Shown piece by piece: positions 1 to 64,000 of a DNA stretch of 64,000 nucleotides; positions within the stretch are counted from its first letter, which is position 1; each line of letters opens with the position of its first letter. The notes under the pieces were generated by a model. That model was not told where the DNA came from. It saw only the letters and a list, made by a program, of their open reading frames with translations, and ran no database searches. A program made the position numbers and the translations under genes. The stretch lies in the NCBI GenBank assembly GCA_018242295.1, contig JAFECE010000011.1, positions 186,001-250,000 of the forward strand, in the 5' to 3' direction. The DNA comes from Pseudomonadota bacterium (GTDB lineage: Bacteria; Pseudomonadota; Alphaproteobacteria; Rhizobiales; Hyphomicrobiaceae).

Positions 1-304
1 GACTTTCGCTAGGGCTAATCTGGCGCTCGATATCGTAATGGTTGCACTCGACGCAGACGTCATTAAAACCTACGTCGAAGTCGGGCTTGGAATCGGCATT
101 GTCGGTTCCATGGCGTATGACGCAAACCGTGACGCGGGCTTGACGCTGCTCGACACGTCTCACCTCTTTCCGAAATCGACGTCACGCATCGCGCTCCGCC
201 GTGGCCGCTTCTTGCGCGGTTTCGCCTACCGGTTTCTCGCGCTCTGCTCGCCGGAGTTGACGGAGAAGGTGGTCAAGGAAGGCATTGCCGAGCCAACCGA
301 TTGA
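1..304 (+). CDS. cysB: CysB/Cbl-type LysR regulator, C-terminal fragment (cut by window start)
   Basis: The frame is open from base 2 and ends at TGA 302-304, so only about the last 100 residues are visible. They match the end of the effector-binding domain of CysB-type LysR regulators: the string 'DADVIKTYVEVGLGIGIVGS' is the CysB signature around the inducer pocket, followed by the typical Leu/Phe-rich tail. CysB-family proteins activate sulfate uptake and assimilation genes in response to acetylserine-type inducers. The DNA-binding domain lies outside the window. A hairpin with a T-rich tail follows at once. Family assignment is strong; whether it is CysB or the close paralogue Cbl cannot be told from this fragment. 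Confidence 0.85.
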   Translation, partial: TFARANLALDIVMVALDADVIKTYVEVGLGIGIVGSMAYDANRDAGLTLLDTSHLFPKSTSRIALRRGRFLRGFAYRFLALCSPELTEKVVKEGIAEPTD

Positions 305-321
305 ACCTCGACACGGGCCGA

Positions 322-430
322 TGGCTAGAGCGTTTCCGCTTTTCTTTGAATCGCGAAAACGCTCTAGCCTTTTGTTTTGACGCAATTCCGGACGCAAAAC
401 CGTTGCACACTTTTGCTGGAATTGCTCTAA
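322..430. repeat. Composite palindromic intergenic repeat, doubling as terminator
   Basis: A 13-bp perfect inverted repeat (323-335 with 357-369, arms GGCTAGAGCGTTT/AAACGCTCTAGCC) is followed by a T-rich stretch, then by a second unit (about 376-430) containing CAATTCCGGACGCAAAACCG and ending GGAATTGCTCTA. Both halves look like the AGAGCGTTTT... and ...CCGGAATTGCTC elements scattered through Hyphomicrobiales genomes (recognised from memory). The first hairpin plus TTTTGTTTT could terminate the upstream regulator gene. The far end runs into the stop codon of the convergent hyi gene. Confidence 0.7.
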
Positions 431-1221
431 GCCGTCTGTGACTTGGATTTCTGGGCTCTGAACCAGGCGAGGCTGTCGTAGGTGGAGGCGAGCGGCTTGT
501 ATTCGCAGCCCACCCATCCTTTGTAGCCGATGCTGTCGAGATGCCGGAATATGAAGGGATAGTTGATCTCGCCGGTGCCCGGCTGGTGGCGGCCGGGCGT
601 GTCCGCGATTTGGATATGGGCGATAAGGTTCCGGTACTTATCGATGGTCGGCGTCAAATCGCCTTCCATGATCTGCATGTGATAGACGTCGTATTGAAGA
701 CGCAGGTTTTCCGCTTCCACCGTTTCGATGATGTCGGCGGCCTTGGCCGTTGAATCGAGAAAGTAGCCGGGAATGTCGCGGGTGTTGATCGGTTCGATAA
801 GCAGCGTTAGGCCTTCACCGGCGAGAACCTTGGCGGCAAAGCGTAAGTTCTCGACATAGGTTTTCCGCATCGCCCTGTGGTCGGCGCCATTGGGCGCGAT
901 GCCGGCGAGGCAATGGAGCTGCGTGCAGCCCAGAGCTTTTGCATATTTTACGGCGCGCTCCACGCTGTCGCGGAATTCGCCGACGAGGTTCGGATAAATT
1001 GCGATGCCGCGCTCGCCCGCCTCCCAATTGCCGGGGGGCAAATTGAAGAGCACCTGGCGCAGTCCGTTTGCCTTCAGACGGGCGGCGATATCGTCGGCGT
1101 CGAACTCGTATGGAAAAAGAAATTCGGCGCCTTCGAAGCCTGCAGCGGCGGCTGCTTCGAAGCGATCGAGAAACGGCATCTCGTTGAACAGCAGCGATAA
1201 ATTGGCCGCGAATTTTGGCAT
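427..1221 (-). CDS. hyi: Hydroxypyruvate isomerase
   Basis: A 264-residue TIM-barrel protein of the Hyi/OtnI family (xylose-isomerase-like fold), which interconverts hydroxypyruvate and tartronate semialdehyde in the cytosol. Seen: the family N-terminus 'PKFAANLSLLFNEMPFLDRF', the barrel strands with 'LIEPINTRDIPGYFL', and the C-terminal 'GCEYKP' carrying a conserved metal/catalytic Glu. Length is normal. An AGGA motif lies about 8 bases before the ATG. The gene sits 27 bp downstream of lipA on the same strand, so co-transcription is likely. With the glycerate 2-kinase at 57 kb it could link C2/C3 hydroxyacid metabolism to 2-phosphoglycerate, which would suit a methylotroph; that link is inference. 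A related OtnI 2-oxo-tetronate isomerase role is the main alternative. Confidence 0.88.
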   Translation of the reverse strand: MPKFAANLSLLFNEMPFLDRFEAAAAAGFEGAEFLFPYEFDADDIAARLKANGLRQVLFNLPPGNWEAGERGIAIYPNLVGEFRDSVERAVKYAKALGCTQLHCLAGIAPNGADHRAMRKTYVENLRFAAKVLAGEGLTLLIEPINTRDIPGYFLDSTAKAADIIETVEAENLRLQYDVYHMQIMEGDLTPTIDKYRNLIAHIQIADTPGRHQPGTGEINYPFIFRHLDSIGYKGWVGCEYKPLASTYDSLAWFRAQKSKSQTA

Positions 1222-1248
1222 GGCCGTCCTGCTTGCCGAGGTGACCGA

Positions 1249-2217
1249 TTAAGACGAAGCGCGTTCGCGGTGGGCGGCTTGAAGGCGGCGGAAATCATCG
1301 CCTGCATGATACGACGACCGTGTGAAAGGTGACGCCGCGACGAGCAGAAATCCCTTAGCGCGTGCGGCTTGTGCCAGACCTTCGAACTCGTCCGGCGAAA
1401 CGTAGCGATCGATGGCGGCGTGCTTGCGCGTCGGCTGCAGATATTGGCCGATCGTCAGGAAGTCGACGCCGGCGGAGCGGAGATCGTCCATGACTTGCAG
1501 GACTTCTTCGCGCGTTTCGCCGAGGCCCACCATAATTCCGGATTTCGTAAAGGTCTGAGCGTCAAGTTCCTTGGCGCGCTGCAGGAGCCGCAGCGAATGG
1601 AAGTAGCGCGCGCCCGGGCGAATGCGCAGATAGAGCGCCGGCACCGTTTCGAGGTTGTGGTTGAAGACGTCGGGCGTCGCTGCAATCACGGTTTCGAGAG
1701 CGCCGTCCTTGCGCAGGAAGTCCGGCGTCAGGACCTCGATCGTCGTACCGGGAGAAGCAACACGGATGGCACGGATGGTTTCGGCGAAGTGCCGGGCTCC
1801 GCCGTCGGCGAGGTCGTCGCGGTCGACCGAGGTTACGACGACGTGTTCGAGCGCCAGATGCGCAACCGCTTCAGCGACGCGCCGCGGCTCGTCAGGATCG
1901 AGGGCCGATGGCAGGCCGGTTGCGACGTTGCAGAAAGCGCAGGCGCGCGTGCATACGCCACCCATGATCATCATCGTGGCGTGCCGCTTTTGCCAGCAAT
2001 CGCCGATGTTGGGACAGGCCGCTTCCTCGCAAACCGTGTGCAGCTTGTGTTCGCGAACGATGGCTCGCGTGTGGTCGTAGCCCTGCGAGCCCGGGGCGCG
2101 GACCCGCAACCAAGGCGGCTTCGGCAACGACGGAGTTTCGGCGTGCGCGACTTTTTCAGGGTGGCGCGGGCGTGGTGTCATGCCGGTTATGTCGAGTAAA
2201 GTTACCAATTGCGCCAT
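1249..2217 (-). CDS. lipA: Lipoyl synthase
   Basis: A 322-residue radical SAM enzyme that inserts two sulfurs into octanoyl chains on lipoate-dependent proteins. Both iron-sulfur motifs are intact: the auxiliary-cluster cysteines in '[13 protein letters not shown]' (Cys63, Cys68, Cys74) and the radical-SAM CX3CX2C in 'CTRACAFC' (Cys89, Cys93, Cys96). The C-terminal '[10 protein letters not shown]' supplies the conserved RSSY serine. Length matches the family. The start is uncertain: neither the ATG used here nor the one 12 codons further in has a clear ribosome-binding site. It precedes hyi by 27 bp. Confidence 0.97.
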
Positions 2218-2314
2218 CAGGTAGGAGACAAGTCTTGCGGCTATACTAACCGCTGCAGAGAGAATGTAACAGACACCCCTTCATGCAGGTTGGTGCGCCG
2301 CGGATGCGGCTTTT

Positions 2315-2344
2315 CAAAAGAAAAGGGCGGCACACGGGCCGCCC
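2315..2344 (-). terminator. Rho-independent terminator of the L,D-transpeptidase gene
   Basis: On the minus strand a GGGCGGC...GCCGCCC stem (bases 2325-2344) is followed by TTTTCTTTTG. It lies 28 bp beyond the stop of the L,D-transpeptidase gene and before lipA. Confidence 0.8.
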
Positions 2345-2371
2345 TCGAACTCATGTTAATCAGATCGGCCG

Positions 2372-3685
2372 TTACTGAACCTGAACGACGGCCTTATGAA
2401 CGGGAAGCGCGTCCGCATCTGCAGCCGAGGCCTTCGTTGCCGGGTTGCCCGCATCCGATTCCCTGCCAGAGCCCGATACTTCTGCAGGCTTCACAGGATC
2501 CGGAACCGCCATCGCCGGGCTCATGACCGGGTCGAGCGTCTCATGCGTCTCGTGCGCGGAAGCAGAAGAGGACGTTGCCTTCTTCTTCACGCTCGGCGTC
2601 TCGGCCACTTTCTTTTTCGAAGCGGGCTCAGCCGAAGCCGACTGTTCGGTCTCGGACTTTACTTCGGATTTCGCTTCGGTGGACTTCCGCTTCGGTGCCT
2701 TCTCGGCGTCCTTCTGCTGAAGCGACTGCTCCGACGCTTGCTTCTTGTTGAACGGCTTCGGCGCTAGGGCCTGATCGTCATCCTTCGTGGCGTCACGGGA
2801 CGCTTGATCCTGTGCGTCCGGAGCGGGTTCCGACCCAGATGCTGTCTGCTTCGGCTTCTCGTCCCAGAAGTAGAAACCATCGTTGCCGCCGTCATTCGAC
2901 TGGCTGCTAGCGGTGCGCGCGCTCGGCGTTTTGCGAGAATATGCACCATATTCATAGTTCGACGAGCTTGATGACGCGGATGCCGATGACGGAAACGACT
3001 GTGATGTCGAGCTTGCCGAAGCAGGCGCCGCGGAGGCAGCCCGTGGGTTTGAATCGGCATCGCCGTAACGGGGATACTTGTCGCCGGAATCGACCGTCTT
3101 CGTCGAGAACTGCTGCCAGGTGACCGTGACCCGTGTTCCGACTGGCACGCGAGGATAGAGATCGAGCACGTCCTCGTTGGTCATGCGAATGCAGCCGTGC
3201 GAAACGGCCTGACCAATGGTCCAGGGAGCGTCGGTTCCGTGGATGCGGTAAGCGCTGGTGCCGAGATACATGGCCCGGATGCCGAGCGGGTTCATCGGAT
3301 GGCCACCCGGGACCCAACGCGGCAGGCGCGGGTTCTTGCTGACCATTTCTGGCGTCGGCGTCCACGACGGGTTGACGCGCTTGTTGGTCACGGCCGTCAC
3401 GCCCTGCCAGCGGGCTTCGCCGGTCGGGATAGCGACGGGATAGGTCATCGCCTCGCCGGTCTTCGTGATCCAGTAGAGCCGGCGGTCCGAGAACGAGACG
3501 ATGATCTGGCCCGGCTTATACTGCGGATCGAACGTTACGATGCTGCGGCCGCCGCCGTACTCGGGGCTACCGCCCCAGAGGAAATCTACGAGATCTTCGG
3601 CTTTCGCCGATGCTGCGGACATCAACCCGCCTGCCATGACGATGGTGGCGATGGTTAATCCGCTCATGAAACGCGGCAGGCTCAT
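2372..3685 (-). CDS. Periplasmic L,D-transpeptidase (YkuD domain) with long low-complexity tail
   Basis: A secreted L,D-transpeptidase that would make 3-3 peptidoglycan cross-links or anchor proteins to the wall. From the ATG at 3685 the protein has 437 residues: a signal peptide ending near 'ASAKA', a YkuD domain (about residues 55-220) with the catalytic set His149 ('YRIHG') and 'SHGCIRM' with Cys165, then about 200 residues rich in Ser, Ala, Lys, Glu and Pro. The tail looks disordered and may cross the periplasm or bind the wall. A TTG 11 codons upstream is also open, but the ATG gives the more normal signal peptide. A terminator follows. A second, unrelated-length transpeptidase lies at 62 kb. 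Confidence 0.9.
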   Translation of the reverse strand: MSLPRFMSGLTIATIVMAGGLMSAASAKAEDLVDFLWGGSPEYGGGRSIVTFDPQYKPGQIIVSFSDRRLYWITKTGEAMTYPVAIPTGEARWQGVTAVTNKRVNPSWTPTPEMVSKNPRLPRWVPGGHPMNPLGIRAMYLGTSAYRIHGTDAPWTIGQAVSHGCIRMTNEDVLDLYPRVPVGTRVTVTWQQFSTKTVDSGDKYPRYGDADSNPRAASAAPASASSTSQSFPSSASASSSSSNYEYGAYSRKTPSARTASSQSNDGGNDGFYFWDEKPKQTASGSEPAPDAQDQASRDATKDDDQALAPKPFNKKQASEQSLQQKDAEKAPKRKSTEAKSEVKSETEQSASAEPASKKKVAETPSVKKKATSSSASAHETHETLDPVMSPAMAVPDPVKPAEVSGSGRESDAGNPATKASAADADALPVHKAVVQVQ

Positions 3686-3718
3686 CGGGGGGATGCTCCG
3701 GGATTTGGTGAACAACAA

Positions 3719-4021
3719 TATACCCTAAACGCAGGATGAGGGGGTCATCCTGTGCCTCTAATAGTGAATGGCCGGTATAATTCAGTCTCGTTTTCGGGGG
3801 CAGAGCAGGGAAGTCACAGTTCCATACGGATTGTATTCTGCCCCACTGACTTTCCTAGGGTTTTACGAATTTTCGAAACATGTGTTGCGGTTCGATGACT
3901 GTAAAATCTGAGTTCGTTCTTTGTCTGCGCAGCCTTGACGAATTGCAGAGCTGGTATTAGAACAAACAAAGAACATTTTTGGGATTTCGCTGAAAGCGTT
4001 CCCTAAACGGACTTCTTTACC
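3719..4021. other. Divergent intergenic region between L,D-transpeptidase and imuA
   Basis: About 300 bp without a credible gene. It holds the promoters of two divergent units, including a LexA box at 3960-3974 and a degenerate half-matching site at 3912-3926 (GTTC, 7 bases, GTCT). Nothing else was recognised. Confidence 0.6.
3960..3974 (+). promoter_or_regulatory. LexA (SOS) box upstream of imuA-imuB-dnaE2
   Basis: The sequence GAAC-AAACAAA-GAAC fits the alphaproteobacterial LexA operator GAACN7GAAC (equivalent to GTTCN7GTTC) exactly. It lies 47 bp before the imuA start codon, close to where a -10 region would be, so LexA binding would block transcription. imuA-imuB-dnaE2 cassettes are known LexA targets in this class. 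Confidence 0.88.
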
Positions 4022-4975
4022 ATGAGGTTCCTTTTGGACCCGAGAGTTTCCACACCTGTCCCGGTTTTGCCCCCCGGTAAGGATGCAGTTATCGAGAATT
4101 TGCGTTCGCGCATTCTGCATATCGAGCGGCATGCGCCGCGCCGTGGTGCGGTCGCGTCTGCCTCGGAAAGCGCCTCATTGCCCCGGGCGGGGCGGGGTCG
4201 GGTCTCTTGGGGGCTGGGCTGTCCGGCGTGCGACGATCTTCTGCCGAGAGGGCTCGAGACGAACTCCCTCCATGAGATCAAAGGTCAGTCTTCCGTCGTT
4301 CGCGGCGCTTCGGCGGCGGATTGGATGGCGGGGATCGGTTTTGCGGCGCGTCTGGCGGTCCGCCGGATCGATACCTTCGTGGCGGCACAGGGAGCGAACG
4401 CTTCCGCCTCGCTGGCGAGGCCCTGGGTTCTCTGGTGCTGGCCGCGGCAGCTGGCAGGCGAATTCGGCTCTCCGTCGGCGGCGGGCCTTGCGAGTCTCGG
4501 TCTCGATCCGTCGCGCCTCCTGATCGTCGAGACGGCGCGGGCGGGCGATGCGTTGAATGCAATCGAAGAGAGCCTGCGGGCTCAAAGCCTTGCCGTCGTC
4601 ATCGGCGTTGTCGAAGAGGCGGAGTTGACGCCGGCGCGCCGCTTGAGCCTTGCGGCCGGGGAAACGGCGACGCCCTGTCTTCTCGTCACGCATCCGGCTT
4701 CCGAGCCCGCCGGAGCAACGGCCACGCGATGGCGCGTGCAGCGGATTGCGAGTGCAGCCCAAGCTTTCGAGCCGCGGGCGCCCGGAGCTCCGCGCTTTTC
4801 GATCGCGCTCGAGCGCTGCAGGGCGCGTCCCGAAAGCGTCGCGCGTCCCCCTATGTTTCTGGAGTGGAACGATGAAACGCGTCGTTTCGATTTGGCTTCC
4901 GTCGTGGCCGATCTTCCGGCTCAAACGCGCGGAGCCGGCAACCGTCCCGTCGGGGCAGCCGTTCGCGCTTATTGA
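4022..4975 (+). CDS. imuA: ImuA, RecA/SulA-like mutagenesis accessory protein
   Basis: A 317-residue protein that starts the mutasome cassette. ImuA-family proteins are RecA-fold relatives that work with ImuB and DnaE2 in damage-induced translesion synthesis. Seen: an N-terminal helix 'ENLRSRILHIER', then 'LGCPACDDLLPRGLETNSLHEI', which matches the start of the RecA-like core, 'WVLWCWPRQLAGEFGSPSAA' and 'LLIVETARAGDALNAIEESL'. Its end overlaps the imuB start by about 100 bp in another frame, so translation is probably coupled. A LexA box lies just upstream. The first 15 or so residues are not family-typical, so the start may be slightly downstream. Confidence 0.88.
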   Translation: MRFLLDPRVSTPVPVLPPGKDAVIENLRSRILHIERHAPRRGAVASASESASLPRAGRGRVSWGLGCPACDDLLPRGLETNSLHEIKGQSSVVRGASAADWMAGIGFAARLAVRRIDTFVAAQGANASASLARPWVLWCWPRQLAGEFGSPSAAGLASLGLDPSRLLIVETARAGDALNAIEESLRAQSLAVVIGVVEEAELTPARRLSLAAGETATPCLLVTHPASEPAGATATRWRVQRIASAAQAFEPRAPGAPRFSIALERCRARPESVARPPMFLEWNDETRRFDLASVVADLPAQTRGAGNRPVGAAVRAY

Positions 4976-6473
4976 GAGTGGTGCGCACGGTCTCGTCATC
5001 GTGGCCGTCAATGACGCCGCCGCATGTCTCGGGATCGAAACGGGCACGTCGCTTACCGACGCCAGGGCGGCGCATCCGGGTCTCTTGTCGCGTCCTGCTG
5101 AGCCCGAGAAGGACCGTATTGCGCTTTTGAAGCTTGCGCGTTGGGCGGGCCGCTACGGTCCCAATCGGCACGTCGACGGCAGCGACGGCTTGTGGATCGA
5201 TATTACGGGCGTCGCTCATCTCTTCGGAGGCGAAGAGAATCTGCTCGATGACATGACGCAGCAGCTTTTGTCGTTCGGCGTTGCCGTGCAGGTGGGGCTG
5301 GCTGATGCGCTTGGCGCCGCGCATGCGCTCGCCCGTTTCGGCTGTCCGCCCGATGCGGCGTGGGCGATGGCGCCGCCCGGTGAAACGCGCGCAGCGATCC
5401 GGTTTCTTCCCGTCGAGGCGCTGCGGCTCGATGCTCCGCGTATTCTGCTGCTGAAGCGATTGGGCCTTCGTCAGATTGGCCAGCTCTACGATATTCCGCG
5501 CGATAGCCTGGCGCGGCGGTTTCGTTCCTCCGATGTCGCCGCCGCCGTTCTCGTGCGGCTCGATCAGGCGCTCGGGATGTTGGAGGAGCCGCGCCGGCCG
5601 ATGCAGCCGCCGCCGGTTCTCTCAGTGGCGAGGGCTTTTGCCGAGCCGCTGATTTCTTCGGAAGCTCTGGAAGCATTCTCGAACGAACTTGCGGGTGAAC
5701 TTGCTCTGGCGCTCGCGGCCAAGGACCTTGGCGCGCGGGTTCTTCGCCTGGCGTTCTATCGCGCCGACGGCACAAGCGGGGCCATAACGACCGCCATGAG
5801 CACGCCTTGCCATGACGCTCGCCACATGATGACGCTGCTCAGCGAGAATTTTTCGAACATCGACGCCGGATTCGGGATCGATATTCTCCGTCTCGACGCG
5901 GTGCGTGCGGGAAGGTGCGAAGCCAGCCAGAAGGGTTTTGCGGCACCACAGGGCGCTGGCTTTCGCGATCCGTCGGAGCTTGTCGACCGTCTTACCAATC
6001 GGTTTGGGCGCGACGCGATCACGGTTTTGCGTCCCCATGGAAGCCATATTCCGGAATGCGCGGAAATCCGGCTGTCGGCGCTCGATGTTCTGGCGGCTGA
6101 AAGCTCTGCCTCGCGCGTCGCCGCGTATGCGCCGCCCTGGCCCTATCCGAAGCGATTGCTTCGCCCGGCCTTCATGCTTTCGCGGCCGGAGCCGATCGAA
6201 GTCACGGCCGGCGTTCCGGATGGGCCGCCTGCGAGCTTCATCTGGCGGCGCGTCGAGCGCCGCGTGGCGCGTGCGCAAGGTCCGGAGCGCATCGCACCCG
6301 AATGGTGGCGGACGCTCTATCTCGATGCAGATCAGAAGCGGCCGCGCACGCGCGATTATTACCAGATAGAGGACCAGCAAGGCGCGATGTACTGGGTTTT
6401 CCGGCACGGCCTTTACGAGGGCGAAGAGGCACGTGAGCGGCCTTCCTGGTTCCTGCATGGGCTCTTTGCGTGA
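4872..6473 (+). CDS. imuB: ImuB, Y-family polymerase-like mutasome hub
   Basis: A 533-residue Y-family polymerase homologue ('MKRVVSIWLPSWPIFRLKR' at the start). ImuB proteins lack polymerase activity and act as the hub that links ImuA, DnaE2 and the beta clamp. The palm/finger region and a little-finger-like domain are recognisable ('GLWIDITGVAHLFGGEENLL' in place of the usual catalytic acidic motif, as expected). The start at 4872 was chosen over an in-frame upstream ATG at 4650 because the protein family begins here and the upstream extension would read through imuA. The end is 10 bp before dnaE2. Confidence 0.92.
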   Translation: MKRVVSIWLPSWPIFRLKRAEPATVPSGQPFALIESGAHGLVIVAVNDAAACLGIETGTSLTDARAAHPGLLSRPAEPEKDRIALLKLARWAGRYGPNRHVDGSDGLWIDITGVAHLFGGEENLLDDMTQQLLSFGVAVQVGLADALGAAHALARFGCPPDAAWAMAPPGETRAAIRFLPVEALRLDAPRILLLKRLGLRQIGQLYDIPRDSLARRFRSSDVAAAVLVRLDQALGMLEEPRRPMQPPPVLSVARAFAEPLISSEALEAFSNELAGELALALAAKDLGARVLRLAFYRADGTSGAITTAMSTPCHDARHMMTLLSENFSNIDAGFGIDILRLDAVRAGRCEASQKGFAAPQGAGFRDPSELVDRLTNRFGRDAITVLRPHGSHIPECAEIRLSALDVLAAESSASRVAAYAPPWPYPKRLLRPAFMLSRPEPIEVTAGVPDGPPASFIWRRVERRVARAQGPERIAPEWWRTLYLDADQKRPRTRDYYQIEDQQGAMYWVFRHGLYEGEEARERPSWFLHGLFA

Positions 6474-6483
6474 GGCGGTACCC

Positions 6484-9400
6484 ATGACCCTTCGTTACGC
6501 CGAGCTGCAGGTGACGACGAACTTCTCGTTTCTTCGAGGTGCTTCTCATGCCGACGATCTCGTCGTGCAGGCAAAAGCACTCGGCCTTTCGGCGATTGCG
6601 GTGACGGATCGCAATTCGCTTGCGGGCGTCGTGCGGGCGCACGTGGCGGCGAAGCCCGAAGACGACAAACCTGGGATTCGTCTCGTGATCGGCGTGCGCC
6701 TCGATCTCGAAGATGCGTCGAGCTTGCTCGTCTATCCGACGGATCGCACGGCCTATGGGCGGCTCTGCCGCTTGCTTTCGCATGGGCAACTCAAGGCGGA
6801 CAAAGGCAAGTGCATTCTCCATCTCGCCGATGTCGCCGCGCACGCAGAAGGCCAGATCTTCATCGCGCTGCCGCCGGACGGCTGGGATTGGCGGGAGGTC
6901 TCGCCATCGGCGCAGTCCATGAGCGCGCAGATTTTTCGTTTCCCGTCCGCTTCGGATTGCGCCGGCGATGCTGTTGAGACTGGGAAGACGCTTGGGGCAT
7001 CGTTGCAGCGGATAAAAGACGCCGTTGGGCATGCGCCTCTCTATCTTGCGGCTTCGCATACGTATCGCGGCGACGACCGGTCGCGCATCGCGGCACTCGC
7101 TGCACTTGGCGACCGGTGCGGCACGCCGATCGTCGCGACCAACGACGTGCTTTATCATCACCCTGACTGCCGTCCGCTGCAGGATGTCGTCACCTGCATT
7201 CGCGAGAAGACGACGCTTCGCGAAGCGGGCCTCCGGCTCGAGGCCAACGCCGAGCGATACATCAAAAGCCCGGAAGAAATGGCGCACCTCTTCAGAGGCC
7301 ATGAGGCGGCGCTCGCGCGGACGCTCGATATCGTTGAAGCCTGCCGGTTTTCGCTCGGTGATCTCAAATACGAATATCCGGACGAGCCGGTGCCTCCAGG
7401 CAAGACCCCGCAGGGGCATCTCGTCGAGCTGACCTGGAGAGGTGCTGCAAGCCATTTTCCCGAGGGTATTCCGGAAAAGGTCCGGGACACGATCGAGAAA
7501 GAGCTCAAGCTGATCGGCGAGCTCAAGTTCGCGCCCTATTTTCTGACCGTCCACGACATTGTTGCCTTCGCGAGATCCAAGGACATTCTCTGCCAGGGAC
7601 GCGGATCGGCTGCGAACTCGGTCGTTTGCTATTGCCTTGGCATCACGGCGGTCAATCCGGTCGAGGTCGATCTGCTCTTCGAACGATTCATTTCTTCGGC
7701 GCGCATCGAGCCACCCGATATCGATGTCGATTTCGAACACGAGCGGCGCGAAGAGGTGATCCAATGGATCTACAATCGCTATGGCCGCCATCGTGCGGGG
7801 CTTACTGCAACGGTCATTTCGTATCGCTCGCGATCGGCCGTGCGTGACGTCGGCAAGGTCTTCGGTCTCTCGGAAGATACGATCGCGGCTCTTGCCGGCA
7901 TGGTGTGGGGAACGCATGGGGGCGGTGTGCCGCCGGAGCAGCACGTTCGCGGCGCGGGGCTTGACCCTACCGACAGGACGCTCGCGGCGGCGATGGAGCT
8001 TGCTCAGAAACTGATGGGATTTCCGCGGCATCTGTCGCAGCACGTCGGCGGCTTCGTGTTGACGCGCGGTCCTCTGGTCGAGGTCGTGCCGGTCGGCAAC
8101 GCGGCGATGGCCGATCGCACGTTCATCGAATGGGACAAGGACGACATCGCGGAACTCGGATTGATGAAGGTCGATGTTCTGGCGCTCGGCATGCTGACGT
8201 GCGTGCGCAAGGCCTTCGATCTGATCGAGAAGCATCACGGCGAAAAATGTACGCTTGCGACGATGCCGCGCGAGGATGAGCCTACCTACGACATGTTGTG
8301 CCGTGCGGATTCGCTTGGCGTGTTTCAGGTCGAGAGCCGGGCGCAGATGAACATGCTTCCGCGCCTCAAGCCGCGGGAATTTTACGATCTCGTCATCGAA
8401 GTTGCGATCGTGCGCCCCGGTCCGATCCAGGGCGATATGGTGCATCCTTATCTCCGGCGTCGCGCCAAGGTCGAGGAGGTGGTCTATCCCCATCCGAAAG
8501 GAGGCGACGAGGGTGAGCTCAAGACTATCCTCGGCAAAACGTTGGGAGTTCCGCTTTTTCAGGAGCAGGCCATGCGCCTTGCGATGGTCGCTGCAGAATT
8601 TACCGACAAAGAGGTCAGTGATTTGCGTCGCGCGATGGCGACGTTTCGCCGTGCCGGCACGATCGGATTGCTTGAAGAGAAAATGGTTTCGCGGATGGTC
8701 GCGCGTGGCTATGAGCGGGAATTTGCGGAGCGCTGCTTTTCGCAAATCAAAGGCTTCGGCGAATACGGTTTTCCCGAGAGCCACGCGGCGAGCTTCGCGC
8801 TGCTCGTCTATGTATCCGCCTGGATCAAATGCCGTTATCCGGCGGCGTTCGCGTGTGCGCTTTTGAACTCGCAGCCTATGGGTTTTTACGCACCTGCGCA
8901 GATCGTGCGGGATGCGCGCGAGCATGGCGTCGAGGTGCGGGAGGCGGATGTCTCGTTCTCGGCATGGCATTCGACGCTTGAGGACAATGCCGAAGGACGG
9001 CCGGCTCTGCGGCTCGGTTTGAAGCTCGTCGATGGCCTTTCGGAAGATGATATCGAGGGTCTGTCGTGCGCGCTCGATTTCCCCTCTCCCCGCGAGCGGG
9101 GAGAGGGTCAAGGTGAGGGGCAGTTCCAATCACCGAGCGAGCAGCAGCCCCTCACCCCAACCCTCTCCCCACGCCGAGTGCAGATGCATGGGGAGAGGGG
9201 GAACTTGGGTACTCTTTCCGAATTCGCTGCGCGTGGAAGATTACGTGTTCCGGTACTCGAGAAGCTTGCGGCGGCGGATGCATTTCGCTCGCTGGGGCTC
9301 GATCGCCGGCAAGCGCTCTGGGAGGTCAAGGCGCTCGCCAATGCGCCGCCGCTGCCGCTCTTTTCGTGGAGCGAGACGCAGGACACCGGAAAAGAGGCCG

Positions 9401-10008
9401 ACGTGCAATTGCCCGCGATGGCTCTTTCGGAACACGTCGTCAACGACTATCAGACGCTGCGTCTATCGCTCAAAGAGCATCCGATGGCGTTTTTGCGCGA
9501 GGATTTTCGCCGCGAGCGCGTGCTCTCTTGCAAGGATTTGAGAGACGTGAAGAACGGCGCTTTTGTCCGGGTGGCGGGTGTCGTGCTCGTCCGGCAAAGG
9601 CCGGGGACGGGCAATGTCGTGTTCATGACGGTCGAGGACGAGACCGGCGTTACGAATGCCATCATCTGGCCGAATATGCTCGAACGTTTTCGCAAGGTCG
9701 TGATGACGTCGCGGCTCATTCTGATCGAGGGCCGCATTCAAAACCAGGTCGAAGAGCACGCAAATATCATTCACGTGGTTTCGACGAAACTGATCGACAG
9801 AAGCGATTGGCTGCTGCGGCTTTCCGAATGGGCGGCGGACATGGACGTGCCGCATGCGAATGCGGATGAGGTGCTGCACCCTGAGCCCGGTTCTGCGCAT
9901 CCGGCCAGAAAGGAAGACCGGCGAATCCATCCGCGGTTCTCGCGCGAGCCGAAACCGCGCCACCCACGCAATGTTCGCATCATTCCGAAATCACGGGATT
10001 TCCACTAA
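6484..10008 (+). CDS. dnaE2: DnaE2 (ImuC) error-prone DNA polymerase III alpha-like subunit, with inserted repeat peptide
   Basis: A 1174-residue C-family polymerase used for translesion synthesis in SOS-induced cells. Visible parts: N-terminal PHP domain ('YAELQVTTNFSFLRGASHAD'), the polymerase core with 'GRGSAANSVVCYCLGIT' and the catalytic acidic run 'EPPDIDVDFEHERREEV', the thumb/fingers, a helix-hairpin-helix region and an OB-fold near the end ('KNGAFVRVAGVVLVRQRPGT'). The start is the ATG at 6484. Residues about 866-906 ('PSPRERGEGQGEG' ... 'LTPTLSP') are not polymerase sequence: they translate a palindromic repeat that has entered the hairpin-helix region without breaking the frame. 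The flanking family sequence ('KLVDGLSEDDIEG' before, 'LSEFAARGRLRVPVLEKLAA' after) is intact, so the product may still fold. Confidence 0.95.
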   Translation: MTLRYAELQVTTNFSFLRGASHADDLVVQAKALGLSAIAVTDRNSLAGVVRAHVAAKPEDDKPGIRLVIGVRLDLEDASSLLVYPTDRTAYGRLCRLLSHGQLKADKGKCILHLADVAAHAEGQIFIALPPDGWDWREVSPSAQSMSAQIFRFPSASDCAGDAVETGKTLGASLQRIKDAVGHAPLYLAASHTYRGDDRSRIAALAALGDRCGTPIVATNDVLYHHPDCRPLQDVVTCIREKTTLREAGLRLEANAERYIKSPEEMAHLFRGHEAALARTLDIVEACRFSLGDLKYEYPDEPVPPGKTPQGHLVELTWRGAASHFPEGIPEKVRDTIEKELKLIGELKFAPYFLTVHDIVAFARSKDILCQGRGSAANSVVCYCLGITAVNPVEVDLLFERFISSARIEPPDIDVDFEHERREEVIQWIYNRYGRHRAGLTATVISYRSRSAVRDVGKVFGLSEDTIAALAGMVWGTHGGGVPPEQHVRGAGLDPTDRTLAAAMELAQKLMGFPRHLSQHVGGFVLTRGPLVEVVPVGNAAMADRTFIEWDKDDIAELGLMKVDVLALGMLTCVRKAFDLIEKHHGEKCTLATMPREDEPTYDMLCRADSLGVFQVESRAQMNMLPRLKPREFYDLVIEVAIVRPGPIQGDMVHPYLRRRAKVEEVVYPHPKGGDEGELKTILGKTLGVPLFQEQAMRLAMVAAEFTDKEVSDLRRAMATFRRAGTIGLLEEKMVSRMVARGYEREFAERCFSQIKGFGEYGFPESHAASFALLVYVSAWIKCRYPAAFACALLNSQPMGFYAPAQIVRDAREHGVEVREADVSFSAWHSTLEDNAEGRPALRLGLKLVDGLSEDDIEGLSCALDFPSPRERGEGQGEGQFQSPSEQQPLTPTLSPRRVQMHGERGNLGTLSEFAARGRLRVPVLEKLAAADAFRSLGLDRRQALWEVKALANAPPLPLFSWSETQDTGKEADVQLPAMALSEHVVNDYQTLRLSLKEHPMAFLREDFRRERVLSCKDLRDVKNGAFVRVAGVVLVRQRPGTGNVVFMTVEDETGVTNAIIWPNMLERFRKVVMTSRLILIEGRIQNQVEEHANIIHVVSTKLIDRSDWLLRLSEWAADMDVPHANADEVLHPEPGSAHPARKEDRRIHPRFSREPKPRHPRNVRIIPKSRDFH
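9081..9201. repeat. Palindromic repeat inserted in frame inside dnaE2
   Basis: A 121-bp element made of two opposed units: CCCCTCTCCCCGC/GCGGGGAGAGGG hairpin followed by AGGTGAGGGGC, then GCCCCTCACCCCAACCCTC and a second CTCTCCCC...GGGGAGAGG hairpin with a longer loop. It resembles the dispersed proteobacterial repeat that is often mistranslated as PSPRERGEG / LTPTLSPLAGRG. Normally intergenic; here it is read as about 40 residues of DnaE2 with no stop. Confidence 0.88.
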
Positions 10009-10046
10009 AGAAAACATCACCGTGCGGATCTCTCCGCACGGTGATG
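10005..10046 (-). terminator. Strong hairpin terminator between dnaE2 and a convergent small gene
   Basis: A perfect 14-bp stem (10015-10028 with 10033-10046, arms CATCACCGTGCGGA/TCCGCACGGTGATG, 4-base loop). On the minus strand it is followed by GTTTTCTTTAG, a good termination tail for the small gene; the same hairpin follows the dnaE2 stop by 6 bp and may act in both directions. Confidence 0.85.
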
Positions 10047-10075
10047 CCGTTAGCCCTCGAAGTCTGAAAATGTCG

Positions 10076-10336
10076 TTATTTTTTGCAGGCGATCTGCGAT
10101 GACTCGCACTGCGTGCCGAACGTGCCCGGCTTGCAGGACGTGTGGACGGCGCCCTTCGGTGTGCGCCCCTTCGCCTCGATGATGTTGGCCAAGCCATGCG
10201 TCGACATGATAACCGCGAGATCGTGAGTCAGGCCGTCGCCGATCGCGCCGACCCGCACGCAGTCGCCTGCTTGAGCCGCTGCAGAAAGTGCAAGCATCGC
10301 TGCAGCCGCAGCAACGCCGAGTTTCAATGAGCGCAT
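10076..10336 (-). CDS. Small secreted cysteine-containing protein, function unknown
   Basis: An 86-residue protein starting at the ATG at 10336, preceded by a strong GGAGGGG ribosome-binding site 4-5 bases away. Residues 1-23 form a clear signal peptide ('MRSLKLGVAAAAAMLALSAA', cleavage after AQA), leaving a mature domain of about 63 residues with four cysteines ('GDCVRVG', 'HTSCKPG', 'TQCESS', 'IACKK') that could form two disulfides. I do not recognise a family. It is monocistronic, with its own terminator. A longer frame extending to 10798 exists, but the signal peptide and ribosome-binding site fix the start here. Confidence 0.8.
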   Translation of the reverse strand: MRSLKLGVAAAAAMLALSAAAQAGDCVRVGAIGDGLTHDLAVIMSTHGLANIIEAKGRTPKGAVHTSCKPGTFGTQCESSQIACKK

Positions 10337-10504
10337 TTTCCCCTCCGAAAAATCAGATCTTCCGGGGCGGAACCTAGTCGAGCGTCCAAGCGAAAAACAG
10401 CCGATGTTGTTATGGTATGCACAATGGATGCGCGAGGCGTGCCGGAATTGCCACTCGGCCGCCAACCTTACGAATTCGTGATAATTCGAGCGAGGATTGA
10501 GTTC

Positions 10505-10930
10505 ATGAAAGAAAAATCCAAGCAGCCGAGTTTCGGCCGATTCGATATCGGTGAGGTTGCTGCGTCGTTTCCGAATTCGGCGGCGACGCTGCTGGTGGAT
10601 CGCTACCTCACGAACCGAGACGCGGCGAGCGCCCGCGTGTTCAGGGTCTACAAGCCGACGCCGCCGCACTATCACGCGACGTGCGATGAATATCTTTACG
10701 TGTTCTCGGGCCGAGGCACTTTCTGGATGAACGATGCTGCGACGATCAGCGAGTTCGGTCCTGGGCAATTGCTGTTCTTCGAGAAGGGAACCGTGCATGC
10801 GCTTCCGGGCATCATCGAAGAGCCGGTTGTGTTTCTGTCCGTCGATACGCCCCGGCGCGATCCCAAGGATATTATTTTCGTCAATCCCGAGGACGGCACG
10901 CCGGAGAGCTTCGTTCAGCAGAGCTATTGA
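10505..10930 (+). CDS. Single-domain cupin protein (cytosolic)
   Basis: A 141-residue small beta-barrel protein with a cupin core: motif 1 'PHYHATCDEYLYVFSGRGTF' holds the His-X-His and Glu metal ligands, and 'FEKGTVHALPG' supplies the motif 2 His. Cupins of this size may be dioxygenases, isomerases or sugar/metal binders; the substrate cannot be told. No signal peptide. The start at 10505 is preceded by a GAGGA-like motif; an in-frame ATG at 10412 would add an unlike N-terminus. It faces the next cupin gene tail to tail, 12 bp apart. Confidence 0.8.
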   Translation: MKEKSKQPSFGRFDIGEVAASFPNSAATLLVDRYLTNRDAASARVFRVYKPTPPHYHATCDEYLYVFSGRGTFWMNDAATISEFGPGQLLFFEKGTVHALPGIIEEPVVFLSVDTPRRDPKDIIFVNPEDGTPESFVQQSY

Positions 10931-10942
10931 TCGGCGGGCCGA

Positions 10943-11392
10943 TTATTCCGGAGCTTTTTCCGGCAGCGAGGTCGGCAAGCCTTCGGCACCCATATAGACG
11001 ACGAAAAGCCGAACCATGTCTGTCCCCGTGTTCGTTCCCTGATGCGTTTCGTTGATCGCTTCGGCGAACGCCTCGCCCGGCTTGAAGGTTCGCTTTCCCT
11101 TGGCTCCGTAGTCGACGGTCAATTCTCCGTCCATGATCATTCCGACCAACGGAATGCCGTGCTTATGCCAGCCGGTTGAGGCGCCCGGCGAGAGATTGAT
11201 GAGGCTCGCCGTGATCTTTGCCGGTGCGCCGGTCGGGTAGACGATGGGCTCGCCGACGACCGTCTTCGTCGTTTCAAGGAGAGGGATGACACTTATCGAG
11301 GGCGCAAGGGCCATGGCGGTCGCGGCGCCGAGGGCGAAGAGTGCCAGTGCACCCAATGCGAGCAGGACTTTTTTTCTTATGGAAAAAGGCAT
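10943..11392 (-). CDS. Exported cupin-domain protein
   Basis: A 149-residue protein with an N-terminal hydrophobic segment (about residues 9-29, signal peptide or anchor) followed by a cupin domain: 'TGWHKHGIPLVGMIMDGELT' has the His-X-His ligands, and 'AEAINETHQGTNTGTD' the distal His. It would act in the periplasm or on the membrane face. Function unknown; metal-dependent binding or isomerisation is typical of the fold. It is divergent from ggt (100 bp apart) and convergent with another cupin gene, an arrangement that suggests paralogy or functional pairing, though sequence similarity between the two is low. Confidence 0.78.
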   Translation of the reverse strand: MPFSIRKKVLLALGALALFALGAATAMALAPSISVIPLLETTKTVVGEPIVYPTGAPAKITASLINLSPGASTGWHKHGIPLVGMIMDGELTVDYGAKGKRTFKPGEAFAEAINETHQGTNTGTDMVRLFVVYMGAEGLPTSLPEKAPE

Positions 11393-11492
11393 CTTGTGCA
11401 CCCATGTGTTTCGCCACTGATGACCCGACCTTAATCTTGCTTTTTGCGGTCCGGCGATAGTGTTATTCGCTCGGGGCACCTGCGGGGATTGG

Positions 11493-13235
11493 ATGAGCTT
11501 TAGAATTCTGTTCGCAATATTGTGGTCGCTTGCCGCGGGAACGGCGCTGGCGCAGGAATTTCGTCCGGCGCCCGAGGGCGCGTCAGGAAGAATCGAGAAA
11601 GCACCGGTTGTCGCCAAGCAGCACATGGTCGTCGCCGCGGAGCCGCCGGCGGTGGAAGCAGGCCGGCAAATGTTGCGGCAAGGCGGATCGGCGGTCGACG
11701 CGGCCATTGCGACAGAACTCGTTCTCGGCCTTGTCGAGCCGCAGTCTTCTGGGCTCGGCGGCGGCGCGCTCATTACGTACTGGGACGCCAGAACGCGCAC
11801 CGTCACGACGTTCGACGGCCGCGAGACGGCACCTGCCACGGCGAAGCCCGACCGGTTCCTGCGCGACGGCAAGCCGATGCCGTTCGAAGAGGCTGTGAAC
11901 TCGGGCCTGAGCGTCGGCGTGCCGGGGCTGCTTCGCGTTCTTTATCAAGCGCACGAGAAGCACGGGAAACTCCCGTGGGCGAAGCTCTTCGAGCCCGCGA
12001 TCAAACTCGCCGAAGATGGGTTTCCCGTATCGCCGCGGCTCAGCGTGCTTCTGCAGTCGGAGAAGCCGGAAAAGTTCGCGCCAGGCCCGCGCGCCTATTT
12101 CTATGAGGGCGGCGTTACGCCGAGAGCTGCCGGATCGCTCTTAAAAAATCCCGAATACGCAGCGACGCTGCGAACGATTGCGGCGCTTGGGCCCGATGCC
12201 TTCTATAAGGGCGCTATTGCGGATGCGATGGTTCAGGCGGTCAAGGAAGCACCGACCATTCCCGGCGATTTGAGCACCGCCGATCTCGCTACCTATACGG
12301 CGAAGGAGCGCGAGCCGGTTTGTTTCGCCTATCGCGAGCGGCAAGTCTGCGGCGTGGGTCCGCCGTCGTCGGGCGCGCTCACGGTCGGCGCGACGTTGAA
12401 GCTAATCGAGCCGTTTCCCGAAATTCAGGGCGTCAAGGCAGCGATGACGGCGCCGGCTCTGCACATCATCGCGGAAGCGGAGAAGCTCGCGTTCGCCGAT
12501 CGCAATCGGTACATCGCCGATCCCGACCGCGTGGCCGTTCCTTCGGGGTTGCTTGACGACGCGTATCTTGCCGAGCGGCGGAAGTTGATCGATCCGAAAA
12601 AGGCGATGGCGAAGGCCGAGCCGGGATTGCCGCCGGGGCTCGCCAAAAAGTCGTTCGGCAAAGATGCGACTTACGAGGTGCCGGGCACGACGCAGATTTC
12701 GATCATCGACGACGAGGGCAACGCGCTGTCGATGACCGCGACGATCGAAAGCGCTTTCGGCTCGCACCTTTGGGCGAAGGGCTTTCTCCTGAACAACGAG
12801 CTCACCGACTTTTCATTCGTCCCCGTAGATGCAACCGGCATGGCCGCCGCCAACGCGATCGAGGGGGGCAAGCGGCCACGAAGCTCGATGGCGCCGACGA
12901 TCGTTCTAGGCCGGGACGGGACACCGGAGCTCGTTACTGGCTCTCCGGGCGGCTCGCAGATCATTCTCTATGTGGTGAAGTCGCTTGTCGCCGTGCTGGA
13001 TTGGGGGCTCGATGCGCAGCAAGCGGCGTCGCTTGCGAATTTCGGCAGTCAGGGCGGCCCGTTCCTGATCGAATATGCGCTGCCGATCGAGTGGCCGGGC
13101 TACGAGCTGACATCTTACGGTCAGGCGGTTTCGGGCGCGACGATGACGTCCGGCGTGAATATGATCATTCGGCGTGATGGACTTCTTAATGGTGGAGCGG
13201 ATCCCAGACGCGAGGGTGTCGCTCTCGGCGATTGA
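11493..13235 (+). CDS. ggt: Gamma-glutamyltranspeptidase (periplasmic, Ntn hydrolase)
   Basis: A 580-residue proenzyme that cleaves gamma-glutamyl bonds of glutathione and related compounds in the periplasm. Seen: signal peptide ending at 'GTALAQ'; the substrate-binding Arg in 'FDGRETAP' (Arg110); the autoprocessing/catalytic Thr in 'VPGTTQISIID' (Thr399, first of the pair), which becomes the N-terminus of the small subunit; 'PRSSMAPTIV' and 'GSPGGSQI' shape the oxyanion hole. The start at 11493 is preferred over an ATG 11 codons upstream because it gives a normal signal peptide and has a GGGGA motif before it. thiO follows after 9 bp. Confidence 0.95.
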   Translation: MSFRILFAILWSLAAGTALAQEFRPAPEGASGRIEKAPVVAKQHMVVAAEPPAVEAGRQMLRQGGSAVDAAIATELVLGLVEPQSSGLGGGALITYWDARTRTVTTFDGRETAPATAKPDRFLRDGKPMPFEEAVNSGLSVGVPGLLRVLYQAHEKHGKLPWAKLFEPAIKLAEDGFPVSPRLSVLLQSEKPEKFAPGPRAYFYEGGVTPRAAGSLLKNPEYAATLRTIAALGPDAFYKGAIADAMVQAVKEAPTIPGDLSTADLATYTAKEREPVCFAYRERQVCGVGPPSSGALTVGATLKLIEPFPEIQGVKAAMTAPALHIIAEAEKLAFADRNRYIADPDRVAVPSGLLDDAYLAERRKLIDPKKAMAKAEPGLPPGLAKKSFGKDATYEVPGTTQISIIDDEGNALSMTATIESAFGSHLWAKGFLLNNELTDFSFVPVDATGMAAANAIEGGKRPRSSMAPTIVLGRDGTPELVTGSPGGSQIILYVVKSLVAVLDWGLDAQQAASLANFGSQGGPFLIEYALPIEWPGYELTSYGQAVSGATMTSGVNMIIRRDGLLNGGADPRREGVALGD

Positions 13236-13244
13236 TGCTAGAGG

Positions 13245-14270
13245 ATGCGAAACACGCAAAGAGTTTCGACCTTGAGCAAATCGTCCATTCTCGTCGTTGG
13301 CGCCGGTATATTCGGACTTTGGCAGGCTTACGCGTTGGCGCGTGCCGGGCATTGCGTGCGTTTGATCGACGAAGGCAGCGATCCGTTCGCGCGGTCATCC
13401 AGCCGCTGGGCCGGCGCAATGATTGCGCCTGAATGCGAGGCTGAAGCTGCGTCGCCGGTCGTCCGCGATTTGGGACGTGAGGGGCTCCGCATTTGGCGGG
13501 ATACCTATCCCGGCATCATGAGCAACGGAACGCTCGTCGTGGCGCATGCGCGCGACGCGGGGGACCTCGTTCGCTTTGCAAAAATGACCGAAGGACACGC
13601 GGCCGTGGCGGGGCCGCGCATTGGCGATCTCGAGTCGTCGCTTGCGGGGCGTTTCGAGCGCGGCCTTTATTTCGAGAACGAGGCGCATGTCGATGCGCAC
13701 AAGGCGATGGCCTGGCTGTTGGATGAGCTTCGAGCGCTTGGCGCGGATATCGCGTTCGAAACTCGTTGGGATGGCGCATCTCCTGATGTTGCTATCGATT
13801 GCCGGGGCATTGGCGCGCGTGAAGATCTGCCGGCGCTTAGGGGCGTGCGCGGCGAGCGCGTGCTCATTCAAACAAAGGACGTGAGCTTGTCGCGGCCGGT
13901 TCGTCTCTTGCATCCGCGTCAGCCGATCTATGTCGTGCCGCATGGGGACGGACGGTTCGTCGTCGGTGCGACCGTGATCGAACGGGAGGACGATGGTCCG
14001 ATGTCGCTGCGCTCGGCTCTCGATCTCCTCGGCTCGGCCTACGCGCTGCATCCGGCTTTCGGGGAAGCTTCCGTTCTGGAGATGGGTGCGGGGGTTCGGC
14101 CGGCGTTTCCCGACAACGTGCCGCGCATCATCATCGATGACACGCGTCGCATCATTCGCGTCAACGGCGCGTACCGGCACGGATTCCTTCTGGCGCCGGT
14201 TTTAGCGCGAGCGGTTGGCGAATACCTATCAGACGGCCGTCGTGAGGGGCCGCTGTTCGACGCCCCCTGA
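13245..14270 (+). CDS. thiO: FAD-dependent glycine oxidase for thiazole synthesis (ThiO)
   Basis: A 341-residue D-amino-acid-oxidase-fold flavoprotein. The FAD-binding motif 'ILVVGAGIFGLWQAYALARAG' (about residues 15-35) is intact, and the C-terminal 'GVRPAFPDNVPRI ... INGAYRHGFLLAP' pattern is typical of ThiO. It oxidises glycine to dehydroglycine, a thiazole precursor used by ThiG with ThiS. It lies 9 bp after ggt, so it is probably expressed with ggt rather than with thiSGE, which start 3.6 kb away beyond a convergent gene. Its 3' end overlaps that gene by 42 bp. A TTG at 13272 is an alternative start. Confidence 0.85.
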   Translation: MRNTQRVSTLSKSSILVVGAGIFGLWQAYALARAGHCVRLIDEGSDPFARSSSRWAGAMIAPECEAEAASPVVRDLGREGLRIWRDTYPGIMSNGTLVVAHARDAGDLVRFAKMTEGHAAVAGPRIGDLESSLAGRFERGLYFENEAHVDAHKAMAWLLDELRALGADIAFETRWDGASPDVAIDCRGIGAREDLPALRGVRGERVLIQTKDVSLSRPVRLLHPRQPIYVVPHGDGRFVVGATVIEREDDGPMSLRSALDLLGSAYALHPAFGEASVLEMGAGVRPAFPDNVPRIIIDDTRRIIRVNGAYRHGFLLAPVLARAVGEYLSDGRREGPLFDAP

Positions 14271-17200
14271 CGGCGCCGATTTCGCGGCCAATGCCTGCTT
14301 TGCGAGTTCGAGTGCCGCGACGTAGTCGGGCTTGCCGGAGCCGAGCAGCGGAATTTTGCTAACGACGAGAATGTCCGCCGGAGTTGTCAGTTCGCTCACG
14401 CCTTTCCTCCGCACGAACTGCGCGAAGGCTTCCCGCGTGCAGTTCGGATCGGTCGTCAGCAATGCCAGGCGCTCGCCTTTCCGCGGGTCGGGCAGCGCGA
14501 CGACGACCGTCACTTGGTGCGGCCAAAGCTCGGCGGCCAATGCCTCGACCGCGGACAGCGAGATCATTTCGCCACCGATCTTGGCGAAGCGTTTGGCGCG
14601 GCCTTTGATCATGATGAAGCCTTGCGGGTCGATCTCGACGATGTCGCCGGTGTCGTGCCAGCCGTTTGCCGGGGGTTCGAGGACGCCCGGATTTTCGGCG
14701 CGATAGTAGCCGAGCATCACGTTCGGTCCGCGCACGAACAGACGGCCGCCGGTTTCGATACCAGGAACGGAATCGAGGCGCGCTTCCATCAGCGGCGAGA
14801 GACGGCCAACGCTTCCGGCCTTGTTGGCAAGCGGCGTGTTGATTGCCAAAACGGGCGCTGTTTCCGTCACGCCGTAGCCTTCGAGAATGCGAACGCCGAA
14901 GCGATCCATATAGAGTTGACGCGTCCGGTCCTTCACGGCCTCGGCGCCAGCGAGCACGAGGCGGACGCGCGCAAAGTCATATGGATGGGCGGCGCGCGCA
15001 TAGCCTGAAAGGAACGTATCGGTGCCGAACATGATCGTGGCGTTCGACTGATAAACGAGTTCCGGAATGATGCGGTAATGAAGCGGCGTCGGATAGAGAT
15101 AGACGGGCACGCCGGCGACGAGCGGCATCAGCAGGCCCGCGGTCAGGCCGAACGAATGGAAGACGGGAAGGGCGTTGAAGACTTTGTCCGTGCCGTTGCA
15201 GGCGACGCGCGTGAGGCTCTGGGCGCAATTGGCGAGTATGTTCCGGTGAGAGAGCACGACGCCTTTCGGTGTGCCTTCGGAACCTGACGTGAAGAGAATT
15301 GCTGCCGGCGCATTGAAATCGGCCTGGACTTGCGGTCTTCCGCCCTGTGCGAGGCCTTTGAGCTTGTCGAGAAACGTAATCGTCGGGCGCACGTCTTCCA
15401 GATAGATCACGCGCGCAACCGGTTCGAGGGCTTGAATGAGCGGTTCCAGATGGCCCTTCTCGACGAAGGCACGGGAGGTGAGCACGACCGAGACGTTCGC
15501 GGCCTTGCAGGCCGAGACGACGTTGGCCGGTCCCGCTGAAAAGTTCAGCATTGCCGGAACGCGGCCGATCGTTTGCAGAGCGAAGAACGTGACGGCGACG
15601 CCTGCTGAGTTCGGTAACAGCACGCCGACAGCCGATGCGGGCGGCGGCAACATCGGCGCGAGCTTGGCACCGAGAACCTGAGCGCCGACGATCAGCTTCT
15701 TGTAAGACAGCTTGCTGCCGAGCGGATCTTCGATGGCGGGCTTGCCAGTGTCGCGCGTTTTGCGGGCGACGACGAGCGCTTCGAATAGCGTCTGATCGAT
15801 CGGTGTCGTCAGTACCGCGGAGTCGGTCATGATGTCTTGCAAAGCGGCGCCTGCCGCCTGCCGCCGCACCTTGCCGCGCAAGGCTGGATCGACCTTCAGC
15901 CAAACGGGCGGAAGAATGGTCACCGTCGTTTTCGGAAACCAGGCCTTCTTGGTCTGGGAGCTGCTGAGATAGCCGAAGTGCGAGCGCTCGAGGCCATCGA
16001 TGCGAACGGGAATGACGGGCGCGTCCGCCTTATCCGCAATCATTGCCGTGCCGTCGTAGACTTTCATCAGTCCGCCGGTCACGGTCAGGCGTCCTTCGGG
16101 AAAGATGACGAGCGAAGCTCCGTCTTTGACGGCCTGGATCAGATGGCGCATGCCGAGCGGACGCGTCGGATCGATCGTGTAGAACTGCGCGAGCTTCAGG
16201 AACGGCTTCGCCCACCACGTCTTGGCGATATCGGTATCGACGGCGTAGGCGCTGTGGGACGGAAGCAGTCCGTTCAGCAATCCGGCATCGAGCAGGCTGA
16301 CGTGGTTGGGGGCGATGATTGCGCGCTCGCCCGCTTTGGGGAGGTTTTCGAGGCCACGGACTTCAAGTCCGAAGAACGTCTTGAACAGGAAGACGACGAC
16401 GTCTTTCACGCCCTCGGCGCCCCAGGCTCTGAGGACGAGGCCGACGACGATCAGGTTAGCTACGCCGAGACCGGCATAGAGAAGCGATACAGAAATTTTC
16501 TCGAACTGGAGGCCCGCAATCGCGATGCCGATCAGCGTCATGAACGCGGCGGAGAGAACGTTGCAGCCAGCGATGACGCGCGAGCGGCGCTCCACGGGCG
16601 ACCAGGCCTGTACGGCCGCGAAGGACGGCACGATGAACAGGCCGCCGGCGATGGCGATGCCCGCGAGGTCGAGCAGCATGTGTAGGCCTTCGATCGAGGC
16701 CAGCACCTCTGCCGCGCTAAGCGGCGATGGTGCCGGTCTCAGCGATGATGCGAGCCAAGCGAGATCGAGCAGGAAGATGCCCATCAACAATGCGCCGATA
16801 GGAACGAGAGCGAGATTGGGGCGATTGGTGCTGGCTCGCGCGGCGGCAATCGATCCGAGGGCAACCGCGACCGCGAAGGTGAAGAGCGCGAGCGTGTAGA
16901 CCGAAGGTGCGCCGTTGAGCACCTGCGGAATGAGATTCTGCAGCAGGGCCAGGACCGCGGCTCCAACCAACCAGAACCATGACGTGATGAGCGCGCCCTG
17001 CCAGATGCGCTTGTCGGCGCGCAGGTCCTTCAACAGTGTGGCGGTCGACGTAAAGACGTTTCTGTCGATGACGAGATCCGGCACCGAAGAGGGCGCGGGC
17101 GGAATGAAGCGCGCGAAAAGCCAGCCGAGCACCGAAATGGCGATGATCGCGCTTGCGACGACGATGATTTCCGTCTCGCCGCCCGACGCGAGATTGCCGC

Positions 17201-17672
17201 CGATGGTTCCGATCAGGATGGCGATGAAGGTTGCGCCTTCGATCAGCGCGTTGCCTGACGGAAGTTCCTTGGTTTCGAGATGCGTCGGCAGCAGCCCGTA
17301 TTTCACCGGTCCGAAGAAGGCGCTCAGCGTACCGAAGAGCACGAGCGCCGCGAACAGCAGGGCGACCGACGGCAACAGAAATCCGGCGGCAGCGATTGCG
17401 GCGATCGGAATTTCCAATAGGCGGACGCGGGCGGCAACATTCGCCTTATCGAACTTGTCGGCGAGCTGACCGGCGATTGCGGAAAAGACAAAGAATGGAA
17501 GCACGAGCGCCGCGCCGGCAAGCGTTCCGAGCGCCGGACCGTTTTCCATGGCCAACTTGTAGACGACCAGCATTGCAAGCGCGTTTTTCAGCAGGTTGTC
17601 GTTCAGGGCCGCCAGCAGTTGGCTCCAAAAGAGCGGCGCGAAGCGGCGAGACGACATCAAGCGGGAAAACAT
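14229..17672 (-). CDS. aas: LplT-PlsC-acyl-ACP synthetase fusion (2-acyl-glycerophospholipid salvage)
   Basis: A 1147-residue membrane protein fusing three functions of lysophospholipid recycling. Residues 1-415: MFS-type lysophospholipid flippase (LplT-like, 'QLLAALNDNLLKNALAML'). Residues about 425-620: PlsC acyltransferase with HX4D ('NHVSLLDA', His456) and 'FPEGRLT'. Residues about 640-1130: AMP-forming acyl-ACP synthetase with the ATP loop 'LFTSGSEGTPKGVVLSH', 'GYGVTETAPV' and 'WHDTGDIVEIDPQGFIMIKG'. In E. coli these are separate LplT and Aas proteins; fusions occur in other alphaproteobacteria. It converges on thiO (42-bp overlap) and diverges from thiS. Confidence 0.92.
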   Translation of the reverse strand: MFSRLMSSRRFAPLFWSQLLAALNDNLLKNALAMLVVYKLAMENGPALGTLAGAALVLPFFVFSAIAGQLADKFDKANVAARVRLLEIPIAAIAAAGFLLPSVALLFAALVLFGTLSAFFGPVKYGLLPTHLETKELPSGNALIEGATFIAILIGTIGGNLASGGETEIIVVASAIIAISVLGWLFARFIPPAPSSVPDLVIDRNVFTSTATLLKDLRADKRIWQGALITSWFWLVGAAVLALLQNLIPQVLNGAPSVYTLALFTFAVAVALGSIAAARASTNRPNLALVPIGALLMGIFLLDLAWLASSLRPAPSPLSAAEVLASIEGLHMLLDLAGIAIAGGLFIVPSFAAVQAWSPVERRSRVIAGCNVLSAAFMTLIGIAIAGLQFEKISVSLLYAGLGVANLIVVGLVLRAWGAEGVKDVVVFLFKTFFGLEVRGLENLPKAGERAIIAPNHVSLLDAGLLNGLLPSHSAYAVDTDIAKTWWAKPFLKLAQFYTIDPTRPLGMRHLIQAVKDGASLVIFPEGRLTVTGGLMKVYDGTAMIADKADAPVIPVRIDGLERSHFGYLSSSQTKKAWFPKTTVTILPPVWLKVDPALRGKVRRQAAGAALQDIMTDSAVLTTPIDQTLFEALVVARKTRDTGKPAIEDPLGSKLSYKKLIVGAQVLGAKLAPMLPPPASAVGVLLPNSAGVAVTFFALQTIGRVPAMLNFSAGPANVVSACKAANVSVVLTSRAFVEKGHLEPLIQALEPVARVIYLEDVRPTITFLDKLKGLAQGGRPQVQADFNAPAAILFTSGSEGTPKGVVLSHRNILANCAQSLTRVACNGTDKVFNALPVFHSFGLTAGLLMPLVAGVPVYLYPTPLHYRIIPELVYQSNATIMFGTDTFLSGYARAAHPYDFARVRLVLAGAEAVKDRTRQLYMDRFGVRILEGYGVTETAPVLAINTPLANKAGSVGRLSPLMEARLDSVPGIETGGRLFVRGPNVMLGYYRAENPGVLEPPANGWHDTGDIVEIDPQGFIMIKGRAKRFAKIGGEMISLSAVEALAAELWPHQVTVVVALPDPRKGERLALLTTDPNCTREAFAQFVRRKGVSELTTPADILVVSKIPLLGSGKPDYVAALELAKQALAAKSAPSGGVEQRPLTTAV

Positions 17673-17831
17673 CGGCTGATCCTCAAGTTCGATGCCGGAG
17701 ATTCAGATGCTAATTGCGGCGGATTGGCGGGTCCCTTTGACCCGTCTCGATTATATGCGTTAAAAATCCGGAGAACGCTCTGGTAAACGACGATAAAAAT
17801 GCCCATTTCCGGCCCGCAGGTCATTTGAGCG

Positions 17832-18050
17832 ATGCTACAACACGAAACGACCAACGAGCTGTTTGTAAACGGGCAGAAGACCGCCAGCGGCGCCGGTACG
17901 CTCGCCGAACTCATCCACGAGCGCGGTTTGTCCGAGGCGAAGGTCGCGACAGCGCTCAACGGGCAGTTCGTACCTGCCGCGCGCCGTGCTACGACGACGC
18001 TGAGCCGTGGTGACCGCGTCGAGATCGTTTCTGCTCGGCAGGGCGGCTAA
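17832..18050 (+). CDS. thiS: Sulfur carrier protein ThiS
   Basis: A 72-residue ubiquitin-fold protein ending in the essential Gly-Gly ('SARQGG'), which is adenylated and thiocarboxylated to deliver sulfur to ThiG. '[19 protein letters not shown]' at the start and '[20 protein letters not shown]' in the middle match ThiS. First gene of thiSGE, 20 bp before thiG. No TPP riboswitch consensus was found in the 160 bp upstream. Confidence 0.93.
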
Positions 18051-18070
18051 AAGGGTTAGTTGCGCTTAAA

Positions 18071-18886
18071 ATGAACATTCGCGATCAGGCGTTGCATTCG
18101 GGGCGCGCGCTCACCGTTTATGGAGAGGCGATTTCATCGCGGCTTCTGCTAGGAACGGCTGGCTATCCGTCTCCGGCTGTTCTGACGAATGCCGTCAAAG
18201 CGTCGGGAGCCGAGATCGTAACGGTGTCGTTGCGCCGCGAGGCTGCGGGTGGAAAAGCCGGCGAGCGCTTTCTCGAAATCATCAAGGATCTCGGTGTCCG
18301 TGTGCTTCCGAACACGGCGGGATGCCGGACGGCGAGCGAAGCCATCACGACGGCCGAAATGGCGCGCGAGCTTTTCGGAACGGATTGGGTCAAGCTCGAA
18401 GTCATCGCCAACGACGATACTCTGCAGCCCGACGTGTTCGGACTGGTCGAAGCGGCCGGCACGCTCAGCCGCGACGGCTTCAAGGTGCTGCCCTATACAA
18501 CGGAGGATCTCTCGGTCGCGGAACGGCTGCAGCGCGCGGGATGCCAGGTCATCATGCCTTGGGGAGCGCCGATCGGCAGCGGCCGGGGCCTCGCCAACGT
18601 CCAGGCGCTGACGAGCCTGCGTGCCTATTTTCCCGATGTGACGCTCATCATCGATGCGGGCGTCGGCGCACCTTCGCATGCGGCGCTGGCGATGGAGCTG
18701 GGCTATGACGCCGTGCTGCTCAACACGGCGGTGGCGAAAGCGGCAGACCCCGTGAAGATGGCGGCGGCGTTTGCGTCGGCGATCCAGTCAGGCCGCCTCG
18801 GGTTCGAAGCGGGGCTGATACCGGCTCGCGACATGGCGGTGCCTTCGACGCCCGTCGCTGGTACGCCGTTTTTCGATCTCGATTGA
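18071..18886 (+). CDS. thiG: Thiazole synthase
   Basis: A 271-residue TIM-barrel enzyme that condenses DXP, dehydroglycine and ThiS thiocarboxylate to the thiazole phosphate of thiamine. Seen: '[17 protein letters not shown]', 'VTVSLRRE', the Schiff-base Lys in '[11 protein letters not shown]', '[12 protein letters not shown]' and '[17 protein letters not shown]'. Normal length. Between thiS and thiE in one operon, with 7 bp before thiE. Confidence 0.97.
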
Positions 18887-18893
18887 GTGTGCC

Positions 18894-19511
18894 TTGACAT
18901 CCGAACAGCTCAAGCTCGCTCGTTTCTACCCAATCGTGCCCGACACCGGTTGGCTCCGACGCATCGTTCCGCTCGGCGTGAAGCTCGTGCAGCTTCGGAT
19001 CAAGGACGCCTCGTCAGCCGAGGTCGCCGCGGAGACGAAGCTGGCGCTGACGATCTGCCGCGAACATAATTGTCAGCTCGTTCTTAACGACTACTGGGAA
19101 ACGGCTCTCGATATCGGCGCCGATTACATTCATCTCGGGCAGGACGACCTGCGCACGGCCGACCTCGAGGCGATAAAGCTCGCGGGCATCAAGATTGGCA
19201 TATCGACCCACGACGAAGCGGAACTCGGAACGGCTCTGGCCGCCGAGCCCGATTACGTGGCGCTCGGTCCGATCTACGAGACCAAGCTCAAAGCCATGCC
19301 ATGGGCGCCGCAAGGTCTTGAGAAAATTAGGCAATGGCGGAAAAAGCTCGGCAGCTTGCCGTTGGTCGCAATCGGCGGCCTGACGCCGGAACGCGCCGCG
19401 GGCGTGTTCGAGGCAGGGGCGGACAGTTTGGCAGTCATTACCGATTTCTTTACGGCCTCCGACCCAGAAGCGCGCATTCTGCAATGGTTGCAGCTTTCGC
19501 AGGCCCGGTAG
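18894..19511 (+). CDS. thiE: Thiamine-phosphate synthase
   Basis: A 205-residue TIM-barrel enzyme joining the pyrimidine and thiazole halves of thiamine. Seen: 'GVKLVQLRIKDAS' (pyrophosphate-site Arg/Lys), 'LVLNDYWETALDIGADYIHLGQDD', 'GISTHDEAEL', 'YVALGPIYETKLK' and 'LVAIGGLTPERAAGVFEAGAD'. Translation appears to start at a TTG 7 bp after thiG. Slightly shorter than many homologues but complete. A hairpin terminator follows. Confidence 0.93.
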   Translation: MTSEQLKLARFYPIVPDTGWLRRIVPLGVKLVQLRIKDASSAEVAAETKLALTICREHNCQLVLNDYWETALDIGADYIHLGQDDLRTADLEAIKLAGIKIGISTHDEAELGTALAAEPDYVALGPIYETKLKAMPWAPQGLEKIRQWRKKLGSLPLVAIGGLTPERAAGVFEAGADSLAVITDFFTASDPEARILQWLQLSQAR

Positions 19512-19533
19512 CGGCGGCAGCTATGCGTTAACT

Positions 19534-19562
19534 ACAACGGTGGTGCTCGGCCGTTGTTTGTG
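19534..19562 (+). terminator. Probable terminator of thiSGE
   Basis: A 7-bp stem, ACAACGG/CCGTTGT (19534-19540 with 19551-19557), is followed by TTGTGACAGTTTT. It lies 23 bp after thiE. The T-run is interrupted, so strength is uncertain. Confidence 0.5.
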
Positions 19563-19623
19563 ACAGTTTTATGTGGTTCGGATCTAGGATCAGGTTTTTC
19601 CTCACTTGAAGCCGTTCCCGCGT

Positions 19624-20676
19624 ATGCCCTATCGATTCAAAATCAACGAGCCCGTCGAAAAGGGGTTTCGTCGCATTGCGTACGAGCAGCTGGATAGCTC
19701 GCTTGCCGAATTGGCCGGTCCAGAAGCCAATCCCAAATCCGTTCACGAGTGCCGGAAATCCATCAAGCGGCTGCGGGCACACATCCGTCTGGCGGCGGAT
19801 AGCCTGGGAGCAAAGACGGCGCGGCGGCGCACGAAGGCGCTGGGCGACATCGCGAAGCTTTTGTCAGCGCGGCGCGATCAGACCGTTATGCTCGAAACCA
19901 TCGGGAAACTCGCGAACGAATTTCCGGATGGCGAGGCGGCACTCGCGCCGTTCAAGGCGATCCTTGTGGCTCGCGCCGAAAAAGAGCCGGACCACCTCGA
20001 ACCCGATACGGCCGCCCGTGCGCGGGAACGCCTCACGCAAGAAGCGAAGAAAATCGCTCACCTCAATTTCAAGAAGCACGGTTTCGCGGCGCTCGCGGGG
20101 GGGCTCGAAGTGAGCTACCGGCGGGCGCGGAAGGGAATGCGCTACGCCTACGACGAGCCGTCCGACGAAAACTTCCATGAGCTGCGCAAGGCGGTGCAGT
20201 GGCACTGGCGGCAGATGGCGTTGCTCGGGCGTGCCTGGCCGGATGAATTCGCGGTCAGGGTGAATGCGGCGCGGGAGCTGTCGCAGCTTCTCGGCGACGA
20301 TCACGATCTCGCGGTGCTGGTTGCGGCGGTTTCAGCCGCGGACCTGACGGACGAGCAGAAGGACACGGCAGTCGCCATTTGCCGGCAGCGGCAGCAGATT
20401 TTGCGCAAGCAGGCTGAATATCGCGTGAAGCGGCTGTTTTGTGAGAAGACGCGGGACTTCATCAAACGCGCTGGGGCCTATTGGGACTATGGCCGGGCAT
20501 TGGATCCGCTGGTCGACGTGCCATCGTCGGCACGTCCGAACGGTCAAACCGATCATACGACGGCACCGGCTGCGGTCGATGACCGCCCCGTGGAGGCGAA
20601 TGCGGCCCGTGGTGCGCTGAAGCCCAGACTGGCAGCAAAAACCGTCGCCTCTGCCCCATCGCAACGGCGCGCCTGA
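19624..20676 (+). CDS. CHAD-domain protein
   Basis: A 350-residue, helix-rich, strongly charged protein with the CHAD repeat pattern: 'VHECRKSIKRLRAHIRLAAD' near residue 45 and 'FHELRKAVQWHWRQMALLG' near 195, each with the conserved His and basic residues. CHAD proteins bind polyphosphate and often accompany phosphate-polymer metabolism; here no triphosphate tunnel (CYTH) domain is attached. The tail after residue 300 is low complexity. The start at ATG 19624 was preferred to an upstream TTG. hemH follows after 41 bp. Confidence 0.85.
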   Translation: MPYRFKINEPVEKGFRRIAYEQLDSSLAELAGPEANPKSVHECRKSIKRLRAHIRLAADSLGAKTARRRTKALGDIAKLLSARRDQTVMLETIGKLANEFPDGEAALAPFKAILVARAEKEPDHLEPDTAARARERLTQEAKKIAHLNFKKHGFAALAGGLEVSYRRARKGMRYAYDEPSDENFHELRKAVQWHWRQMALLGRAWPDEFAVRVNAARELSQLLGDDHDLAVLVAAVSAADLTDEQKDTAVAICRQRQQILRKQAEYRVKRLFCEKTRDFIKRAGAYWDYGRALDPLVDVPSSARPNGQTDHTTAPAAVDDRPVEANAARGALKPRLAAKTVASAPSQRRA

Positions 20677-20717
20677 TCCGCTAGGGTCGCGCTGATTTTC
20701 TGCTATCCGGAGCGCGG

Positions 20718-21779
20718 ATGAACGAAGTTCCAAAATCCAATCAGTTCGAGTCCGAATCTGTCGCGCTGCCGACCGGGCATGATCCGGTCGCGCTTGGCCG
20801 GATTGGCGTGCTGCTTCTCAATCTCGGAACGCCTGATGGAACCGGCTATTGGCCGATGCGCCGCTATCTCCGGGAGTTTCTGTCGGACGAGCGGGTCATC
20901 GAGGAGCCGAAGTGGAAGTGGTGGCCGATCCTCAATCTCATCATTCTGACGGTGCGTCCGAGCCGTAAGGGGCGCGATTACGCGACGATCTGGAATAACG
21001 AGAGAGACGAAGGGCCGCTGAAGACGATCACACGGAGCCAGGCCGAGCAATTGACCAGCCGGTTTCAGGGCGATCCCCGGATCGTCGTCGATTGGGCGAT
21101 GCGCTACGCCAATCCAACGACGGAGAGCCGTATCAGCGCACTCAAAGAGCAGGGGTGCGACCGCATTCTGCTCGTGCCGCTCTATCCGCAGTATGCAGCC
21201 GCGACGACTGCGACGGCGTGCGATCAAGCATTTCGGGCGCTCATGAAGATGCGCTGGCAACCGGCGGTCCGCACGGCGCCGAGCTATCACGATCATCCGG
21301 CTTACATCGAAGCGCTCGCCCAATCGATGCGCAGGAATTTGGCCAATCTCGATTTCGAGCCCGAGAAAATCATCGCGACGTTCCACGGGATGCCGGAGAA
21401 GTATTTCAAGGCGGGCGACCCCTATCATTGCCAGTGCCAGAAGACTTCGCGACTTCTCAGGCAGAAGCTCGGGATTGCGGAAGACCGCTGGCTGACGACG
21501 TTCCAGTCGCGTTTCGGCAACGATCCCTGGCTGCAGCCCTATACGGACAAGACCGTCGAGGCGCTGGCCAAAGCTGGGGTCAAGAAACTGGCTCTGGTTG
21601 CGCCGGGCTTTTCAGCCGATTGCCTTGAAACGCTCGAAGAACTCGACGTTGAGAACCGGCATATCTTCGAATCGAACGGGGGCGAGAAATTCGCCTATCT
21701 CAAAGCGCTCAACGATAGTTTCGAAGGTGTGGACGTGATCGAGGCGGTGGTGCGCCGCGAGCTACAAGGCTGGCTATAA
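20718..21779 (+). CDS. hemH: Ferrochelatase
   Basis: A 353-residue enzyme that inserts Fe2+ into protoporphyrin IX, the last step of haem synthesis. Seen: 'IGVLLLNLGTPDGTGYWPMRRYLREFLSD', 'LLVPLYPQYAAATT', the metal-site His in 'FHGMPEKYFKAGDPYHCQC', and 'APGFSADCLETLEEL' with the partner Glu. Length is normal. A GGAG motif precedes the ATG. The stop is followed by GGGCGTCGC, which could pair with GCGACGCCC inside the end of the convergent kdsD gene. Confidence 0.97.
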   Translation: MNEVPKSNQFESESVALPTGHDPVALGRIGVLLLNLGTPDGTGYWPMRRYLREFLSDERVIEEPKWKWWPILNLIILTVRPSRKGRDYATIWNNERDEGPLKTITRSQAEQLTSRFQGDPRIVVDWAMRYANPTTESRISALKEQGCDRILLVPLYPQYAAATTATACDQAFRALMKMRWQPAVRTAPSYHDHPAYIEALAQSMRRNLANLDFEPEKIIATFHGMPEKYFKAGDPYHCQCQKTSRLLRQKLGIAEDRWLTTFQSRFGNDPWLQPYTDKTVEALAKAGVKKLALVAPGFSADCLETLEELDVENRHIFESNGGEKFAYLKALNDSFEGVDVIEAVVRRELQGWL

Positions 21780-21808
21780 CGGGCGTCGCGCTTGCGCTCG
21801 CCCTTCGA

Positions 21809-22858
21809 CTAGGCGACGCCCACGCGCAGCAGATCGTGAACGTGCACGATGCCGATGGGCTTCTGCTTCTCGACCACAAACAGCGCCGTGATTCGCGACG
21901 AGTTGATGAGTTCCAGGGCGGCTGACGCGAGCAAAGTCGGCGCGATCGTCTTGGGCTTCGCGGTCATCACCTCGTCGACCGTCACTTCAAGCAACTTGGC
22001 ACCCATGTGCCGCCGCAAGTCACCGTCGGTGATCACACCGATGAGGCGCCCTTTCGTGTCCGTTACGCCGACGCAACCGAAGCTCTTCTCGGTCATGGCC
22101 ACAAGAGCTTCGGACATCGGAGCGCCGCTTGCGATCAACGGCAGCCGTTCGGATGGATGCATGACGTCGGCGACATACTTGAGGTTGGCGCCGAGCGATC
22201 CGCCGGGATGGAAGATCTTGAAGTCGTGAGCGGTGAAGCCGCGCGCGTCCAGCAGCGCGATGGCGAGGCTGTCGCCGATCGCCAGCTGAATGGTCGTCGA
22301 CGTCGTCGGCGCGAGACCATGCGGGCAGGCTTCCTTCACGCGCGGTAGAAGCAGAAGGATATCGGCCTGCTCACCGAGAGCGGAGTTCGCCTGCGAGGTG
22401 ATCGCGATCAAGGGCACCGCGAACCGGCGCGAATACGTAATGATCGGCTTGAGTTCAACAGTTTCGCCGGACCACGACAGCGCGAGGATGAGATCCGATC
22501 GCGTGATCATCCCGAGATCGCCGTGAGAGGCTTCGCCCGGGTGAACGAAGAAGGCCGGCGTTCCGGTCGAAGCGAAGGTCGCGGCAATTTTCTGGGCAAC
22601 GTGACCGCTCTTGCCAATGCCGGTCACGATGACGCGGCCGCTGACGGCCTTCAGGCGGCGGACGGCTTCATCGAACGCCGGAGCCATGGGGCCCGCGACG
22701 TCATTCGCAAGCTGCGCCAAGCCTTCCGCGCCGAGATTGAGTGTGCGAAGCGCTGAAGAAATCGGCGTCGTCTCATCCGATTCGCCGGCAGTTCTCCGGC
22801 GCTCACCCTCGGGCAGCTGGAATGGAATGACCTTCTGCATCCGCTTGATTTCCCCCAT
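21809..22858 (-). CDS. kdsD: Arabinose-5-phosphate isomerase (KpsF/GutQ/KdsD family)
   Basis: A 349-residue protein with an N-terminal SIS sugar-isomerase domain ('VTGIGKSGHVAQKIAATFASTGTPAFFVHPGEASHGDLG') and two C-terminal CBS domains (about residues 215-345). It converts ribulose-5-phosphate to arabinose-5-phosphate, the first step toward Kdo of lipopolysaccharide. Length is typical. The start could be this ATG or one six codons later. It diverges from the outer-membrane barrel gene. A Kdo hydroxylase at 49.7 kb could act on the same sugar in LPS. Confidence 0.94.
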   Translation of the reverse strand: MGEIKRMQKVIPFQLPEGERRRTAGESDETTPISSALRTLNLGAEGLAQLANDVAGPMAPAFDEAVRRLKAVSGRVIVTGIGKSGHVAQKIAATFASTGTPAFFVHPGEASHGDLGMITRSDLILALSWSGETVELKPIITYSRRFAVPLIAITSQANSALGEQADILLLLPRVKEACPHGLAPTTSTTIQLAIGDSLAIALLDARGFTAHDFKIFHPGGSLGANLKYVADVMHPSERLPLIASGAPMSEALVAMTEKSFGCVGVTDTKGRLIGVITDGDLRRHMGAKLLEVTVDEVMTAKPKTIAPTLLASAALELINSSRITALFVVEKQKPIGIVHVHDLLRVGVA

Positions 22859-23032
22859 TCGCCCGCCGTTCGGCTAGTCCAGTGACTCGGTCAAACGACA
22901 TTAACACTTTCGCTTTTGAGGGGCGCAGAAGCAACCCCTGGTTCGTCTTAAAGCGACATTAACCAACCGTTTCTACGGTCCTCCTCTGACTTGTGGCGTT
23001 TCGCGTGAAAAGTCGTTCATGGGGACGCTGAA

Positions 23033-24655
23033 ATGGTCGACCGGCTGCTAGCCTGGTTGATAAGTGGAGTTGTGGCAGTAACGCTTTCGGGCGTGCCGGA
23101 GAAGGCTGCCCTGGCTCAGAATACACCGGCCGGCGGACAAACGACAAACAACGAAATTTCGAGCACTGAGTCGCCGCAGCAGACGTCGCTTCAATCCGAC
23201 GCGCAAGACGATGATGATGGTGCGGGCGACCAAGCATCGAAGTCCGATCAGCCGGGCGATCCCGAATCCCAGCAGGGACAGGGGGAAGATGGCGATGCGG
23301 GTTTGTCCGCCGATCCGTCGGGCCTCGTTGACGGCAGTGTCGATACGACGGGTGAGCCGTCGCAAACGCTGGACGGAGATCCGACGGGCAGCGGAGCGCG
23401 GGCGGACGGTGAGGTAGCCGCTCTCATCGAAAATCCGCCTGTGGGCTACGATCCGTTATTGTTTCAGATCGAAGATCTCGATCCCTATTCCGACAACCGG
23501 ACGACGCGGCGGCTCTTCCGGCAGGAGCCCTATGATCCGGTCGGCATCAAGGTCGGCAGTTTCGTGCTCTTTCCCGAGGTCGAATTCGGCGCATCCTACT
23601 ACTCGAACGTCTTTCACGCGCCCGGCTCGCCCGGCGACTGGGCGATGGACGTGAAGCCCGGGGCAAGGCTTGTATCGAATTGGGGAACGCATGCGCTCGA
23701 GCTCAGGGCCATTGGCGTGCTGAGCTTCTACAACGACTTTCCGACGGAAGACGATCGCGACTATACGATCGAGGCGCGCGGCCGGCTCGACATCACGAAG
23801 CGCGCGAATATCCAGGCGCTGGTTTCGCGGCAGCAATATCTGGAAGATCGCTCGGCGCTCGACGCGAGTTCGGTCGGCACGCGCTCGGTCATCGATACGG
23901 ACCGGGCGGAACTCGCGTACAATCAGCGCTTCAATCGGCTGTCATACCAGCTGCGCGGAAGTATCCAGGATTATACGTACGGCAGCACCGAAGACGCGGG
24001 CGTCGTCACGTCCAATAGGGATCGCGATTACACGATGTACGAGGAGACGCTTAGAACCTCGTGGGAGTTCAAGCCGTCGTTCTCGCCCTACGTCGAGTTT
24101 GCGTACAATCATCGCGATTATGCCATCGCTGCTCAAAGCGACTCGATCAATCGAACGTCGAACGGTCAGCGCTACCGGTTCGGCATGTCGTTCGGGAATT
24201 CCGGTGAGATTCTTCGCGGCGACATCAGCCTCGGGTATGGCATTCAGACGCCGGAGGATTCACGTCTTCATTCTGTCGACGGCCTGACGATCGATGCCAA
24301 CGCGGCGTGGCGGGTAAGCGCGCTGACGACCGTGCTGTTCAACGCGAGTTCGGACGTTTCAGAAACGACGACAGCGAATGTCGGGGGTGCGTTTTACCGT
24401 TCGGCCGGTTTAGAGGTTCGGCATCAGCTCCGAAGCTATCTCGTCGCTTCCGCGGGGCTGATCTATTCGAACCAGAACTCGCAAGACGGCGTCATCAACG
24501 ATAACCAATGGAGCGAAACGGCGGGCATCGAATATTACGCCAACCGCAACACGGTGCTCTTTGGGAAATACCAGCACGTGAATTTCAACGGCATCGGCGT
24601 ACCGAACGACTATGTGGGCGACGAGGTCCACTTCGGCGTCCGGTTACGCCAATAA
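23033..24655 (+). CDS. Outer-membrane beta-barrel protein (BBP2-like)
   Basis: A 540-residue exported protein: signal peptide (cleavage near 'AALA'), an acidic, Gln/Asp/Gly-rich spacer to about residue 135, then a region of alternating strands running to a C-terminal aromatic-type end ('HFGVRLRQ'). The segment 'GIKVGSFVLFPEVEFGASYYSNVF' is typical of the putative beta-barrel porin 2 family found in rhizobia and relatives. Cargo or role is unknown; porin or polysaccharide export are possible. It is followed by convergent galU, so an envelope/polysaccharide role is suggested by context only. Confidence 0.75.
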   Translation: MVDRLLAWLISGVVAVTLSGVPEKAALAQNTPAGGQTTNNEISSTESPQQTSLQSDAQDDDDGAGDQASKSDQPGDPESQQGQGEDGDAGLSADPSGLVDGSVDTTGEPSQTLDGDPTGSGARADGEVAALIENPPVGYDPLLFQIEDLDPYSDNRTTRRLFRQEPYDPVGIKVGSFVLFPEVEFGASYYSNVFHAPGSPGDWAMDVKPGARLVSNWGTHALELRAIGVLSFYNDFPTEDDRDYTIEARGRLDITKRANIQALVSRQQYLEDRSALDASSVGTRSVIDTDRAELAYNQRFNRLSYQLRGSIQDYTYGSTEDAGVVTSNRDRDYTMYEETLRTSWEFKPSFSPYVEFAYNHRDYAIAAQSDSINRTSNGQRYRFGMSFGNSGEILRGDISLGYGIQTPEDSRLHSVDGLTIDANAAWRVSALTTVLFNASSDVSETTTANVGGAFYRSAGLEVRHQLRSYLVASAGLIYSNQNSQDGVINDNQWSETAGIEYYANRNTVLFGKYQHVNFNGIGVPNDYVGDEVHFGVRLRQ

Positions 24656-24669
24656 GCCGATAGCTGAGG

Positions 24670-25569
24670 CTATGCGTTCGCTGCGAGCAGCCGGTTCAGC
24701 TCGCGCTTGAAGTCGCTGGCAAGATCGGGGCGCTCGAGCGCCAGCGCGACGTTGGCCGTCAAAAATCCGAGCTTCGATCCGCAGTCGTAGATGTCGCCAT
24801 CAAAACGAACAGCGTGGAACGGCTGTCCGGCGACTTGCATCAGGCTGATCATGGAGTCGGTGATCTGGATTTCGCCGCCAGCGCCGCGCTCCTGCTTCGC
24901 GAGCAGGCCGAAAATCTCCGGCTGCAGAATATAGCGGCCACTGATGTGAAGGTTGGACGGCGCCGTACCGGGCTTCGGCTTCTCGACCATGCCGGTGATC
25001 GGGGAGACCTTGGCGTTGACATCCTTCACGCCGACGATGCCGTATTGATGCGTTTGATCGTCGGGAACGGGTGCGACGGCTATCAGGTTGCCGCCCGTAT
25101 TTGCATAGGCTTCGATCATATCGCCCAGGCATGGCGTGCGGCTGTGATGGAGCATGTCCGGCAAGAGCAGCGCGAACGGCTCATCGCCGACCAATTCCCG
25201 CGCGCACCACACCGCGTGACCGAGACCGAGCGGAGACTGCTGGCGCGTGAAGCTCGTTTGTCCTGCCTGCGGAAGATCGCGGGCGAGGGCTTCGAGCTCC
25301 TTGTTCTTGCCGCGGGAGGAGAGAGTCGATTCAAGCTCGAACTGCTTGTCGAAGTGATCCTCGATGACGCCCTTATTCCGTCCGGTGACGAAAATGAAAT
25401 GCTCAATGCCGGCTGCTCGCGCTTCGTCGACCACATGCTGGAGGACGGGCCGGTCGACGACCGTCAACATTTCTTTCGGCACTGCCTTGGTGGCGGGAAG
25501 AAATCGGGTTCCAAGACCCGCTACCGGGAAGACAGCTTTACGGATAGGTCTTTTTGCAACGCTCATCAT
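24670..25569 (-). CDS. galU: UTP-glucose-1-phosphate uridylyltransferase
   Basis: A 299-residue nucleotidyltransferase that makes UDP-glucose for surface polysaccharides. Seen: nucleotide-binding '[20 protein letters not shown]', '[19 protein letters not shown]', '[13 protein letters not shown]' and 'LLPDMLHHS'. Length normal. Divergent from galE (163 bp apart), which uses its product. The barrel gene upstream in the map converges on it with 14 bp between stops. Confidence 0.96.
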
Positions 25570-25732
25570 ATGCTCCGAGGACGCCAGAGATGCGGTCCCA
25601 ACTCATTTGGTAATGATTTATGGCTATTCCCCGATTTCGAGAAGGAATCTCGCGGGGCGCGGCGGGTCATTTGCGCTGAAGCGCCGTCTCCTTTAGGTCT
25701 GTGGGTATCGAACTCGGGAGTCGATTGCAACT

Positions 25733-26734
25733 ATGAGCGTACTGGTCACCGGCGGTGCCGGTTACATCGGCAGCCACATGGTGCTCGAACTGGTGGACAG
25801 GGGCGAGGACGTCGTCGTCATCGATAATCTGTCTACGGGGTTTCGCTGGGCCGTCGATCACCGTGCGACGCTCGTGGTGGGCGATATTGCAGATAGCGAT
25901 CTCGTCAAGAAAACAATGCTCAGTCACGGTGTCGATGCGGTCATTCATTTCGCCGGGTCGATTGTGGTTCCGGATTCCGTCGCCGATCCGCTCGGCTATT
26001 ATTTGAACAATACGGTCAAATCGCGCGGCCTCATTGCCGCCGCCGTCGAAACCGGGGTGAAGAATTTCATCTTTTCGTCGACTGCAGCGGTTTACGGCAA
26101 TCCGGAGGAAAATCCGGTGCCGGAAAGTGCGCCACCGGCCCCGATGTCGCCCTATGGCTCTTCGAAGCTGATGACCGAGATCATGCTGTCGGATGCGGCT
26201 CGCGCGCATGATTTCCGTTTTGTCGCACTTCGCTATTTCAACGTCGCGGGCGCCGATCCAAAGGGCCGGTCCGGACAATCGACGCCCCGAGCGACGCATT
26301 TGATCAAGGTTGCGTGCGAGACGGCTCTCGGCAAGCGCCCGCAAATGGAGGTCTTCGGAACCGATTATCCGACGCCGGACGGCACCTGCGTGCGCGACTA
26401 CATCCACGTCAGCGATCTCGCGAAGGCGCACTCGGTGGCGCTCGATTATCTCCGCCGGGGCGGGGCGTCCGACATATTCAACTGCGGCTACTCGAAAGGC
26501 TATTCCGTCATTGAGGTCATCGCCGCGGTGAAGCGGGTTTCGGGTGTCGATTTCAAGGTTCTGCTGTCGCCTCCGCGCGCGGGTGATCCGGCGGCGATCG
26601 TCGCCGCGTCGGCAAAAATCCGCGAAAAGCTCGGTTGGCGGCCACAACATGACGATTTGGAACAGATCGTCGCGCAGGCGCTTAACTGGGAACGGCGGGT
26701 CGATGCCTTAAAGGCGGGCACCGTCGAGGTCTGA
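25733..26734 (+). CDS. galE: UDP-glucose 4-epimerase
   Basis: A 333-residue short-chain dehydrogenase-type epimerase for UDP-glucose/UDP-galactose. Seen: NAD-binding 'VTGGAGYIGSHMVLEL', the catalytic Tyr-X3-Lys in 'SPYGSSKLMTE', Ser/Thr in 'FSSTAAVYG', and 'TPDGTCVRDYIHVSDLA'. Complete. Probably supplies galactose units for LPS or exopolysaccharide together with galU. Confidence 0.95.
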   Translation: MSVLVTGGAGYIGSHMVLELVDRGEDVVVIDNLSTGFRWAVDHRATLVVGDIADSDLVKKTMLSHGVDAVIHFAGSIVVPDSVADPLGYYLNNTVKSRGLIAAAVETGVKNFIFSSTAAVYGNPEENPVPESAPPAPMSPYGSSKLMTEIMLSDAARAHDFRFVALRYFNVAGADPKGRSGQSTPRATHLIKVACETALGKRPQMEVFGTDYPTPDGTCVRDYIHVSDLAKAHSVALDYLRRGGASDIFNCGYSKGYSVIEVIAAVKRVSGVDFKVLLSPPRAGDPAAIVAASAKIREKLGWRPQHDDLEQIVAQALNWERRVDALKAGTVEV

Positions 26735-26819
26735 GCCCCAAAAATGCCCTGAAAATCAGGCAATCGCACGCATCCGCGCTCATCCGCACTGGGGCCAGTT
26801 ACGAAGGAAGGCAGCATCG

Positions 26820-28073
26820 ATGCTGTTGAGACGACGCATTTACGAGATCTTGTCGGCTGTCGTCCTGGCGGCCGGAATGGTGTTTGCCGCGTCCGTCGTC
26901 CAAGCGAAACCTACCGAAGAATTCCGCACCTTCATCGAGAGCCTGTGGCCCGATGCGAAGGCTGCGGGCGTCAGCCGCAAAACATTCGATGCGGCCTTCG
27001 CAGGCGTGGAACCCGATTACAGCATTCCCGATCTCGATATTCCGGGACGGCCCCAGGTTGACAACAGCGGCCAGGCGGAATTCACGAAGACGGCTGCCGA
27101 TTATCTCTCGAAGCCCTATCTCGAATCGCTCGCGGTTCAGGGCCGGAAGTTTCTTGCCGAGCATAAAACCGATCTCGAGCGCATCGAGAAGATGACGGGC
27201 GTCGACCGCTATACGCTCGTCGCTATTTGGGGCCGCGAAACGGCTTACGGGACTTATCATCCGCCGAACGATGCGATCCGGATGCTTTCGACGCTCGCCT
27301 ATGTCGGAAAGCGCAAAGACAAGTTTCGCGAAGAGCTGATCGCGGCGCTCCAGATGCTGCAACAGGGCGTGCCGCGTTCCGACATGAAATCGTCCTGGGC
27401 CGGGGCGCTGGGACTGACGCAGGCGATGCCGACAGAATATCTCAAGTACGCGGTCGACGGTGACGGCGACGGCAAGATCGACATCTGGCGCTCGGTCGCG
27501 GATGCGCTCGCGTTCACGGCGCGGCAGCTCGAGGGCAAGGGTTGGGTTCGCGGCGCGCGCTGGGGTTACGAGGTGGTTGCACCCGCTAAGGCCGATTGCT
27601 CGCTCGAGGGACCGCCCGACGCCCGGCCGATCGGCGACTGGCTGAAGCTCGGTTTTCGAAAGGCGAGCGGTGCGCCGTTCACGCAAGCGCAGCTTGGCGA
27701 TGACGCCTATCTGATGATGCCGGCGGGTGCTTACGGTCCGGCATTCCTCGCGGCACAGAATTTCCGTGTCATCCGGCTCTACAACACGTCCGACCTTTAC
27801 GCGCTGTTCGTCGGCAATCTCGGCGACCGCATTCGCGGCGAGGGGGATTTCGTGACGCCGTGGAAGTCCTTCGCGCAGCCAAGGACGCAGACTGTTCACA
27901 ATCTGCAGGCCAAGCTCAAGGATTTGGGCTATCCCATGGACAAGACCGATGGGAAAATCGGCTCCAATACGCGAAAGCAGATCGGGCTCTATCAAAAGGC
28001 CAATGGCCTGAAAATCGACTGCTGGCCCTCGGATGGCGTGCTCGCTCACGCCAACTCGCAGGCGAAGCAGTAA
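26820..28073 (+). CDS. Lytic murein transglycosylase, MltB family, with peptidoglycan-binding domain
   Basis: A 417-residue exported enzyme. A signal peptide (about residues 1-29, ending 'VVQA') precedes the SLT-fold domain, whose catalytic acid is Glu140 in 'AIWGRETAYGTY'. 'SWAGALGLTQAMPTEYLKYA' is the second family signature. A helical peptidoglycan-binding domain follows (about residues 350-410, 'VHNLQAKLKDLGYPMDKTDGKIG'). It cleaves glycan strands with 1,6-anhydro product formation. A GGAAGG-type ribosome-binding site precedes the ATG. The DUF459 gene follows after 120 bp and is likely co-transcribed; galU and galE upstream keep the envelope theme. Confidence 0.92.
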   Translation: MLLRRRIYEILSAVVLAAGMVFAASVVQAKPTEEFRTFIESLWPDAKAAGVSRKTFDAAFAGVEPDYSIPDLDIPGRPQVDNSGQAEFTKTAADYLSKPYLESLAVQGRKFLAEHKTDLERIEKMTGVDRYTLVAIWGRETAYGTYHPPNDAIRMLSTLAYVGKRKDKFREELIAALQMLQQGVPRSDMKSSWAGALGLTQAMPTEYLKYAVDGDGDGKIDIWRSVADALAFTARQLEGKGWVRGARWGYEVVAPAKADCSLEGPPDARPIGDWLKLGFRKASGAPFTQAQLGDDAYLMMPAGAYGPAFLAAQNFRVIRLYNTSDLYALFVGNLGDRIRGEGDFVTPWKSFAQPRTQTVHNLQAKLKDLGYPMDKTDGKIGSNTRKQIGLYQKANGLKIDCWPSDGVLAHANSQAKQ

Positions 28074-28193
28074 CGCCATCCAGTTGTGGCGAATGCGGCC
28101 CGGCGTTGGAGCCCGGGCAGCGAAGCGGTATGGTGGGGCCTTGGAATCATACGCCCTCCGCAATCTTGCGGTTCGTGAAAGGCACATGACCGG

Positions 28194-29528
28194 ATGAGCG
28201 CCTTCTCCAGGCATCTTCGCCTCTGGCTCGCGGTAATCCTCGCCGCGCTCGTGGCCGTGCCTGCTTCTTCCGTACGCGCGGGGGACGACGACCAGGGCGG
28301 GACGTTCCTCACGTCGTTTCCCGACAACGACGTCTATCAGGTCGGCGTCTATGGCGATGAGTTTGCCGAGGGCCTGCTGGCGGGCCTGCTCGTCGCGTTC
28401 GGCTCAGACGCCCGGATGAATATCCAGCGTCAGGCGACGCCGTTCTCAGGCATCGGTCTCGGGGACTTCGATACGAAAGTCGCAAACCTCGAAAAGACGA
28501 TCGCAACGCAGCCGCTCAACATCGCCATCGTCATGGTTGGCGAAGACGACCGCATGTATTTTCGTGGTGCCGACGGCAAGCGTTTGCCCCCCGGGGGCGA
28601 AGCCTGGCTCGCTGAATATACCCGTCGCGTCGACCGGCTGATGCGGGTGTTCAAGAGCAAGAACGCCGGCGTTTATTGGGTCGGCATGCCGAACCTCGCG
28701 CGTTCAGACGCCAACGAACTCGCGCAGAAGATGAATGACGTCATCCGCGAGCGCGCCTATCTCAACGGCTATAAGTACATCGATGCCTACCAGGGGTTCA
28801 CCGACGAAAACGGCGCGTACTCGTCTTACGGGCCCGATCTTGAAGGCGCGATCCGGCTGTTGCGACTTCGGGACGGCGTCAACTTTACGGATGCCGGCAA
28901 CCGGAAGCTCGCACATTTCGTCGAGAAGGAATTGCGGCCCGATCTCATTCAGGCCAAGACCAATCGCAACATACCGTTACTCGGCGCGGAGCCCGAACAG
29001 GCAAAGATCAATCCGGACAATGCGGTGAAGACTCCGGCGCCGTCGTCGCCGGTCGCGCAGCCCGTGGAGGCCGCCAACCGGACGCCGGTCGTCAAGGGCT
29101 CATCGCGCGATGGCTCGCCGCCTTCGGCAACGGGCGACGGCACGGGCGATCAGAAGGCCGACAACGGCAAGATCACGCTCAAGATCGTTGGCAGCAACGG
29201 CCGCGAAGAATCGCAGACGATCGAGATCGTCCGGCCCGCGATTCCGGCGTCGGTCGTGACGCTGATGGCGCGGCGCGAAGGTTCGGGCCAGCGGGGCGAT
29301 CTGCTCGTCGATCAGATTGCCGGCGGTTTGACGCTGATGAGTTCGATTTCGCCATCAGGTAACAAAGATCGCGGGCGCCTCTCGCCGACGCAGGCGCCGT
29401 ATTTCCGGCTGCTGGTCAAGGGCGAGCGGCTGCAGCCGAAGCCAGGCCGCGCCGACGACGTGACGTGGCCGCCGAAGCCGGACTCGACGAGCGAGGCGAA
29501 ACCTCCAGAAGCCGCTGGTCGGGGCTGA
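28194..29528 (+). CDS. DUF459 SGNH-fold protein lacking catalytic residues
   Basis: A 444-residue exported protein: signal peptide (to 'VRA', about residue 29), SGNH/GDSL-like DUF459 domain (about 45-250), then a Pro/Ser/Lys-rich tail with a short folded stretch. The fold signatures are recognisable but each catalytic position differs: block I reads 'VYGDEFAEGL' (GDS serine replaced by Glu), block III 'VGEDDRMYF' (GxND Asn replaced by Asp) and block V 'RDGVNFTDAGNRKLA' (DxxH His replaced by Asn). Known DUF459 proteins sit beside transglycosylases in rhizobia-type genomes. It may be a binding or scaffold protein for the upstream MltB homologue; that role is inferred. Confidence 0.8.
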   Translation: MSAFSRHLRLWLAVILAALVAVPASSVRAGDDDQGGTFLTSFPDNDVYQVGVYGDEFAEGLLAGLLVAFGSDARMNIQRQATPFSGIGLGDFDTKVANLEKTIATQPLNIAIVMVGEDDRMYFRGADGKRLPPGGEAWLAEYTRRVDRLMRVFKSKNAGVYWVGMPNLARSDANELAQKMNDVIRERAYLNGYKYIDAYQGFTDENGAYSSYGPDLEGAIRLLRLRDGVNFTDAGNRKLAHFVEKELRPDLIQAKTNRNIPLLGAEPEQAKINPDNAVKTPAPSSPVAQPVEAANRTPVVKGSSRDGSPPSATGDGTGDQKADNGKITLKIVGSNGREESQTIEIVRPAIPASVVTLMARREGSGQRGDLLVDQIAGGLTLMSSISPSGNKDRGRLSPTQAPYFRLLVKGERLQPKPGRADDVTWPPKPDSTSEAKPPEAAGRG

Positions 29529-29579
29529 GAGTGACAACGCTTGCCTCGGCCGTTCTCAACATGATCCCGCGGTAGCACC

Positions 29580-30413
29580 GTGTCAGTCACCGTGTTCGCA
29601 GTCGTTCTGCTGGCCGCGGCCCTGCATGCTTCGTGGAATGCCATCGTCAAGAACGGCAAGGACAAGGTTTTCACGACCATTCTGGTCGCGACGTCCGCTG
29701 CTGCGGCGGCCGCGGTCGTCATTCCTTTTCTCGAAATTCCTGCTTGGCCGAGCTTTCCATATATCGCTCTGTCCGTTGTCATTCACGTCGCCTACTTCGT
29801 TCTTGTCGCGAGTGCGTATCGTGCGGGCGATATGGGGCAGACCTATCCGCTGATGCGCGGCGTGGCGCCGTTTCTCATTGCCCTCATCAGTGTGTGGGGG
29901 CTCGGCGAGACATTGTCCGCCGCCGCGTGGATCGGCGTGTTCTCAATTTGCCTCGGCATTCTCGCGATGATGATGGAAAGCCAGGGCGGAAATCGGCGAG
30001 GCATTCACCTCGCCCTAATGAACGCGGTTGTTATCGCGTCTTACACGTTGATCGACGGCACGGGGGTTCGGCTTTCGGGAGCGCCTAGCGCATATGCGTC
30101 GTGGGTGTTCATGCTGACAGGAGTGCCGCTCGCGGCATGGGTATTTGCCAGACATCGCACCCCGTTTCTCGATCTCGCGCGCGTGAACTGGCAAACGGGT
30201 CTCATCGGCGGTACGGCCACCGTGATTTCCTATTCGCTTGTCCTCTGGGCCATGACGCGTGCGCCGGTCGCGGTTGTTGCCGCGCTTCGTGAGACCGCGA
30301 TCCTATTTGGAACCGCGATCGCCGGCTTCGTCTTGAAGGAGCGGCTGGGGCCGGTGCGGATTGCCGGCGCCTGCCTCATCGGTCTCGGCGCGATTGCGCT
30401 GCGTCTCGCGTAA
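29580..30413 (+). CDS. EamA/DMT-family inner-membrane transporter
   Basis: A 277-residue protein with about ten hydrophobic segments arranged as two EamA repeats ('AALHASWNAIVKNGKDK' in the first, 'RAPVAVVAALRETAILFGTA' in the second). Members export metabolites or amino acids; the substrate cannot be told. Translation starts at a GTG, 52 bp after the DUF459 gene, and the end converges on gltD with 7 bp between stops. Confidence 0.85.
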   Translation: MSVTVFAVVLLAAALHASWNAIVKNGKDKVFTTILVATSAAAAAAVVIPFLEIPAWPSFPYIALSVVIHVAYFVLVASAYRAGDMGQTYPLMRGVAPFLIALISVWGLGETLSAAAWIGVFSICLGILAMMMESQGGNRRGIHLALMNAVVIASYTLIDGTGVRLSGAPSAYASWVFMLTGVPLAAWVFARHRTPFLDLARVNWQTGLIGGTATVISYSLVLWAMTRAPVAVVAALRETAILFGTAIAGFVLKERLGPVRIAGACLIGLGAIALRLA

Positions 30414-30420
30414 CGCCCCC

Positions 30421-31860
30421 TTAGCGCGGCAGGACGGTCGATCCCATCAGGAACTTGTCGATGGCATGCGCGGCTTGCCGGCCTTCGCGGATCGCCCAGA
30501 CGACGAGCGACTGACCGCGCCGGATGTCGCCCGCGCAGAAGAGTTTCGGCGAGGTCGAAAGTTTGTAGTCCTTGTCCGTCGCGTCGAGACCCTTGAAACG
30601 GCCGCGCGGAACGACGGGCAGCGCAAGCTCCTCGACGATGTCGCTTTCCACCGGGCCCGAAAAGCCCATCGCGAAAAGAACGAGATCGGCGTCGAGCGCG
30701 CCTTCGGTGCCTTTGATTGGCTGCAGGTTGGTGTTTACGCGCGTGTAGTGAAGCTTTTTCACCTTGCCGCCTTCGCCGGAGAAGCCGGTGGTGGAAATCG
30801 AATATTCGGTCTTCGCGCCCTCGGCCTGCGAGGAGGAGACGCGCAGCTTCAGCGGCCAGTGCGGCCAGGATAGCGCCTTGTTCTCCTTCTCCGGCGGCAT
30901 CGGCATAATCTCGAGCTGCGTCACGCTCAACGCGCCTTGGCGGAAGGAGGTGCCGATGCAGTCGGAACCCGTGTCGCCGCCACCGATGACGATGACGTGC
31001 TTGTCCTTGGCGGAGATTTCCTTGGTCTTCGGCTTCTGCGGCTCGCCGGCGTTGCGCCGGTTCTGCTGGGGCAGGAAATCCATGGCGTAATGGAGGCCGT
31101 CGAGATCGCGGCCCGTAGACTTGGCGAAGAAGTCGAATGGCTGCTCCGAGCCGATGGCGATCAGCACCGCGTCGTGCTTCGATTCCAGATATTTCGCCGA
31201 GAGATCCTGGCCGACGTGGATACCGCAATGGAAGGTCACGCCTTCGGCTTCCATCTGCTTGACGCGACGCGCGATGACGCCCTTTTCCATCTTGAAATCG
31301 GGAATGCCGTACACGAGCAGGCCACCTGGGCGAGCATTCTTCTCGTAGACGTGGACGTCGTGACCAGCGCGCGCGAGCTGCTGCGCGGCTGCGAGGCCTG
31401 CAGGACCCGAGCCGATGATGGCTACTTTCTTGCCGGTCTTCTTGTCGGGCGGAAGCGGCAGGACCCAGCCTTCTTCCCAGGCGCGATCGGCAATGGTGTT
31501 TTCGATCGTTTTGATCGTCACCGGCTTGTCGTCGATGTTGAGTGTGCACGACGCTTCGCAAGGCGCCGGGCAGATGCGGCCCGTCACCTCGGGGAAGTTA
31601 TTCGTCGAATGAAGGTTGTCGGACGCTTCCTTCCAGTCGCCGCGATAGACGAGATCGTTCCAATCGGGGATCTGGTTGTTGACCGGGCAGCCCGAGTGAC
31701 AATACGGGATGCCGCAGTCCATGCAGCGTGACGCCTGCTTTTTCACTTCAGGCTCGGCCAGCGGAACGACGAATTCCTTATAGTGCTTCAGACGCTCTTC
31801 GACCGGCTTGTACTTGCGGTCGGCGCGGTCGATTTCCAGAAAACCTGTCGGCTTGCCCAT
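30421..31860 (-). CDS. gltD: Glutamate synthase (NADPH) small subunit
   Basis: A 479-residue flavin/iron-sulfur subunit that passes NADPH electrons to GltB. Seen: N-terminal cysteines in '[20 protein letters not shown]' for the [4Fe-4S] clusters, FAD motif '[21 protein letters not shown]', NADPH motif '[16 protein letters not shown]' and the C-terminal '[17 protein letters not shown]'. It lies 42 bp downstream of gltB on the same strand, as in other bacteria, so the pair forms an operon for ammonium assimilation. Confidence 0.96.
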
Positions 31861-31902
31861 TTCTTTTTTCGTCTTTCTAATTCGTGATTGGCTGAGCGAT
31901 AG

Positions 31903-34900
31903 CTATTGCTTGGTTGCAGCCTCAAGCTCAGCTTCGCGATTGGTTTCGCGGGCCTTCGCCAGCTCAGCCAGTGCGCGACGGTATTCGACCGGCATCACCT
32001 TTTTGAACTTCGGCAGGTAGTCGGCAAAGTTCTTCAGGATTTCCTGGGCCCGGCGCGAGTTGGTGTAGTGCGCATGACGCGAGATGAGCGTGTGCAGACG
32101 TTCGACGTCCTGCTCGCGCATATCGACCATCACGTTCCGGACCGCGATCGCCACGTCGCCGCCCTGCTGGGCAAGCTTCTGCAGCGAGCCCGTATCGGCG
32201 GTCAGCGCTTCGAGCTGCACCATCTCCTTGTTGAGACGGCCTTCGAAGTCGCCCTTGTCGTCGAGCACGTAGGCGATGCCACCCGACATGCCGGCAGCGA
32301 AGTTGCGGCCGGTCTGACCGAGGACGACAACGACGCCGCCCGTCATGTATTCGCAGCCGTGATCGCCCGTGCCTTCGACGACGGCGTAGGCGCCCGAGTT
32401 GCGGACAGCGAAGCGCTCGCCGGCGACGCCGCGGAAATAGCATTCGCCGGTGATCGCGCCGTAAAGCACGGTGTTGCCGACGATGATGCTTTCCTCAGGT
32501 GTGATCGAGGATTTCGGATCGGGGCGGACGATCAGCTTGCCGCCCGACAATCCCTTGCCGACGTAGTCGTTGCCTTCGCCGATGAGGTCGAGCGTGACGC
32601 CGTGTGCGACCCAGGCGCCGAACGCCTGTCCAGCCGTGCCTTTCAGCGAGAACCAGATGGTGTCTTCCGGCAGCCCGGTGTGGCCGAAGCGCTTGGCGAC
32701 TTCGCCTGAAAGCATTGCGCCCGTCGAGCGGTTCACGTTCCTGATTTCGAGGTTGGCTTTCACCGGCCGCTTCAATTCGAGAGCGGGATTCGCAAGCTCG
32801 ATGAGCTGGACGTCCAGGACCTTTTCGAGACCGTGGTCCTGGCGCTCGCTGTTGAAGATGGCGACGCCCTTCGGAGCATGGGCCTTATGGAAGAGCTTCG
32901 TGAAGTCTAGTCCACGCGCCTTCCAGTGCTCGATTGCGCGATCCTTATCGAGCTGATCGCTTTGGCCGATCATCTCGTTGAAGGTGCGGAAGCCGAGCTG
33001 AGCCATGATCTCGCGGACCTCTTCGGCGACGAAGAAGAAGTAGTTGATTACGTGCTCGGGCTTGCCAGAGAACTTCGCGCGCAGGACCGGGTCTTGCGTG
33101 GCAACGCCAACCGGGCAGGTGTTCAGGTGGCACTTGCGCATCATGATGCAGCCCGCCGCGATCAACGGTGCGGTGGCGAAGCCGAATTCGTCGGCGCCGA
33201 GCAGCGCTCCGATTACGACGTCACGTCCAGTCCTGATGCCGCCGTCGACCTGGACGGCGATACGGCCGCGCAGGCGATTGGCGACGAGGGTCTGATGGGT
33301 TTCGGCGAGACCGATTTCCCAAGGGCTACCCGCGTGCTTGATCGACGTCAGCGGCGATGCGCCGGTGCCGCCTTCGAAGCCCGAGATCGTCACGTGGTCG
33401 GCGCGCGCCTTCGCGACGCCTGCCGCAACGGTTCCGACGCCGACTTCCGAGACGAGCTTCACCGAAACGTCAGCCTTCGGGTTGACGTTCTTCAAGTCGT
33501 AGATGAGCTGCGCCAGATCTTCGATCGAATAGATGTCGTGATGCGGCGGCGGCGATACGAGGGTTACGCCCGGCGTCGAGTGACGAACCTTGGCGATCGT
33601 CGCATCGACCTTGTGACCGGGCAGCTGGCCGCCTTCGCCGGGCTTGGCGCCCTGGGCCATCTTGATCTGCATCATGTCGGAGTTGACGAGGTATTCCGTC
33701 GTCACGCCGAAGCGGCCGGAGGCGACCTGCTTGATGGCAGAGCGCATCGAGTCGCCGTTGGCCATCGGCTTGAAGCGATCGGATTCTTCGCCGCCTTCGC
33801 CGGTGTTCGAACGGCCGCCGATGCGGTTCATCGCGATGGCGAGCGTGGTGTGCGCTTCGCGGCTGATCGAGCCGTAGCTCATCGCGCCGGTCGAGAAGCG
33901 CTTCACGATGCTGGCGGCGGATTCCACTTCCTCGATGGGCACGGCCTTGCGGCCAAAAGATTCGGCGGAGCGGATACGGAACATGCCGCGCAGCGTCATG
34001 AGCTGCTCGGACTGATCGTTGATCGACTTCGAAAAGTCTCGGAACTTCTGCGGGACGCGCCCGCTCATCGCTTCCTTGTTGTCGGTCGCGCGGACAGCAT
34101 GCTGAAGATCGGCCACCGTTCCGGGGCGCCACATGTGCGCCTCGCCGCGGATGCGATATGCGTATTCGCCGCCGACTTCGAGCGCGTTGGCCAGCACCGG
34201 CACGTCGCCGAAGGCCGCCTTGTGACGTTCGACCGTCTCGCGTGCGATCTCGCGCAGGCCGACGCCTTCGACCTGGGTGTGGGTCCCTGTGAAATAGCGA
34301 TCGACGAAGCTCGACCGCAGGCCGACGGCGTCGAAGATCTGGGCGCCGCAATAGGACTGGTAGGTCGAGATGCCCATCTTCGCCATGACCTTCAGCATGG
34401 CTTTGCCGATGGCCTTGATGAAGCGCTTCTTCACCATTTCCGGAGTCGTCCCCTCGGGAAGCTCCGGAAGCATCGTGTAAAGCGTTTCAAAAGCCAGATA
34501 GGGGTTGATGGCTTCCGCGCCGTAGCCTGCAAGCGTGCAGAACTGATTGATCTCGTGCGCTTCGCCCGTTTCGACAACGAGACCGACCGAGGTTCGGAGC
34601 CCCTGCTTGATCAGATGGTGATGCACGGCCGACGTTGCGAGCAACGAGGGCAACGCGATGCGGTCCGGTCCGGCGCGGCGATCGGACAGAATAATGATGT
34701 TGAACTCTTTAGCGCGAACGTACTCTTCCGCTTCGGCGCAGATGCCGTCGAGCGCGGGACCCATGCCGCCCTCGCCCTTCTCGGCCGGATAGGTGATGTC
34801 GATCGTGATCGATTCGAAATCGTTGTCCTTCACGGCGCCGATGCCGCGGACGCGCTCAAGGTCCTCGTTCGTCAGGATCGGCTGGTCGACCTCGAGGCGC

Positions 34901-36633
34901 TTCTGCTTCGAGGTGCCCTGAAGATCGAGGATGTTCGGACGCGGACCGATGAACGAGACAAGGCTCATCACCAGCTCTTCGCGGATCGAGTCGATCGGCG
35001 GGTTCGTGACCTGCGCGAAGTTCTGCTTGAAGTAGGTGTGCAGCAGCTTCGACTTCGACGAGAGCGCTGAGATCGGTGTGTCCGTTCCCATCGAGCCGGT
35101 GGCTTCCTCGCCCTTCTCGGCCATCGGCGTCAGCAGGAACTTGATGCTTTCCTGCGTGTAGCCGAACGACTGCTGGAGATCGAGCAGCGCGACGTTCGAT
35201 TTCGCCGCCGCGGCGCTCTTCACCGGAAGAGGCAGGTCGGAAACCTTGATCTGCGTCCGCTTCAGCCACGTCTCGTAGGGGTGGCTAGCCGCAATTTCCG
35301 CTTTCAGCTCCTCATCGGAGATGATGCAACCCTTTTCGAGGTCGATCAGCAGCATCTTACCGGGCTGCAGCCGCCACTTCTTGACGATGTTTTCCTCGGC
35401 AACGGGCAGCACGCCCGACTCCGACGACATGATGACGGTGTCGTCCTTGGTGACGAGATAGCGGGCGGGGCGGAGGCCGTTGCGATCGAGCGTGGCGCCG
35501 ATCTGGCGGCCATCGGTGAAGGCCATCGCCGCCGGGCCGTCCCACGGCTCCATCAAGCAGGCATGATATTCGTAGAAGGCGCGGCGCTTGGTATCCATCG
35601 TCGGATTGCCGGCCCAGGCTTCCGGGATCAGCATCATCGCAGCGTGCGAGAGGCTGTAGCCGCCCATCACGAGGAACTCGAGCGCGTTGTCGAAGCAGGC
35701 GGTGTCGGACTGGCCTTCATAGGAAATCGGCCACAGCTTCGAGATGCGGTCGCCGAAAAGCGGCGAGGATACGGACGCCTGGCGCGCGGCCATCCAGTTG
35801 ACGTTGCCGCGCAGCGTGTTGATTTCACCGTTATGCGCGACCATCCGGTAGGGATGGGCAAGCTTCCAGGACGGGAAGGTGTTGGTCGAGAAGCGCTGGT
35901 GAACAAGGGCGAGCGCCGAAACGAGGCGCGGATCGGAAAGATCCTTGTAATAGGCCTTCACCTGGTACGACAGGAACATGCCCTTGTAGACGAGCGTGCG
36001 CGTCGAGAGCGAAACGGTGTAGTGCCCGATGTCGCGACCCTTGTAGGCGTCGTGAATGGCATTCGAGACGACCTTGCGAACGATATAGAGGTGGCGCTCG
36101 AACTCTTCCTGGTCGTTCATCGACGCGGGACGGCGGACGAATACCTGCCGCTGCACCGGCTCGACATCGCGTACCATGGTCGAGAGGCAGCTGTTGTCGA
36201 CCGGCACGGTGCGCCAGCCGATCAGCTCCAGACCTTCTTCCTTAAGACAGCGCGCCCAGACGCGTTCGCAGTGGGTCCGAAGGCGCTCGTCGCGGGGCAT
36301 GAAGACCTGACCGACGGCATAATGCCCGGGCGCCGGCAATTCGAAGCCCGCCGATTTGGTCTCGGCCGCCAGGAAGTCATGTGGAATTTGAATGAGGATG
36401 CCGGCGCCGTCGCCCGACAGGGGATCGGCGCCTACGGCGCCGCGGTGCTCGAGGTTCTCGAGAATCTTCAGTGCACCCTCGACGATGGCGTGCGACTTGC
36501 GACCCTTGAGGTTCGCGATGAAACCGACGCCGCATGCGTCGCGTTCAAGAGCGGGGTCAAAAAGACCTTCCGCTGCCGGACGGTTTGCATCGCCGATTTC
36601 GTCATCCAGCGGATACAGGTAACCTTCGCTCAT
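31903..36633 (-). CDS. gltB: Glutamate synthase (NADPH) large subunit
   Basis: A 1576-residue enzyme making two glutamates from glutamine and 2-oxoglutarate. An N-terminal propeptide precedes the nucleophile Cys34 ('[15 protein letters not shown]') of the class II glutaminase domain (to about residue 440). A central domain, the FMN-binding synthase domain ('[12 protein letters not shown]', '[19 protein letters not shown]') and the 3Fe-4S motif '[15 protein letters not shown]' follow, then the beta-helix GXGXG domain at the C-terminus. Length is normal. It is first in the operon with gltD. The upstream 540 bp has no gene. Confidence 0.97.
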
Positions 36634-37094
36634 CTCTTGCCTCGTATGGCCTGGGGCCTGAATTTCAGAACTTCGGTGTGATAGGACGCCAATTTAAGGC
36701 GCGGCTCATTCAATGTTTTGTGCAGCGCTACGCCGCCGGAGAGCACCGGTCACGCGTAGCGCGGGCGCTTTCGGTCAGTTCGGGCGAACGCGCTGAGGCG
36801 TATGGTATGAAGCCCGCTGCCGATTTCACGGCTCTGCAAACCGCACATCCTGCTTTCAAACACCTAATGTCTCCCACGCCACGTCGAGCCGTAAAGCAAT
36901 GCCTCGGCTGATCGCGTAACGTCCGCACCATACTCCGTGCACGCTCCAGCAGTGCACAAAGGACAGCATTATTGACCTAATCTAGCGAATACTACAGATT
37001 TGACACTGCGGCACAAGCGGTAAGACGAGGCGCGCAACGCAATCGTTTCCGGCAAGGTTCGGGACGCCACTCGGCAATAATATTGCTACACAGG
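36634..37094. other. Long gene-free region upstream of gltB
   Basis: Between gltB (minus) and the hsp20 terminator. It must hold the gltB promoter. I see only a GTGCAC...GTGCAC inverted repeat (about 36938-36958) and AT-richer stretches near 36965-37000. No coding sequence or recognised RNA. The short reading frames here lack ribosome-binding sites and family features. Confidence 0.5.
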
Positions 37095-37140
37095 ACGACT
37101 TACGGCAAACGGCAGCCGCGTGGGGGCGCAGCTGCCGTTT
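37095..37140 (-). terminator. Hairpin terminator downstream of hsp20
   Basis: A stem of AAACGGCAGC pairing with GCTGCCGTTT (37107-37116 with 37131-37140), GC-rich loop. It lies 34 bp beyond the hsp20 stop. The following minus-strand bases are only weakly T-rich, so it may be a partial or bidirectional signal. Confidence 0.55.
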
Positions 37141-37173
37141 CCAAGGTCTCATTAATCGTTGCCGAAAAGGCCT

Positions 37174-37629
37174 TTAGGCGGCCTTGGCCTCGATCTGCTG
37201 GACGGTGCCGGACATGCCGATCGCGATCGTGCGCGGCTTCTTGCTCTCCGGGACGTTGCGGACGAGCTCGACGTGGAGCAGTCCATTCTCGAAGGCCGCG
37301 CCGGTCACATCGACATGGTCGGCAAGCTGGAATCGGCGCTCGAACGCGCGGGCCGCGATGCCACGATGCAGGTAAGTCTTTTCGCCTGTCTCAGCGGCTT
37401 TTTCGCCGGCGATCGAAAGCGTCTGTTCCTTGACCTCGATCTTCAGTTCGCCTTGCGAGAAGCCGGCAACCGCTAACGTGATCCGGTACGCATTCTCGCC
37501 GGTACGTTCGATATTATATGGCGGGTAGGTGGATTCGCTGTCGAAACCTGTGGACTGATCCAAGAGCTGGAACAGACGATCGAAGCCGATTGCGGAACGA
37601 TAAAAGGGAGCGAATTCTGCGTGTCGCAT
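37174..37629 (-). CDS. Small heat-shock protein, Hsp20/IbpA family
   Basis: A 151-residue alpha-crystallin chaperone that holds unfolding proteins during heat stress. Seen: N-terminal 'FAPFYRSAIGFDRLFQLLDQ', crystallin core 'YPPYNIERTGENAYRITLAVAGFSQGELKIEV', 'YLHRGIAARAFERRFQLADH' and the A-x-x-x-n-G-L motif 'AAFENGLLHVELVRNVPE'. Length is typical. Its start codon is directly preceded by an AGGAGG site inside a ROSE RNA thermometer and by a sigma-32-like promoter, consistent with heat control at both transcription and translation. Confidence 0.95.
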   Translation of the reverse strand: MRHAEFAPFYRSAIGFDRLFQLLDQSTGFDSESTYPPYNIERTGENAYRITLAVAGFSQGELKIEVKEQTLSIAGEKAAETGEKTYLHRGIAARAFERRFQLADHVDVTGAAFENGLLHVELVRNVPESKKPRTIAIGMSGTVQQIEAKAA

Positions 37630-37716
37630 GACATATCCTCCTAAGAAGCGACATGTGAACCAGCCCGTCGGACTGGCCCTTTCCGTGATGCGGTCCCGCT
37701 TTGCGGCAACCGCATG
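37630..37716 (-). promoter_or_regulatory. ROSE RNA thermometer in the hsp20 5' leader
   Basis: Read on the minus strand, the leader folds into three hairpins: ATGCGGT...ACCGCAT (37688-37715) with an inner CCGC/GCGG stem, CCAGTCC-GAC-GGGCTGG (about 37661-37677), and a final one (37632-37655) where CATGTCGCTTC pairs with GGAGGATATG. In the last, the Shine-Dalgarno AGGAGG is masked by the anti-SD motif UCGCU with its unpaired G, the UYGCU hallmark of ROSE elements. Heating would open it and expose the ribosome site. The start of hairpin 1 coincides with the predicted transcription start. Confidence 0.88.
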
Positions 37717-37720
37717 AAAC

Positions 37721-37748
37721 AGGTAGGAAGCGGAAAAACGGCTTCAAG
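37721..37748 (-). promoter_or_regulatory. Probable sigma-32 (RpoH) promoter of hsp20
   Basis: On the minus strand, CTTGAA (37743-37748, within CCCTCTTGAAG) is separated by 15 bases from CCTACCT (37721-37727). This resembles heat-shock promoters of alphaproteobacteria and would start transcription near 37714, at the base of the first ROSE hairpin. The -10 element is imperfect. Confidence 0.6.
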
Positions 37749-37837
37749 AGGGTTTGCCGCCAATATCGTGTGCTAGGCGTTCATCGCGTCACCGGCTTCA
37801 AACGCCGGCCCAGCTGCTCAGGCTTAAAGAGAGGTAG

Positions 37838-38806
37838 ATGAAACTCGTTTCGCTCTCGATCAATCCCGTTCCCAGCGGCGCACAAGTAACGGCCTTTGAC
37901 GGCTACGACGGACTGAAGCTTCGATGCGCCCTCTGGGAAGCGACGCGCGGGCCATCGCGAGGCACGGTGTGCATCGTGCAGGGCCGCGGCGAGTTCATCG
38001 AAAAGTATTTCGAGGTCATCGCCGACTTGCGCCGCCGCGGCTTCGGCGTCGCGACTTTCGATCTCCGCGGGCAAGGGGGATCGGAGCGGATGCTTGGCAA
38101 CCGGCGGAAAGGCCATGTCGTCGCCTTCACCGAATACGACCGCGATCTTGCGATCTTCGTCGATGAGATCATCAGGCCGTCGCTGCCTGAGCCGCTCATC
38201 GGGCTTGGTCATTCGCTTGGCGGCAACATTCTTTTGCGCGGAGCACAGGATGAAGCGAGCCCGTTCGCGCGCATGATCCTGCTGTCGCCGATGATCGAAA
38301 TTCACGAGCGGATGCTCGGCGCCAGCAGGCCTCTGGCTAAGGCCTATTCCAACGTCGCGTCGATGTGCGGATTTGCGACCACGTATGTCCGGGGAGGCGG
38401 CAACGAACCCAACGACCTCACGGATTTCGAAGGCAACCGGCTGACTGCGGACTTCGTTCGATGGTCGCGGATCAAATCGATCATGGAAACTGCTCCCGAT
38501 CTGGCGGTCGGGGCGCCGACGGTCGGGTGGCTTCGGGCGGCGCTGCGAAGCTGCTCCATGCTTTCGCGTCCCGATTATCCAAAATACGTCTCGGTGCCGA
38601 TGATGTTGTTTGCGGCCGGCGCAGATCAGGTCGTTTCACCGCAGGCGATCGAGGATTTCGCCGTTGATCTCAAGTCCGGCGGCCACATTCTCATTCCCGG
38701 ATCGCGGCACGAAATTCTTCAGGAAACGGATGCCATTCGCCAGCGGTTCTGGGCGGCTTTCGACGCCTATATGGGCATCGAGACGTCGCCGCAGGAACGG
38801 GTTTAG
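37838..38806 (+). CDS. Alpha/beta hydrolase, lysophospholipase-like
   Basis: A 322-residue alpha/beta hydrolase of the PldB/monoacylglycerol-lipase type. Seen: 'GTVCIVQGRGEFIEKYFEVIADLRRRGFGVATFDLRGQGGS' (oxyanion region), nucleophile elbow 'GLGHSLGGNILLR', acid near 'FAAGADQVVSP' and catalytic His in 'IPGSRHEILQE'. No signal peptide. Likely releases fatty acid from lysophospholipids or monoglycerides; exact substrate unknown. Its 3' end overlaps the convergent hisN gene by 4 bp. Confidence 0.88.
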   Translation: MKLVSLSINPVPSGAQVTAFDGYDGLKLRCALWEATRGPSRGTVCIVQGRGEFIEKYFEVIADLRRRGFGVATFDLRGQGGSERMLGNRRKGHVVAFTEYDRDLAIFVDEIIRPSLPEPLIGLGHSLGGNILLRGAQDEASPFARMILLSPMIEIHERMLGASRPLAKAYSNVASMCGFATTYVRGGGNEPNDLTDFEGNRLTADFVRWSRIKSIMETAPDLAVGAPTVGWLRAALRSCSMLSRPDYPKYVSVPMMLFAAGADQVVSPQAIEDFAVDLKSGGHILIPGSRHEILQETDAIRQRFWAAFDAYMGIETSPQERV

Positions 38807-39636
38807 AGCTTATTGATCATCGCCAGCGCTTCTTCGTGCAGGCGCGCATCGCCCGAAGCGAGAATGTTTCCGCCGTTCGAGGGGCTGCCGCCGGTCCATG
38901 TCGTAACGACGCCACCGGCGCGTTCAATGATGGGGATGAGAGCGACGATATCGTAGGTCTTCAGCCCCGGCTCGATAATGATATCGACGAGACCCGAGGC
39001 GAGGAGGCAGTAGCCGTAACAATCGCCGCCGTAGCGGGTCAGCCGGGCCTTTTTTCTGAGGGTGTCGAGAGCTGCCAGTTGTTCGGGCTCGGCGAACATT
39101 TCGGGATGCGTGGTGGTCAAGACGGCATCTTCGATGCGGGGGCACTCGCGTGTCTTGAGCCGCACGGGCCGTCCGCCCCGGATGCTGTGGTAGGCGGCCT
39201 TGTCGGTGGACCAGAAACGTTCGCCGGTGAATGGCTGATCCATGAGGCCGAAGACGGGCTTTTCGTCCTTCAGAACTCCGATCAGCGTGCCCCACATCGG
39301 CGAGCCGATGATGAACGACCGCGTGCCGTCGATCGGATCGATGATCCATTGATAGGGGCTGGTTCCGGCCTTCGTCCCGAACTCCTCTCCGACGAGGCCG
39401 TGATCAGGGAATCTTGTGGCGAGGGCCTCGGAAATCGCTTTTTCAGCGCCGCGGTCGGCCTTGGTGACCGGATCGAAGGCGCCCCCGCTGGCCTTGTTTT
39501 CCACAGGCATTGCCTTGCGAAAATGCTTGAGGATAACGGGGCCTGAAATATCGGCCAGCTCGTGGGCCACGCGGACGATGGCCTGAAATTCCGCTGCGGG
39601 TGACGGTCCCGGCACGCGCTCACCCTGTGATTTCAA
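38803..39636 (-). CDS. hisN: Histidinol-phosphatase, inositol-monophosphatase family
   Basis: A 277-residue Mg-dependent phosphatase. The family metal motifs are present: 'GLVGEEFG' (Glu), 'WIIDPIDGTRSFIIG' (DxD/DG) and the C-terminal 'KTYDIVALIPIIERAGGVVT'. The 'GTRSFIIGSPMWGTLIG' and 'GGDCYGYCLLASG' patterns favour the HisN branch, which completes histidine synthesis in actinobacteria and many alphaproteobacteria, over the SuhB branch. Two small RNAs lie upstream of its start on the opposite strand. Confidence 0.85.
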   Translation of the reverse strand: MKSQGERVPGPSPAAEFQAIVRVAHELADISGPVILKHFRKAMPVENKASGGAFDPVTKADRGAEKAISEALATRFPDHGLVGEEFGTKAGTSPYQWIIDPIDGTRSFIIGSPMWGTLIGVLKDEKPVFGLMDQPFTGERFWSTDKAAYHSIRGGRPVRLKTRECPRIEDAVLTTTHPEMFAEPEQLAALDTLRKKARLTRYGGDCYGYCLLASGLVDIIIEPGLKTYDIVALIPIIERAGGVVTTWTGGSPSNGGNILASGDARLHEEALAMINKL

Positions 39637-39809
39637 GTGTTTGCTGTGTGGCCATTTACTATCAGACGTTACGTCGAACTACCGCAATGTTGAACTAGAT
39701 ACACATTGGTAACGTAAGTTGTGGCGGGGTGGATACATGCCCGATCCGATGTGCTAAGATTATACTCGTAGAGATTGCGGCGATGGCCGAAGCAGCTCAT
39801 CGTTCGGAG

Positions 39810-39905
39810 GTGGTTGCGTTGACACGCTTCACCGCAATCGCTGCCCAATTTGGGCGTTTCCTCCCTAGACTTGGGCCGTTCGGCTTTCGGACGGCCTTCT
39901 TTATT
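39810..39905 (+). ncRNA. Small RNA copy 1, alpha-r8/mmgR (suhB-motif) like
   Basis: Structure: a first hairpin TTGCG...CGCAA (39814-39837) with an inner TGA/TCA extension, a single-stranded core GTTTCCTCCCTAGACTTG, then a terminator stem GGCCGTTCG/CGGACGGCC (39874-39896) ending TTCTTTATT. The core and terminator stem are shared base-for-base over 33 bases (39850-39882) with a second copy at 40080-40112. The CCTCCC core, the terminator and the place upstream of an inositol-monophosphatase gene match the mmgR/alpha-r8 family (formerly the suhB RNA motif) as I remember it. The 5' end is estimated. Confidence 0.68.
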
Positions 39906-40047
39906 GGAAACCGCCCCTCCCGCATCAGTTGAAAGCCGGGAAGAGGCAAAACGGCCTTTCGGCCGAGGCCCGCGTTTCAAGCCATGCAGCTCTGCGTAAA
40001 TCGCAATTGCCGATAATGCGCTGCACCTTTATTTTGTGCAGTGCGAT

Positions 40048-40140
40048 ATGCGAGCTCGGCTCGCGCTTCGCAGCCCTCCTTGGGCGTTTCCTCCCTAGAC
40101 TTGGGCCGTTCGTGAAAAATTCGGACGGCCCTTTTTCTTA
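40048..40140 (+). ncRNA. Small RNA copy 2, alpha-r8/mmgR (suhB-motif) like
   Basis: Second tandem copy: hairpin GCGAGC-TCG-GCTCGC (40050-40064), the same GTTTCCTCCCTAGACTTG core, then the terminator stem GGGCCGTTCG/CGGACGGCCC (40103-40131) followed by TTTTTCTT, a better termination tail than copy 1. The loop of the terminator and the 5' hairpin differ from copy 1, which argues for two separately kept RNAs. A further stem CGCTGCAC...GTGCAGTGCG lies just upstream (about 40018-40045). A 5' end near 40048 is an estimate. Confidence 0.68.
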
Positions 40141-40169
40141 AGTCATTTCCTTAACCTAACGCTGCCCGC

Positions 40170-41069
40170 TCACTCAGCGGCGGCGCGATAGTCAAGAAGA
40201 CCGGGGACTTCGCGGAACAGGGATGTAACGATCTCGGTCAGGGCCTCGGCGAGGCGCGCGTAGCCTGTGGTTTCCTGAAACGTCAGCTCGTTTATGTAGA
40301 GCCCGCGGTTGATTTCAATTTGGATCGCGTGGGTGGCGCGGTCCGGCCGGCCGTGATGCTCGGTGATGTAGCCGCCTGCGTATGGCCGATTCAATTGCAC
40401 CTTGAAGCCACGGCGCTGAAACTCATCTCGCACCAGAAGCGTCAGGCGCGGATCGGCGGCGGCGCCGAAGCGATCTCCTATGACGATGTCGGGCCGCTGC
40501 GCGCTGCCCGGAGCCATCGCCGTCGACGGCATGGAGTGGCAGTCGATGAGAACGGCGTAACCGAAGGTTTCGCGCGTCGCCGCGACCAGTCTCGACAGCT
40601 CGGCATGGAACGGGAAGTAGAGTTGCTCGATGCGTGCGAGCACGCTGTCGAGGCTCAAACGGTCCGGATAAATTTCTTCGCCATCGGCGACGATGCGGGC
40701 GACCGTGCCCAAGCCGCCGGCGACGCGAATCGATTGGGTGTTCGCGTGGGCCGGCAAAGGCTCATCGACGAGTTCGGGATCGAGCTCGTAGGGCTCGCGA
40801 TTCAGATCGAGATAAGCGCGAGGAAAACGGGCGCTGATGATCGGCGCTCCGAGGCTCGCCACGGGGCGGAAAAGGCGGTCAACGAAGCAATCTTCCGAGC
40901 GGCGCAAGGTTTTCGGATCGAGCCGCGAGATCGCCAGGAATTCAGGCGGATAGAGCCTTCCCGAATGCGGCGACGAGAATACGAACGGCGCGGATTGAAC
41001 ACGTGGCGCCAGGACGTCGAAAGACGGGAAAAATGCTCTCGGTACGTCGTGGGATCTATCGTCGTGCAT
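40170..41069 (-). CDS. N-formylglutamate amidohydrolase family protein
   Basis: A 299-residue protein of the FGase family (zinc-dependent, hydrolysing N-formylglutamate or related amides). Seen: 'FVFSSPHSGRLYPPEFLA', 'SARFPRAYLDLNREPYELDP', 'YAVLIDCHSMPS', 'IVIGDRFG' and 'IQIEINRGLYI'. The start is taken at the ATG at 41069 because family similarity begins there; the frame is open 52 codons further upstream. No other histidine-utilisation genes are nearby, so its substrate may not be a histidine breakdown product. In related genomes it often neighbours cpdR, as here. Confidence 0.85.
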   Translation of the reverse strand: MHDDRSHDVPRAFFPSFDVLAPRVQSAPFVFSSPHSGRLYPPEFLAISRLDPKTLRRSEDCFVDRLFRPVASLGAPIISARFPRAYLDLNREPYELDPELVDEPLPAHANTQSIRVAGGLGTVARIVADGEEIYPDRLSLDSVLARIEQLYFPFHAELSRLVAATRETFGYAVLIDCHSMPSTAMAPGSAQRPDIVIGDRFGAAADPRLTLLVRDEFQRRGFKVQLNRPYAGGYITEHHGRPDRATHAIQIEINRGLYINELTFQETTGYARLAEALTEIVTSLFREVPGLLDYRAAAE

Positions 41070-41310
41070 GATTAGCAGTGTCTCGTTCAGATCCCGGCCG
41101 CAATTTCGTGGCTCATAGCGGAATACATTGCCAATGCAGCACGCGTAAGTCCATGGAAGACTAAGGCGTGCGTCGTTTGCGTGTACCTTGTTAAGCGGTG
41201 ACTTCAGAACTTCCACGCGCATCAAATGGAGTGATGCGCAACTGCCGCGGTGCTATCGGCATTTCCACAGTTTCATGCTCCGTTTACCAAAGTCGGGCCA
41301 AATTTGCATT

Positions 41311-41337
41311 AGACGAGATATCGGGTACTTCTCGTCT
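41311..41337 (+). promoter_or_regulatory. Inverted repeat in the cpdR upstream region
   Basis: AGACGAG and CTCGTCT (41311-41317 with 41331-41337) form a perfect 7-bp inverted repeat, 27 bp before the cpdR start. It could be an operator or a leader hairpin near the ribosome site. The rest of the 294-bp divergent region (41070-41363) shows nothing else I recognise. Confidence 0.4.
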
Positions 41338-41363
41338 GGGACATTCCGCACATCAGAGTAGTC

Positions 41364-41750
41364 ATGACAGCCAAGCCCTCCAGCCTGCCGATCCGCCGCA
41401 TCCTGCTCGCCGAGGATGACGAGTCCATGCGCGGTTTCCTCGTCAAGGCGCTCGAAAAAGCGAACTACGACGTCGTCGCCTTCGAGAACGGCGAGGATGC
41501 CTACGACCGTCTCAAGACAGAGCCGTTCACGCTCCTCCTCACGGACATCGTCATGCCGAAGATGGACGGCATCGAACTCGCCCGCCGCGCGAGCGAGATC
41601 GACCCCGATCTCAAGATCATGTTCATCACCGGATTCGCGGCCGTCGTTCTCAACAGTGAAAACCAGCCGCCGAAGGACGCCCGCGTCCTCTCCAAGCCGT
41701 TCCACCTCAAGGATTTGGTGCGCGAGGTCGACCGTCTTCTGGCGGTCTGA
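41364..41750 (+). CDS. cpdR: CpdR single-domain response regulator
   Basis: A 128-residue receiver domain without output domain. Asp61 ('LLLTDIVMPKMDG') is the phosphorylation site, with acidic Asp18/Asp19 ('LLAEDDESMRGFLVKALE'). The pattern 'DGIELARRASEIDPDLKIMFITGFAAVVLN' and 'VLSKPFHLKDLV' is diagnostic for CpdR. In its unphosphorylated form CpdR primes ClpXP for proteolysis of cell-cycle proteins; CckA-ChpT phosphorelay inactivates it. The extra seven residues at the N-terminus are unusual but minor. A tRNA gene follows after 85 bp. Confidence 0.95.
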   Translation: MTAKPSSLPIRRILLAEDDESMRGFLVKALEKANYDVVAFENGEDAYDRLKTEPFTLLLTDIVMPKMDGIELARRASEIDPDLKIMFITGFAAVVLNSENQPPKDARVLSKPFHLKDLVREVDRLLAV

Positions 41751-41835
41751 GAATTTAAATTTCACATCCGGCCGATTTGCCGCGCTCCAGGGCTTGACCG
41801 GAGTAGCGCGAACCCTCTAGAAGCTCGCTTCTTCC

Positions 41836-41910
41836 GGGCACTTAGCTCAGCGGTAGAGCACTACCTTGACATGGTAGGGGTCAGAGGTTCGATCCCTCTA
41901 GTGCCCACCA
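41836..41910 (+). tRNA. tRNA-Val (GAC)
   Basis: A complete 75-base cloverleaf: acceptor GGGCACT/AGTGCCC, D arm with AGCTCAGCGGTAGAGC, anticodon stem CTACC/GGTAG around loop TTGACAT (anticodon GAC), T arm AGAGG-TTCGATC-CCTCT, and encoded CCA. A partial, decayed copy of its 3' half lies 10.3 kb downstream at 52183-52233. Confidence 0.98.
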
Positions 41911-41914
41911 TCGG

Positions 41915-41939
41915 AACCATTGGTTTCGTTGGTTTTTTT
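41915..41939 (+). terminator. Terminator of tRNA-Val
   Basis: A short stem AACCA/TGGTT (41915-41919 with 41930-41934 region) leads into a run of seven Ts. It begins 5 bp after the tRNA CCA end. Confidence 0.55.
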
Positions 41940-42381
41940 CGGAATGAACTTGCCTTTCCTCGATTTGCCCCGTGCGCCGGTGCGGTGTCACCGTTGGGCT
42001 AACGAGACGTGACGCAAGACCCGCAGCTTTGCTGAAATCCACCCGATCGACGACAGGCTCCTCTCAGGTGGCCCATATCGGTTGGCGAGGATCTGGCTCG
42101 CACCCGGCCACCGGCTTACGCGCGTGGATCAAGCGATCTCCGCCATGCCTGAGTGTCTCGGGAATAATTTCCTGATTTATCTTCCTAAATTTCCCAGGCA
42201 TTGCCCCGAAAGTATCAATTCTACAACACTTCATTTCCCAACGAGTTCAAGGGGCCTCGGGAATATTGACCTAATATCCTCAAGAACTTTCCCTGCTTTT
42301 GGGAAAAAAGAGTCGCGATTGCTCGGTCACTGCTGAGGCAATGGTCCGAGGAATACGTGTCCGGGAGCACGGGGGTAGTTG
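41940..42381. other. Gene-free region before the TonB-dependent receptor
   Basis: About 440 bp, noticeably more AT-rich toward its end. It holds a small stem CTTTCCC...GGGAAAAAAG (about 42288-42311). I looked for a cobalamin riboswitch, often found before such receptors, and saw no convincing box. The receptor promoter should be here. Confidence 0.45.
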
Positions 42382-44961
42382 ATGTCAACGCGCATGGTCG
42401 CCATGGCGCCAGCAGTGGCGCTTGCATGCGCGACGTTTGGAGCATCAGCAGTTCTGGCCCAAGACGCCGGCGGGACAACGACGGGGCAGCCGGCAACCCC
42501 TCCGAACCAAACGACCGCCAATCCAAGCGGCCAACCTCCCGCACAGGCACCATCGAGCGGCGCGCCGAACACGGCATTGCCCGAGGTGCAGGTCATTCAG
42601 GAACAGCCGAAACCCAAGCCAGTCAAGCAGGCCGCCAAACCGAAGAAAGCGCCCGTCGCACAGGTGCAGGCGCCAACAACGCCGCCGGTGGAAGAGGGCT
42701 CCTCTGTCCTCGAGCCCACCCAGGTGAAGATGTCACCCGTCGGCGGCAGCGAAATTCCGATTGCGAAGGTTCCCGGTTCGGTCGGCACAGTTTCGTCTTC
42801 TGACGTCACGCGCAGTGGCACCATGGCGGTGCAGGATGCGCTTCAGTCTCGCATTCCCGGCGTCATCGTCAACAATCTGCAGGGCAACGATTTTCAAACC
42901 AACGTACAATTTCACGGCTTCGAGGCCTCTCCGGTTGATGGTGTTCCCCAAGGCCTGGCTGTTTATGAGAACGGCGTCCGGATCAACGAAGCGTTCGGCG
43001 ACGTCGTCAACTGGGATTTCCTGCCTTCCGTCGCGATCTCCGATATCGCGGTCATGACCAACAACCCAGCCTTCGGGCTGAACGCCCTAGGTGGCTCCGT
43101 CAGCATAACAATGAAGGACGGCTTCAACTTCCAAGGTGTCGAAACTGATTTCCGTATGGGCTCATTCGGGCGCGTACAGGGCTCAGTGCAGGCTGGCCAA
43201 CAGTTCGGTAACTATGCTGCCTACGTTGCCGTTGAGGACATTCATGATGACGGATGGCGCGAGTTCTCTCCGTCGAATATCCGACGCATATTCGCCGACG
43301 TCGGCTTCAAGAACCACGACGCTGAGTTCCATGCGAACTTTACGGGCGCAGATAACTTTGTCGGAGCCGTTGCAGCCTCACCGGTCGAACTGCTGGATCA
43401 GAGTTACAGTGATGTCTTCACCAACCCTCAGACGACCCAGAACGATATGGCCATGGGGTCGGTCAACGGGTCTGTGAATGTCACCGATACGCTGAAGGTC
43501 TCTGGTGTAAGCTACTATCGTAGATTCAATCAACATCACGTCGACGCCAACGGTTCGAATTCGGCGCCCTGTGCAAGCGACCCAAGCGTTCTCTGCTTCG
43601 ATAATCTTGATGGTACGACGACCGACCCACTTATTGATCAGCACGGCAATCCGGTTCTGACGCCGGCGGGCGGTGACAATTTCGTCGGCGAAATCGACCG
43701 CACATCGCAGCAGGCCGAAAGTTTCGGAGCCTCGCTACAAGGTGTCGAGAAGGGCAAAATCTTCGGGCACGGGAATCAATTCCTTTTGGGCGGCAGCATC
43801 GATCACGGCCGCGTCGGCTATCAAACCAATGCAGAAATCGGCAGCATCGGTCCCGAATTCGTCATCACCGGCGATGGCCAAATTGTTCAAAATTCAGACA
43901 TTCGCCCCGTCAACATCACCTCGACCAATACCTACTATGGCGTCTTTTTCTCAGACACCTTTGATGTCACTGACCGGTTGTCGCTGACCGCAGGCGGCCG
44001 TTTCAATTACGCGGACATCCGGCTTCAGGACAATACAGGCGCTGCACCACTACTTAACGGCGATAACAAATTCCAGCGCTTCAACCCGATGGCGGGAGGT
44101 ACCTATCAACTCGCTCCAGGCCTCACGCTCTACAGTGGGTATTCCGAAGCCAACCGCGCACCGGTCGCTGCCGAGCTTGCTTGCGCCGACCCCAACAATC
44201 CGTGCCTTGTTTCGAGCTTCCTAACTGCAGATCCGCCACTCAAGCAGGTTGTGTCGCGAACGGCCGAGGTGGGGCTTCGCGGTGAGATCAAGTCTCTCGA
44301 CAATCAGCGGATTAGTTGGAGTCTCGGCTACTTCCATGCCGTGAACAGCGACGACATTATAAATGTTGCGTCCTCTATCAATGGGAGAAGCTACTTCCAG
44401 AATGCAGGCAATACGCTTCGCGAGGGCCTCGACGCCAGCATCGATTATCGCAACGACCGCCTCTATCTCTTCGCCAATTATAATTTCACCGATGCGCGAT
44501 TTGAGAGCACGTTCGACGTCAACTCGCCCAACAACCCGCAGAACCCCTCTAATGGCGACGATTTCATTACGACGGTCCATCCGGGCGATCGCATGCCTGG
44601 AATTCCCCAGCACAGATTCAAGGCTGGCTTCGATTATTGGATCACACGCCAATGGAAATTCGGCGGAGACGTCACTGCGGCTTCTGACCAAATCTTTTTT
44701 GGCGACGAAGCAAACTTAAACACGCCGCTGCCAGGCTACGCCGTCGTGGATCTCCACACCTCCTACGACGTCACCAAGAACATTCAAGTCTATGCGATCA
44801 TCAATAACCTCTTCGACCACCACTACGCGACTTTCGGCAACTACTTTCAGCTCGATGACGCTTCAGCCGCATCGCTCGGTACAATTGATTTCAGTGACCC
44901 ACGAACCGTCGTGCCGGCTACGCCGCTTGCCGCTTATGGCGGTGTGAAAGTCAGATTCTAG
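42382..44961 (+). CDS. TonB-dependent outer-membrane receptor
   Basis: An 859-residue receptor that imports a scarce ligand using TonB energy. Parts: signal peptide (to 'AVLAQ'), a Gln/Pro/Thr/Lys-rich linker (about residues 30-110) containing a TonB-box-like 'LPEVQVIQEQ', plug domain ('VPGSVGTVSSSDVTRSGTMAVQDALQSRIPGVIV' region, 'NPAFGLNALGGSVSI'), and a 22-strand-type barrel ending in the canonical 'YGGVKVRF' (terminal Phe). The ATG at 42382 has GGGGGT upstream. Ligand unknown; siderophore, cobalamin or a metal chelate such as the lanthanide complexes used by methylotrophs are all possible. Base composition looks more AT-rich than the flanking core genes. First gene after tRNA-Val. Confidence 0.92.
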   Translation: MSTRMVAMAPAVALACATFGASAVLAQDAGGTTTGQPATPPNQTTANPSGQPPAQAPSSGAPNTALPEVQVIQEQPKPKPVKQAAKPKKAPVAQVQAPTTPPVEEGSSVLEPTQVKMSPVGGSEIPIAKVPGSVGTVSSSDVTRSGTMAVQDALQSRIPGVIVNNLQGNDFQTNVQFHGFEASPVDGVPQGLAVYENGVRINEAFGDVVNWDFLPSVAISDIAVMTNNPAFGLNALGGSVSITMKDGFNFQGVETDFRMGSFGRVQGSVQAGQQFGNYAAYVAVEDIHDDGWREFSPSNIRRIFADVGFKNHDAEFHANFTGADNFVGAVAASPVELLDQSYSDVFTNPQTTQNDMAMGSVNGSVNVTDTLKVSGVSYYRRFNQHHVDANGSNSAPCASDPSVLCFDNLDGTTTDPLIDQHGNPVLTPAGGDNFVGEIDRTSQQAESFGASLQGVEKGKIFGHGNQFLLGGSIDHGRVGYQTNAEIGSIGPEFVITGDGQIVQNSDIRPVNITSTNTYYGVFFSDTFDVTDRLSLTAGGRFNYADIRLQDNTGAAPLLNGDNKFQRFNPMAGGTYQLAPGLTLYSGYSEANRAPVAAELACADPNNPCLVSSFLTADPPLKQVVSRTAEVGLRGEIKSLDNQRISWSLGYFHAVNSDDIINVASSINGRSYFQNAGNTLREGLDASIDYRNDRLYLFANYNFTDARFESTFDVNSPNNPQNPSNGDDFITTVHPGDRMPGIPQHRFKAGFDYWITRQWKFGGDVTAASDQIFFGDEANLNTPLPGYAVVDLHTSYDVTKNIQVYAIINNLFDHHYATFGNYFQLDDASAASLGTIDFSDPRTVVPATPLAAYGGVKVRF

Positions 44962-45004
44962 GATCGCGGTCCCAAAACTCCTGGCATTCGAGAAGAGAAA
45001 TAAG

Positions 45005-45039
45005 AAAGGCCCGTGTCCCGCATATGGGCACGGGCCTTT
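45005..45039. terminator. Bidirectional terminator between the receptor and the DUF937 gene
   Basis: A long stem AAAGGCCCGTG(T)CCC / GGGCACGGGCCTTT with loop GCATAT. The arms begin with A-runs and end with T-runs, so it can terminate transcription from both converging genes. Confidence 0.85.
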
Positions 45040-45086
45040 CAGAACTGACGATAATCAGCTGATGTTCTCGCTTTGCTCTGCGTTGT

Positions 45087-46289
45087 TCAGGCTGTCGTTA
45101 GCGCATCGAACTGAGAGTGAACTTTGTCGATTGTCGGCTTTATGATTGCGCTCACCCCAGGAATGGCGAGCGCCTTGTCGAAGACCTGATCAAGGGCCGG
45201 TCTCGTTGCAGTGATCGTGTTCACGACCGTTTTGCGGGACTGAGCGGGAAGTTGATCGAGGAGCTTGCTCAGCCTGACAAAATCGTTCGCGGAATTTGTC
45301 AGCGGCGCCATTGCGGCTTGCGCTGAACTCACGTCTTGAACGCTGGCAACCGCCGAGCGCATGCTGGTCTCGGCGTTGGCGATTTGTGTGCCAACGTCGA
45401 CGTCACCGACTTTTATGCCACGCAGATTATCGAGCGCTGCGAAGGACGCGGGCATCGGGCCGAGACCCGCGGCGCCGGTGCTGGTCCCGGTGCTCGCCGG
45501 CGCCGTCGCCGGAGGAGGATTGGCGGCAGTCTCTGTTGGGCGTGGGCGGGCGAACCAGTTCCAGGCGAGGCCGCCGATTAGCAACGCCGCGAGCGCCGGA
45601 AGTACCCAGCCCCATGATTGCGAATATGGACTTCCCGACCGCTCCGAAAATCTCGGTGTCGGTGGTGGCGTTGTGCTGTAACTGGGCCTAGACGACCCGG
45701 AATAGTCAGTCGCTGCCGATGCGCTGCGCGTCCCGGCACCAAGGCCATCGAGTATGCCCGTATCGCTGAGATAATTTGAGAATCCAGCGGGAAGTGCACT
45801 CGCGATCTTATCTTTTTGTGAATTGAGAAGACTTGCCAGGCCCGTCGCATCGAGCCCACTCGCGCGCTGCTGCTGTCCCAACACGCCCATCACGACAGGT
45901 CCGAGCAGGCCCATAAGGCTTTTCGAGCCGGCATTTCCAATCCCCGCGTACTGACCAACTGCGTTGGTGAGTGCGGATGTGTTCGCGCTGCCGAGAAGAG
46001 ATGTCAGTGTGTTGGTACCGGATTCAATAATGCTCGACTGCGTAGAGCCGCCGAGCATGCTGCCTAAGCTCGAGAGCAATGTCGGCTGTTGTCGCGCGAT
46101 TGCGCCATTGAGCGCCTGAGCGCCATTGGGTCTGGATACGAGTGATGTGAACGCTGCTAATAGACCGGGGATACCTGCCTGTAGCGCTTTTTCTGTGAGT
46201 GTCTTGTCGAGGCCGAGGCTCGAAGCAATGCGCGATACCAGACTCGTGCTGAGTACCTGAGTAATGTTGGAGACCAAATCTAGAGACAT
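45087..46289 (-). CDS. DUF937 protein with membrane segment
   Basis: A 400-residue protein. Residues 1-185 form a DUF937 (YidB-like) helical domain rich in Gly, Ser, Leu ('QAGIPGLLAAFTSLVSRPNG', 'LLGPVVMGVLGQQQRASGLDATGLASLLNSQ'). A Ser/Pro linker leads to one membrane segment (about 226-246, 'WVLPALAALLIGGLAWNWFA'), a Thr/Ala/Pro spacer and a C-terminal helical domain (about 285-400). The function of this family is not established. A GGGAG site precedes the ATG. It follows cysC on the same strand but with a 367-bp gap, so it is probably a separate unit. Confidence 0.8.
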   Translation of the reverse strand: MSLDLVSNITQVLSTSLVSRIASSLGLDKTLTEKALQAGIPGLLAAFTSLVSRPNGAQALNGAIARQQPTLLSSLGSMLGGSTQSSIIESGTNTLTSLLGSANTSALTNAVGQYAGIGNAGSKSLMGLLGPVVMGVLGQQQRASGLDATGLASLLNSQKDKIASALPAGFSNYLSDTGILDGLGAGTRSASAATDYSGSSRPSYSTTPPPTPRFSERSGSPYSQSWGWVLPALAALLIGGLAWNWFARPRPTETAANPPPATAPASTGTSTGAAGLGPMPASFAALDNLRGIKVGDVDVGTQIANAETSMRSAVASVQDVSSAQAAMAPLTNSANDFVRLSKLLDQLPAQSRKTVVNTITATRPALDQVFDKALAIPGVSAIIKPTIDKVHSQFDALTTA

Positions 46290-46656
46290 GGGGCAACTCC
46301 CTTATCGGTTGTCCCCCCGACACGGAATCCCCCTCGTTACATAGGCGCCGTTGCGGTTTGGCGCTGATCTGGACCATGTTGATCAGCGTGCTTGCGGTAT
46401 AGGCATATGCGCGCAAATCTGACGATAGTCTAGGCGGCTTCGGTTGAGAAATTTAGTGCCAGCCAAAGCGAAGGATCATCGCGTTTTCGTTTAAGAAAAA
46501 CTAACCAGGGACTTTGGGGTCCGATTCTGGCGAAGCTCCCGCGTTTGAGCTTCGTAATTTCAACTTTACATGCATTTTTTCTAAGCAAAGAGGCGCCGGC
46601 TACTCAGGACGTCCGTCTCTCACTCAAGCAAACATTCGTCACGCTTGTCCGCAACT
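46290..46656. other. Gene-free region between cysC and the DUF937 gene
   Basis: Contains two clear inverted repeats: GCTGATC/GATCAGC (about 46362-46388), in the DUF937 leader, and CGAAGCTC/GAGCTTCG (46531-46554), a perfect 8-bp stem about 100 bp past the cysC stop that may act as its terminator although it lacks a T-run. No coding sequence supported. Confidence 0.5.
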
Positions 46657-47328
46657 CTAGTCGGCCTGATCGGAGGTTGATTTTTCGCTTGTCACAGGTT
46701 GCCGCAGAGCTTGCAGCATCTCTTCCAGGAGATCGCTTAGCGGAGCCCGCCCATCCAGCACGATCTCGGCGCTCTCGGGCGGCTCGTAGGCCGACGATAT
46801 TCCTGTGAAGTCCGGAATGAGGCCCTGACGTGCCTTCTTGTACAGGCCCTTCGCGTCCCGCTTCTCGCAGGTTGCCAGGGGGGTATTGAGATATACCTCA
46901 ACAAACTCGCCGGGCTCGAACAGCTTACGAGCTTGTTGTCTCTGCGTGATGAGTGGCGAGATCAGCGAGACGATGACGATCAAGCCCGCATCGACCATCA
47001 GTTTTGCGACTTCGGAAACTCGTCGCACATTCTCCATGCGACCGGAGTGAGAAAAATCGAGGTCATTGCAAATGCCATCCCGGCAGCGATCGCCATCGAG
47101 CACGTAGGTGTGGCGTCCCGATTTATAGAGAGTTTCGTCAAGGAGATTGGCGAGGGTTGTCTTTCCGGCACCGGAAAGGCCGGTGAACCAAATGCAGCGG
47201 GCGTTCTGCGCTTTCAATTCCGACCGCTCAATTTTCGTAATTGCCGAGTTTTTCCACTGCAGCTCGACAGGTGAGCGAGCGGTGAGCTTCGGCATGCCGA
47301 ATGAATGAACTTCCGGTAACGGCTTCAT
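46657..47328 (-). CDS. cysC: Adenylylsulfate (APS) kinase
   Basis: A 223-residue P-loop kinase that phosphorylates APS to PAPS, the activated sulfate donor. Seen: N-terminal 'WKNSAITKIERSELKAQNAR', P-loop 'WFTGLSGAGKTTLANLL', 'YVLDGDRCRDGICNDLDFS' (family usually DGDN; here Arg), 'GRMENVRRVSEVAKLMVDAG' and 'EVYLNTPLATCEKRDAKGLYKKARQGLIPDFTGI'. The ATG at 47328 is preferred to one 19 codons upstream because GGGAGGAAGG lies just before it. It stands alone, not fused to CysN, and follows cysQ and a sulfotransferase on the same strand, pointing to PAPS supply for sulfation. Confidence 0.95.
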   Translation of the reverse strand: MKPLPEVHSFGMPKLTARSPVELQWKNSAITKIERSELKAQNARCIWFTGLSGAGKTTLANLLDETLYKSGRHTYVLDGDRCRDGICNDLDFSHSGRMENVRRVSEVAKLMVDAGLIVIVSLISPLITQRQQARKLFEPGEFVEVYLNTPLATCEKRDAKGLYKKARQGLIPDFTGISSAYEPPESAEIVLDGRAPLSDLLEEMLQALRQPVTSEKSTSDQAD

Positions 47329-47418
47329 GCCTTCCTCCCGGCGCGGTCGCGCCAAAGCCAATGGCAAACCGAAACTTGCATTCATGTCTCGTCGTGCCCC
47401 AACGGTTCCGAACCCTGC

Positions 47419-48267
47419 TTACACGCTGACTTCCAGCGCCGAAACGCGCAGCAGTTCGCGCAGCGCTTCGACGCTGCCGCCGAACGAAACGAAGTACGGA
47501 TTTTGCAGAGCCTTCTTCTCCGGGCGTTTTGCTCCGTATTCAAGCTCCCGGCCATCGCACGTCAAAGTGCAACCTCCGGCGCCGCGTAAAACGGCGTCAC
47601 CCGCTGCCGTATCCCACTGCATGGTCGTTCCGAAGCGGGGATAGATATCCGCTTCTCCCGTCGCCACAAGACAGAACTTCAGCGACGATCCAACCGACAA
47701 TTTCTTGCCGATCGGAAGCTTGTCCAGGAAGTCCTTGGTTGCAGCATTCTCGTGCGATGCGCTTGCCACGGCGGATAGGGCGCTCGCTGGCGCGGCCGTG
47801 ACGATGCGGGACCGCTCGCGGATGTTCAGATCATTCGAGAGATGGCATTTGTAGGACATGCTGTCATCGCCGCTGAAGAGTTCGCCGCGTGCTGGCGCGA
47901 CGACAACGCCCAGTTGCGGGCGTCCGTTCTGGACCAGGCAAATGTTCACGGTGAAATCCGCACTCCCGCGGACGAACTCCTTCGTGCCGTCCAGCGGATC
48001 GACAAGGAAAAACGTTTTCGCGGAGGCGCCGCTGAAATCGCCTGCGGAGGCCGCTTCCTCGCCGACGATGGGAAGCGATGAATCGATCCGTTGCAGTTCT
48101 CGCGTGATCAGTTCTTCTGCGAAGAGATCGGCGTCGGTAACCGGACTGCCGTCGCCCTTGTTCTGAACGGCCGCGCCGCGTCGCTGAACCTCCAAGATGA
48201 GCCGGCCAGCGGCGAGTGCAATGCTCTCGATCTGCTTTAAGAGGGGAGGCGCAGTTACCTCAGTCAT
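47419..48267 (-). CDS. cysQ: 3'(2'),5'-bisphosphate nucleotidase
   Basis: A 282-residue member of the inositol-phosphatase superfamily that hydrolyses PAP, the by-product of PAPS-dependent sulfotransfer or sulfate reduction. Seen: 'KGDGSPVTDADLFAEELI', 'LPIVGEEA', 'FFLVDPLDGTKEFVRGSADFTVNICLV' (metal motif) and 'MQWDTAAGDAVLRGAGG'. Complete. Between the sulfotransferase gene (46 bp upstream) and cysC (90 bp downstream), completing a sulfation cycle. Confidence 0.95.
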   Translation of the reverse strand: MTEVTAPPLLKQIESIALAAGRLILEVQRRGAAVQNKGDGSPVTDADLFAEELITRELQRIDSSLPIVGEEAASAGDFSGASAKTFFLVDPLDGTKEFVRGSADFTVNICLVQNGRPQLGVVVAPARGELFSGDDSMSYKCHLSNDLNIRERSRIVTAAPASALSAVASASHENAATKDFLDKLPIGKKLSVGSSLKFCLVATGEADIYPRFGTTMQWDTAAGDAVLRGAGGCTLTCDGRELEYGAKRPEKKALQNPYFVSFGGSVEALRELLRVSALEVSV

Positions 48268-48313
48268 TCGATACCATCCGACTGGCGACGTTCATTTTGC
48301 TGTGCTGTCCCAT

Positions 48314-49153
48314 TCACCTGGTGCCCGCAAGCGTTAACCCAAATCGGCGCGCGATCCGTCGCTCGACCTGATACTTTGGCCGCACGAATTCGCTCAGCAC
48401 AAAGCTGCTTTGAGCGCGGCTATCGAAAGGTTTGATTTCTTTCCGCACCCATCGGCTCCATAGGTAATGGTCCAGTGCGGTGCGTGATTTCAGTAATGCG
48501 CGATCCGTTGCGGAGAGATCGCCCAGTCGGACGATTTTCCAATCCGTCCTCGCCTGATGCTCTTCGGCCGAATTCCGTCGCGGCGCTTCGGGTGAAATGC
48601 CGATTTCGGCCGATATGCTTCTTATGAGTGAATCCGCCTCGCGGATGTCGGCGACATAATCGATGGAGCCAAGAACTTCGTCGAGAATCTCAGCCTTTCG
48701 TTCGTCGGATAATCGGACCAATTGAGCCCACGGCATTTCCAGCCATCGCTCAAGCAGGAAATGAGCGACTGGATTGACGCGCGTGGCGCGCAAAAACAAT
48801 GAGAAGGAATAGGCGTGCAGACCTTCGATCAGGTAACGCATCATCCGGTAATTATAGTAAGAAAGCATCATACTTTCGGGTTCGCGGAGGATTATCGAGC
48901 GGACGATGCGACGGTCCGGAAACAGATCCTCCGCCGATTTGCCGATGAAATGGCCGGAGATGGCTTTGATCTCGTCATGCCGCTCGGGAAGTTTCCGGCG
49001 GTATTTGTAAGTGAAAAGGTCCAATGGAAATTTTCGGGTTCGCTTGGGAGCAATCCAAACCTGTTCGTCCCCCAGTTGATCGATCAAATGTTTCTCAACG
49101 GTCGTGCCAGCGCACTTCGGGACGTGGATATGAACTAGGAGCGGTCTCGCCAT
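48314..49153 (-). CDS. Sulfotransferase family protein (PAPS-dependent)
   Basis: A 279-residue cytosolic protein with a sulfotransferase P-loop-like motif near the N-terminus, 'VHIHVPKCAGTTVEKHL' (5'-phosphosulfate loop), and a 3'-phosphate-binding segment 'RSIILREPESMMLSYYNYRMM'. The remainder is helical and basic, suiting a carbohydrate acceptor. Homologues sulfate polysaccharides or lipids; the acceptor is unknown. It heads a same-strand set with cysQ and cysC. The nearby glycosyltransferase and Kdo hydroxylase make LPS or another surface glycan a reasonable target (inference). Confidence 0.82.
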   Translation of the reverse strand: MARPLLVHIHVPKCAGTTVEKHLIDQLGDEQVWIAPKRTRKFPLDLFTYKYRRKLPERHDEIKAISGHFIGKSAEDLFPDRRIVRSIILREPESMMLSYYNYRMMRYLIEGLHAYSFSLFLRATRVNPVAHFLLERWLEMPWAQLVRLSDERKAEILDEVLGSIDYVADIREADSLIRSISAEIGISPEAPRRNSAEEHQARTDWKIVRLGDLSATDRALLKSRTALDHYLWSRWVRKEIKPFDSRAQSSFVLSEFVRPKYQVERRIARRFGLTLAGTR

Positions 49154-49256
49154 CGTGATCTTTGCGGATTGGTGATTATAACAGAATGCAACTAAGCCAT
49201 ATTGCCTATGAGTAGACTATCGCCGGAATAGGCTATTCGGCCATTATAACGGACAT

Positions 49257-49377
49257 TTTGGGGCGAGGTTTCTGGGTATGCGTGTCGTGAGGGGCACGCC
49301 AAGGGGAGTAACTTCCCTGACGCCGCCCGAAGCATAACCGCGTGACCGCTAGAGACCCGTCGGGCCTCAGTTTTTTT
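49257..49377 (+). ncRNA. Candidate small RNA or leader with three hairpins
   Basis: In a 550-bp gene-free gap there is a plus-strand series of stems: GCGTGTC/GGGCACGC-type (49280-49299), GGGGAG-TAA-CTTCCC (49303-49317) and GAGACCCG/CGGGCCTC (49352-49368) followed directly by TTTTTTT (49371-49377). A TATAAC (49245-49250) could be a -10 element, giving a transcript of about 120 bases; no good -35 is seen. It may be a free small RNA or an attenuated leader of the Kdo hydroxylase gene 327 bp downstream. Not matched to a known family. Confidence 0.5.
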
Positions 49378-49703
49378 GGGATAGGGCTGGCTTCGCGGCC
49401 CAACTGTTGGTGCGTGATCCGCCGGTCGGGGCGACATTTAGCTGTGGAAAAGCGGGGGCAGGGCCCGCGAATAGCCAAATGGCCAGTTGTGTGGATCCAT
49501 CACCAACGTGTTTTTGTCGGGTGGGAAATCCTGGCGATTTGCCGGTGCCCCGAGTTTTGATGCCACGCTGATTTTAAATACGCGACGACAACGCATTTTT
49601 TGAGCGCACGCAGAGCGTGAATTTTCGAGGCGTTATTTTCGCCTCACACGACGAAGTTCGAATTTTTTCAAAAAAGCACGTCCTCGATATTGGGGGTATA
49701 CTC

Positions 49704-50618
49704 ATGTCTTCATTTGAATCCTCGCGCAAAGTCTTTTCCTCACTCGACACCTTTGACGCGACAGCGTGGAATAGCTCATTCACATCCGAAGACCGCGAGC
49801 GGGCAGTGGACGGCCTCGAGAACGGGCACGTGCTTTATTTCAAGTCCCTGGCGTTCCCGTTCGAGTCCGAAGAGAAGGTCTTCCTCTCTTCGACGTGGTC
49901 CGATCAGGAAGCAAAAAACATCAGCTATGATCCTACCGAAGGCCGGTTGCGCGGCGCGAAGATCGAGGGCGTCAACGGTGACATGCTGGCTGGCATGATG
50001 CGCCGCTATGCGTCGGACGCGCGCCAACTCCTGCAGGGCCTTCTGCCGTCCTACTCTCCAACGCTCACGTTGGCGCGCACGAGCTTCAGGCCGCACGAAG
50101 TCGAGGGACGGAAAGCCGCGTCCTATCGCAAGGATGACACTCGGCTTCACGTCGATGCCTTTCCCTCCCGGCCGAACCGAGGTGCGCGCATTCTGCGTGT
50201 CTTCACCAACATCAACCCTACTGACAAACCACGGGTGTGGCAGATTGGAGAGCCGTTCGAGGCCTACGCCAGCCGCTTTTTACCGACCGTGTCGCGTCCG
50301 CTGCCGGGGCTGGCGCAGCTCGAATCCATCCTTGGCATCACCAAGGGGGTGAGGACGCCGTACGATCATATCATGCTGCACTTGCATGACCGGACGAAGG
50401 GTGACGCGACCTATCAGCGAGAGGCGCCGCGGCAAGAGGTTGCCTTCGCAGCCGGCAGCACCTGGGTGGTCTTTACGGACCAGGTCCTGCACGCGGCGAT
50501 CAGCGGCCAATTCGTCTTGGAGCAAACGTTCGAGCTTCCCGTTGCCGCGCAACGTCAGACGGAAAGGTCGCCGTTGCGCGTTCTCGAACGTCTGACCGGC
50601 CGAGAGCTCGCTGCGTAG
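49704..50618 (+). CDS. Kdo hydroxylase family protein (Fe(II)/2-oxoglutarate dependent)
   Basis: A 304-residue protein of the 3-deoxy-D-manno-octulosonic acid hydroxylase (Kdo3/KdoO) family, which hydroxylates Kdo in LPS inner core. Seen: 'DDTRLHVDAFPSRPNRGARILRVFTNINPTDKPRVWQIGEPFE' with the H-X-D iron ligands in 'LHVDAF', and 'STWVVFTDQVLHAAISGQFVLEQTF' with the distal His and the 2-oxoglutarate-binding region. The ATG at 49704 has GGGGG upstream; a longer frame starts at 49617 without one. A strong inverted repeat follows the stop. KdsD for Kdo synthesis lies at 22 kb. Confidence 0.85.
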   Translation: MSSFESSRKVFSSLDTFDATAWNSSFTSEDRERAVDGLENGHVLYFKSLAFPFESEEKVFLSSTWSDQEAKNISYDPTEGRLRGAKIEGVNGDMLAGMMRRYASDARQLLQGLLPSYSPTLTLARTSFRPHEVEGRKAASYRKDDTRLHVDAFPSRPNRGARILRVFTNINPTDKPRVWQIGEPFEAYASRFLPTVSRPLPGLAQLESILGITKGVRTPYDHIMLHLHDRTKGDATYQREAPRQEVAFAAGSTWVVFTDQVLHAAISGQFVLEQTFELPVAAQRQTERSPLRVLERLTGRELAA

Positions 50619-50646
50619 CTATTCGAACCGCGTTGGACGATGTGGC

Positions 50647-50695
50647 GGGGACGCGCTGAACGGCTCCTGCGGGGAGGTGCCATCAGCGCGTCCCC
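50647..50695. terminator. Strong inverted repeat after the Kdo hydroxylase gene
   Basis: A perfect 13-bp stem, GGGGACGCGCTGA/TCAGCGCGTCCCC (50647-50659 with 50683-50695), with a GC-rich inner hairpin. It starts 28 bp after the stop codon. There is no T-run, so it may be a factor-assisted terminator or a processing/stability structure. Confidence 0.55.
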
Positions 50696-50776
50696 CTGCA
50701 CTCGGCTGACGAGGAAGAGCCTCTTCCGATTTCCATTCTGGTGCTTCTGTTCCGTTCCTTTTGTCAGATTTGAAGA

Positions 50777-52036
50777 TTGGATCGTGTTTTGAACATACTC
50801 AGTCTTTCCACCGCCGATATGCCGTGTGGCGTTGGCGACGCCAATAGGTCGCTCAGAGTTGCGATGCTGGAAGCGGGTAACCGGTACGACATATTCGCAA
50901 TCAACGATGACATGCGCGACGCTCGGTCTGAGTGCTTCGATGAGTTCGTCCGCCGCCTGAAATCGTACGACGCAGCGGTCATTCAACACGAGCACAGCTT
51001 TTTCGGTCCCGGCATCAAGCAATCGGCTCGGAACTTCACGCGCCTGCTCGAGCGCATTCGCGTGTTGGCAAAGCCGTGTGCGGTGATCTTTCACACGAAT
51101 TTTCCGGCGCGGACGAAGGCATCGAGGACGTTCGCGCGCTATTTTTCGACAGGCGAAGTGGTCCGCCGAAGAATGTTGCGGGCGATCAATTCTAATCCGC
51201 TGATCCGCGTCATCGTGCACGGCGAGGCCAGCTGGAAGTCTTTCCGCGATTACGGGATTGACGGGGATAAGCTGCTCAAGGTGCATCTTCCGATACCGAG
51301 AGTGGAGTGCGTGCCACCTCGAAATCCGAGAGATGACGAAATCACGCTGGGCATTTTCGGGTTCATCGCTCACTACAAGGGGTATCGGACGGCGCTGGAG
51401 GCCATGCTGCATCTGTCGCCGCGTTTCAAGCTCGTCATTATGGGCAACAAGCATCCATTTTCCCCGAATGATCTCACCCTCAATAACATTCAGCGAATGC
51501 TGAAGACCGGCGTCTGGGATGGAAAGCGGGTACAACCCGTGACGGCAAGCGACGTGTCTCCGAACTTGAGTTCGCGGGTGAAGATCCTCGGCTTTGTCGA
51601 AGATCTGGATCGGGCCTTTTCGGAGGTCGACATCGTCCTCGCGCCCTATCTCGACAAATTTCCTGCCGGATCCGCGTCGCTCGCAGACTCGCTGGCGCGC
51701 GGGAAGCCGATCATCGCTTCGGCAACGCCGCCGTTCGTGGAAATTCAAAGGGACGGCAATTGCCTGAAGCTCGTCGCGATGAATGCGCCATTCGAACTCG
51801 CGCATGCGATCGAGGAGCTGGCCACTGACGACGTCGAGCGGGCGAGGCTCTCGGCGGCTGCCATCGAGTTCTCGCGCCAGAATACCTGGGATCGTTTCGC
51901 AAGACTTCTGTCACGTACGTTGATGGAGCGCGCGCACGTTTCATCAGGGGCGGTGAGTATGACGAATGGGGCCCTCCAGGCCGTTAACGAACGGCTAGAT
52001 CACGGTGGAGAGGTGCGCTCGGCGTCGCGCCCGTGA
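50777..52036 (+). CDS. Glycosyltransferase, GT4-type (GT-B fold)
   Basis: A 419-residue protein with a GT-B pattern: N-terminal '[28 protein letters not shown]' (acceptor side glycine-rich start), a linker, then the C-terminal donor domain '[25 protein letters not shown]' and '[32 protein letters not shown]' with the conserved Glu position replaced by a Ser/Ala run. Likely adds a sugar to a surface glycan. Translation seems to begin at TTG (50777, or a second TTG four codons on), with a GAAG motif upstream. Sugar and acceptor unknown. Confidence 0.8.
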
Positions 52037-52182
52037 ATGGGGGGCTGCCCCGCGTCAAAAAGGCATGTTTCGGCCCTCGGGGTGTTCCCGGCAGGTTCGT
52101 CAGGCGCCTCAACACGACTTTTCGCAGGTGCGCCCTTGTTTTCCTGGGATTTGGCAGGTACAAGCCCGGCTTCCATCTCTTT

Positions 52183-52233
52183 TTGACATGGCAGGGGGCG
52201 GAGGTTCCGTTCGAGCTCTCCCAGTGCCCGCCA
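52183..52233 (+). pseudogene. Decayed 3' half of tRNA-Val (possible attachment-site remnant)
   Basis: From the anticodon loop onward the sequence parallels tRNA-Val at 41866-41910: TTGACATGGCAGGGG versus TTGACATGGTAGGGG (14 of 15), then GAGGTTC shared, then AGTGCCCGCCA versus AGTGCCCACCA. Six extra bases interrupt the T arm, so it cannot be functional. No 5' half is recognisable upstream. It has the same orientation as the intact tRNA, 10.3 kb away, as expected of the far end of an element integrated at a tRNA gene, or of a decayed duplicate. Confidence 0.7.
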
Positions 52234-52251
52234 TCTTTAACCGGTGTCGTT

Positions 52252-52377
52252 ATGAAAGTTAGAAACTCTTTGAAGTCCCTGCGCTCACGGCACCGCGATA
52301 ATCGCGTCGTCCGCCGTAAGGGCCGGGTCTACGTCATCAACAAGACTCACCGCCGCTTCAAAGCCCGCCAGGGTTGA
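52252..52377 (+). CDS. rpmJ: 50S ribosomal protein L36
   Basis: A 41-residue basic protein, '[18 protein letters not shown] ... [16 protein letters not shown]', matching the alphaproteobacterial L36 without the zinc-binding cysteines (the C-minus form). Complete. Upstream 18 bp away is the tRNA-Val fragment. A hairpin GTCGCGC/GCGCGAC (52382-52402) follows the stop but lacks a T-run. Confidence 0.95.
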
Positions 52378-52463
52378 AGCCGTCGCGCCGCCCGTGCGCG
52401 ACGTTACGGGGAATTCACGAGAGTCTTTTTGACCAAGACGCATGCCTCGATTAACGTCGGGGC

Positions 52464-53198
52464 ATGTTTTTTTGTGCGCGGCTTCTTCTCATCCTTTTGA
52501 CACTCTCGGCTGGCGCGGCTCAGGCCGCAGCCGACGATGAGCTTTTGAAAACCCAGCCTTTCCCTGACACACCGTCGCCGGCCCGGCCGAGGCAAGAACT
52601 GCCGCCGGCTGCAAAAAAGAAGTCGCCTCCGGTCGCGCCCTCGCCCGACGCAGCTCAGAGCCAAAAGGGCGAGCCCGGCATGATGGGCTTGCCGTGGCCG
52701 AAGACACCGGAAGAAACGGCCAAGACGCTCGACAATCTCTATGCCTTCCTCGCGGCCGAGGGCGACCATCGCCAGGGTGGCGAAATCGGCGCGGCCATAG
52801 AACGGCTGTGGCGGCTCAAAGGCAACGATACCGTCAATCTCCTGATTGATCGCGGCGATATTTTCTCGTCCAGAAACGAGAATGAGAAGGCGCTGCCGTT
52901 TCTGGATGCCGCCGTTGAGCTGGCTCCGGAATATGCCGAAGCGTGGAGCCACCGCGCCTACATCGAATATCGGTTGAACAATTATCCGGCGGCGCTCGGC
53001 GACCTCAGGCGGGCGCTGGCGATCGAGCCCAATCACTTCCGCGCGCTGGACGGCATGGCGAAGATTCTTGTGCTGATGGGCGAGAAGAAAGCCGCGCTTG
53101 AAGTCTACAATCAGCTGCTCAAGGTGCACCCGAACATCGAGGGCGCCGAGACCGAGCGCGACAAGCTCAAGAAGGAAGTCGAGGGGCAGGGGATCTGA
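52464..53198 (+). CDS. Exported tetratricopeptide-repeat protein
   Basis: A 244-residue protein with a signal peptide (cleavage near 'AQAAA'), a Pro/Lys-rich segment (about residues 25-70) and at least three TPR units from about residue 90 ('ALPFLDAAVELAPEYAEAWSHRAYIEYRLNNYPAALGDLRRALAIEPNHFRAL'). TPR proteins scaffold complexes; no partner is evident. In related genomes it lies near rpmJ and pyk, so it appears part of a conserved neighbourhood. Confidence 0.82.
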   Translation: MFFCARLLLILLTLSAGAAQAAADDELLKTQPFPDTPSPARPRQELPPAAKKKSPPVAPSPDAAQSQKGEPGMMGLPWPKTPEETAKTLDNLYAFLAAEGDHRQGGEIGAAIERLWRLKGNDTVNLLIDRGDIFSSRNENEKALPFLDAAVELAPEYAEAWSHRAYIEYRLNNYPAALGDLRRALAIEPNHFRALDGMAKILVLMGEKKAALEVYNQLLKVHPNIEGAETERDKLKKEVEGQGI

Positions 53199-53244
53199 GA
53201 TCCCCCGCACCCGGCTCGTTCAATAACTCCTGCAATTCAAAGCG

Positions 53245-54576
53245 TCAGAACCGTGCGGCGAACGTCAGGCGGCGGCGCGCCAGTTCAATGTGTTGGCGCA
53301 ATTGATACAGCCGGTCGGCGAAGCCGAGCGGAATTGGCAGGTTGTCGACAGCCGCTTCAATCGTCTCGAGCTCTCGCAGTTTTGCCGTCCGTTCCTCGGA
53401 GGTTGACGCGCTCTTGGCCGCGGCCTCCAAACGCTTGAGTTCTCCATACCAATGGATGATGCGGCGGCGAATGCGCCAATCATAGATCTGCGGCGCGAAG
53501 CGCAGCAGCGGAATGAGAATTGGCACCAAGACCACGAGAGAAATCATCAGGCGATCAACGGTCGTCGCCACCCAAAAGGGTACATAGCGCTGCAGAAGAG
53601 GCGCTCCCGAGCGGTAAACCCGGCGTGCCTCATCGGAAAACGTGAATTCGGGATCATTTGCCGTCGGGAATTCGCCCGCGCTCTGGAACAATTGCACCTC
53701 GCCGTCCGCGTTGACCGTCGACTGTCCGTGCACCTCTTGCAGGGCCTGGGCCAGGAGGTTGACAAGTGCGGGGTGCAGGCTGTCCCGCACCACCACTGCT
53801 GCGGTCGTTGAAATGAGGGTGCTGTCATTAGGTGGGACGTCGGCAGCGAAGTCGACGACGCCCTCGCGTAATACGAGGTGCGAGAGGAACGGGAAGCGCT
53901 GGGCGTAGGCATCGGCGTTCGTAAAACTCATCAAGTGAACATTGGGAGTTCTCAGCAGCCGCTGGATCGTCTTCGCCTCGGGCGCGAGCACGAGAAGGCC
54001 TGCGTCCGCCTCCCCCTTGGCGAGCAGATCGACATAATCCGGTAGCTCGTGATTGATCAGCGTCGCCGTTTCATTGGTAATGCCGTTAGCCGCGAGAAGC
54101 CGCGAGGCAAGGCTGCTCGTCCCGCTGCCGGCAGGACCGACCAGTACGCGCTTGCCTTTCAGTGCGGTGAGCCGCTCGAGCGGCGTGCTGCCGCTATAGA
54201 AAACCCAAAGCGGCTCATAGGCGACGCGACCGAGAGACAACAACCCACGCGTGTCATTGCTCGAGGCGAGGCCGCCTTGAACGAAGGCGGCGTCTACGCC
54301 AGAGGCGGGGTCCGAAAGAGATTTGAGGTTGGCCAGCGATCCGCCAGACTCGCGGATTTCGAGCTTGACGCCGTTGCGTTCAAAGACCGCGCGGTATCGC
54401 TCGGCGTAGCGATAATAGGGACTGCCGGCGGCAGACGCGGAGAGCACAAGGGTTTCGGGCGGCGCCGGGTGGGCGAAACGGAAGGTAAACCAGGTGGCGG
54501 CGGCGATGGCCACCAGAACCGGCACCATGATCAGCAGCAAATCGCGGAGCTGAAAGTGCACAAATCTAGATCGCAT
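53245..54576 (-). CDS. TAXI-family solute-binding protein with membrane anchors
   Basis: A 443-residue protein: N-terminal membrane segment (about residues 12-32), a TAXI/TRAP-type binding domain ('LVLSASAAGSPYYRYAERYRAVFERNGVKLEIRESGGSLANLKSL', 'VDAAFVQGG', 'LKGKRVLVGPAGSGTSSLASRLL') and, unusually, a second membrane segment near 350-372 ('LMISLVVLVPILIPLLRFAP') followed by a charged coiled-coil-like tail. No TRAP permease genes are adjacent. It may sense or tether a ligand at the membrane. The ATG at 54576 has GGGGGG upstream; a TTG seven codons earlier is less likely. Confidence 0.8.
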   Translation of the reverse strand: MRSRFVHFQLRDLLLIMVPVLVAIAAATWFTFRFAHPAPPETLVLSASAAGSPYYRYAERYRAVFERNGVKLEIRESGGSLANLKSLSDPASGVDAAFVQGGLASSNDTRGLLSLGRVAYEPLWVFYSGSTPLERLTALKGKRVLVGPAGSGTSSLASRLLAANGITNETATLINHELPDYVDLLAKGEADAGLLVLAPEAKTIQRLLRTPNVHLMSFTNADAYAQRFPFLSHLVLREGVVDFAADVPPNDSTLISTTAAVVVRDSLHPALVNLLAQALQEVHGQSTVNADGEVQLFQSAGEFPTANDPEFTFSDEARRVYRSGAPLLQRYVPFWVATTVDRLMISLVVLVPILIPLLRFAPQIYDWRIRRRIIHWYGELKRLEAAAKSASTSEERTAKLRELETIEAAVDNLPIPLGFADRLYQLRQHIELARRRLTFAARF

Positions 54577-54728
54577 TGGACGTCCCCCCGACTTCAATCG
54601 CTACGAGCTAGCGAGGGACATAACACGTTGGAATGTCGCGAACACGTCCACGACTAATGCGACTGAGGTGCCCGGGGGGGCGACCTACCCCATCCTTGCG
54701 CGGTTTGCGCAAGGATCTCTCAACGGCG

Positions 54729-56174
54729 TCAGACCTCTTCTGCGATCGGGGCGCCGGATTCGTCGACGAAGGCGATGCGGATCATGTTCGTCGCGCCGGG
54801 GCTGCCGAGCGGAATGCCGGCGGTGATGAGGATGCCCTCGCGAGCTTTAACCATGCCTTCCTCGAAGGCGATGCGGCAGGCCTTGCGGACCATGTGCGAG
54901 AGGTTTTCAGGGTCGCCGGTCAGGATCGTGTGCACGCCCCAGACCATGGCGAGGCGGCGGGCCGTCGATTCGATCGGGGTGAGACCGATCACGGGAATCC
55001 CCGGGCGTTCGCGGGTTACGCGCAGCACTGTCGAGCCGGTCGCCGTATAGCAGACGATGGCCCCGAGCCGCACCGTGTCGGCGATGGCGGACGCGGCGGC
55101 GGCGATGGCGTCGGCACCCGTCGGCTGGGGTTCCGTCTGCGTCGCATAGAGCATCGGCTCGTAGACCGGATCGTGCTCAACCTGGATCGCGATCTTGTCC
55201 ATCATCTGGATGGCTTCGACCGGATATTGCCCGACCGCGCTTTCTGCCGACAGCATGATGGCGTCGGCACCGTCGAACACGGCTGTGGCAACGTCGGAGA
55301 CTTCAGCGCGCGTCGGCATGGGTGACGAAATCATGCTTTCGAGCATCTGCGTCGCGATGACGACGGGCTTGCCCGCTGCGCGCGACAAACGCGTGATGCG
55401 CTTCTGGATGCCCGGAACTTTCTCGACCGGCATTTCGACGCCGAGATCGCCGCGCGCGACCATAATGCCGTCGGACGCCGCGATGACATCCTCGAGCTGG
55501 GCAACGGCCGACGGCTTCTCGATCTTCGACATGATGGCCGCGCGAGTGCCGATCAGCTTTCTGACCTCGTGAACGTCCTCGGCGCGCTGGACGAACGACA
55601 GCGCTACCCAATCGACACCGAGTTTCAGCGCGTGCGCGAGATCGAGCTTATCCTTTTCAGTGAGCGGACTGATGGGCAGAAGCGTGTCGGGCATGGAGAT
55701 GCCCTTGCGGCTCGCCAGCATGCCGCCGGTCAACACTTCGGCCTTGATCTGCACGGGTGACTTATCGACGACGCGCATCCGCAACTTGCCGTCGTCGAGG
55801 ACCAGGATGTGGCCCGGTTCGATGGCGTCGAAAATCTGGCTGTGGGGCAGGTGGACGCGTTCTTCAGTGCCGAGCGTTTCATCGCGATCGAACTTGAAGA
55901 TCGATTTCGTCGCCACGTTGACGCGGCCGGTGGCGAAATTGCCGATGCGGAATTTCGGGCCCTGAAGATCGGCGAGGATGCCGATCGAATGGCGGTGGCG
56001 CGCCGCGCAGGCGCGGACGGCATTGTAAAGCGTCTTCGAGCCATCGTGCGTCGAATGGCTCATGTTGATGCGAAAGACGTCGACGCCCGCAATGAACAAC
56101 CGCTCGATTGCTTCCGGAGCAGCGGACGCGGGACCGAGCGTCGCTACAATCTTGACCCGCCTGTTACGTCTCAT
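54729..56174 (-). CDS. pyk: Pyruvate kinase
   Basis: A 481-residue glycolytic enzyme (PEP + ADP to pyruvate + ATP). Seen: 'RVKIVATLGPASAAPEAIERLFIAGVDVFRINMSHSTHDG', 'GILADLQGPKFRIG', the catalytic Lys region 'AIMSKIEKPSAV', 'DGIMVARGDLGVEMPVEKVPGIQKRI' and 'KPVVIATQMLESMISSPMPTRAEVSDVATAVFDGADAIMLSAESAVGQYP'. Its start overlaps the DUF1036 stop by 4 bases (ATGA), implying translational coupling. Confidence 0.97.
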   Translation of the reverse strand: MRRNRRVKIVATLGPASAAPEAIERLFIAGVDVFRINMSHSTHDGSKTLYNAVRACAARHRHSIGILADLQGPKFRIGNFATGRVNVATKSIFKFDRDETLGTEERVHLPHSQIFDAIEPGHILVLDDGKLRMRVVDKSPVQIKAEVLTGGMLASRKGISMPDTLLPISPLTEKDKLDLAHALKLGVDWVALSFVQRAEDVHEVRKLIGTRAAIMSKIEKPSAVAQLEDVIAASDGIMVARGDLGVEMPVEKVPGIQKRITRLSRAAGKPVVIATQMLESMISSPMPTRAEVSDVATAVFDGADAIMLSAESAVGQYPVEAIQMMDKIAIQVEHDPVYEPMLYATQTEPQPTGADAIAAAASAIADTVRLGAIVCYTATGSTVLRVTRERPGIPVIGLTPIESTARRLAMVWGVHTILTGDPENLSHMVRKACRIAFEEGMVKAREGILITAGIPLGSPGATNMIRIAFVDESGAPIAEEV

Positions 56175-56617
56175 TTGTCTGCTTTTCCTTGCCCGGGATC
56201 AGTGAGGCGGATGGTCCACTCTTTAGCCTCGCCGGTATCGACTTCAAAAAAACCCGTGCGCTTATATCCGCGTTTCGCGCAATCCTGAACCCCCCTGATG
56301 GCGAAGGATTTTTCAGTCGTGCACATATCGTTTTTGCCGCCCCACTCGCCACCGCGGTCATAGTCAACGGCGTGGACGTAGACGAAGCGACTCGGCAGTC
56401 CACCTTTGAGAAGGGTTTCGCAGGTCTGCGAGGCTATGTTCCACCAGCCCTCGGTCGCCCAGCCGGACGTGTCCTGATATCCGATCGCGACGCCGACCCG
56501 GCTCGATGTGGCGTTGCATAACTTCAAGTCGGCATGCGCTGCGGTCGCGTAGAGGAAAAAGCCCAGCGTGAGAGCAAAGTTCCGCCGAAGCGCGGGCAAG
56601 CTGAAGCGGAGTTGCAA
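56171..56617 (-). CDS. DUF1036 exported protein
   Basis: A 148-residue protein beginning at a TTG that has an ideal GGAGG 7 bases upstream. A signal peptide (to 'AHA', about residue 28) precedes a Cys-containing domain, 'DLKLCNATSSRVGVAIGYQDTSGWATEGWWNIASQTCETLLKG', typical of DUF1036. The family is conserved next to pyk in alphaproteobacteria but its function is unknown. Four cysteines could form disulfides. An ATG 14 codons upstream gives a poorer signal peptide and lacks a ribosome site. Confidence 0.88.
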   Translation of the reverse strand: MQLRFSLPALRRNFALTLGFFLYATAAHADLKLCNATSSRVGVAIGYQDTSGWATEGWWNIASQTCETLLKGGLPSRFVYVHAVDYDRGGEWGGKNDMCTTEKSFAIRGVQDCAKRGYKRTGFFEVDTGEAKEWTIRLTDPGQGKADK

Positions 56618-56688
56618 GTCAGAGCCTCCGGTCTCGAAGAGGAGCATTCCGGTCGTCACCCCAATCCTTCACCAATGTCGCTCGCACT

Positions 56689-57984
56689 TTACGGATCAAC
56701 GAGAATGACCCGGAAATCGTTGACGTTGGTTTGGGTGGGGCCACAAAGAATGAGGTCGCCAAGCGAACGGAAGAATGCGGTGGAGTCGTTGTTCTCCAGG
56801 AACTTGGCGGCATTGAGATTGGCCGCTTCCGCGCGCTTCAGCGTATCGGAGAAGACCATTGCGCCTGCCGGGTCGCCCGCGTTACCGCCGCCACCATCGA
56901 TGCCGTCGGTATCACCTGCGAGGCCAGCTATTCCAGGTGTTCCGTTAAGGGCCAGCGCGAGACCGAGGGCATATTCCTGGTTCGGGCCGCCAGAGCCGTC
57001 GCCACGAACCGTGACCGTCAATTCGCCGCCCGACATGATGGCAATCTTCTCGTGCTTGCGCTTGGCTTCGAGCGCCATTTCGGCGTGAACGCGTGCGACG
57101 TCGCGCGCCTCGCCTTCGAGGTCGTCGCCGAGCGAAACGACGCGATAGCCGTGCTCGCGGGCGATGGCCGCTGCCGCTTCAATGGATGCTCTCGGCGCCG
57201 CGACGATCTTGTAAGACGAGTTCGCGAGCTTCGGATCGCCTGCCTTCAGCGTTTCATTGCGCGGATCGGCAAGGGCTTTCGCAATTTCAGGCGCGGGCGT
57301 GATTTTCCATTTCTCGAGGACCGCGCGGGCGTCGGCGAGCGTCGAACGGTCGGCAACCGTCGGGCCGGAGCCGATCTCGTCGGGGTTGTCGCCCGGCACA
57401 TCGGAAATCGCGAGCGTCAGAAGGCGGGCCGGATAGACGGCGGCTGCGAGCTTGCCGCCTTTGACTTCCGAGAGATGCTTGCGGACGCAATTCATCTCGG
57501 AGATCGGCGCGCCGGATTTCAGAAGCTGCTTCGTCAGGGCCTGCTTGGCTTCGAAGCTGACGCCTTCGACAGGGGCGGCCCAGATGGCGGAGGCACCGCC
57601 CGACAACAGGCAGAGCACGAGGTCATCGGGGCCCGCACTCTTGGCGAGCGCGATTGCGCGCTCGGCGCCGACGATCGAGTTGGCATCGGGAACGGGGTGA
57701 CCCGCTTCGAGGACCTTAATGATCCCTGTCGGCAGGCCGAAGCCATGCCGCGTGGAGATGAGACCCGAAATCTTGCTCTCTTGGCCCATGGCGATGTAGT
57801 GCGCCTCGGCGGCGACAGCCATCGCGGCGGTGCCCTTACCGGCGCCGATAACGATGATCCGGCCACCCTTCGGGACGGGCGGAAGGTGTGACGGCAGGCA
57901 GACCGATGGATGGGCTGTCCGATGCGCGGCTTCAAACAGCGTGCTCAAGGTCTCGCGAACGCCGTCGTACGAGCCGTCTGTCAT
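56689..57984 (-). CDS. gckA: Glycerate 2-kinase (MOFRL family)
   Basis: A 431-residue enzyme phosphorylating D-glycerate to 2-phosphoglycerate. Seen: 'IIVIGAGKGTAAMAVAAEA', 'GHPVPDANSIVGAERAIALAK', 'VLCLLSGGASAIWAAP', 'NCVRKHLSEVKGGKLA', 'ISDVPGDNPDEIGSGPTVAD' and the C-terminal MOFRL domain ('IMSGGELTVTVRGDGSGGPNQEYALGLALAL', 'DTDGIDGGGGNAGDPAGAMV'). This kinase closes the serine cycle in Hyphomicrobium-type methylotrophs, feeding PEP via enolase. AGGGAG precedes the ATG. pyk and DUF1036 follow on the same strand after 71 bp, so they may be co-regulated. Confidence 0.93.
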   Translation of the reverse strand: MTDGSYDGVRETLSTLFEAAHRTAHPSVCLPSHLPPVPKGGRIIVIGAGKGTAAMAVAAEAHYIAMGQESKISGLISTRHGFGLPTGIIKVLEAGHPVPDANSIVGAERAIALAKSAGPDDLVLCLLSGGASAIWAAPVEGVSFEAKQALTKQLLKSGAPISEMNCVRKHLSEVKGGKLAAAVYPARLLTLAISDVPGDNPDEIGSGPTVADRSTLADARAVLEKWKITPAPEIAKALADPRNETLKAGDPKLANSSYKIVAAPRASIEAAAAIAREHGYRVVSLGDDLEGEARDVARVHAEMALEAKRKHEKIAIMSGGELTVTVRGDGSGGPNQEYALGLALALNGTPGIAGLAGDTDGIDGGGGNAGDPAGAMVFSDTLKRAEAANLNAAKFLENNDSTAFFRSLGDLILCGPTQTNVNDFRVILVDP

Positions 57985-58185
57985 CGTATCTCCCTGGCCA
58001 TTCCTGGCTGATTTGTGATTGTTGGTGTTGGTTTGCGCAAACGCCCGACGCCCGTCAAGGCATCAGAGGCCGCAGCCGGGCGCCGGTTTTCGCTCAGGGC
58101 GTTTCGGTGGGGCTTTCGGCCGGCCGGCGGGGAGCTTATGTCGTAAGGGCGTTGGGCGATGCCCCGAAGACACGAGGAGCCGAAA

Positions 58186-58494
58186 ATGAAGACATTCGAT
58201 CCGCAGACGACGATAGAGCTCGAGGCCGCTGTTTTCCGGCGCCTTGTCGAGCATTTGCGGTCGCGGACGGACGTCCAGAACATCGATATGATGAATCTGG
58301 CCGGGTTCTGCCGGAATTGCCTTTCGACGTGGATGTCGGATGCGGCGGAGGCAAAGGGGCTCGCGCTTTCCAAGGACGAGGCCCGCGAGATCGTCTACGG
58401 CATGCCATTTAAAGAGTGGAAGGCGAAATTTCAGACCGATGCGTCCGCCGATAAGCAGGCGGCCTTCGAGCAGAACCGGCCGCGCGACCACTGA
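58186..58494 (+). CDS. DUF1244 conserved protein
   Basis: A 102-residue cytosolic protein with the DUF1244 core 'DVQNIDMMNLAGFCRNCLSTWM' (two Cys separated by two residues) and 'VYGMPFKEWKAKFQ'. The function is unknown. The ATG at 58186 has GGAG 7 bases upstream; an ATG nine codons earlier is also open. In rhizobia-type genomes it neighbours pyk and the GapR gene, as here. Confidence 0.9.
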   Translation: MKTFDPQTTIELEAAVFRRLVEHLRSRTDVQNIDMMNLAGFCRNCLSTWMSDAAEAKGLALSKDEAREIVYGMPFKEWKAKFQTDASADKQAAFEQNRPRDH

Positions 58495-58566
58495 AACACT
58501 GTCCTCCCGGGCAAGCCTTCTTGCGAGACCCGTGACGGACCCAGAGGACCAATTTGAGCAATGTCG

Positions 58567-58759
58567 CCTGGGTCCGGCTCGTCGCTGCGCCCCGGCCGGG
58601 ATGACAATTGGTGCTCCCAGCAGGCAACCACGCCCACCGTCATGCCAACCGAGGTCGGCACCCAGACAAGCTTCAACGGTTGACGCTTTAGTTTCGGAGC
58701 TACCGCGCGCTCCGAATGTGCTGACGGTAGCCTGGATCCCGGCCTGCGCCGGGATGACG
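58567..58759. repeat. Cluster of dispersed palindromic repeat units
   Basis: Within a 427-bp gene-free gap are GC-rich units of the type found throughout alphaproteobacterial genomes: CCTGGATCCCGGCCTGCGCCG (58731 on, ending GGGATGACG), a variant at 58567-58604 with CCCCGGCCGGGATGACA, and a reversed partner CGTCATGCCAACCGAGGTCG (58638 on, ending GCACCCAG). They combine into imperfect palindromes. Family recognised from memory. Confidence 0.75.
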
Positions 58760-58921
58760 AGGTGTGGGTGACAGACGGACCGACTCAAAAACCGTTCCGC
58801 GACATATACAACGTCAAGACCTGAGCTCGATTTATCCCTTTGGATTGCCACGCTCCTCGCCTTGCTGCGGCGATGATCGGCCGGTAGCGTCGACCGGCAC
58901 TTGAGATCAGTAGGAGCCTTC

Positions 58922-59215
58922 ATGAGCACGCTTCAAGCCTCGGCGCAGAACCAGCTGCGCCAGTTCGTCGAGCAAATCGAACGCTTGGAAGAGGAAAAGA
59001 AGCAGCTCGCGAGCGACATTCGCGACAAGTACACGGAGGCGAAGGCTGTCGGTTTCGACGTCAAGGCGCTGCGCCAGATCGTGCGGCTTCGCAAGAAGTC
59101 GAACGAGGAGCGGCAGGAAGAAGAGAGTATTCTCGAGGTCTACATGCACGCGCTCGGCATGCTGGACACGCCGCCGGACACGTCGGTCGTCGATGCGATG
59201 ATCGCCGCCGAGTAA
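58922..59215 (+). CDS. gapR: GapR nucleoid-associated protein (DUF2312)
   Basis: A 97-residue coiled-coil DNA-binding protein. The sequence 'NQLRQFVEQIERLEEEKKQLASDIRDKYTEAKAVGFDVKALRQIVRLRKK' is diagnostic. GapR binds overtwisted AT-rich DNA ahead of replication and transcription machinery in Caulobacter and relatives. An AGGAG site precedes the ATG. About 8 residues longer than the Caulobacter protein, mainly at the C-terminus. The gap before oxyR has a GGCGCC...GGCGCC hairpin near 59222. Confidence 0.94.
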   Translation: MSTLQASAQNQLRQFVEQIERLEEEKKQLASDIRDKYTEAKAVGFDVKALRQIVRLRKKSNEERQEEESILEVYMHALGMLDTPPDTSVVDAMIAAE

Positions 59216-59454
59216 GCGCAAGGCGCCATCCGCTGGGCGCCCCGGCCAAATCGGCGCCATCTACAATGCAAGACAACACCGCCCGTCCCCATTCGGCGCT
59301 GGGAGCGGACGGTGCCGGCGATGGCACCCTTTCGGTTGCCGTCTATCTGCGCGCGGAAAAGTGATTACGTCTCCGTGCGTCGGGTTATTCATGCTAGCGT
59401 TTGACTGTGATAAGGACAAATCGTGATTTCTTGTCTGATACATTAGTCTAGCTG

Positions 59455-60384
59455 ATGGCGCACGTCACACTGAAGCAGCTCCGGTATTTCGATGCTCTCG
59501 CCCGCGAGCAGCATTTCGGACGCGCGGCCGATGCCTGCGCGGTGACCCAGCCGGCGTTGTCGATGCAGATACAGGATCTTGAGGCGTCGCTCGGCATTGC
59601 GCTCGTTGAGCGGACGCGTAACGGCATCAAGCTGACGCCGAAGGGTGAGGAAATCGCCAGCCGCGCCCAGCGTTTGCTCAACGATGTGCGCAATCTCGTC
59701 GATTATGCGCAACATGCGGGCGGTGTGCTCTCCGGCACGCTTCGCCTGGGCGTCATTCCCTCGGTCGCGCCCTATCTGCTGCCGCCGCTCTTGCCGCTGC
59801 TCAAAGCGAACTATCCAGACCTCGAGCTACATGTGCGCGAAACTCAGACGCAGCCTCTGACCGAGGAACTCGTCGAGGGAAAGCTCGATGTTCTGCTCCT
59901 CGCGCTGCCGATCAAGAACCCCGACCTCGAGACATTGCCCGTTTTCGAAGATAGGTTCTTGCTCGCCCTGCCGAAGTCGAGAAAGCTTTCGGGGCGCGTT
60001 CGCGCCACGAAGGAGATGGTCGAGCACGATCGCCTCTTGCTGCTCGAAGAGGGACACTGCCTGCGCGATCAGGCGCTGACGTACTGCAGCCTGCAGCAGG
60101 TCGACGACGTGAATACTTTCGGAGCGTCGAGCCTATCGACCATTGTCGAGATGGTCTCGGCCGGATTTGGGATTACGCTGCTTCCGGAAATTTGCCTGGG
60201 TGTCGAAGGGCGGAGCCGCGAGATCAAGATCATCCGCTTTGTCGATCCGGAACCCTCGCGATCCATCGGACTGGCATGGCGCCGGTCAAGCCCGCGCCGC
60301 GACGATTTTCAGGCGCTCGCCAACCTTGTTTATGAAGCGGGGCAGGCTTCGTTGAAGCGTGGTGCCTTGGCGGTGTCAGTCTAG
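59455..60384 (+). CDS. oxyR: OxyR peroxide-sensing LysR regulator
   Basis: A 309-residue LysR regulator. N-terminal winged helix 'LKQLRYFDALAREQHFGRAADACAVTQPALSMQIQDLE'; effector domain carries the OxyR signature 'LLLLEEGHCLRDQALTYC', where Cys202 and Cys211 correspond to the redox pair that forms a disulfide with H2O2. It would activate catalase and peroxidase genes. No katG, ahpC or katA gene is adjacent, which is a common but not universal partner. Convergent with the DUF882 gene (2 bp between stops). Confidence 0.95.
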   Translation: MAHVTLKQLRYFDALAREQHFGRAADACAVTQPALSMQIQDLEASLGIALVERTRNGIKLTPKGEEIASRAQRLLNDVRNLVDYAQHAGGVLSGTLRLGVIPSVAPYLLPPLLPLLKANYPDLELHVRETQTQPLTEELVEGKLDVLLLALPIKNPDLETLPVFEDRFLLALPKSRKLSGRVRATKEMVEHDRLLLLEEGHCLRDQALTYCSLQQVDDVNTFGASSLSTIVEMVSAGFGITLLPEICLGVEGRSREIKIIRFVDPEPSRSIGLAWRRSSPRRDDFQALANLVYEAGQASLKRGALAVSV

Positions 60385-60386
60385 GG

Positions 60387-61940
60387 TCAGCGCGCGCTTG
60401 TTTGCACGGCCCGGTTCTCGATCCCCGCCGGCATCCGGCTCCGCTCTATTTCCATCAGCGCTTCGGCGTGGACCGCCTTGCCGCTGAACTGGTCGGACGA
60501 GGCTGACTCTGCCAATTGCCGTCCGGTTCTGAACTTCATCGGCACGATACCACCGACATCGTCGAGAACCTCGAGAGTCGCCGCGACGTCGGGTGCCTGC
60601 ATTTCGGCAAGCGGCTGGTCGCGCGAGGCCGGTTTGTCGCTCAGAAGCGGCGCCAGCGGAAACGGGCGGTAGTCGAGTTCGTCGGGATGATCTTCGTCGA
60701 ACTGAGGCGACTGGGCCCAACCGTTGCCGAGGCTTGCCGGGTGCATATCGGTGCCGGCGGCGGGATCGAGGCTTGCGACGCGCGCCGTGAGAGCGGCATC
60801 CGGCGACTGCTTGGTCTCAGCCAGCGCGACGGCTGCCAAGGCCTTCTGCGGGCGAACGGCGGGACGCGGTCCCTGCACCAGTTCGGGCATGGGCGTCGTT
60901 GCTGCCGCCGTCACCAATGCGTCGAGCTTGCCGCGATCCGCTTGCGAGGGAAGAGTGAAGCGCGAGGAGCGGTCGACAAGCTTCGGCGCAGACTTGAGCT
61001 GAGGCGTCGGCTGAACATCGGGTTCAAGCGAAGCAACTTGAGCAGGTGCAAATGGGCGCGGCGCTGTCAGAGCCGGATCCGGTTCCGTTGTCAGGCTGAC
61101 GTTTCTGCGCAACGAGCCCTCGGCCGACGCGACTGCCGGTTGTGTGACATTCCCAAGGGTCGCTACGACGTTGAGGCTCTTCTTCGGCGGGCTGACTTCC
61201 ACCGAGGCGACCATCGTCCGCGAGGTTCCGGGCGTCCGGCGATCGTGGAAGAATTCGGCGACCTGCGTCGCAAGCTCGCGGAACTTGCTCTGGGCGGTCG
61301 TCACATCGGCCGGGGTGATCGGACGGCCGTCGTCGGGCACGTATTTGGAGCGGCCATTCGGGAAGAGCAGCGCGAGCTCCTGGCGCGGCATGCGCGGCCA
61401 CATGCGAACGTTTGCGGTATCGACGTGAACGAACGGGACGCCGGACGTTGGATAGTAGCCAACGCCGCCACGCTCGCGGATCAACGCGGAATAGCGCATC
61501 TTTTTCAGCGGAATGTCCGGGAAGGTGATGTCGATCGCCTTGCCGGTGATGTGCTGGCTCTGCTTCGCCTGACCGCCGACAGTGCGGCGGAGCATTTCGT
61601 TGGTGCCGGCGGAGCGATAGCCGCAGATGATGTTGATCGGCTCCTTGGAGCCGAGTTCCTCGTGCATTTCCCACGCGATATCGATCGTTGCGGGGGCGAT
61701 TTCCTTGACTTCGTTCTTGCGCCAATCGCGCATGATCCAGTTGATCTGCTTCAGCGCTTCGGGAATGTACTGGCCATTCCGCTTGTAGGTGACGGTCAGA
61801 CGCTCTTGCGTGTGGATGTGATAGAACGAGATCGTGCGCTCTTCGGGTTGGCCGGCCGCCGTCATATTATCGGCGTGCAGGAACACGGATACAGCAAGCG
61901 TCAACGCGCCTAAAACTAGGCCTGATCGGCTAAAGGCCAC
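60387..61940 (-). CDS. Exported DUF882/M15-type peptidase-like protein
   Basis: A 517-residue protein starting at a GTG with GGGGGA upstream. A hydrophobic segment (about residues 8-24) is a signal or anchor. The DUF882 domain (about 35-220) resembles M15 carboxypeptidases, with zinc-ligand motifs 'SQHITGKAIDI' (HxxxxxxxD) and 'GVPFVHVDTANVRMW' (His). 'ICGYRSAGTNEML' matches the family. The rest is a long Ala/Pro/Lys-rich, probably disordered tail. Likely acts on peptidoglycan peptides. The next gene upstream is an L,D-transpeptidase, supporting a wall role. Confidence 0.85.
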   Translation of the reverse strand: MAFSRSGLVLGALTLAVSVFLHADNMTAAGQPEERTISFYHIHTQERLTVTYKRNGQYIPEALKQINWIMRDWRKNEVKEIAPATIDIAWEMHEELGSKEPINIICGYRSAGTNEMLRRTVGGQAKQSQHITGKAIDITFPDIPLKKMRYSALIRERGGVGYYPTSGVPFVHVDTANVRMWPRMPRQELALLFPNGRSKYVPDDGRPITPADVTTAQSKFRELATQVAEFFHDRRTPGTSRTMVASVEVSPPKKSLNVVATLGNVTQPAVASAEGSLRRNVSLTTEPDPALTAPRPFAPAQVASLEPDVQPTPQLKSAPKLVDRSSRFTLPSQADRGKLDALVTAAATTPMPELVQGPRPAVRPQKALAAVALAETKQSPDAALTARVASLDPAAGTDMHPASLGNGWAQSPQFDEDHPDELDYRPFPLAPLLSDKPASRDQPLAEMQAPDVAATLEVLDDVGGIVPMKFRTGRQLAESASSDQFSGKAVHAEALMEIERSRMPAGIENRAVQTSAR

Positions 61941-62096
61941 GAATTCCCCCGTCCCTACAAAATCCCCGAGCCCGACTGGGGCCAAAATGCTCGGCCATTA
62001 ACGGTTAATCCCGAACCGTTAAGAGGCGGTAACTTCCCTGTCAGGACATTAAACGGCGGGAAAGGGCGATAAAAAGGCCGGGGTGCTCGCACAGGC

Positions 62097-62132
62097 AATA
62101 AAGAAAAGCCGGCCGAAGATGTTCGGCCGGCT
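62097..62132 (-). terminator. Rho-independent terminator of the second L,D-transpeptidase gene
   Basis: A perfect 11-bp stem, AGCCGGCCGAA/TTCGGCCGGCT (62107-62117 with 62122-62132), followed on the minus strand by TTTCTTTATTG. It lies 22 bp past the stop codon. Confidence 0.88.
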
Positions 62133-62154
62133 GCAGAAGATCAGATTGCGGAGC

Positions 62155-64000
62155 TTAGAAGCCGCCCAAGACCTGTTTGAAGAAGTTGCCGAGGCCGGGG
62201 TCGTACTTCTTCTTGCCGCGGCTATCGCGCTCGTCGTAGCCGCCGAAGAGAGAGCCGAAGCCGTCACCGGCCCAGCCGTCACCAGCCGGAATATCTTCCG
62301 GCGAGACTTTCTTTTCGTCGGCTTTCGCGATCTGGTTCCAACGGCCCTGAAGCGCGAGATTGATGCGCTTCTCGTGTCCGTAGACATCGTTGAACGTCTG
62401 GACTTCGCCGTCGTCGGCGACCCACGCCGTGAAATACGTGACATGAACCGGGATCGGCTGATCGAGGTTGATTTCGTTTTCCTCGGGACCCTTCGCAATA
62501 AGATCCTGAACGACCGACTGATCCCAGCCCTTGTCCTTGTTGAGGAGGAGCTCGGCAAGCTTCACGGGATTGCGCACGCGCATGCAGCCGTGGCTGAACG
62601 CACGCGTGCTTTCATTGAAGAGGCTCTTGCTCGGCGTGTCGTGCAGATAAACGGCGTGCTTGTTCGGGAACAGGAATTTCACGACGCCGAGGGCGTTACT
62701 GCCGCCGGGCGGCTGATAGACGCTGAAGTTGCGAATGTCGGTGCGGTTCCAATCGACACCGTAGGGATCCATCTTGCGGCCGTTGTACTCCATGACGAGG
62801 CCCTGGCGGCGCAGCGGGTCGCCTCCGGCCCGGAGACTCGGCAACAGCTCTTTGATCTTGATGGAATCCGGCACGTTCCAGCGCGGCTGGATGACAACCG
62901 TTCGCATCATCTCGGAGAAGATCGGCGACTGTGTATCGGGGCGGCCCGAGACGATGCGTTCCTCGTGGATGACCTCGCCGTTGGAGACGACGCGGAATTT
63001 GAACTCCGGGATGTTGACCATGATGTAGAATTTGCCAAGGTCGTCCGGCATCCACCGCCACTCTTCCATGTTGGCGAGGATTTTTGCTTCGCTCACGTCG
63101 TTTGACGAATTCAGCGAGTTGCGGAGGCTAGCGGTGACCGCGGCATTAGCCGGGCTAATCCCCTTGCTGTTTTTATAGGCGATGACGGCGTCGGCGAGCG
63201 CCTTGTCGTAGTAGGTATCGTCAGCCGGCGTTCCATCCTCTTTGACCGTCGCCGCGGCGACTTTCAGCCGTTTGTGGAGGATCGCAATCTGCGGGTGGCT
63301 GGTGCCCGGCATCAGCTTCGGCCCCTCGGAGAGCTTCAGGGCTTCCGATTCCTTGGCGTTGGCGCGGAATGCCAGCAGCTTTTCACGCAGGCGCACGAAT
63401 TGCGGATGCTTCGGGTGAAGCTCGGTCAGATAGGCGCCCTTGTCGGCGACAGTTGCCAGCGAGTCGATGACAGTCCTGCGGTCGAGGAGAACCGGCTTCC
63501 GGTCGAGGTAGGTGCCGAGCTGGGAAGACGGGTCGGAGATGCGATCGCCGCGGGCGTCGCGGGCGTATTCCATCGCGGACAAAGACAGGCGCGTTTCGGC
63601 GACAGTCAGGTCGTCGAGGCTTACTTCGCCATCAGCCGCGGGTTTCAGCTCGGGGATTTTGAAGTCTGATGCGCGGAGGCCCCAGCTATCGGCATCCTTG
63701 AGCGTGGCGATAAGGTTCTTCGCCGCGTCGTTGTAGCCATGCTTGTCCACCCAGAGCGTCGTGCCCATGCGGGCGGTGTAGAACTGGACCAGGACCTGAC
63801 GATCCGCCTGGTCGGTGCTCGCCAACGCCTTCTTGGCGTTGTCCTGGAGATACTTTGCGACGGGCAGATACAGCAGATTGTCGTTCGGAATGATCTGCTG
63901 CGTCGCTGCCTCGACGGGCGTAGCGGCAGAAGCGGGGGCTGGAGCCGGTGCCGTCGCCGGTGTCGGCGCATCGGCCGTGTGCGATGGGTCGCCCGCAGGC
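62155..64000 (-). CDS. L,D-transpeptidase, YcbB-like (5' end outside the window)
   Basis: The frame is open to base 64000, so the N-terminus is missing; at least 610 residues are visible. They include a Pro/Ala/Thr-rich lead, a scaffold domain with a peptidoglycan-binding-like segment, and the YkuD catalytic domain with 'HDTPSKSLFNESTRAFSHGCMRVRNP' (catalytic Cys in SHGC). YcbB-type enzymes form 3-3 cross-links; the size and a Trp-rich 'EEWRWMPDDLG' motif fit the YcbB group. An internal TTG at 63825 is not the start. A terminator follows the stop. Confidence 0.92.
   Translation of the reverse strand, partial: PAGDPSHTADAPTPATAPAPAPASAATPVEAATQQIIPNDNLLYLPVAKYLQDNAKKALASTDQADRQVLVQFYTARMGTTLWVDKHGYNDAAKNLIATLKDADSWGLRASDFKIPELKPAADGEVSLDDLTVAETRLSLSAMEYARDARGDRISDPSSQLGTYLDRKPVLLDRRTVIDSLATVADKGAYLTELHPKHPQFVRLREKLLAFRANAKESEALKLSEGPKLMPGTSHPQIAILHKRLKVAAATVKEDGTPADDTYYDKALADAVIAYKNSKGISPANAAVTASLRNSLNSSNDVSEAKILANMEEWRWMPDDLGKFYIMVNIPEFKFRVVSNGEVIHEERIVSGRPDTQSPIFSEMMRTVVIQPRWNVPDSIKIKELLPSLRAGGDPLRRQGLVMEYNGRKMDPYGVDWNRTDIRNFSVYQPPGGSNALGVVKFLFPNKHAVYLHDTPSKSLFNESTRAFSHGCMRVRNPVKLAELLLNKDKGWDQSVVQDLIAKGPEENEINLDQPIPVHVTYFTAWVADDGEVQTFNDVYGHEKRINLALQGRWNQIAKADEKKVSPEDIPAGDGWAGDGFGSLFGGYDERDSRGKKKYDPGLGNFFKQVLGGF

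Follow-up and report, generated by a model that had tools for sequence, protein, structure and literature searches.

How an intact tRNA-Val gene and a degenerate copy of its 3' half came to enclose more than ten kilobases of DNA, and from where the ribosomal protein gene rpmJ is now transcribed, are the questions raised by this locus. The window, meaning the whole stretch of 64,000 nucleotides that was analysed, corresponds to positions 186001–250000 of contig 2 of the window's own genome, G000, and sequence comparison indicates that the interval is very probably an old, immobile integrated element in tRNA-Val. The intact tRNA-Val(GAC) gene occupies positions 41836–41910 on the plus strand (ARAGORN; Rfam RF00005, 69.8 bits) and its left neighbour is a cpdR-like response regulator gene (41364..41750, plus strand; PF00072, E 2.6e-21), which adjoins tRNA-Val in the mapped relatives as well. 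Approximately 1.2–1.5 kb before cpdR the suhB/mmgR small RNA family (RF00519) has a pair of matches in tandem, at 39836–39911 and 40066–40146, scoring 61.9 and 62.9 bits. The gene rpmJ, encoding ribosomal protein L36, lies at 52252..52377 on the plus strand and is the right neighbour of the site where this is empty. Directly before its leader, at 52183–52233 on the plus strand, is the displaced and decayed 3' half of tRNA-Val (attR), while attL comprises the 3' 46 bp of the intact gene (41865–41910, plus strand), its limits following a 46-bp repeat seen at both ends of an element in genome G020.

On the same strand as the tRNA, the fragment at 52183–52233 can be aligned to its 3' half, beginning in the anticodon loop and running through to the CCA. 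The anticodon-side segment, TTGACATGGcAGGGG against TTGACATGGtAGGGG, matches at 14 of 15 positions and is followed by the T-arm and then by the acceptor/CCA end, three small insertions being carried by the fragment. Its local alignment score of 49.5 was reached by none of 13,890 background windows (best 39), these being 110-bp windows on both strands of 16 20-kb stretches of the same contig and of the rest of the window, and by none of 1000 shuffles, which confirms the pairing of tRNA-Val(GAC) at 41836 with a 3'-half fragment in the same orientation that an earlier note on this DNA had described. Just 3' of the tRNA, in the left end of the element, a terminator-like hairpin followed by a T-run is located at 41912..41928 on the plus strand; a hairpin scan returned 2 in the stretch against a shuffle mean of 0.7 (sd 1.0), which is weak alone, and sequence like this hairpin also occurs at other left ends. 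Composition was tried as proof of an island and was not relied on. The deviation in GC and 4-mers, computed as the earlier note had proposed, is only mild: the island has 57.1% GC where the chunks average 60.0 (sd 1.9), 3 of 37 chunks being equally low or lower, and its 4-mer distance is exceeded by 4 of 37 chunks.

The positions of cpdR, tRNA-Val, rpmJ and a neighbouring TPR gene were mapped in relatives, 22 genomes forming the genus set. The TPR protein of the window is 96% identical to that of Hyphomicrobium sp. AWTP1-10 (G014), the closest named relative seen. Comparing the interval across genomes, as the earlier note had proposed, revealed an empty site in nine of the 22 (G002, G004, G006, G008, G009, G011, G016, G017 and G021), where rpmJ follows tRNA-Val after 18–25 bp, and an occupied site in the other 13. 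The filled gap extends from ~0.8 kb in G019 to ~52 kb in G013 and measures 10.3 kb in the window, a range from which G020 was left out, as the flanks of its site lie on different contigs. Beyond the genus set, tRNA-Val and rpmJ are likewise separated by short gaps (G028, 22 bp; loci L119–L124, 26–34 bp). Because short gaps are present in these nine genomes and outside the genus set, the empty state was taken as ancestral. Relatives thus neither carry the same genes at this place nor lack the adjacency of tRNA-Val and rpmJ.

A second element occupies the same tRNA-Val in G020, placed in front of the old island. On contig 29 of that genome a tyrosine recombinase domain adjoins tRNA-Val, and the other end of the element is found on contig 7 at 35666, where the 3' half of the tRNA recurs as an exact 46-bp copy and is followed by a left end resembling the old-island left end of G003. 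The integrase is split by the contig break, its N-terminal part starting contig 7 and its C-terminal part lying on contig 29, and the element would measure ~36 kb if the two contigs adjoin. The left ends of G000 and of this element are similar with a z of 17.8 over 120 bp and the right ends with a z of 11.6 (0/200 shuffles as high). Because the left and right ends are homologous and the att site is the same, the window island is best read as a relic of the G020 element's family, and on this homology the two are of one element family. Together with the empty sites, this sibling element supports the integration at a tRNA 3' half that the earlier note had put forward. The same note had held that no integrase is present and that the element would be old or trimmed. 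The former does not stand, since a decayed 3' end of a tyrosine integrase gene remains at 41913..42115 on the minus strand and aligns with the 3' end of the G020 integrase (score 141; maximum 63 in 200 shuffles); an old element is also the reading preferred here. A clearer remnant is preserved in G003 (57% over 89 aa). None of the PF00589 matches listed in G000 (7 of 9) lies inside the island. Left ends similar to that of G000 (z 6 to 60) were found in G014, G003, G020 (both), G015 and G007, and the left end of G010 is weakly similar (3/200 shuffles as high). The left ends of G018, G001, G012, G019, G034, G005, G013, G025 and G030 are unlike that of G000, with a z of 0.3 for G018 and 0.0 for G001 although these belong to the same clade.

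Integrases also adjoin tRNA-Val in G025 and G030, which are of other genera. The frame of the G020 integrase enters the tRNA gene antisense, where a TAG in the anticodon stem terminates it, and the G030 integrase matches it with the same tail. Followed outward from the opposite end, the reading frame continues without a stop for 40 more residues in G020 and for 9 in G030, but for 0 in G025. As the frame differs at the two ends, the C-terminal end of the integrase may be altered by excision. Relatives of the G030 integrase at E 1e-15 were detected in 7 of 103 family genomes, G030 and G020 included, and those of G024 and G026 are near tRNA-Thr(GGT). The search of plasmids (3 records) and phages (10 records) gave no closer integrase source, all being below 60% identity. 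Pfam detected no relaxase, coupling protein or type IV secretion genes in the seven proteins of the window's cargo, nor any in the 20 ORFs scanned of the 29 listed on G020 contig 7 with at least 100 aa.

The cargo of the window begins with a TonB-dependent receptor (42379..44961, plus strand; PF00593, PF07715), found at the site otherwise only in G014 (61–62%) among the loci compared, and a DUF937 protein (45087..46289, minus strand; PF06078), whose counterparts are at the site in G014, G003, G001 and G020. Three minus-strand genes follow: adenylylsulfate kinase CysC (46657..47385; PF01583, TIGR00455 above cut-off), 3'(2'),5'-bisphosphate nucleotidase CysQ (47419..48267; PF00459, TIGR01331 above cut-off) and a cysQ-paired, sulfotransferase-like protein (48314..49153). 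The right part of the island holds, on the plus strand, the Kdo hydroxylase KdoO (49617..50618; PF11004, E 3e-111; NF053719 above cut-off) and a group 1 glycosyltransferase (50777..52036; PF00534). Pfam and NCBIfam thereby uphold the gene list of the earlier note except for its sulfotransferase, a weak call matching PF03567 at E 0.07, below the cut-off, and its candidate RNA is without support, only the tRNA reaching an Rfam gathering score in the island. The sulfotransferase-like protein has no PDB sequence relative at E 1 and its structure model was unusable (pLDDT 38). Its matches occur in 10 of 60 genomes, three of them at the tRNA-Val site. KdoO is present in just six of the 60, the window's own included, and in all six it is at tRNA-Val. 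Because PAPS-making and PAP-clearing enzymes stand beside the sulfotransferase-like protein, together with a Kdo hydroxylase and a glycosyltransferase, the predicted functions of these five genes suggest surface glycolipid modification.

The cargo at the site differs among relatives. For other genomes it was read from partial Pfam scans, covering 10 ORFs each of G001, G013 and G025 and 20 of G020. Folate C1 genes are at the site in G001 (Hyphomicrobium facile) and sugar-nucleotide genes in G034, while the G020 element carries betaine/ethanolamine-type genes and, on contig 7 (L136:5756-13210), a C5 cytosine methylase, a HerA helicase and a Vsr-like nicking endonuclease together with two large proteins of 658 and 531 aa with no or weak family matches, which form a candidate defence cluster. 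In G025 the presence of a P22-like portal, a capsid protein and an integrase identifies the insert as a prophage. At the far end of this prophage (L078:1715-1788) a further tRNA-Val(GAC) is predicted by ARAGORN, so that two tRNA-Val-like genes flank it.

It is an even call whether homologous recombination among neighbours brought in much of the cargo once the element was dead. The TonB receptors of G000 and G014 are 61% identical while the neighbouring TPR gene is at 96%, and in G001, G003 and G020 KdoO has the opposite orientation and 68% identity. Pairs of the sulfotransferase-like gene and cysQ are also found away from the site in G015, G007, G017 and G010 (L164–L167), accompanied by cysC in G017. 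Such late recombination, however, leaves the ends unexplained, and it adds to the integration of an element rather than replacing it.

The number of integrations bears on a further alternative. In a tree of the flanks (26 genomes, 3004 columns), G018, G000, G014, G001, G003 and G020, all occupied, form clade I, and its sister clade II comprises the occupied G010, G015, G007 and G012 together with the empty G016 (support 0.68). The displaced tRNA 3' half before the rpmJ leader is significant in 8 of the 13 occupied genomes (0/1000 shuffles each), namely all six of clade I plus G007 and G012, and by the same shuffle test is unrecognisable in G010, G015, G019, G005 and G013. Related elements may have integrated separately in the two clades, instead of one ancient insertion followed by turnover, and we regard this as a serious possibility while leaning somewhat against it. 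G007 and G012 at their right ends, and G012 at its left end as well, are unlike G000 (z 0.6–1.2), G016 is empty within clade II and none of the window's cargo genes turned up at the site in that clade. In contrast, G010 and G015 have right ends like that of G000 (z 13.3 and 20.7), and similarity to its left end is seen in G015 (z 11.9) and G007 (z 8.0). The T-stem of the intact tRNA-Val was considered as a mark of integration and discarded, since its alleles differ between G000 and G014 despite their common left end; AGAGG/CCTCT and ACAGG/CCTGT, a paired change, alternate among sister genomes (window 41836–41910 against L061:758-832). In G013 (L075–L077) a flagellar/chemotaxis cluster of ~50 kb, with no recognisable att fragment, separates tRNA-Val from rpmJ and is probably a rearrangement, and G005 (L072–L074) has ORFs of sizes similar to those of this interval.

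The consequence of the insertion for rpmJ was analysed through the DNA that now precedes the gene, which has one match in each of the 22 same-genus genomes. As the 18–25 bp of the empty sites leave no room for a promoter, rpmJ was probably read from the tRNA-Val promoter ancestrally. Immediately before the decayed tRNA half, the right end of the element contains a 41-bp promoter-like block (52134..52174, plus strand) with CTTGTT at 52135 and, after 18 bp, TACAAG at 52159. Between the clades its mean identity is 82% over six genome pairs (G000, G018 and G003 against G010 and G015), the limits of the block having been set after the alignment was seen. H. facile DSM 1565 (G001) has the block too. 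Controls gave 49% at fourfold sites and 55% at third positions of the TPR gene, which is the next gene, and 46% for the shuffled block; third positions of rpmJ are 69% identical, leaving a smaller margin. Identity falls to 66% in the adjacent 24 bp upstream and to 47%, the random level, in the further 86 bp. A sigma-70 scan had no match in the block, nor any before tRNA-Val itself. We propose that the block, which looks to be under selection, fits a promoter of rpmJ.

The insertion would have separated rpmJ from tRNA-Val and the promoter that probably served it, and rpmJ would now be transcribed from a promoter in the right end of the element, its 5' leader containing the decayed tRNA half. 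We lean slightly towards such a takeover because of the 82% identity of the block against 49%, the single copy of rpmJ in every genome of the genus set and the hairpin after the tRNA; the negative sigma-70 scan, the third positions of rpmJ and the block-related sequence in the right end of the G020 element weaken it. That element is not before rpmJ and has a related right end all the same, which, like the sigma-70 result, would suit a block that is an integrase-binding arm, rpmJ being transcribed from elsewhere. Such an arm is nevertheless unlikely, for the block is kept between lineages whose islands show no intact integrase, and it is conserved against the level of the 86 bp upstream and of the fourfold sites. 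The promoter reading extends tentatively to the whole right end, which, with the displaced tRNA half, might have been domesticated as promoter and structured leader of rpmJ, thereby retaining the relic. All 10 rpmJ-leader relics that were folded, six of them from clade I and thus of common history, are stabler than the mean of simulated decay, 4 of the 10 falling below 5% (fractions 0.003 to 0.167), and paired double changes are visible by eye, such as ATGGT/ACCAT to ATGGC/GCCAT in G000 and G014. A selected hairpin in this leader was set aside and is no more than a hint: for 8 of the 10 leaders RNAalifold gave a different, poorly supported fold with two double-change pairs and a covariation term of +0.88, and the G010 and G015 stretch is not significantly tRNA-like.

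The origin of the whole interval by integration is favoured because of the empty sites, the displaced tRNA half, the G020 element, the homologies of the ends, the G003 integrase remnant, the integrases beside tRNA-Val in G025 and G030 and the differing cargo. It is weakened by the mild composition, the fragment being unrecognisable in five occupied genomes, the flagellar/chemotaxis cluster in G013, the left ends of G018 and G001, the empty site of G016 and the contig break within the G020 integrase. A partial tandem duplication of tRNA-Val, with the genes between accumulating by means other than a mobile element, would account for the common orientation of fragment and tRNA and for a window island that lacks a full integrase but is highly improbable, the break coinciding with the anticodon-loop edge used by the integrase-bearing G020 element, both ends being homologous to those of that element and integrase remnants persisting in the window and in G003. 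According to the integration reading, a tyrosine integrase would have recombined the 3'-half copy of tRNA-Val carried by the element with the chromosomal tRNA-Val(GAC). The element would have supplied a new 3' half, leaving the tRNA intact, and the original half of the host would have been pushed next to rpmJ. Later the integrase would have decayed to its 3' remnant while cargo was gained, lost and inverted.

Within one genus the site displays a series of states: empty, filled, stacked (the G020 element before the older island) and fossil. It looks like a place of exchange for metabolic cassettes, of C1 folate, betaine/ethanolamine and sulfation/LPS type, among Hyphomicrobium and its relatives. 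It is also a case, open to experiment, in which a mobile element would part a ribosomal gene from the promoter of a tRNA and go on to provide a replacement. An earlier description of a tRNA-Val/rpmJ island site was not found in the literature searched, most subscription journals being outside its scope. An island in a tRNA gene is a known kind of thing, and its decay state is here unusually well resolved. The islands catalogued by Islander, as set out in the sections of PMC4383910 drawn on here, have a regenerated tRNA at one end, a displaced fragment at the other and a tyrosine integrase, and tandem arrays are recorded. The window island resembles them in its intact tRNA and displaced fragment, and differs in that its fragment is decayed and its tyrosine integrase reduced to a remnant. 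As the filter described in those sections tests for an integrase gene, Islander would probably miss the window island. Symbiosis ICEs of Bradyrhizobium, bipartite and of ~0.5 Mb, likewise use a tRNA-Val gene (PMC9174649, PMC9239051), so that an alphaproteobacterial tRNA-Val gene as integration site is common to them and to the window island; rpmJ is unmentioned in the main text of either paper. For the rescue of host genes by the promoter of a decayed element, the part of PMC3430984 relied on here provides a published precedent in SpyCI of Streptococcus pyogenes strain Manfredo, a decayed element whose promoter restores host genes that had been cut off. SpyCI occupies the 5' end of mutL and has its promoter within the int pseudogene, whereas the putative promoter of the window island is in the far end of the element, upstream of rpmJ.
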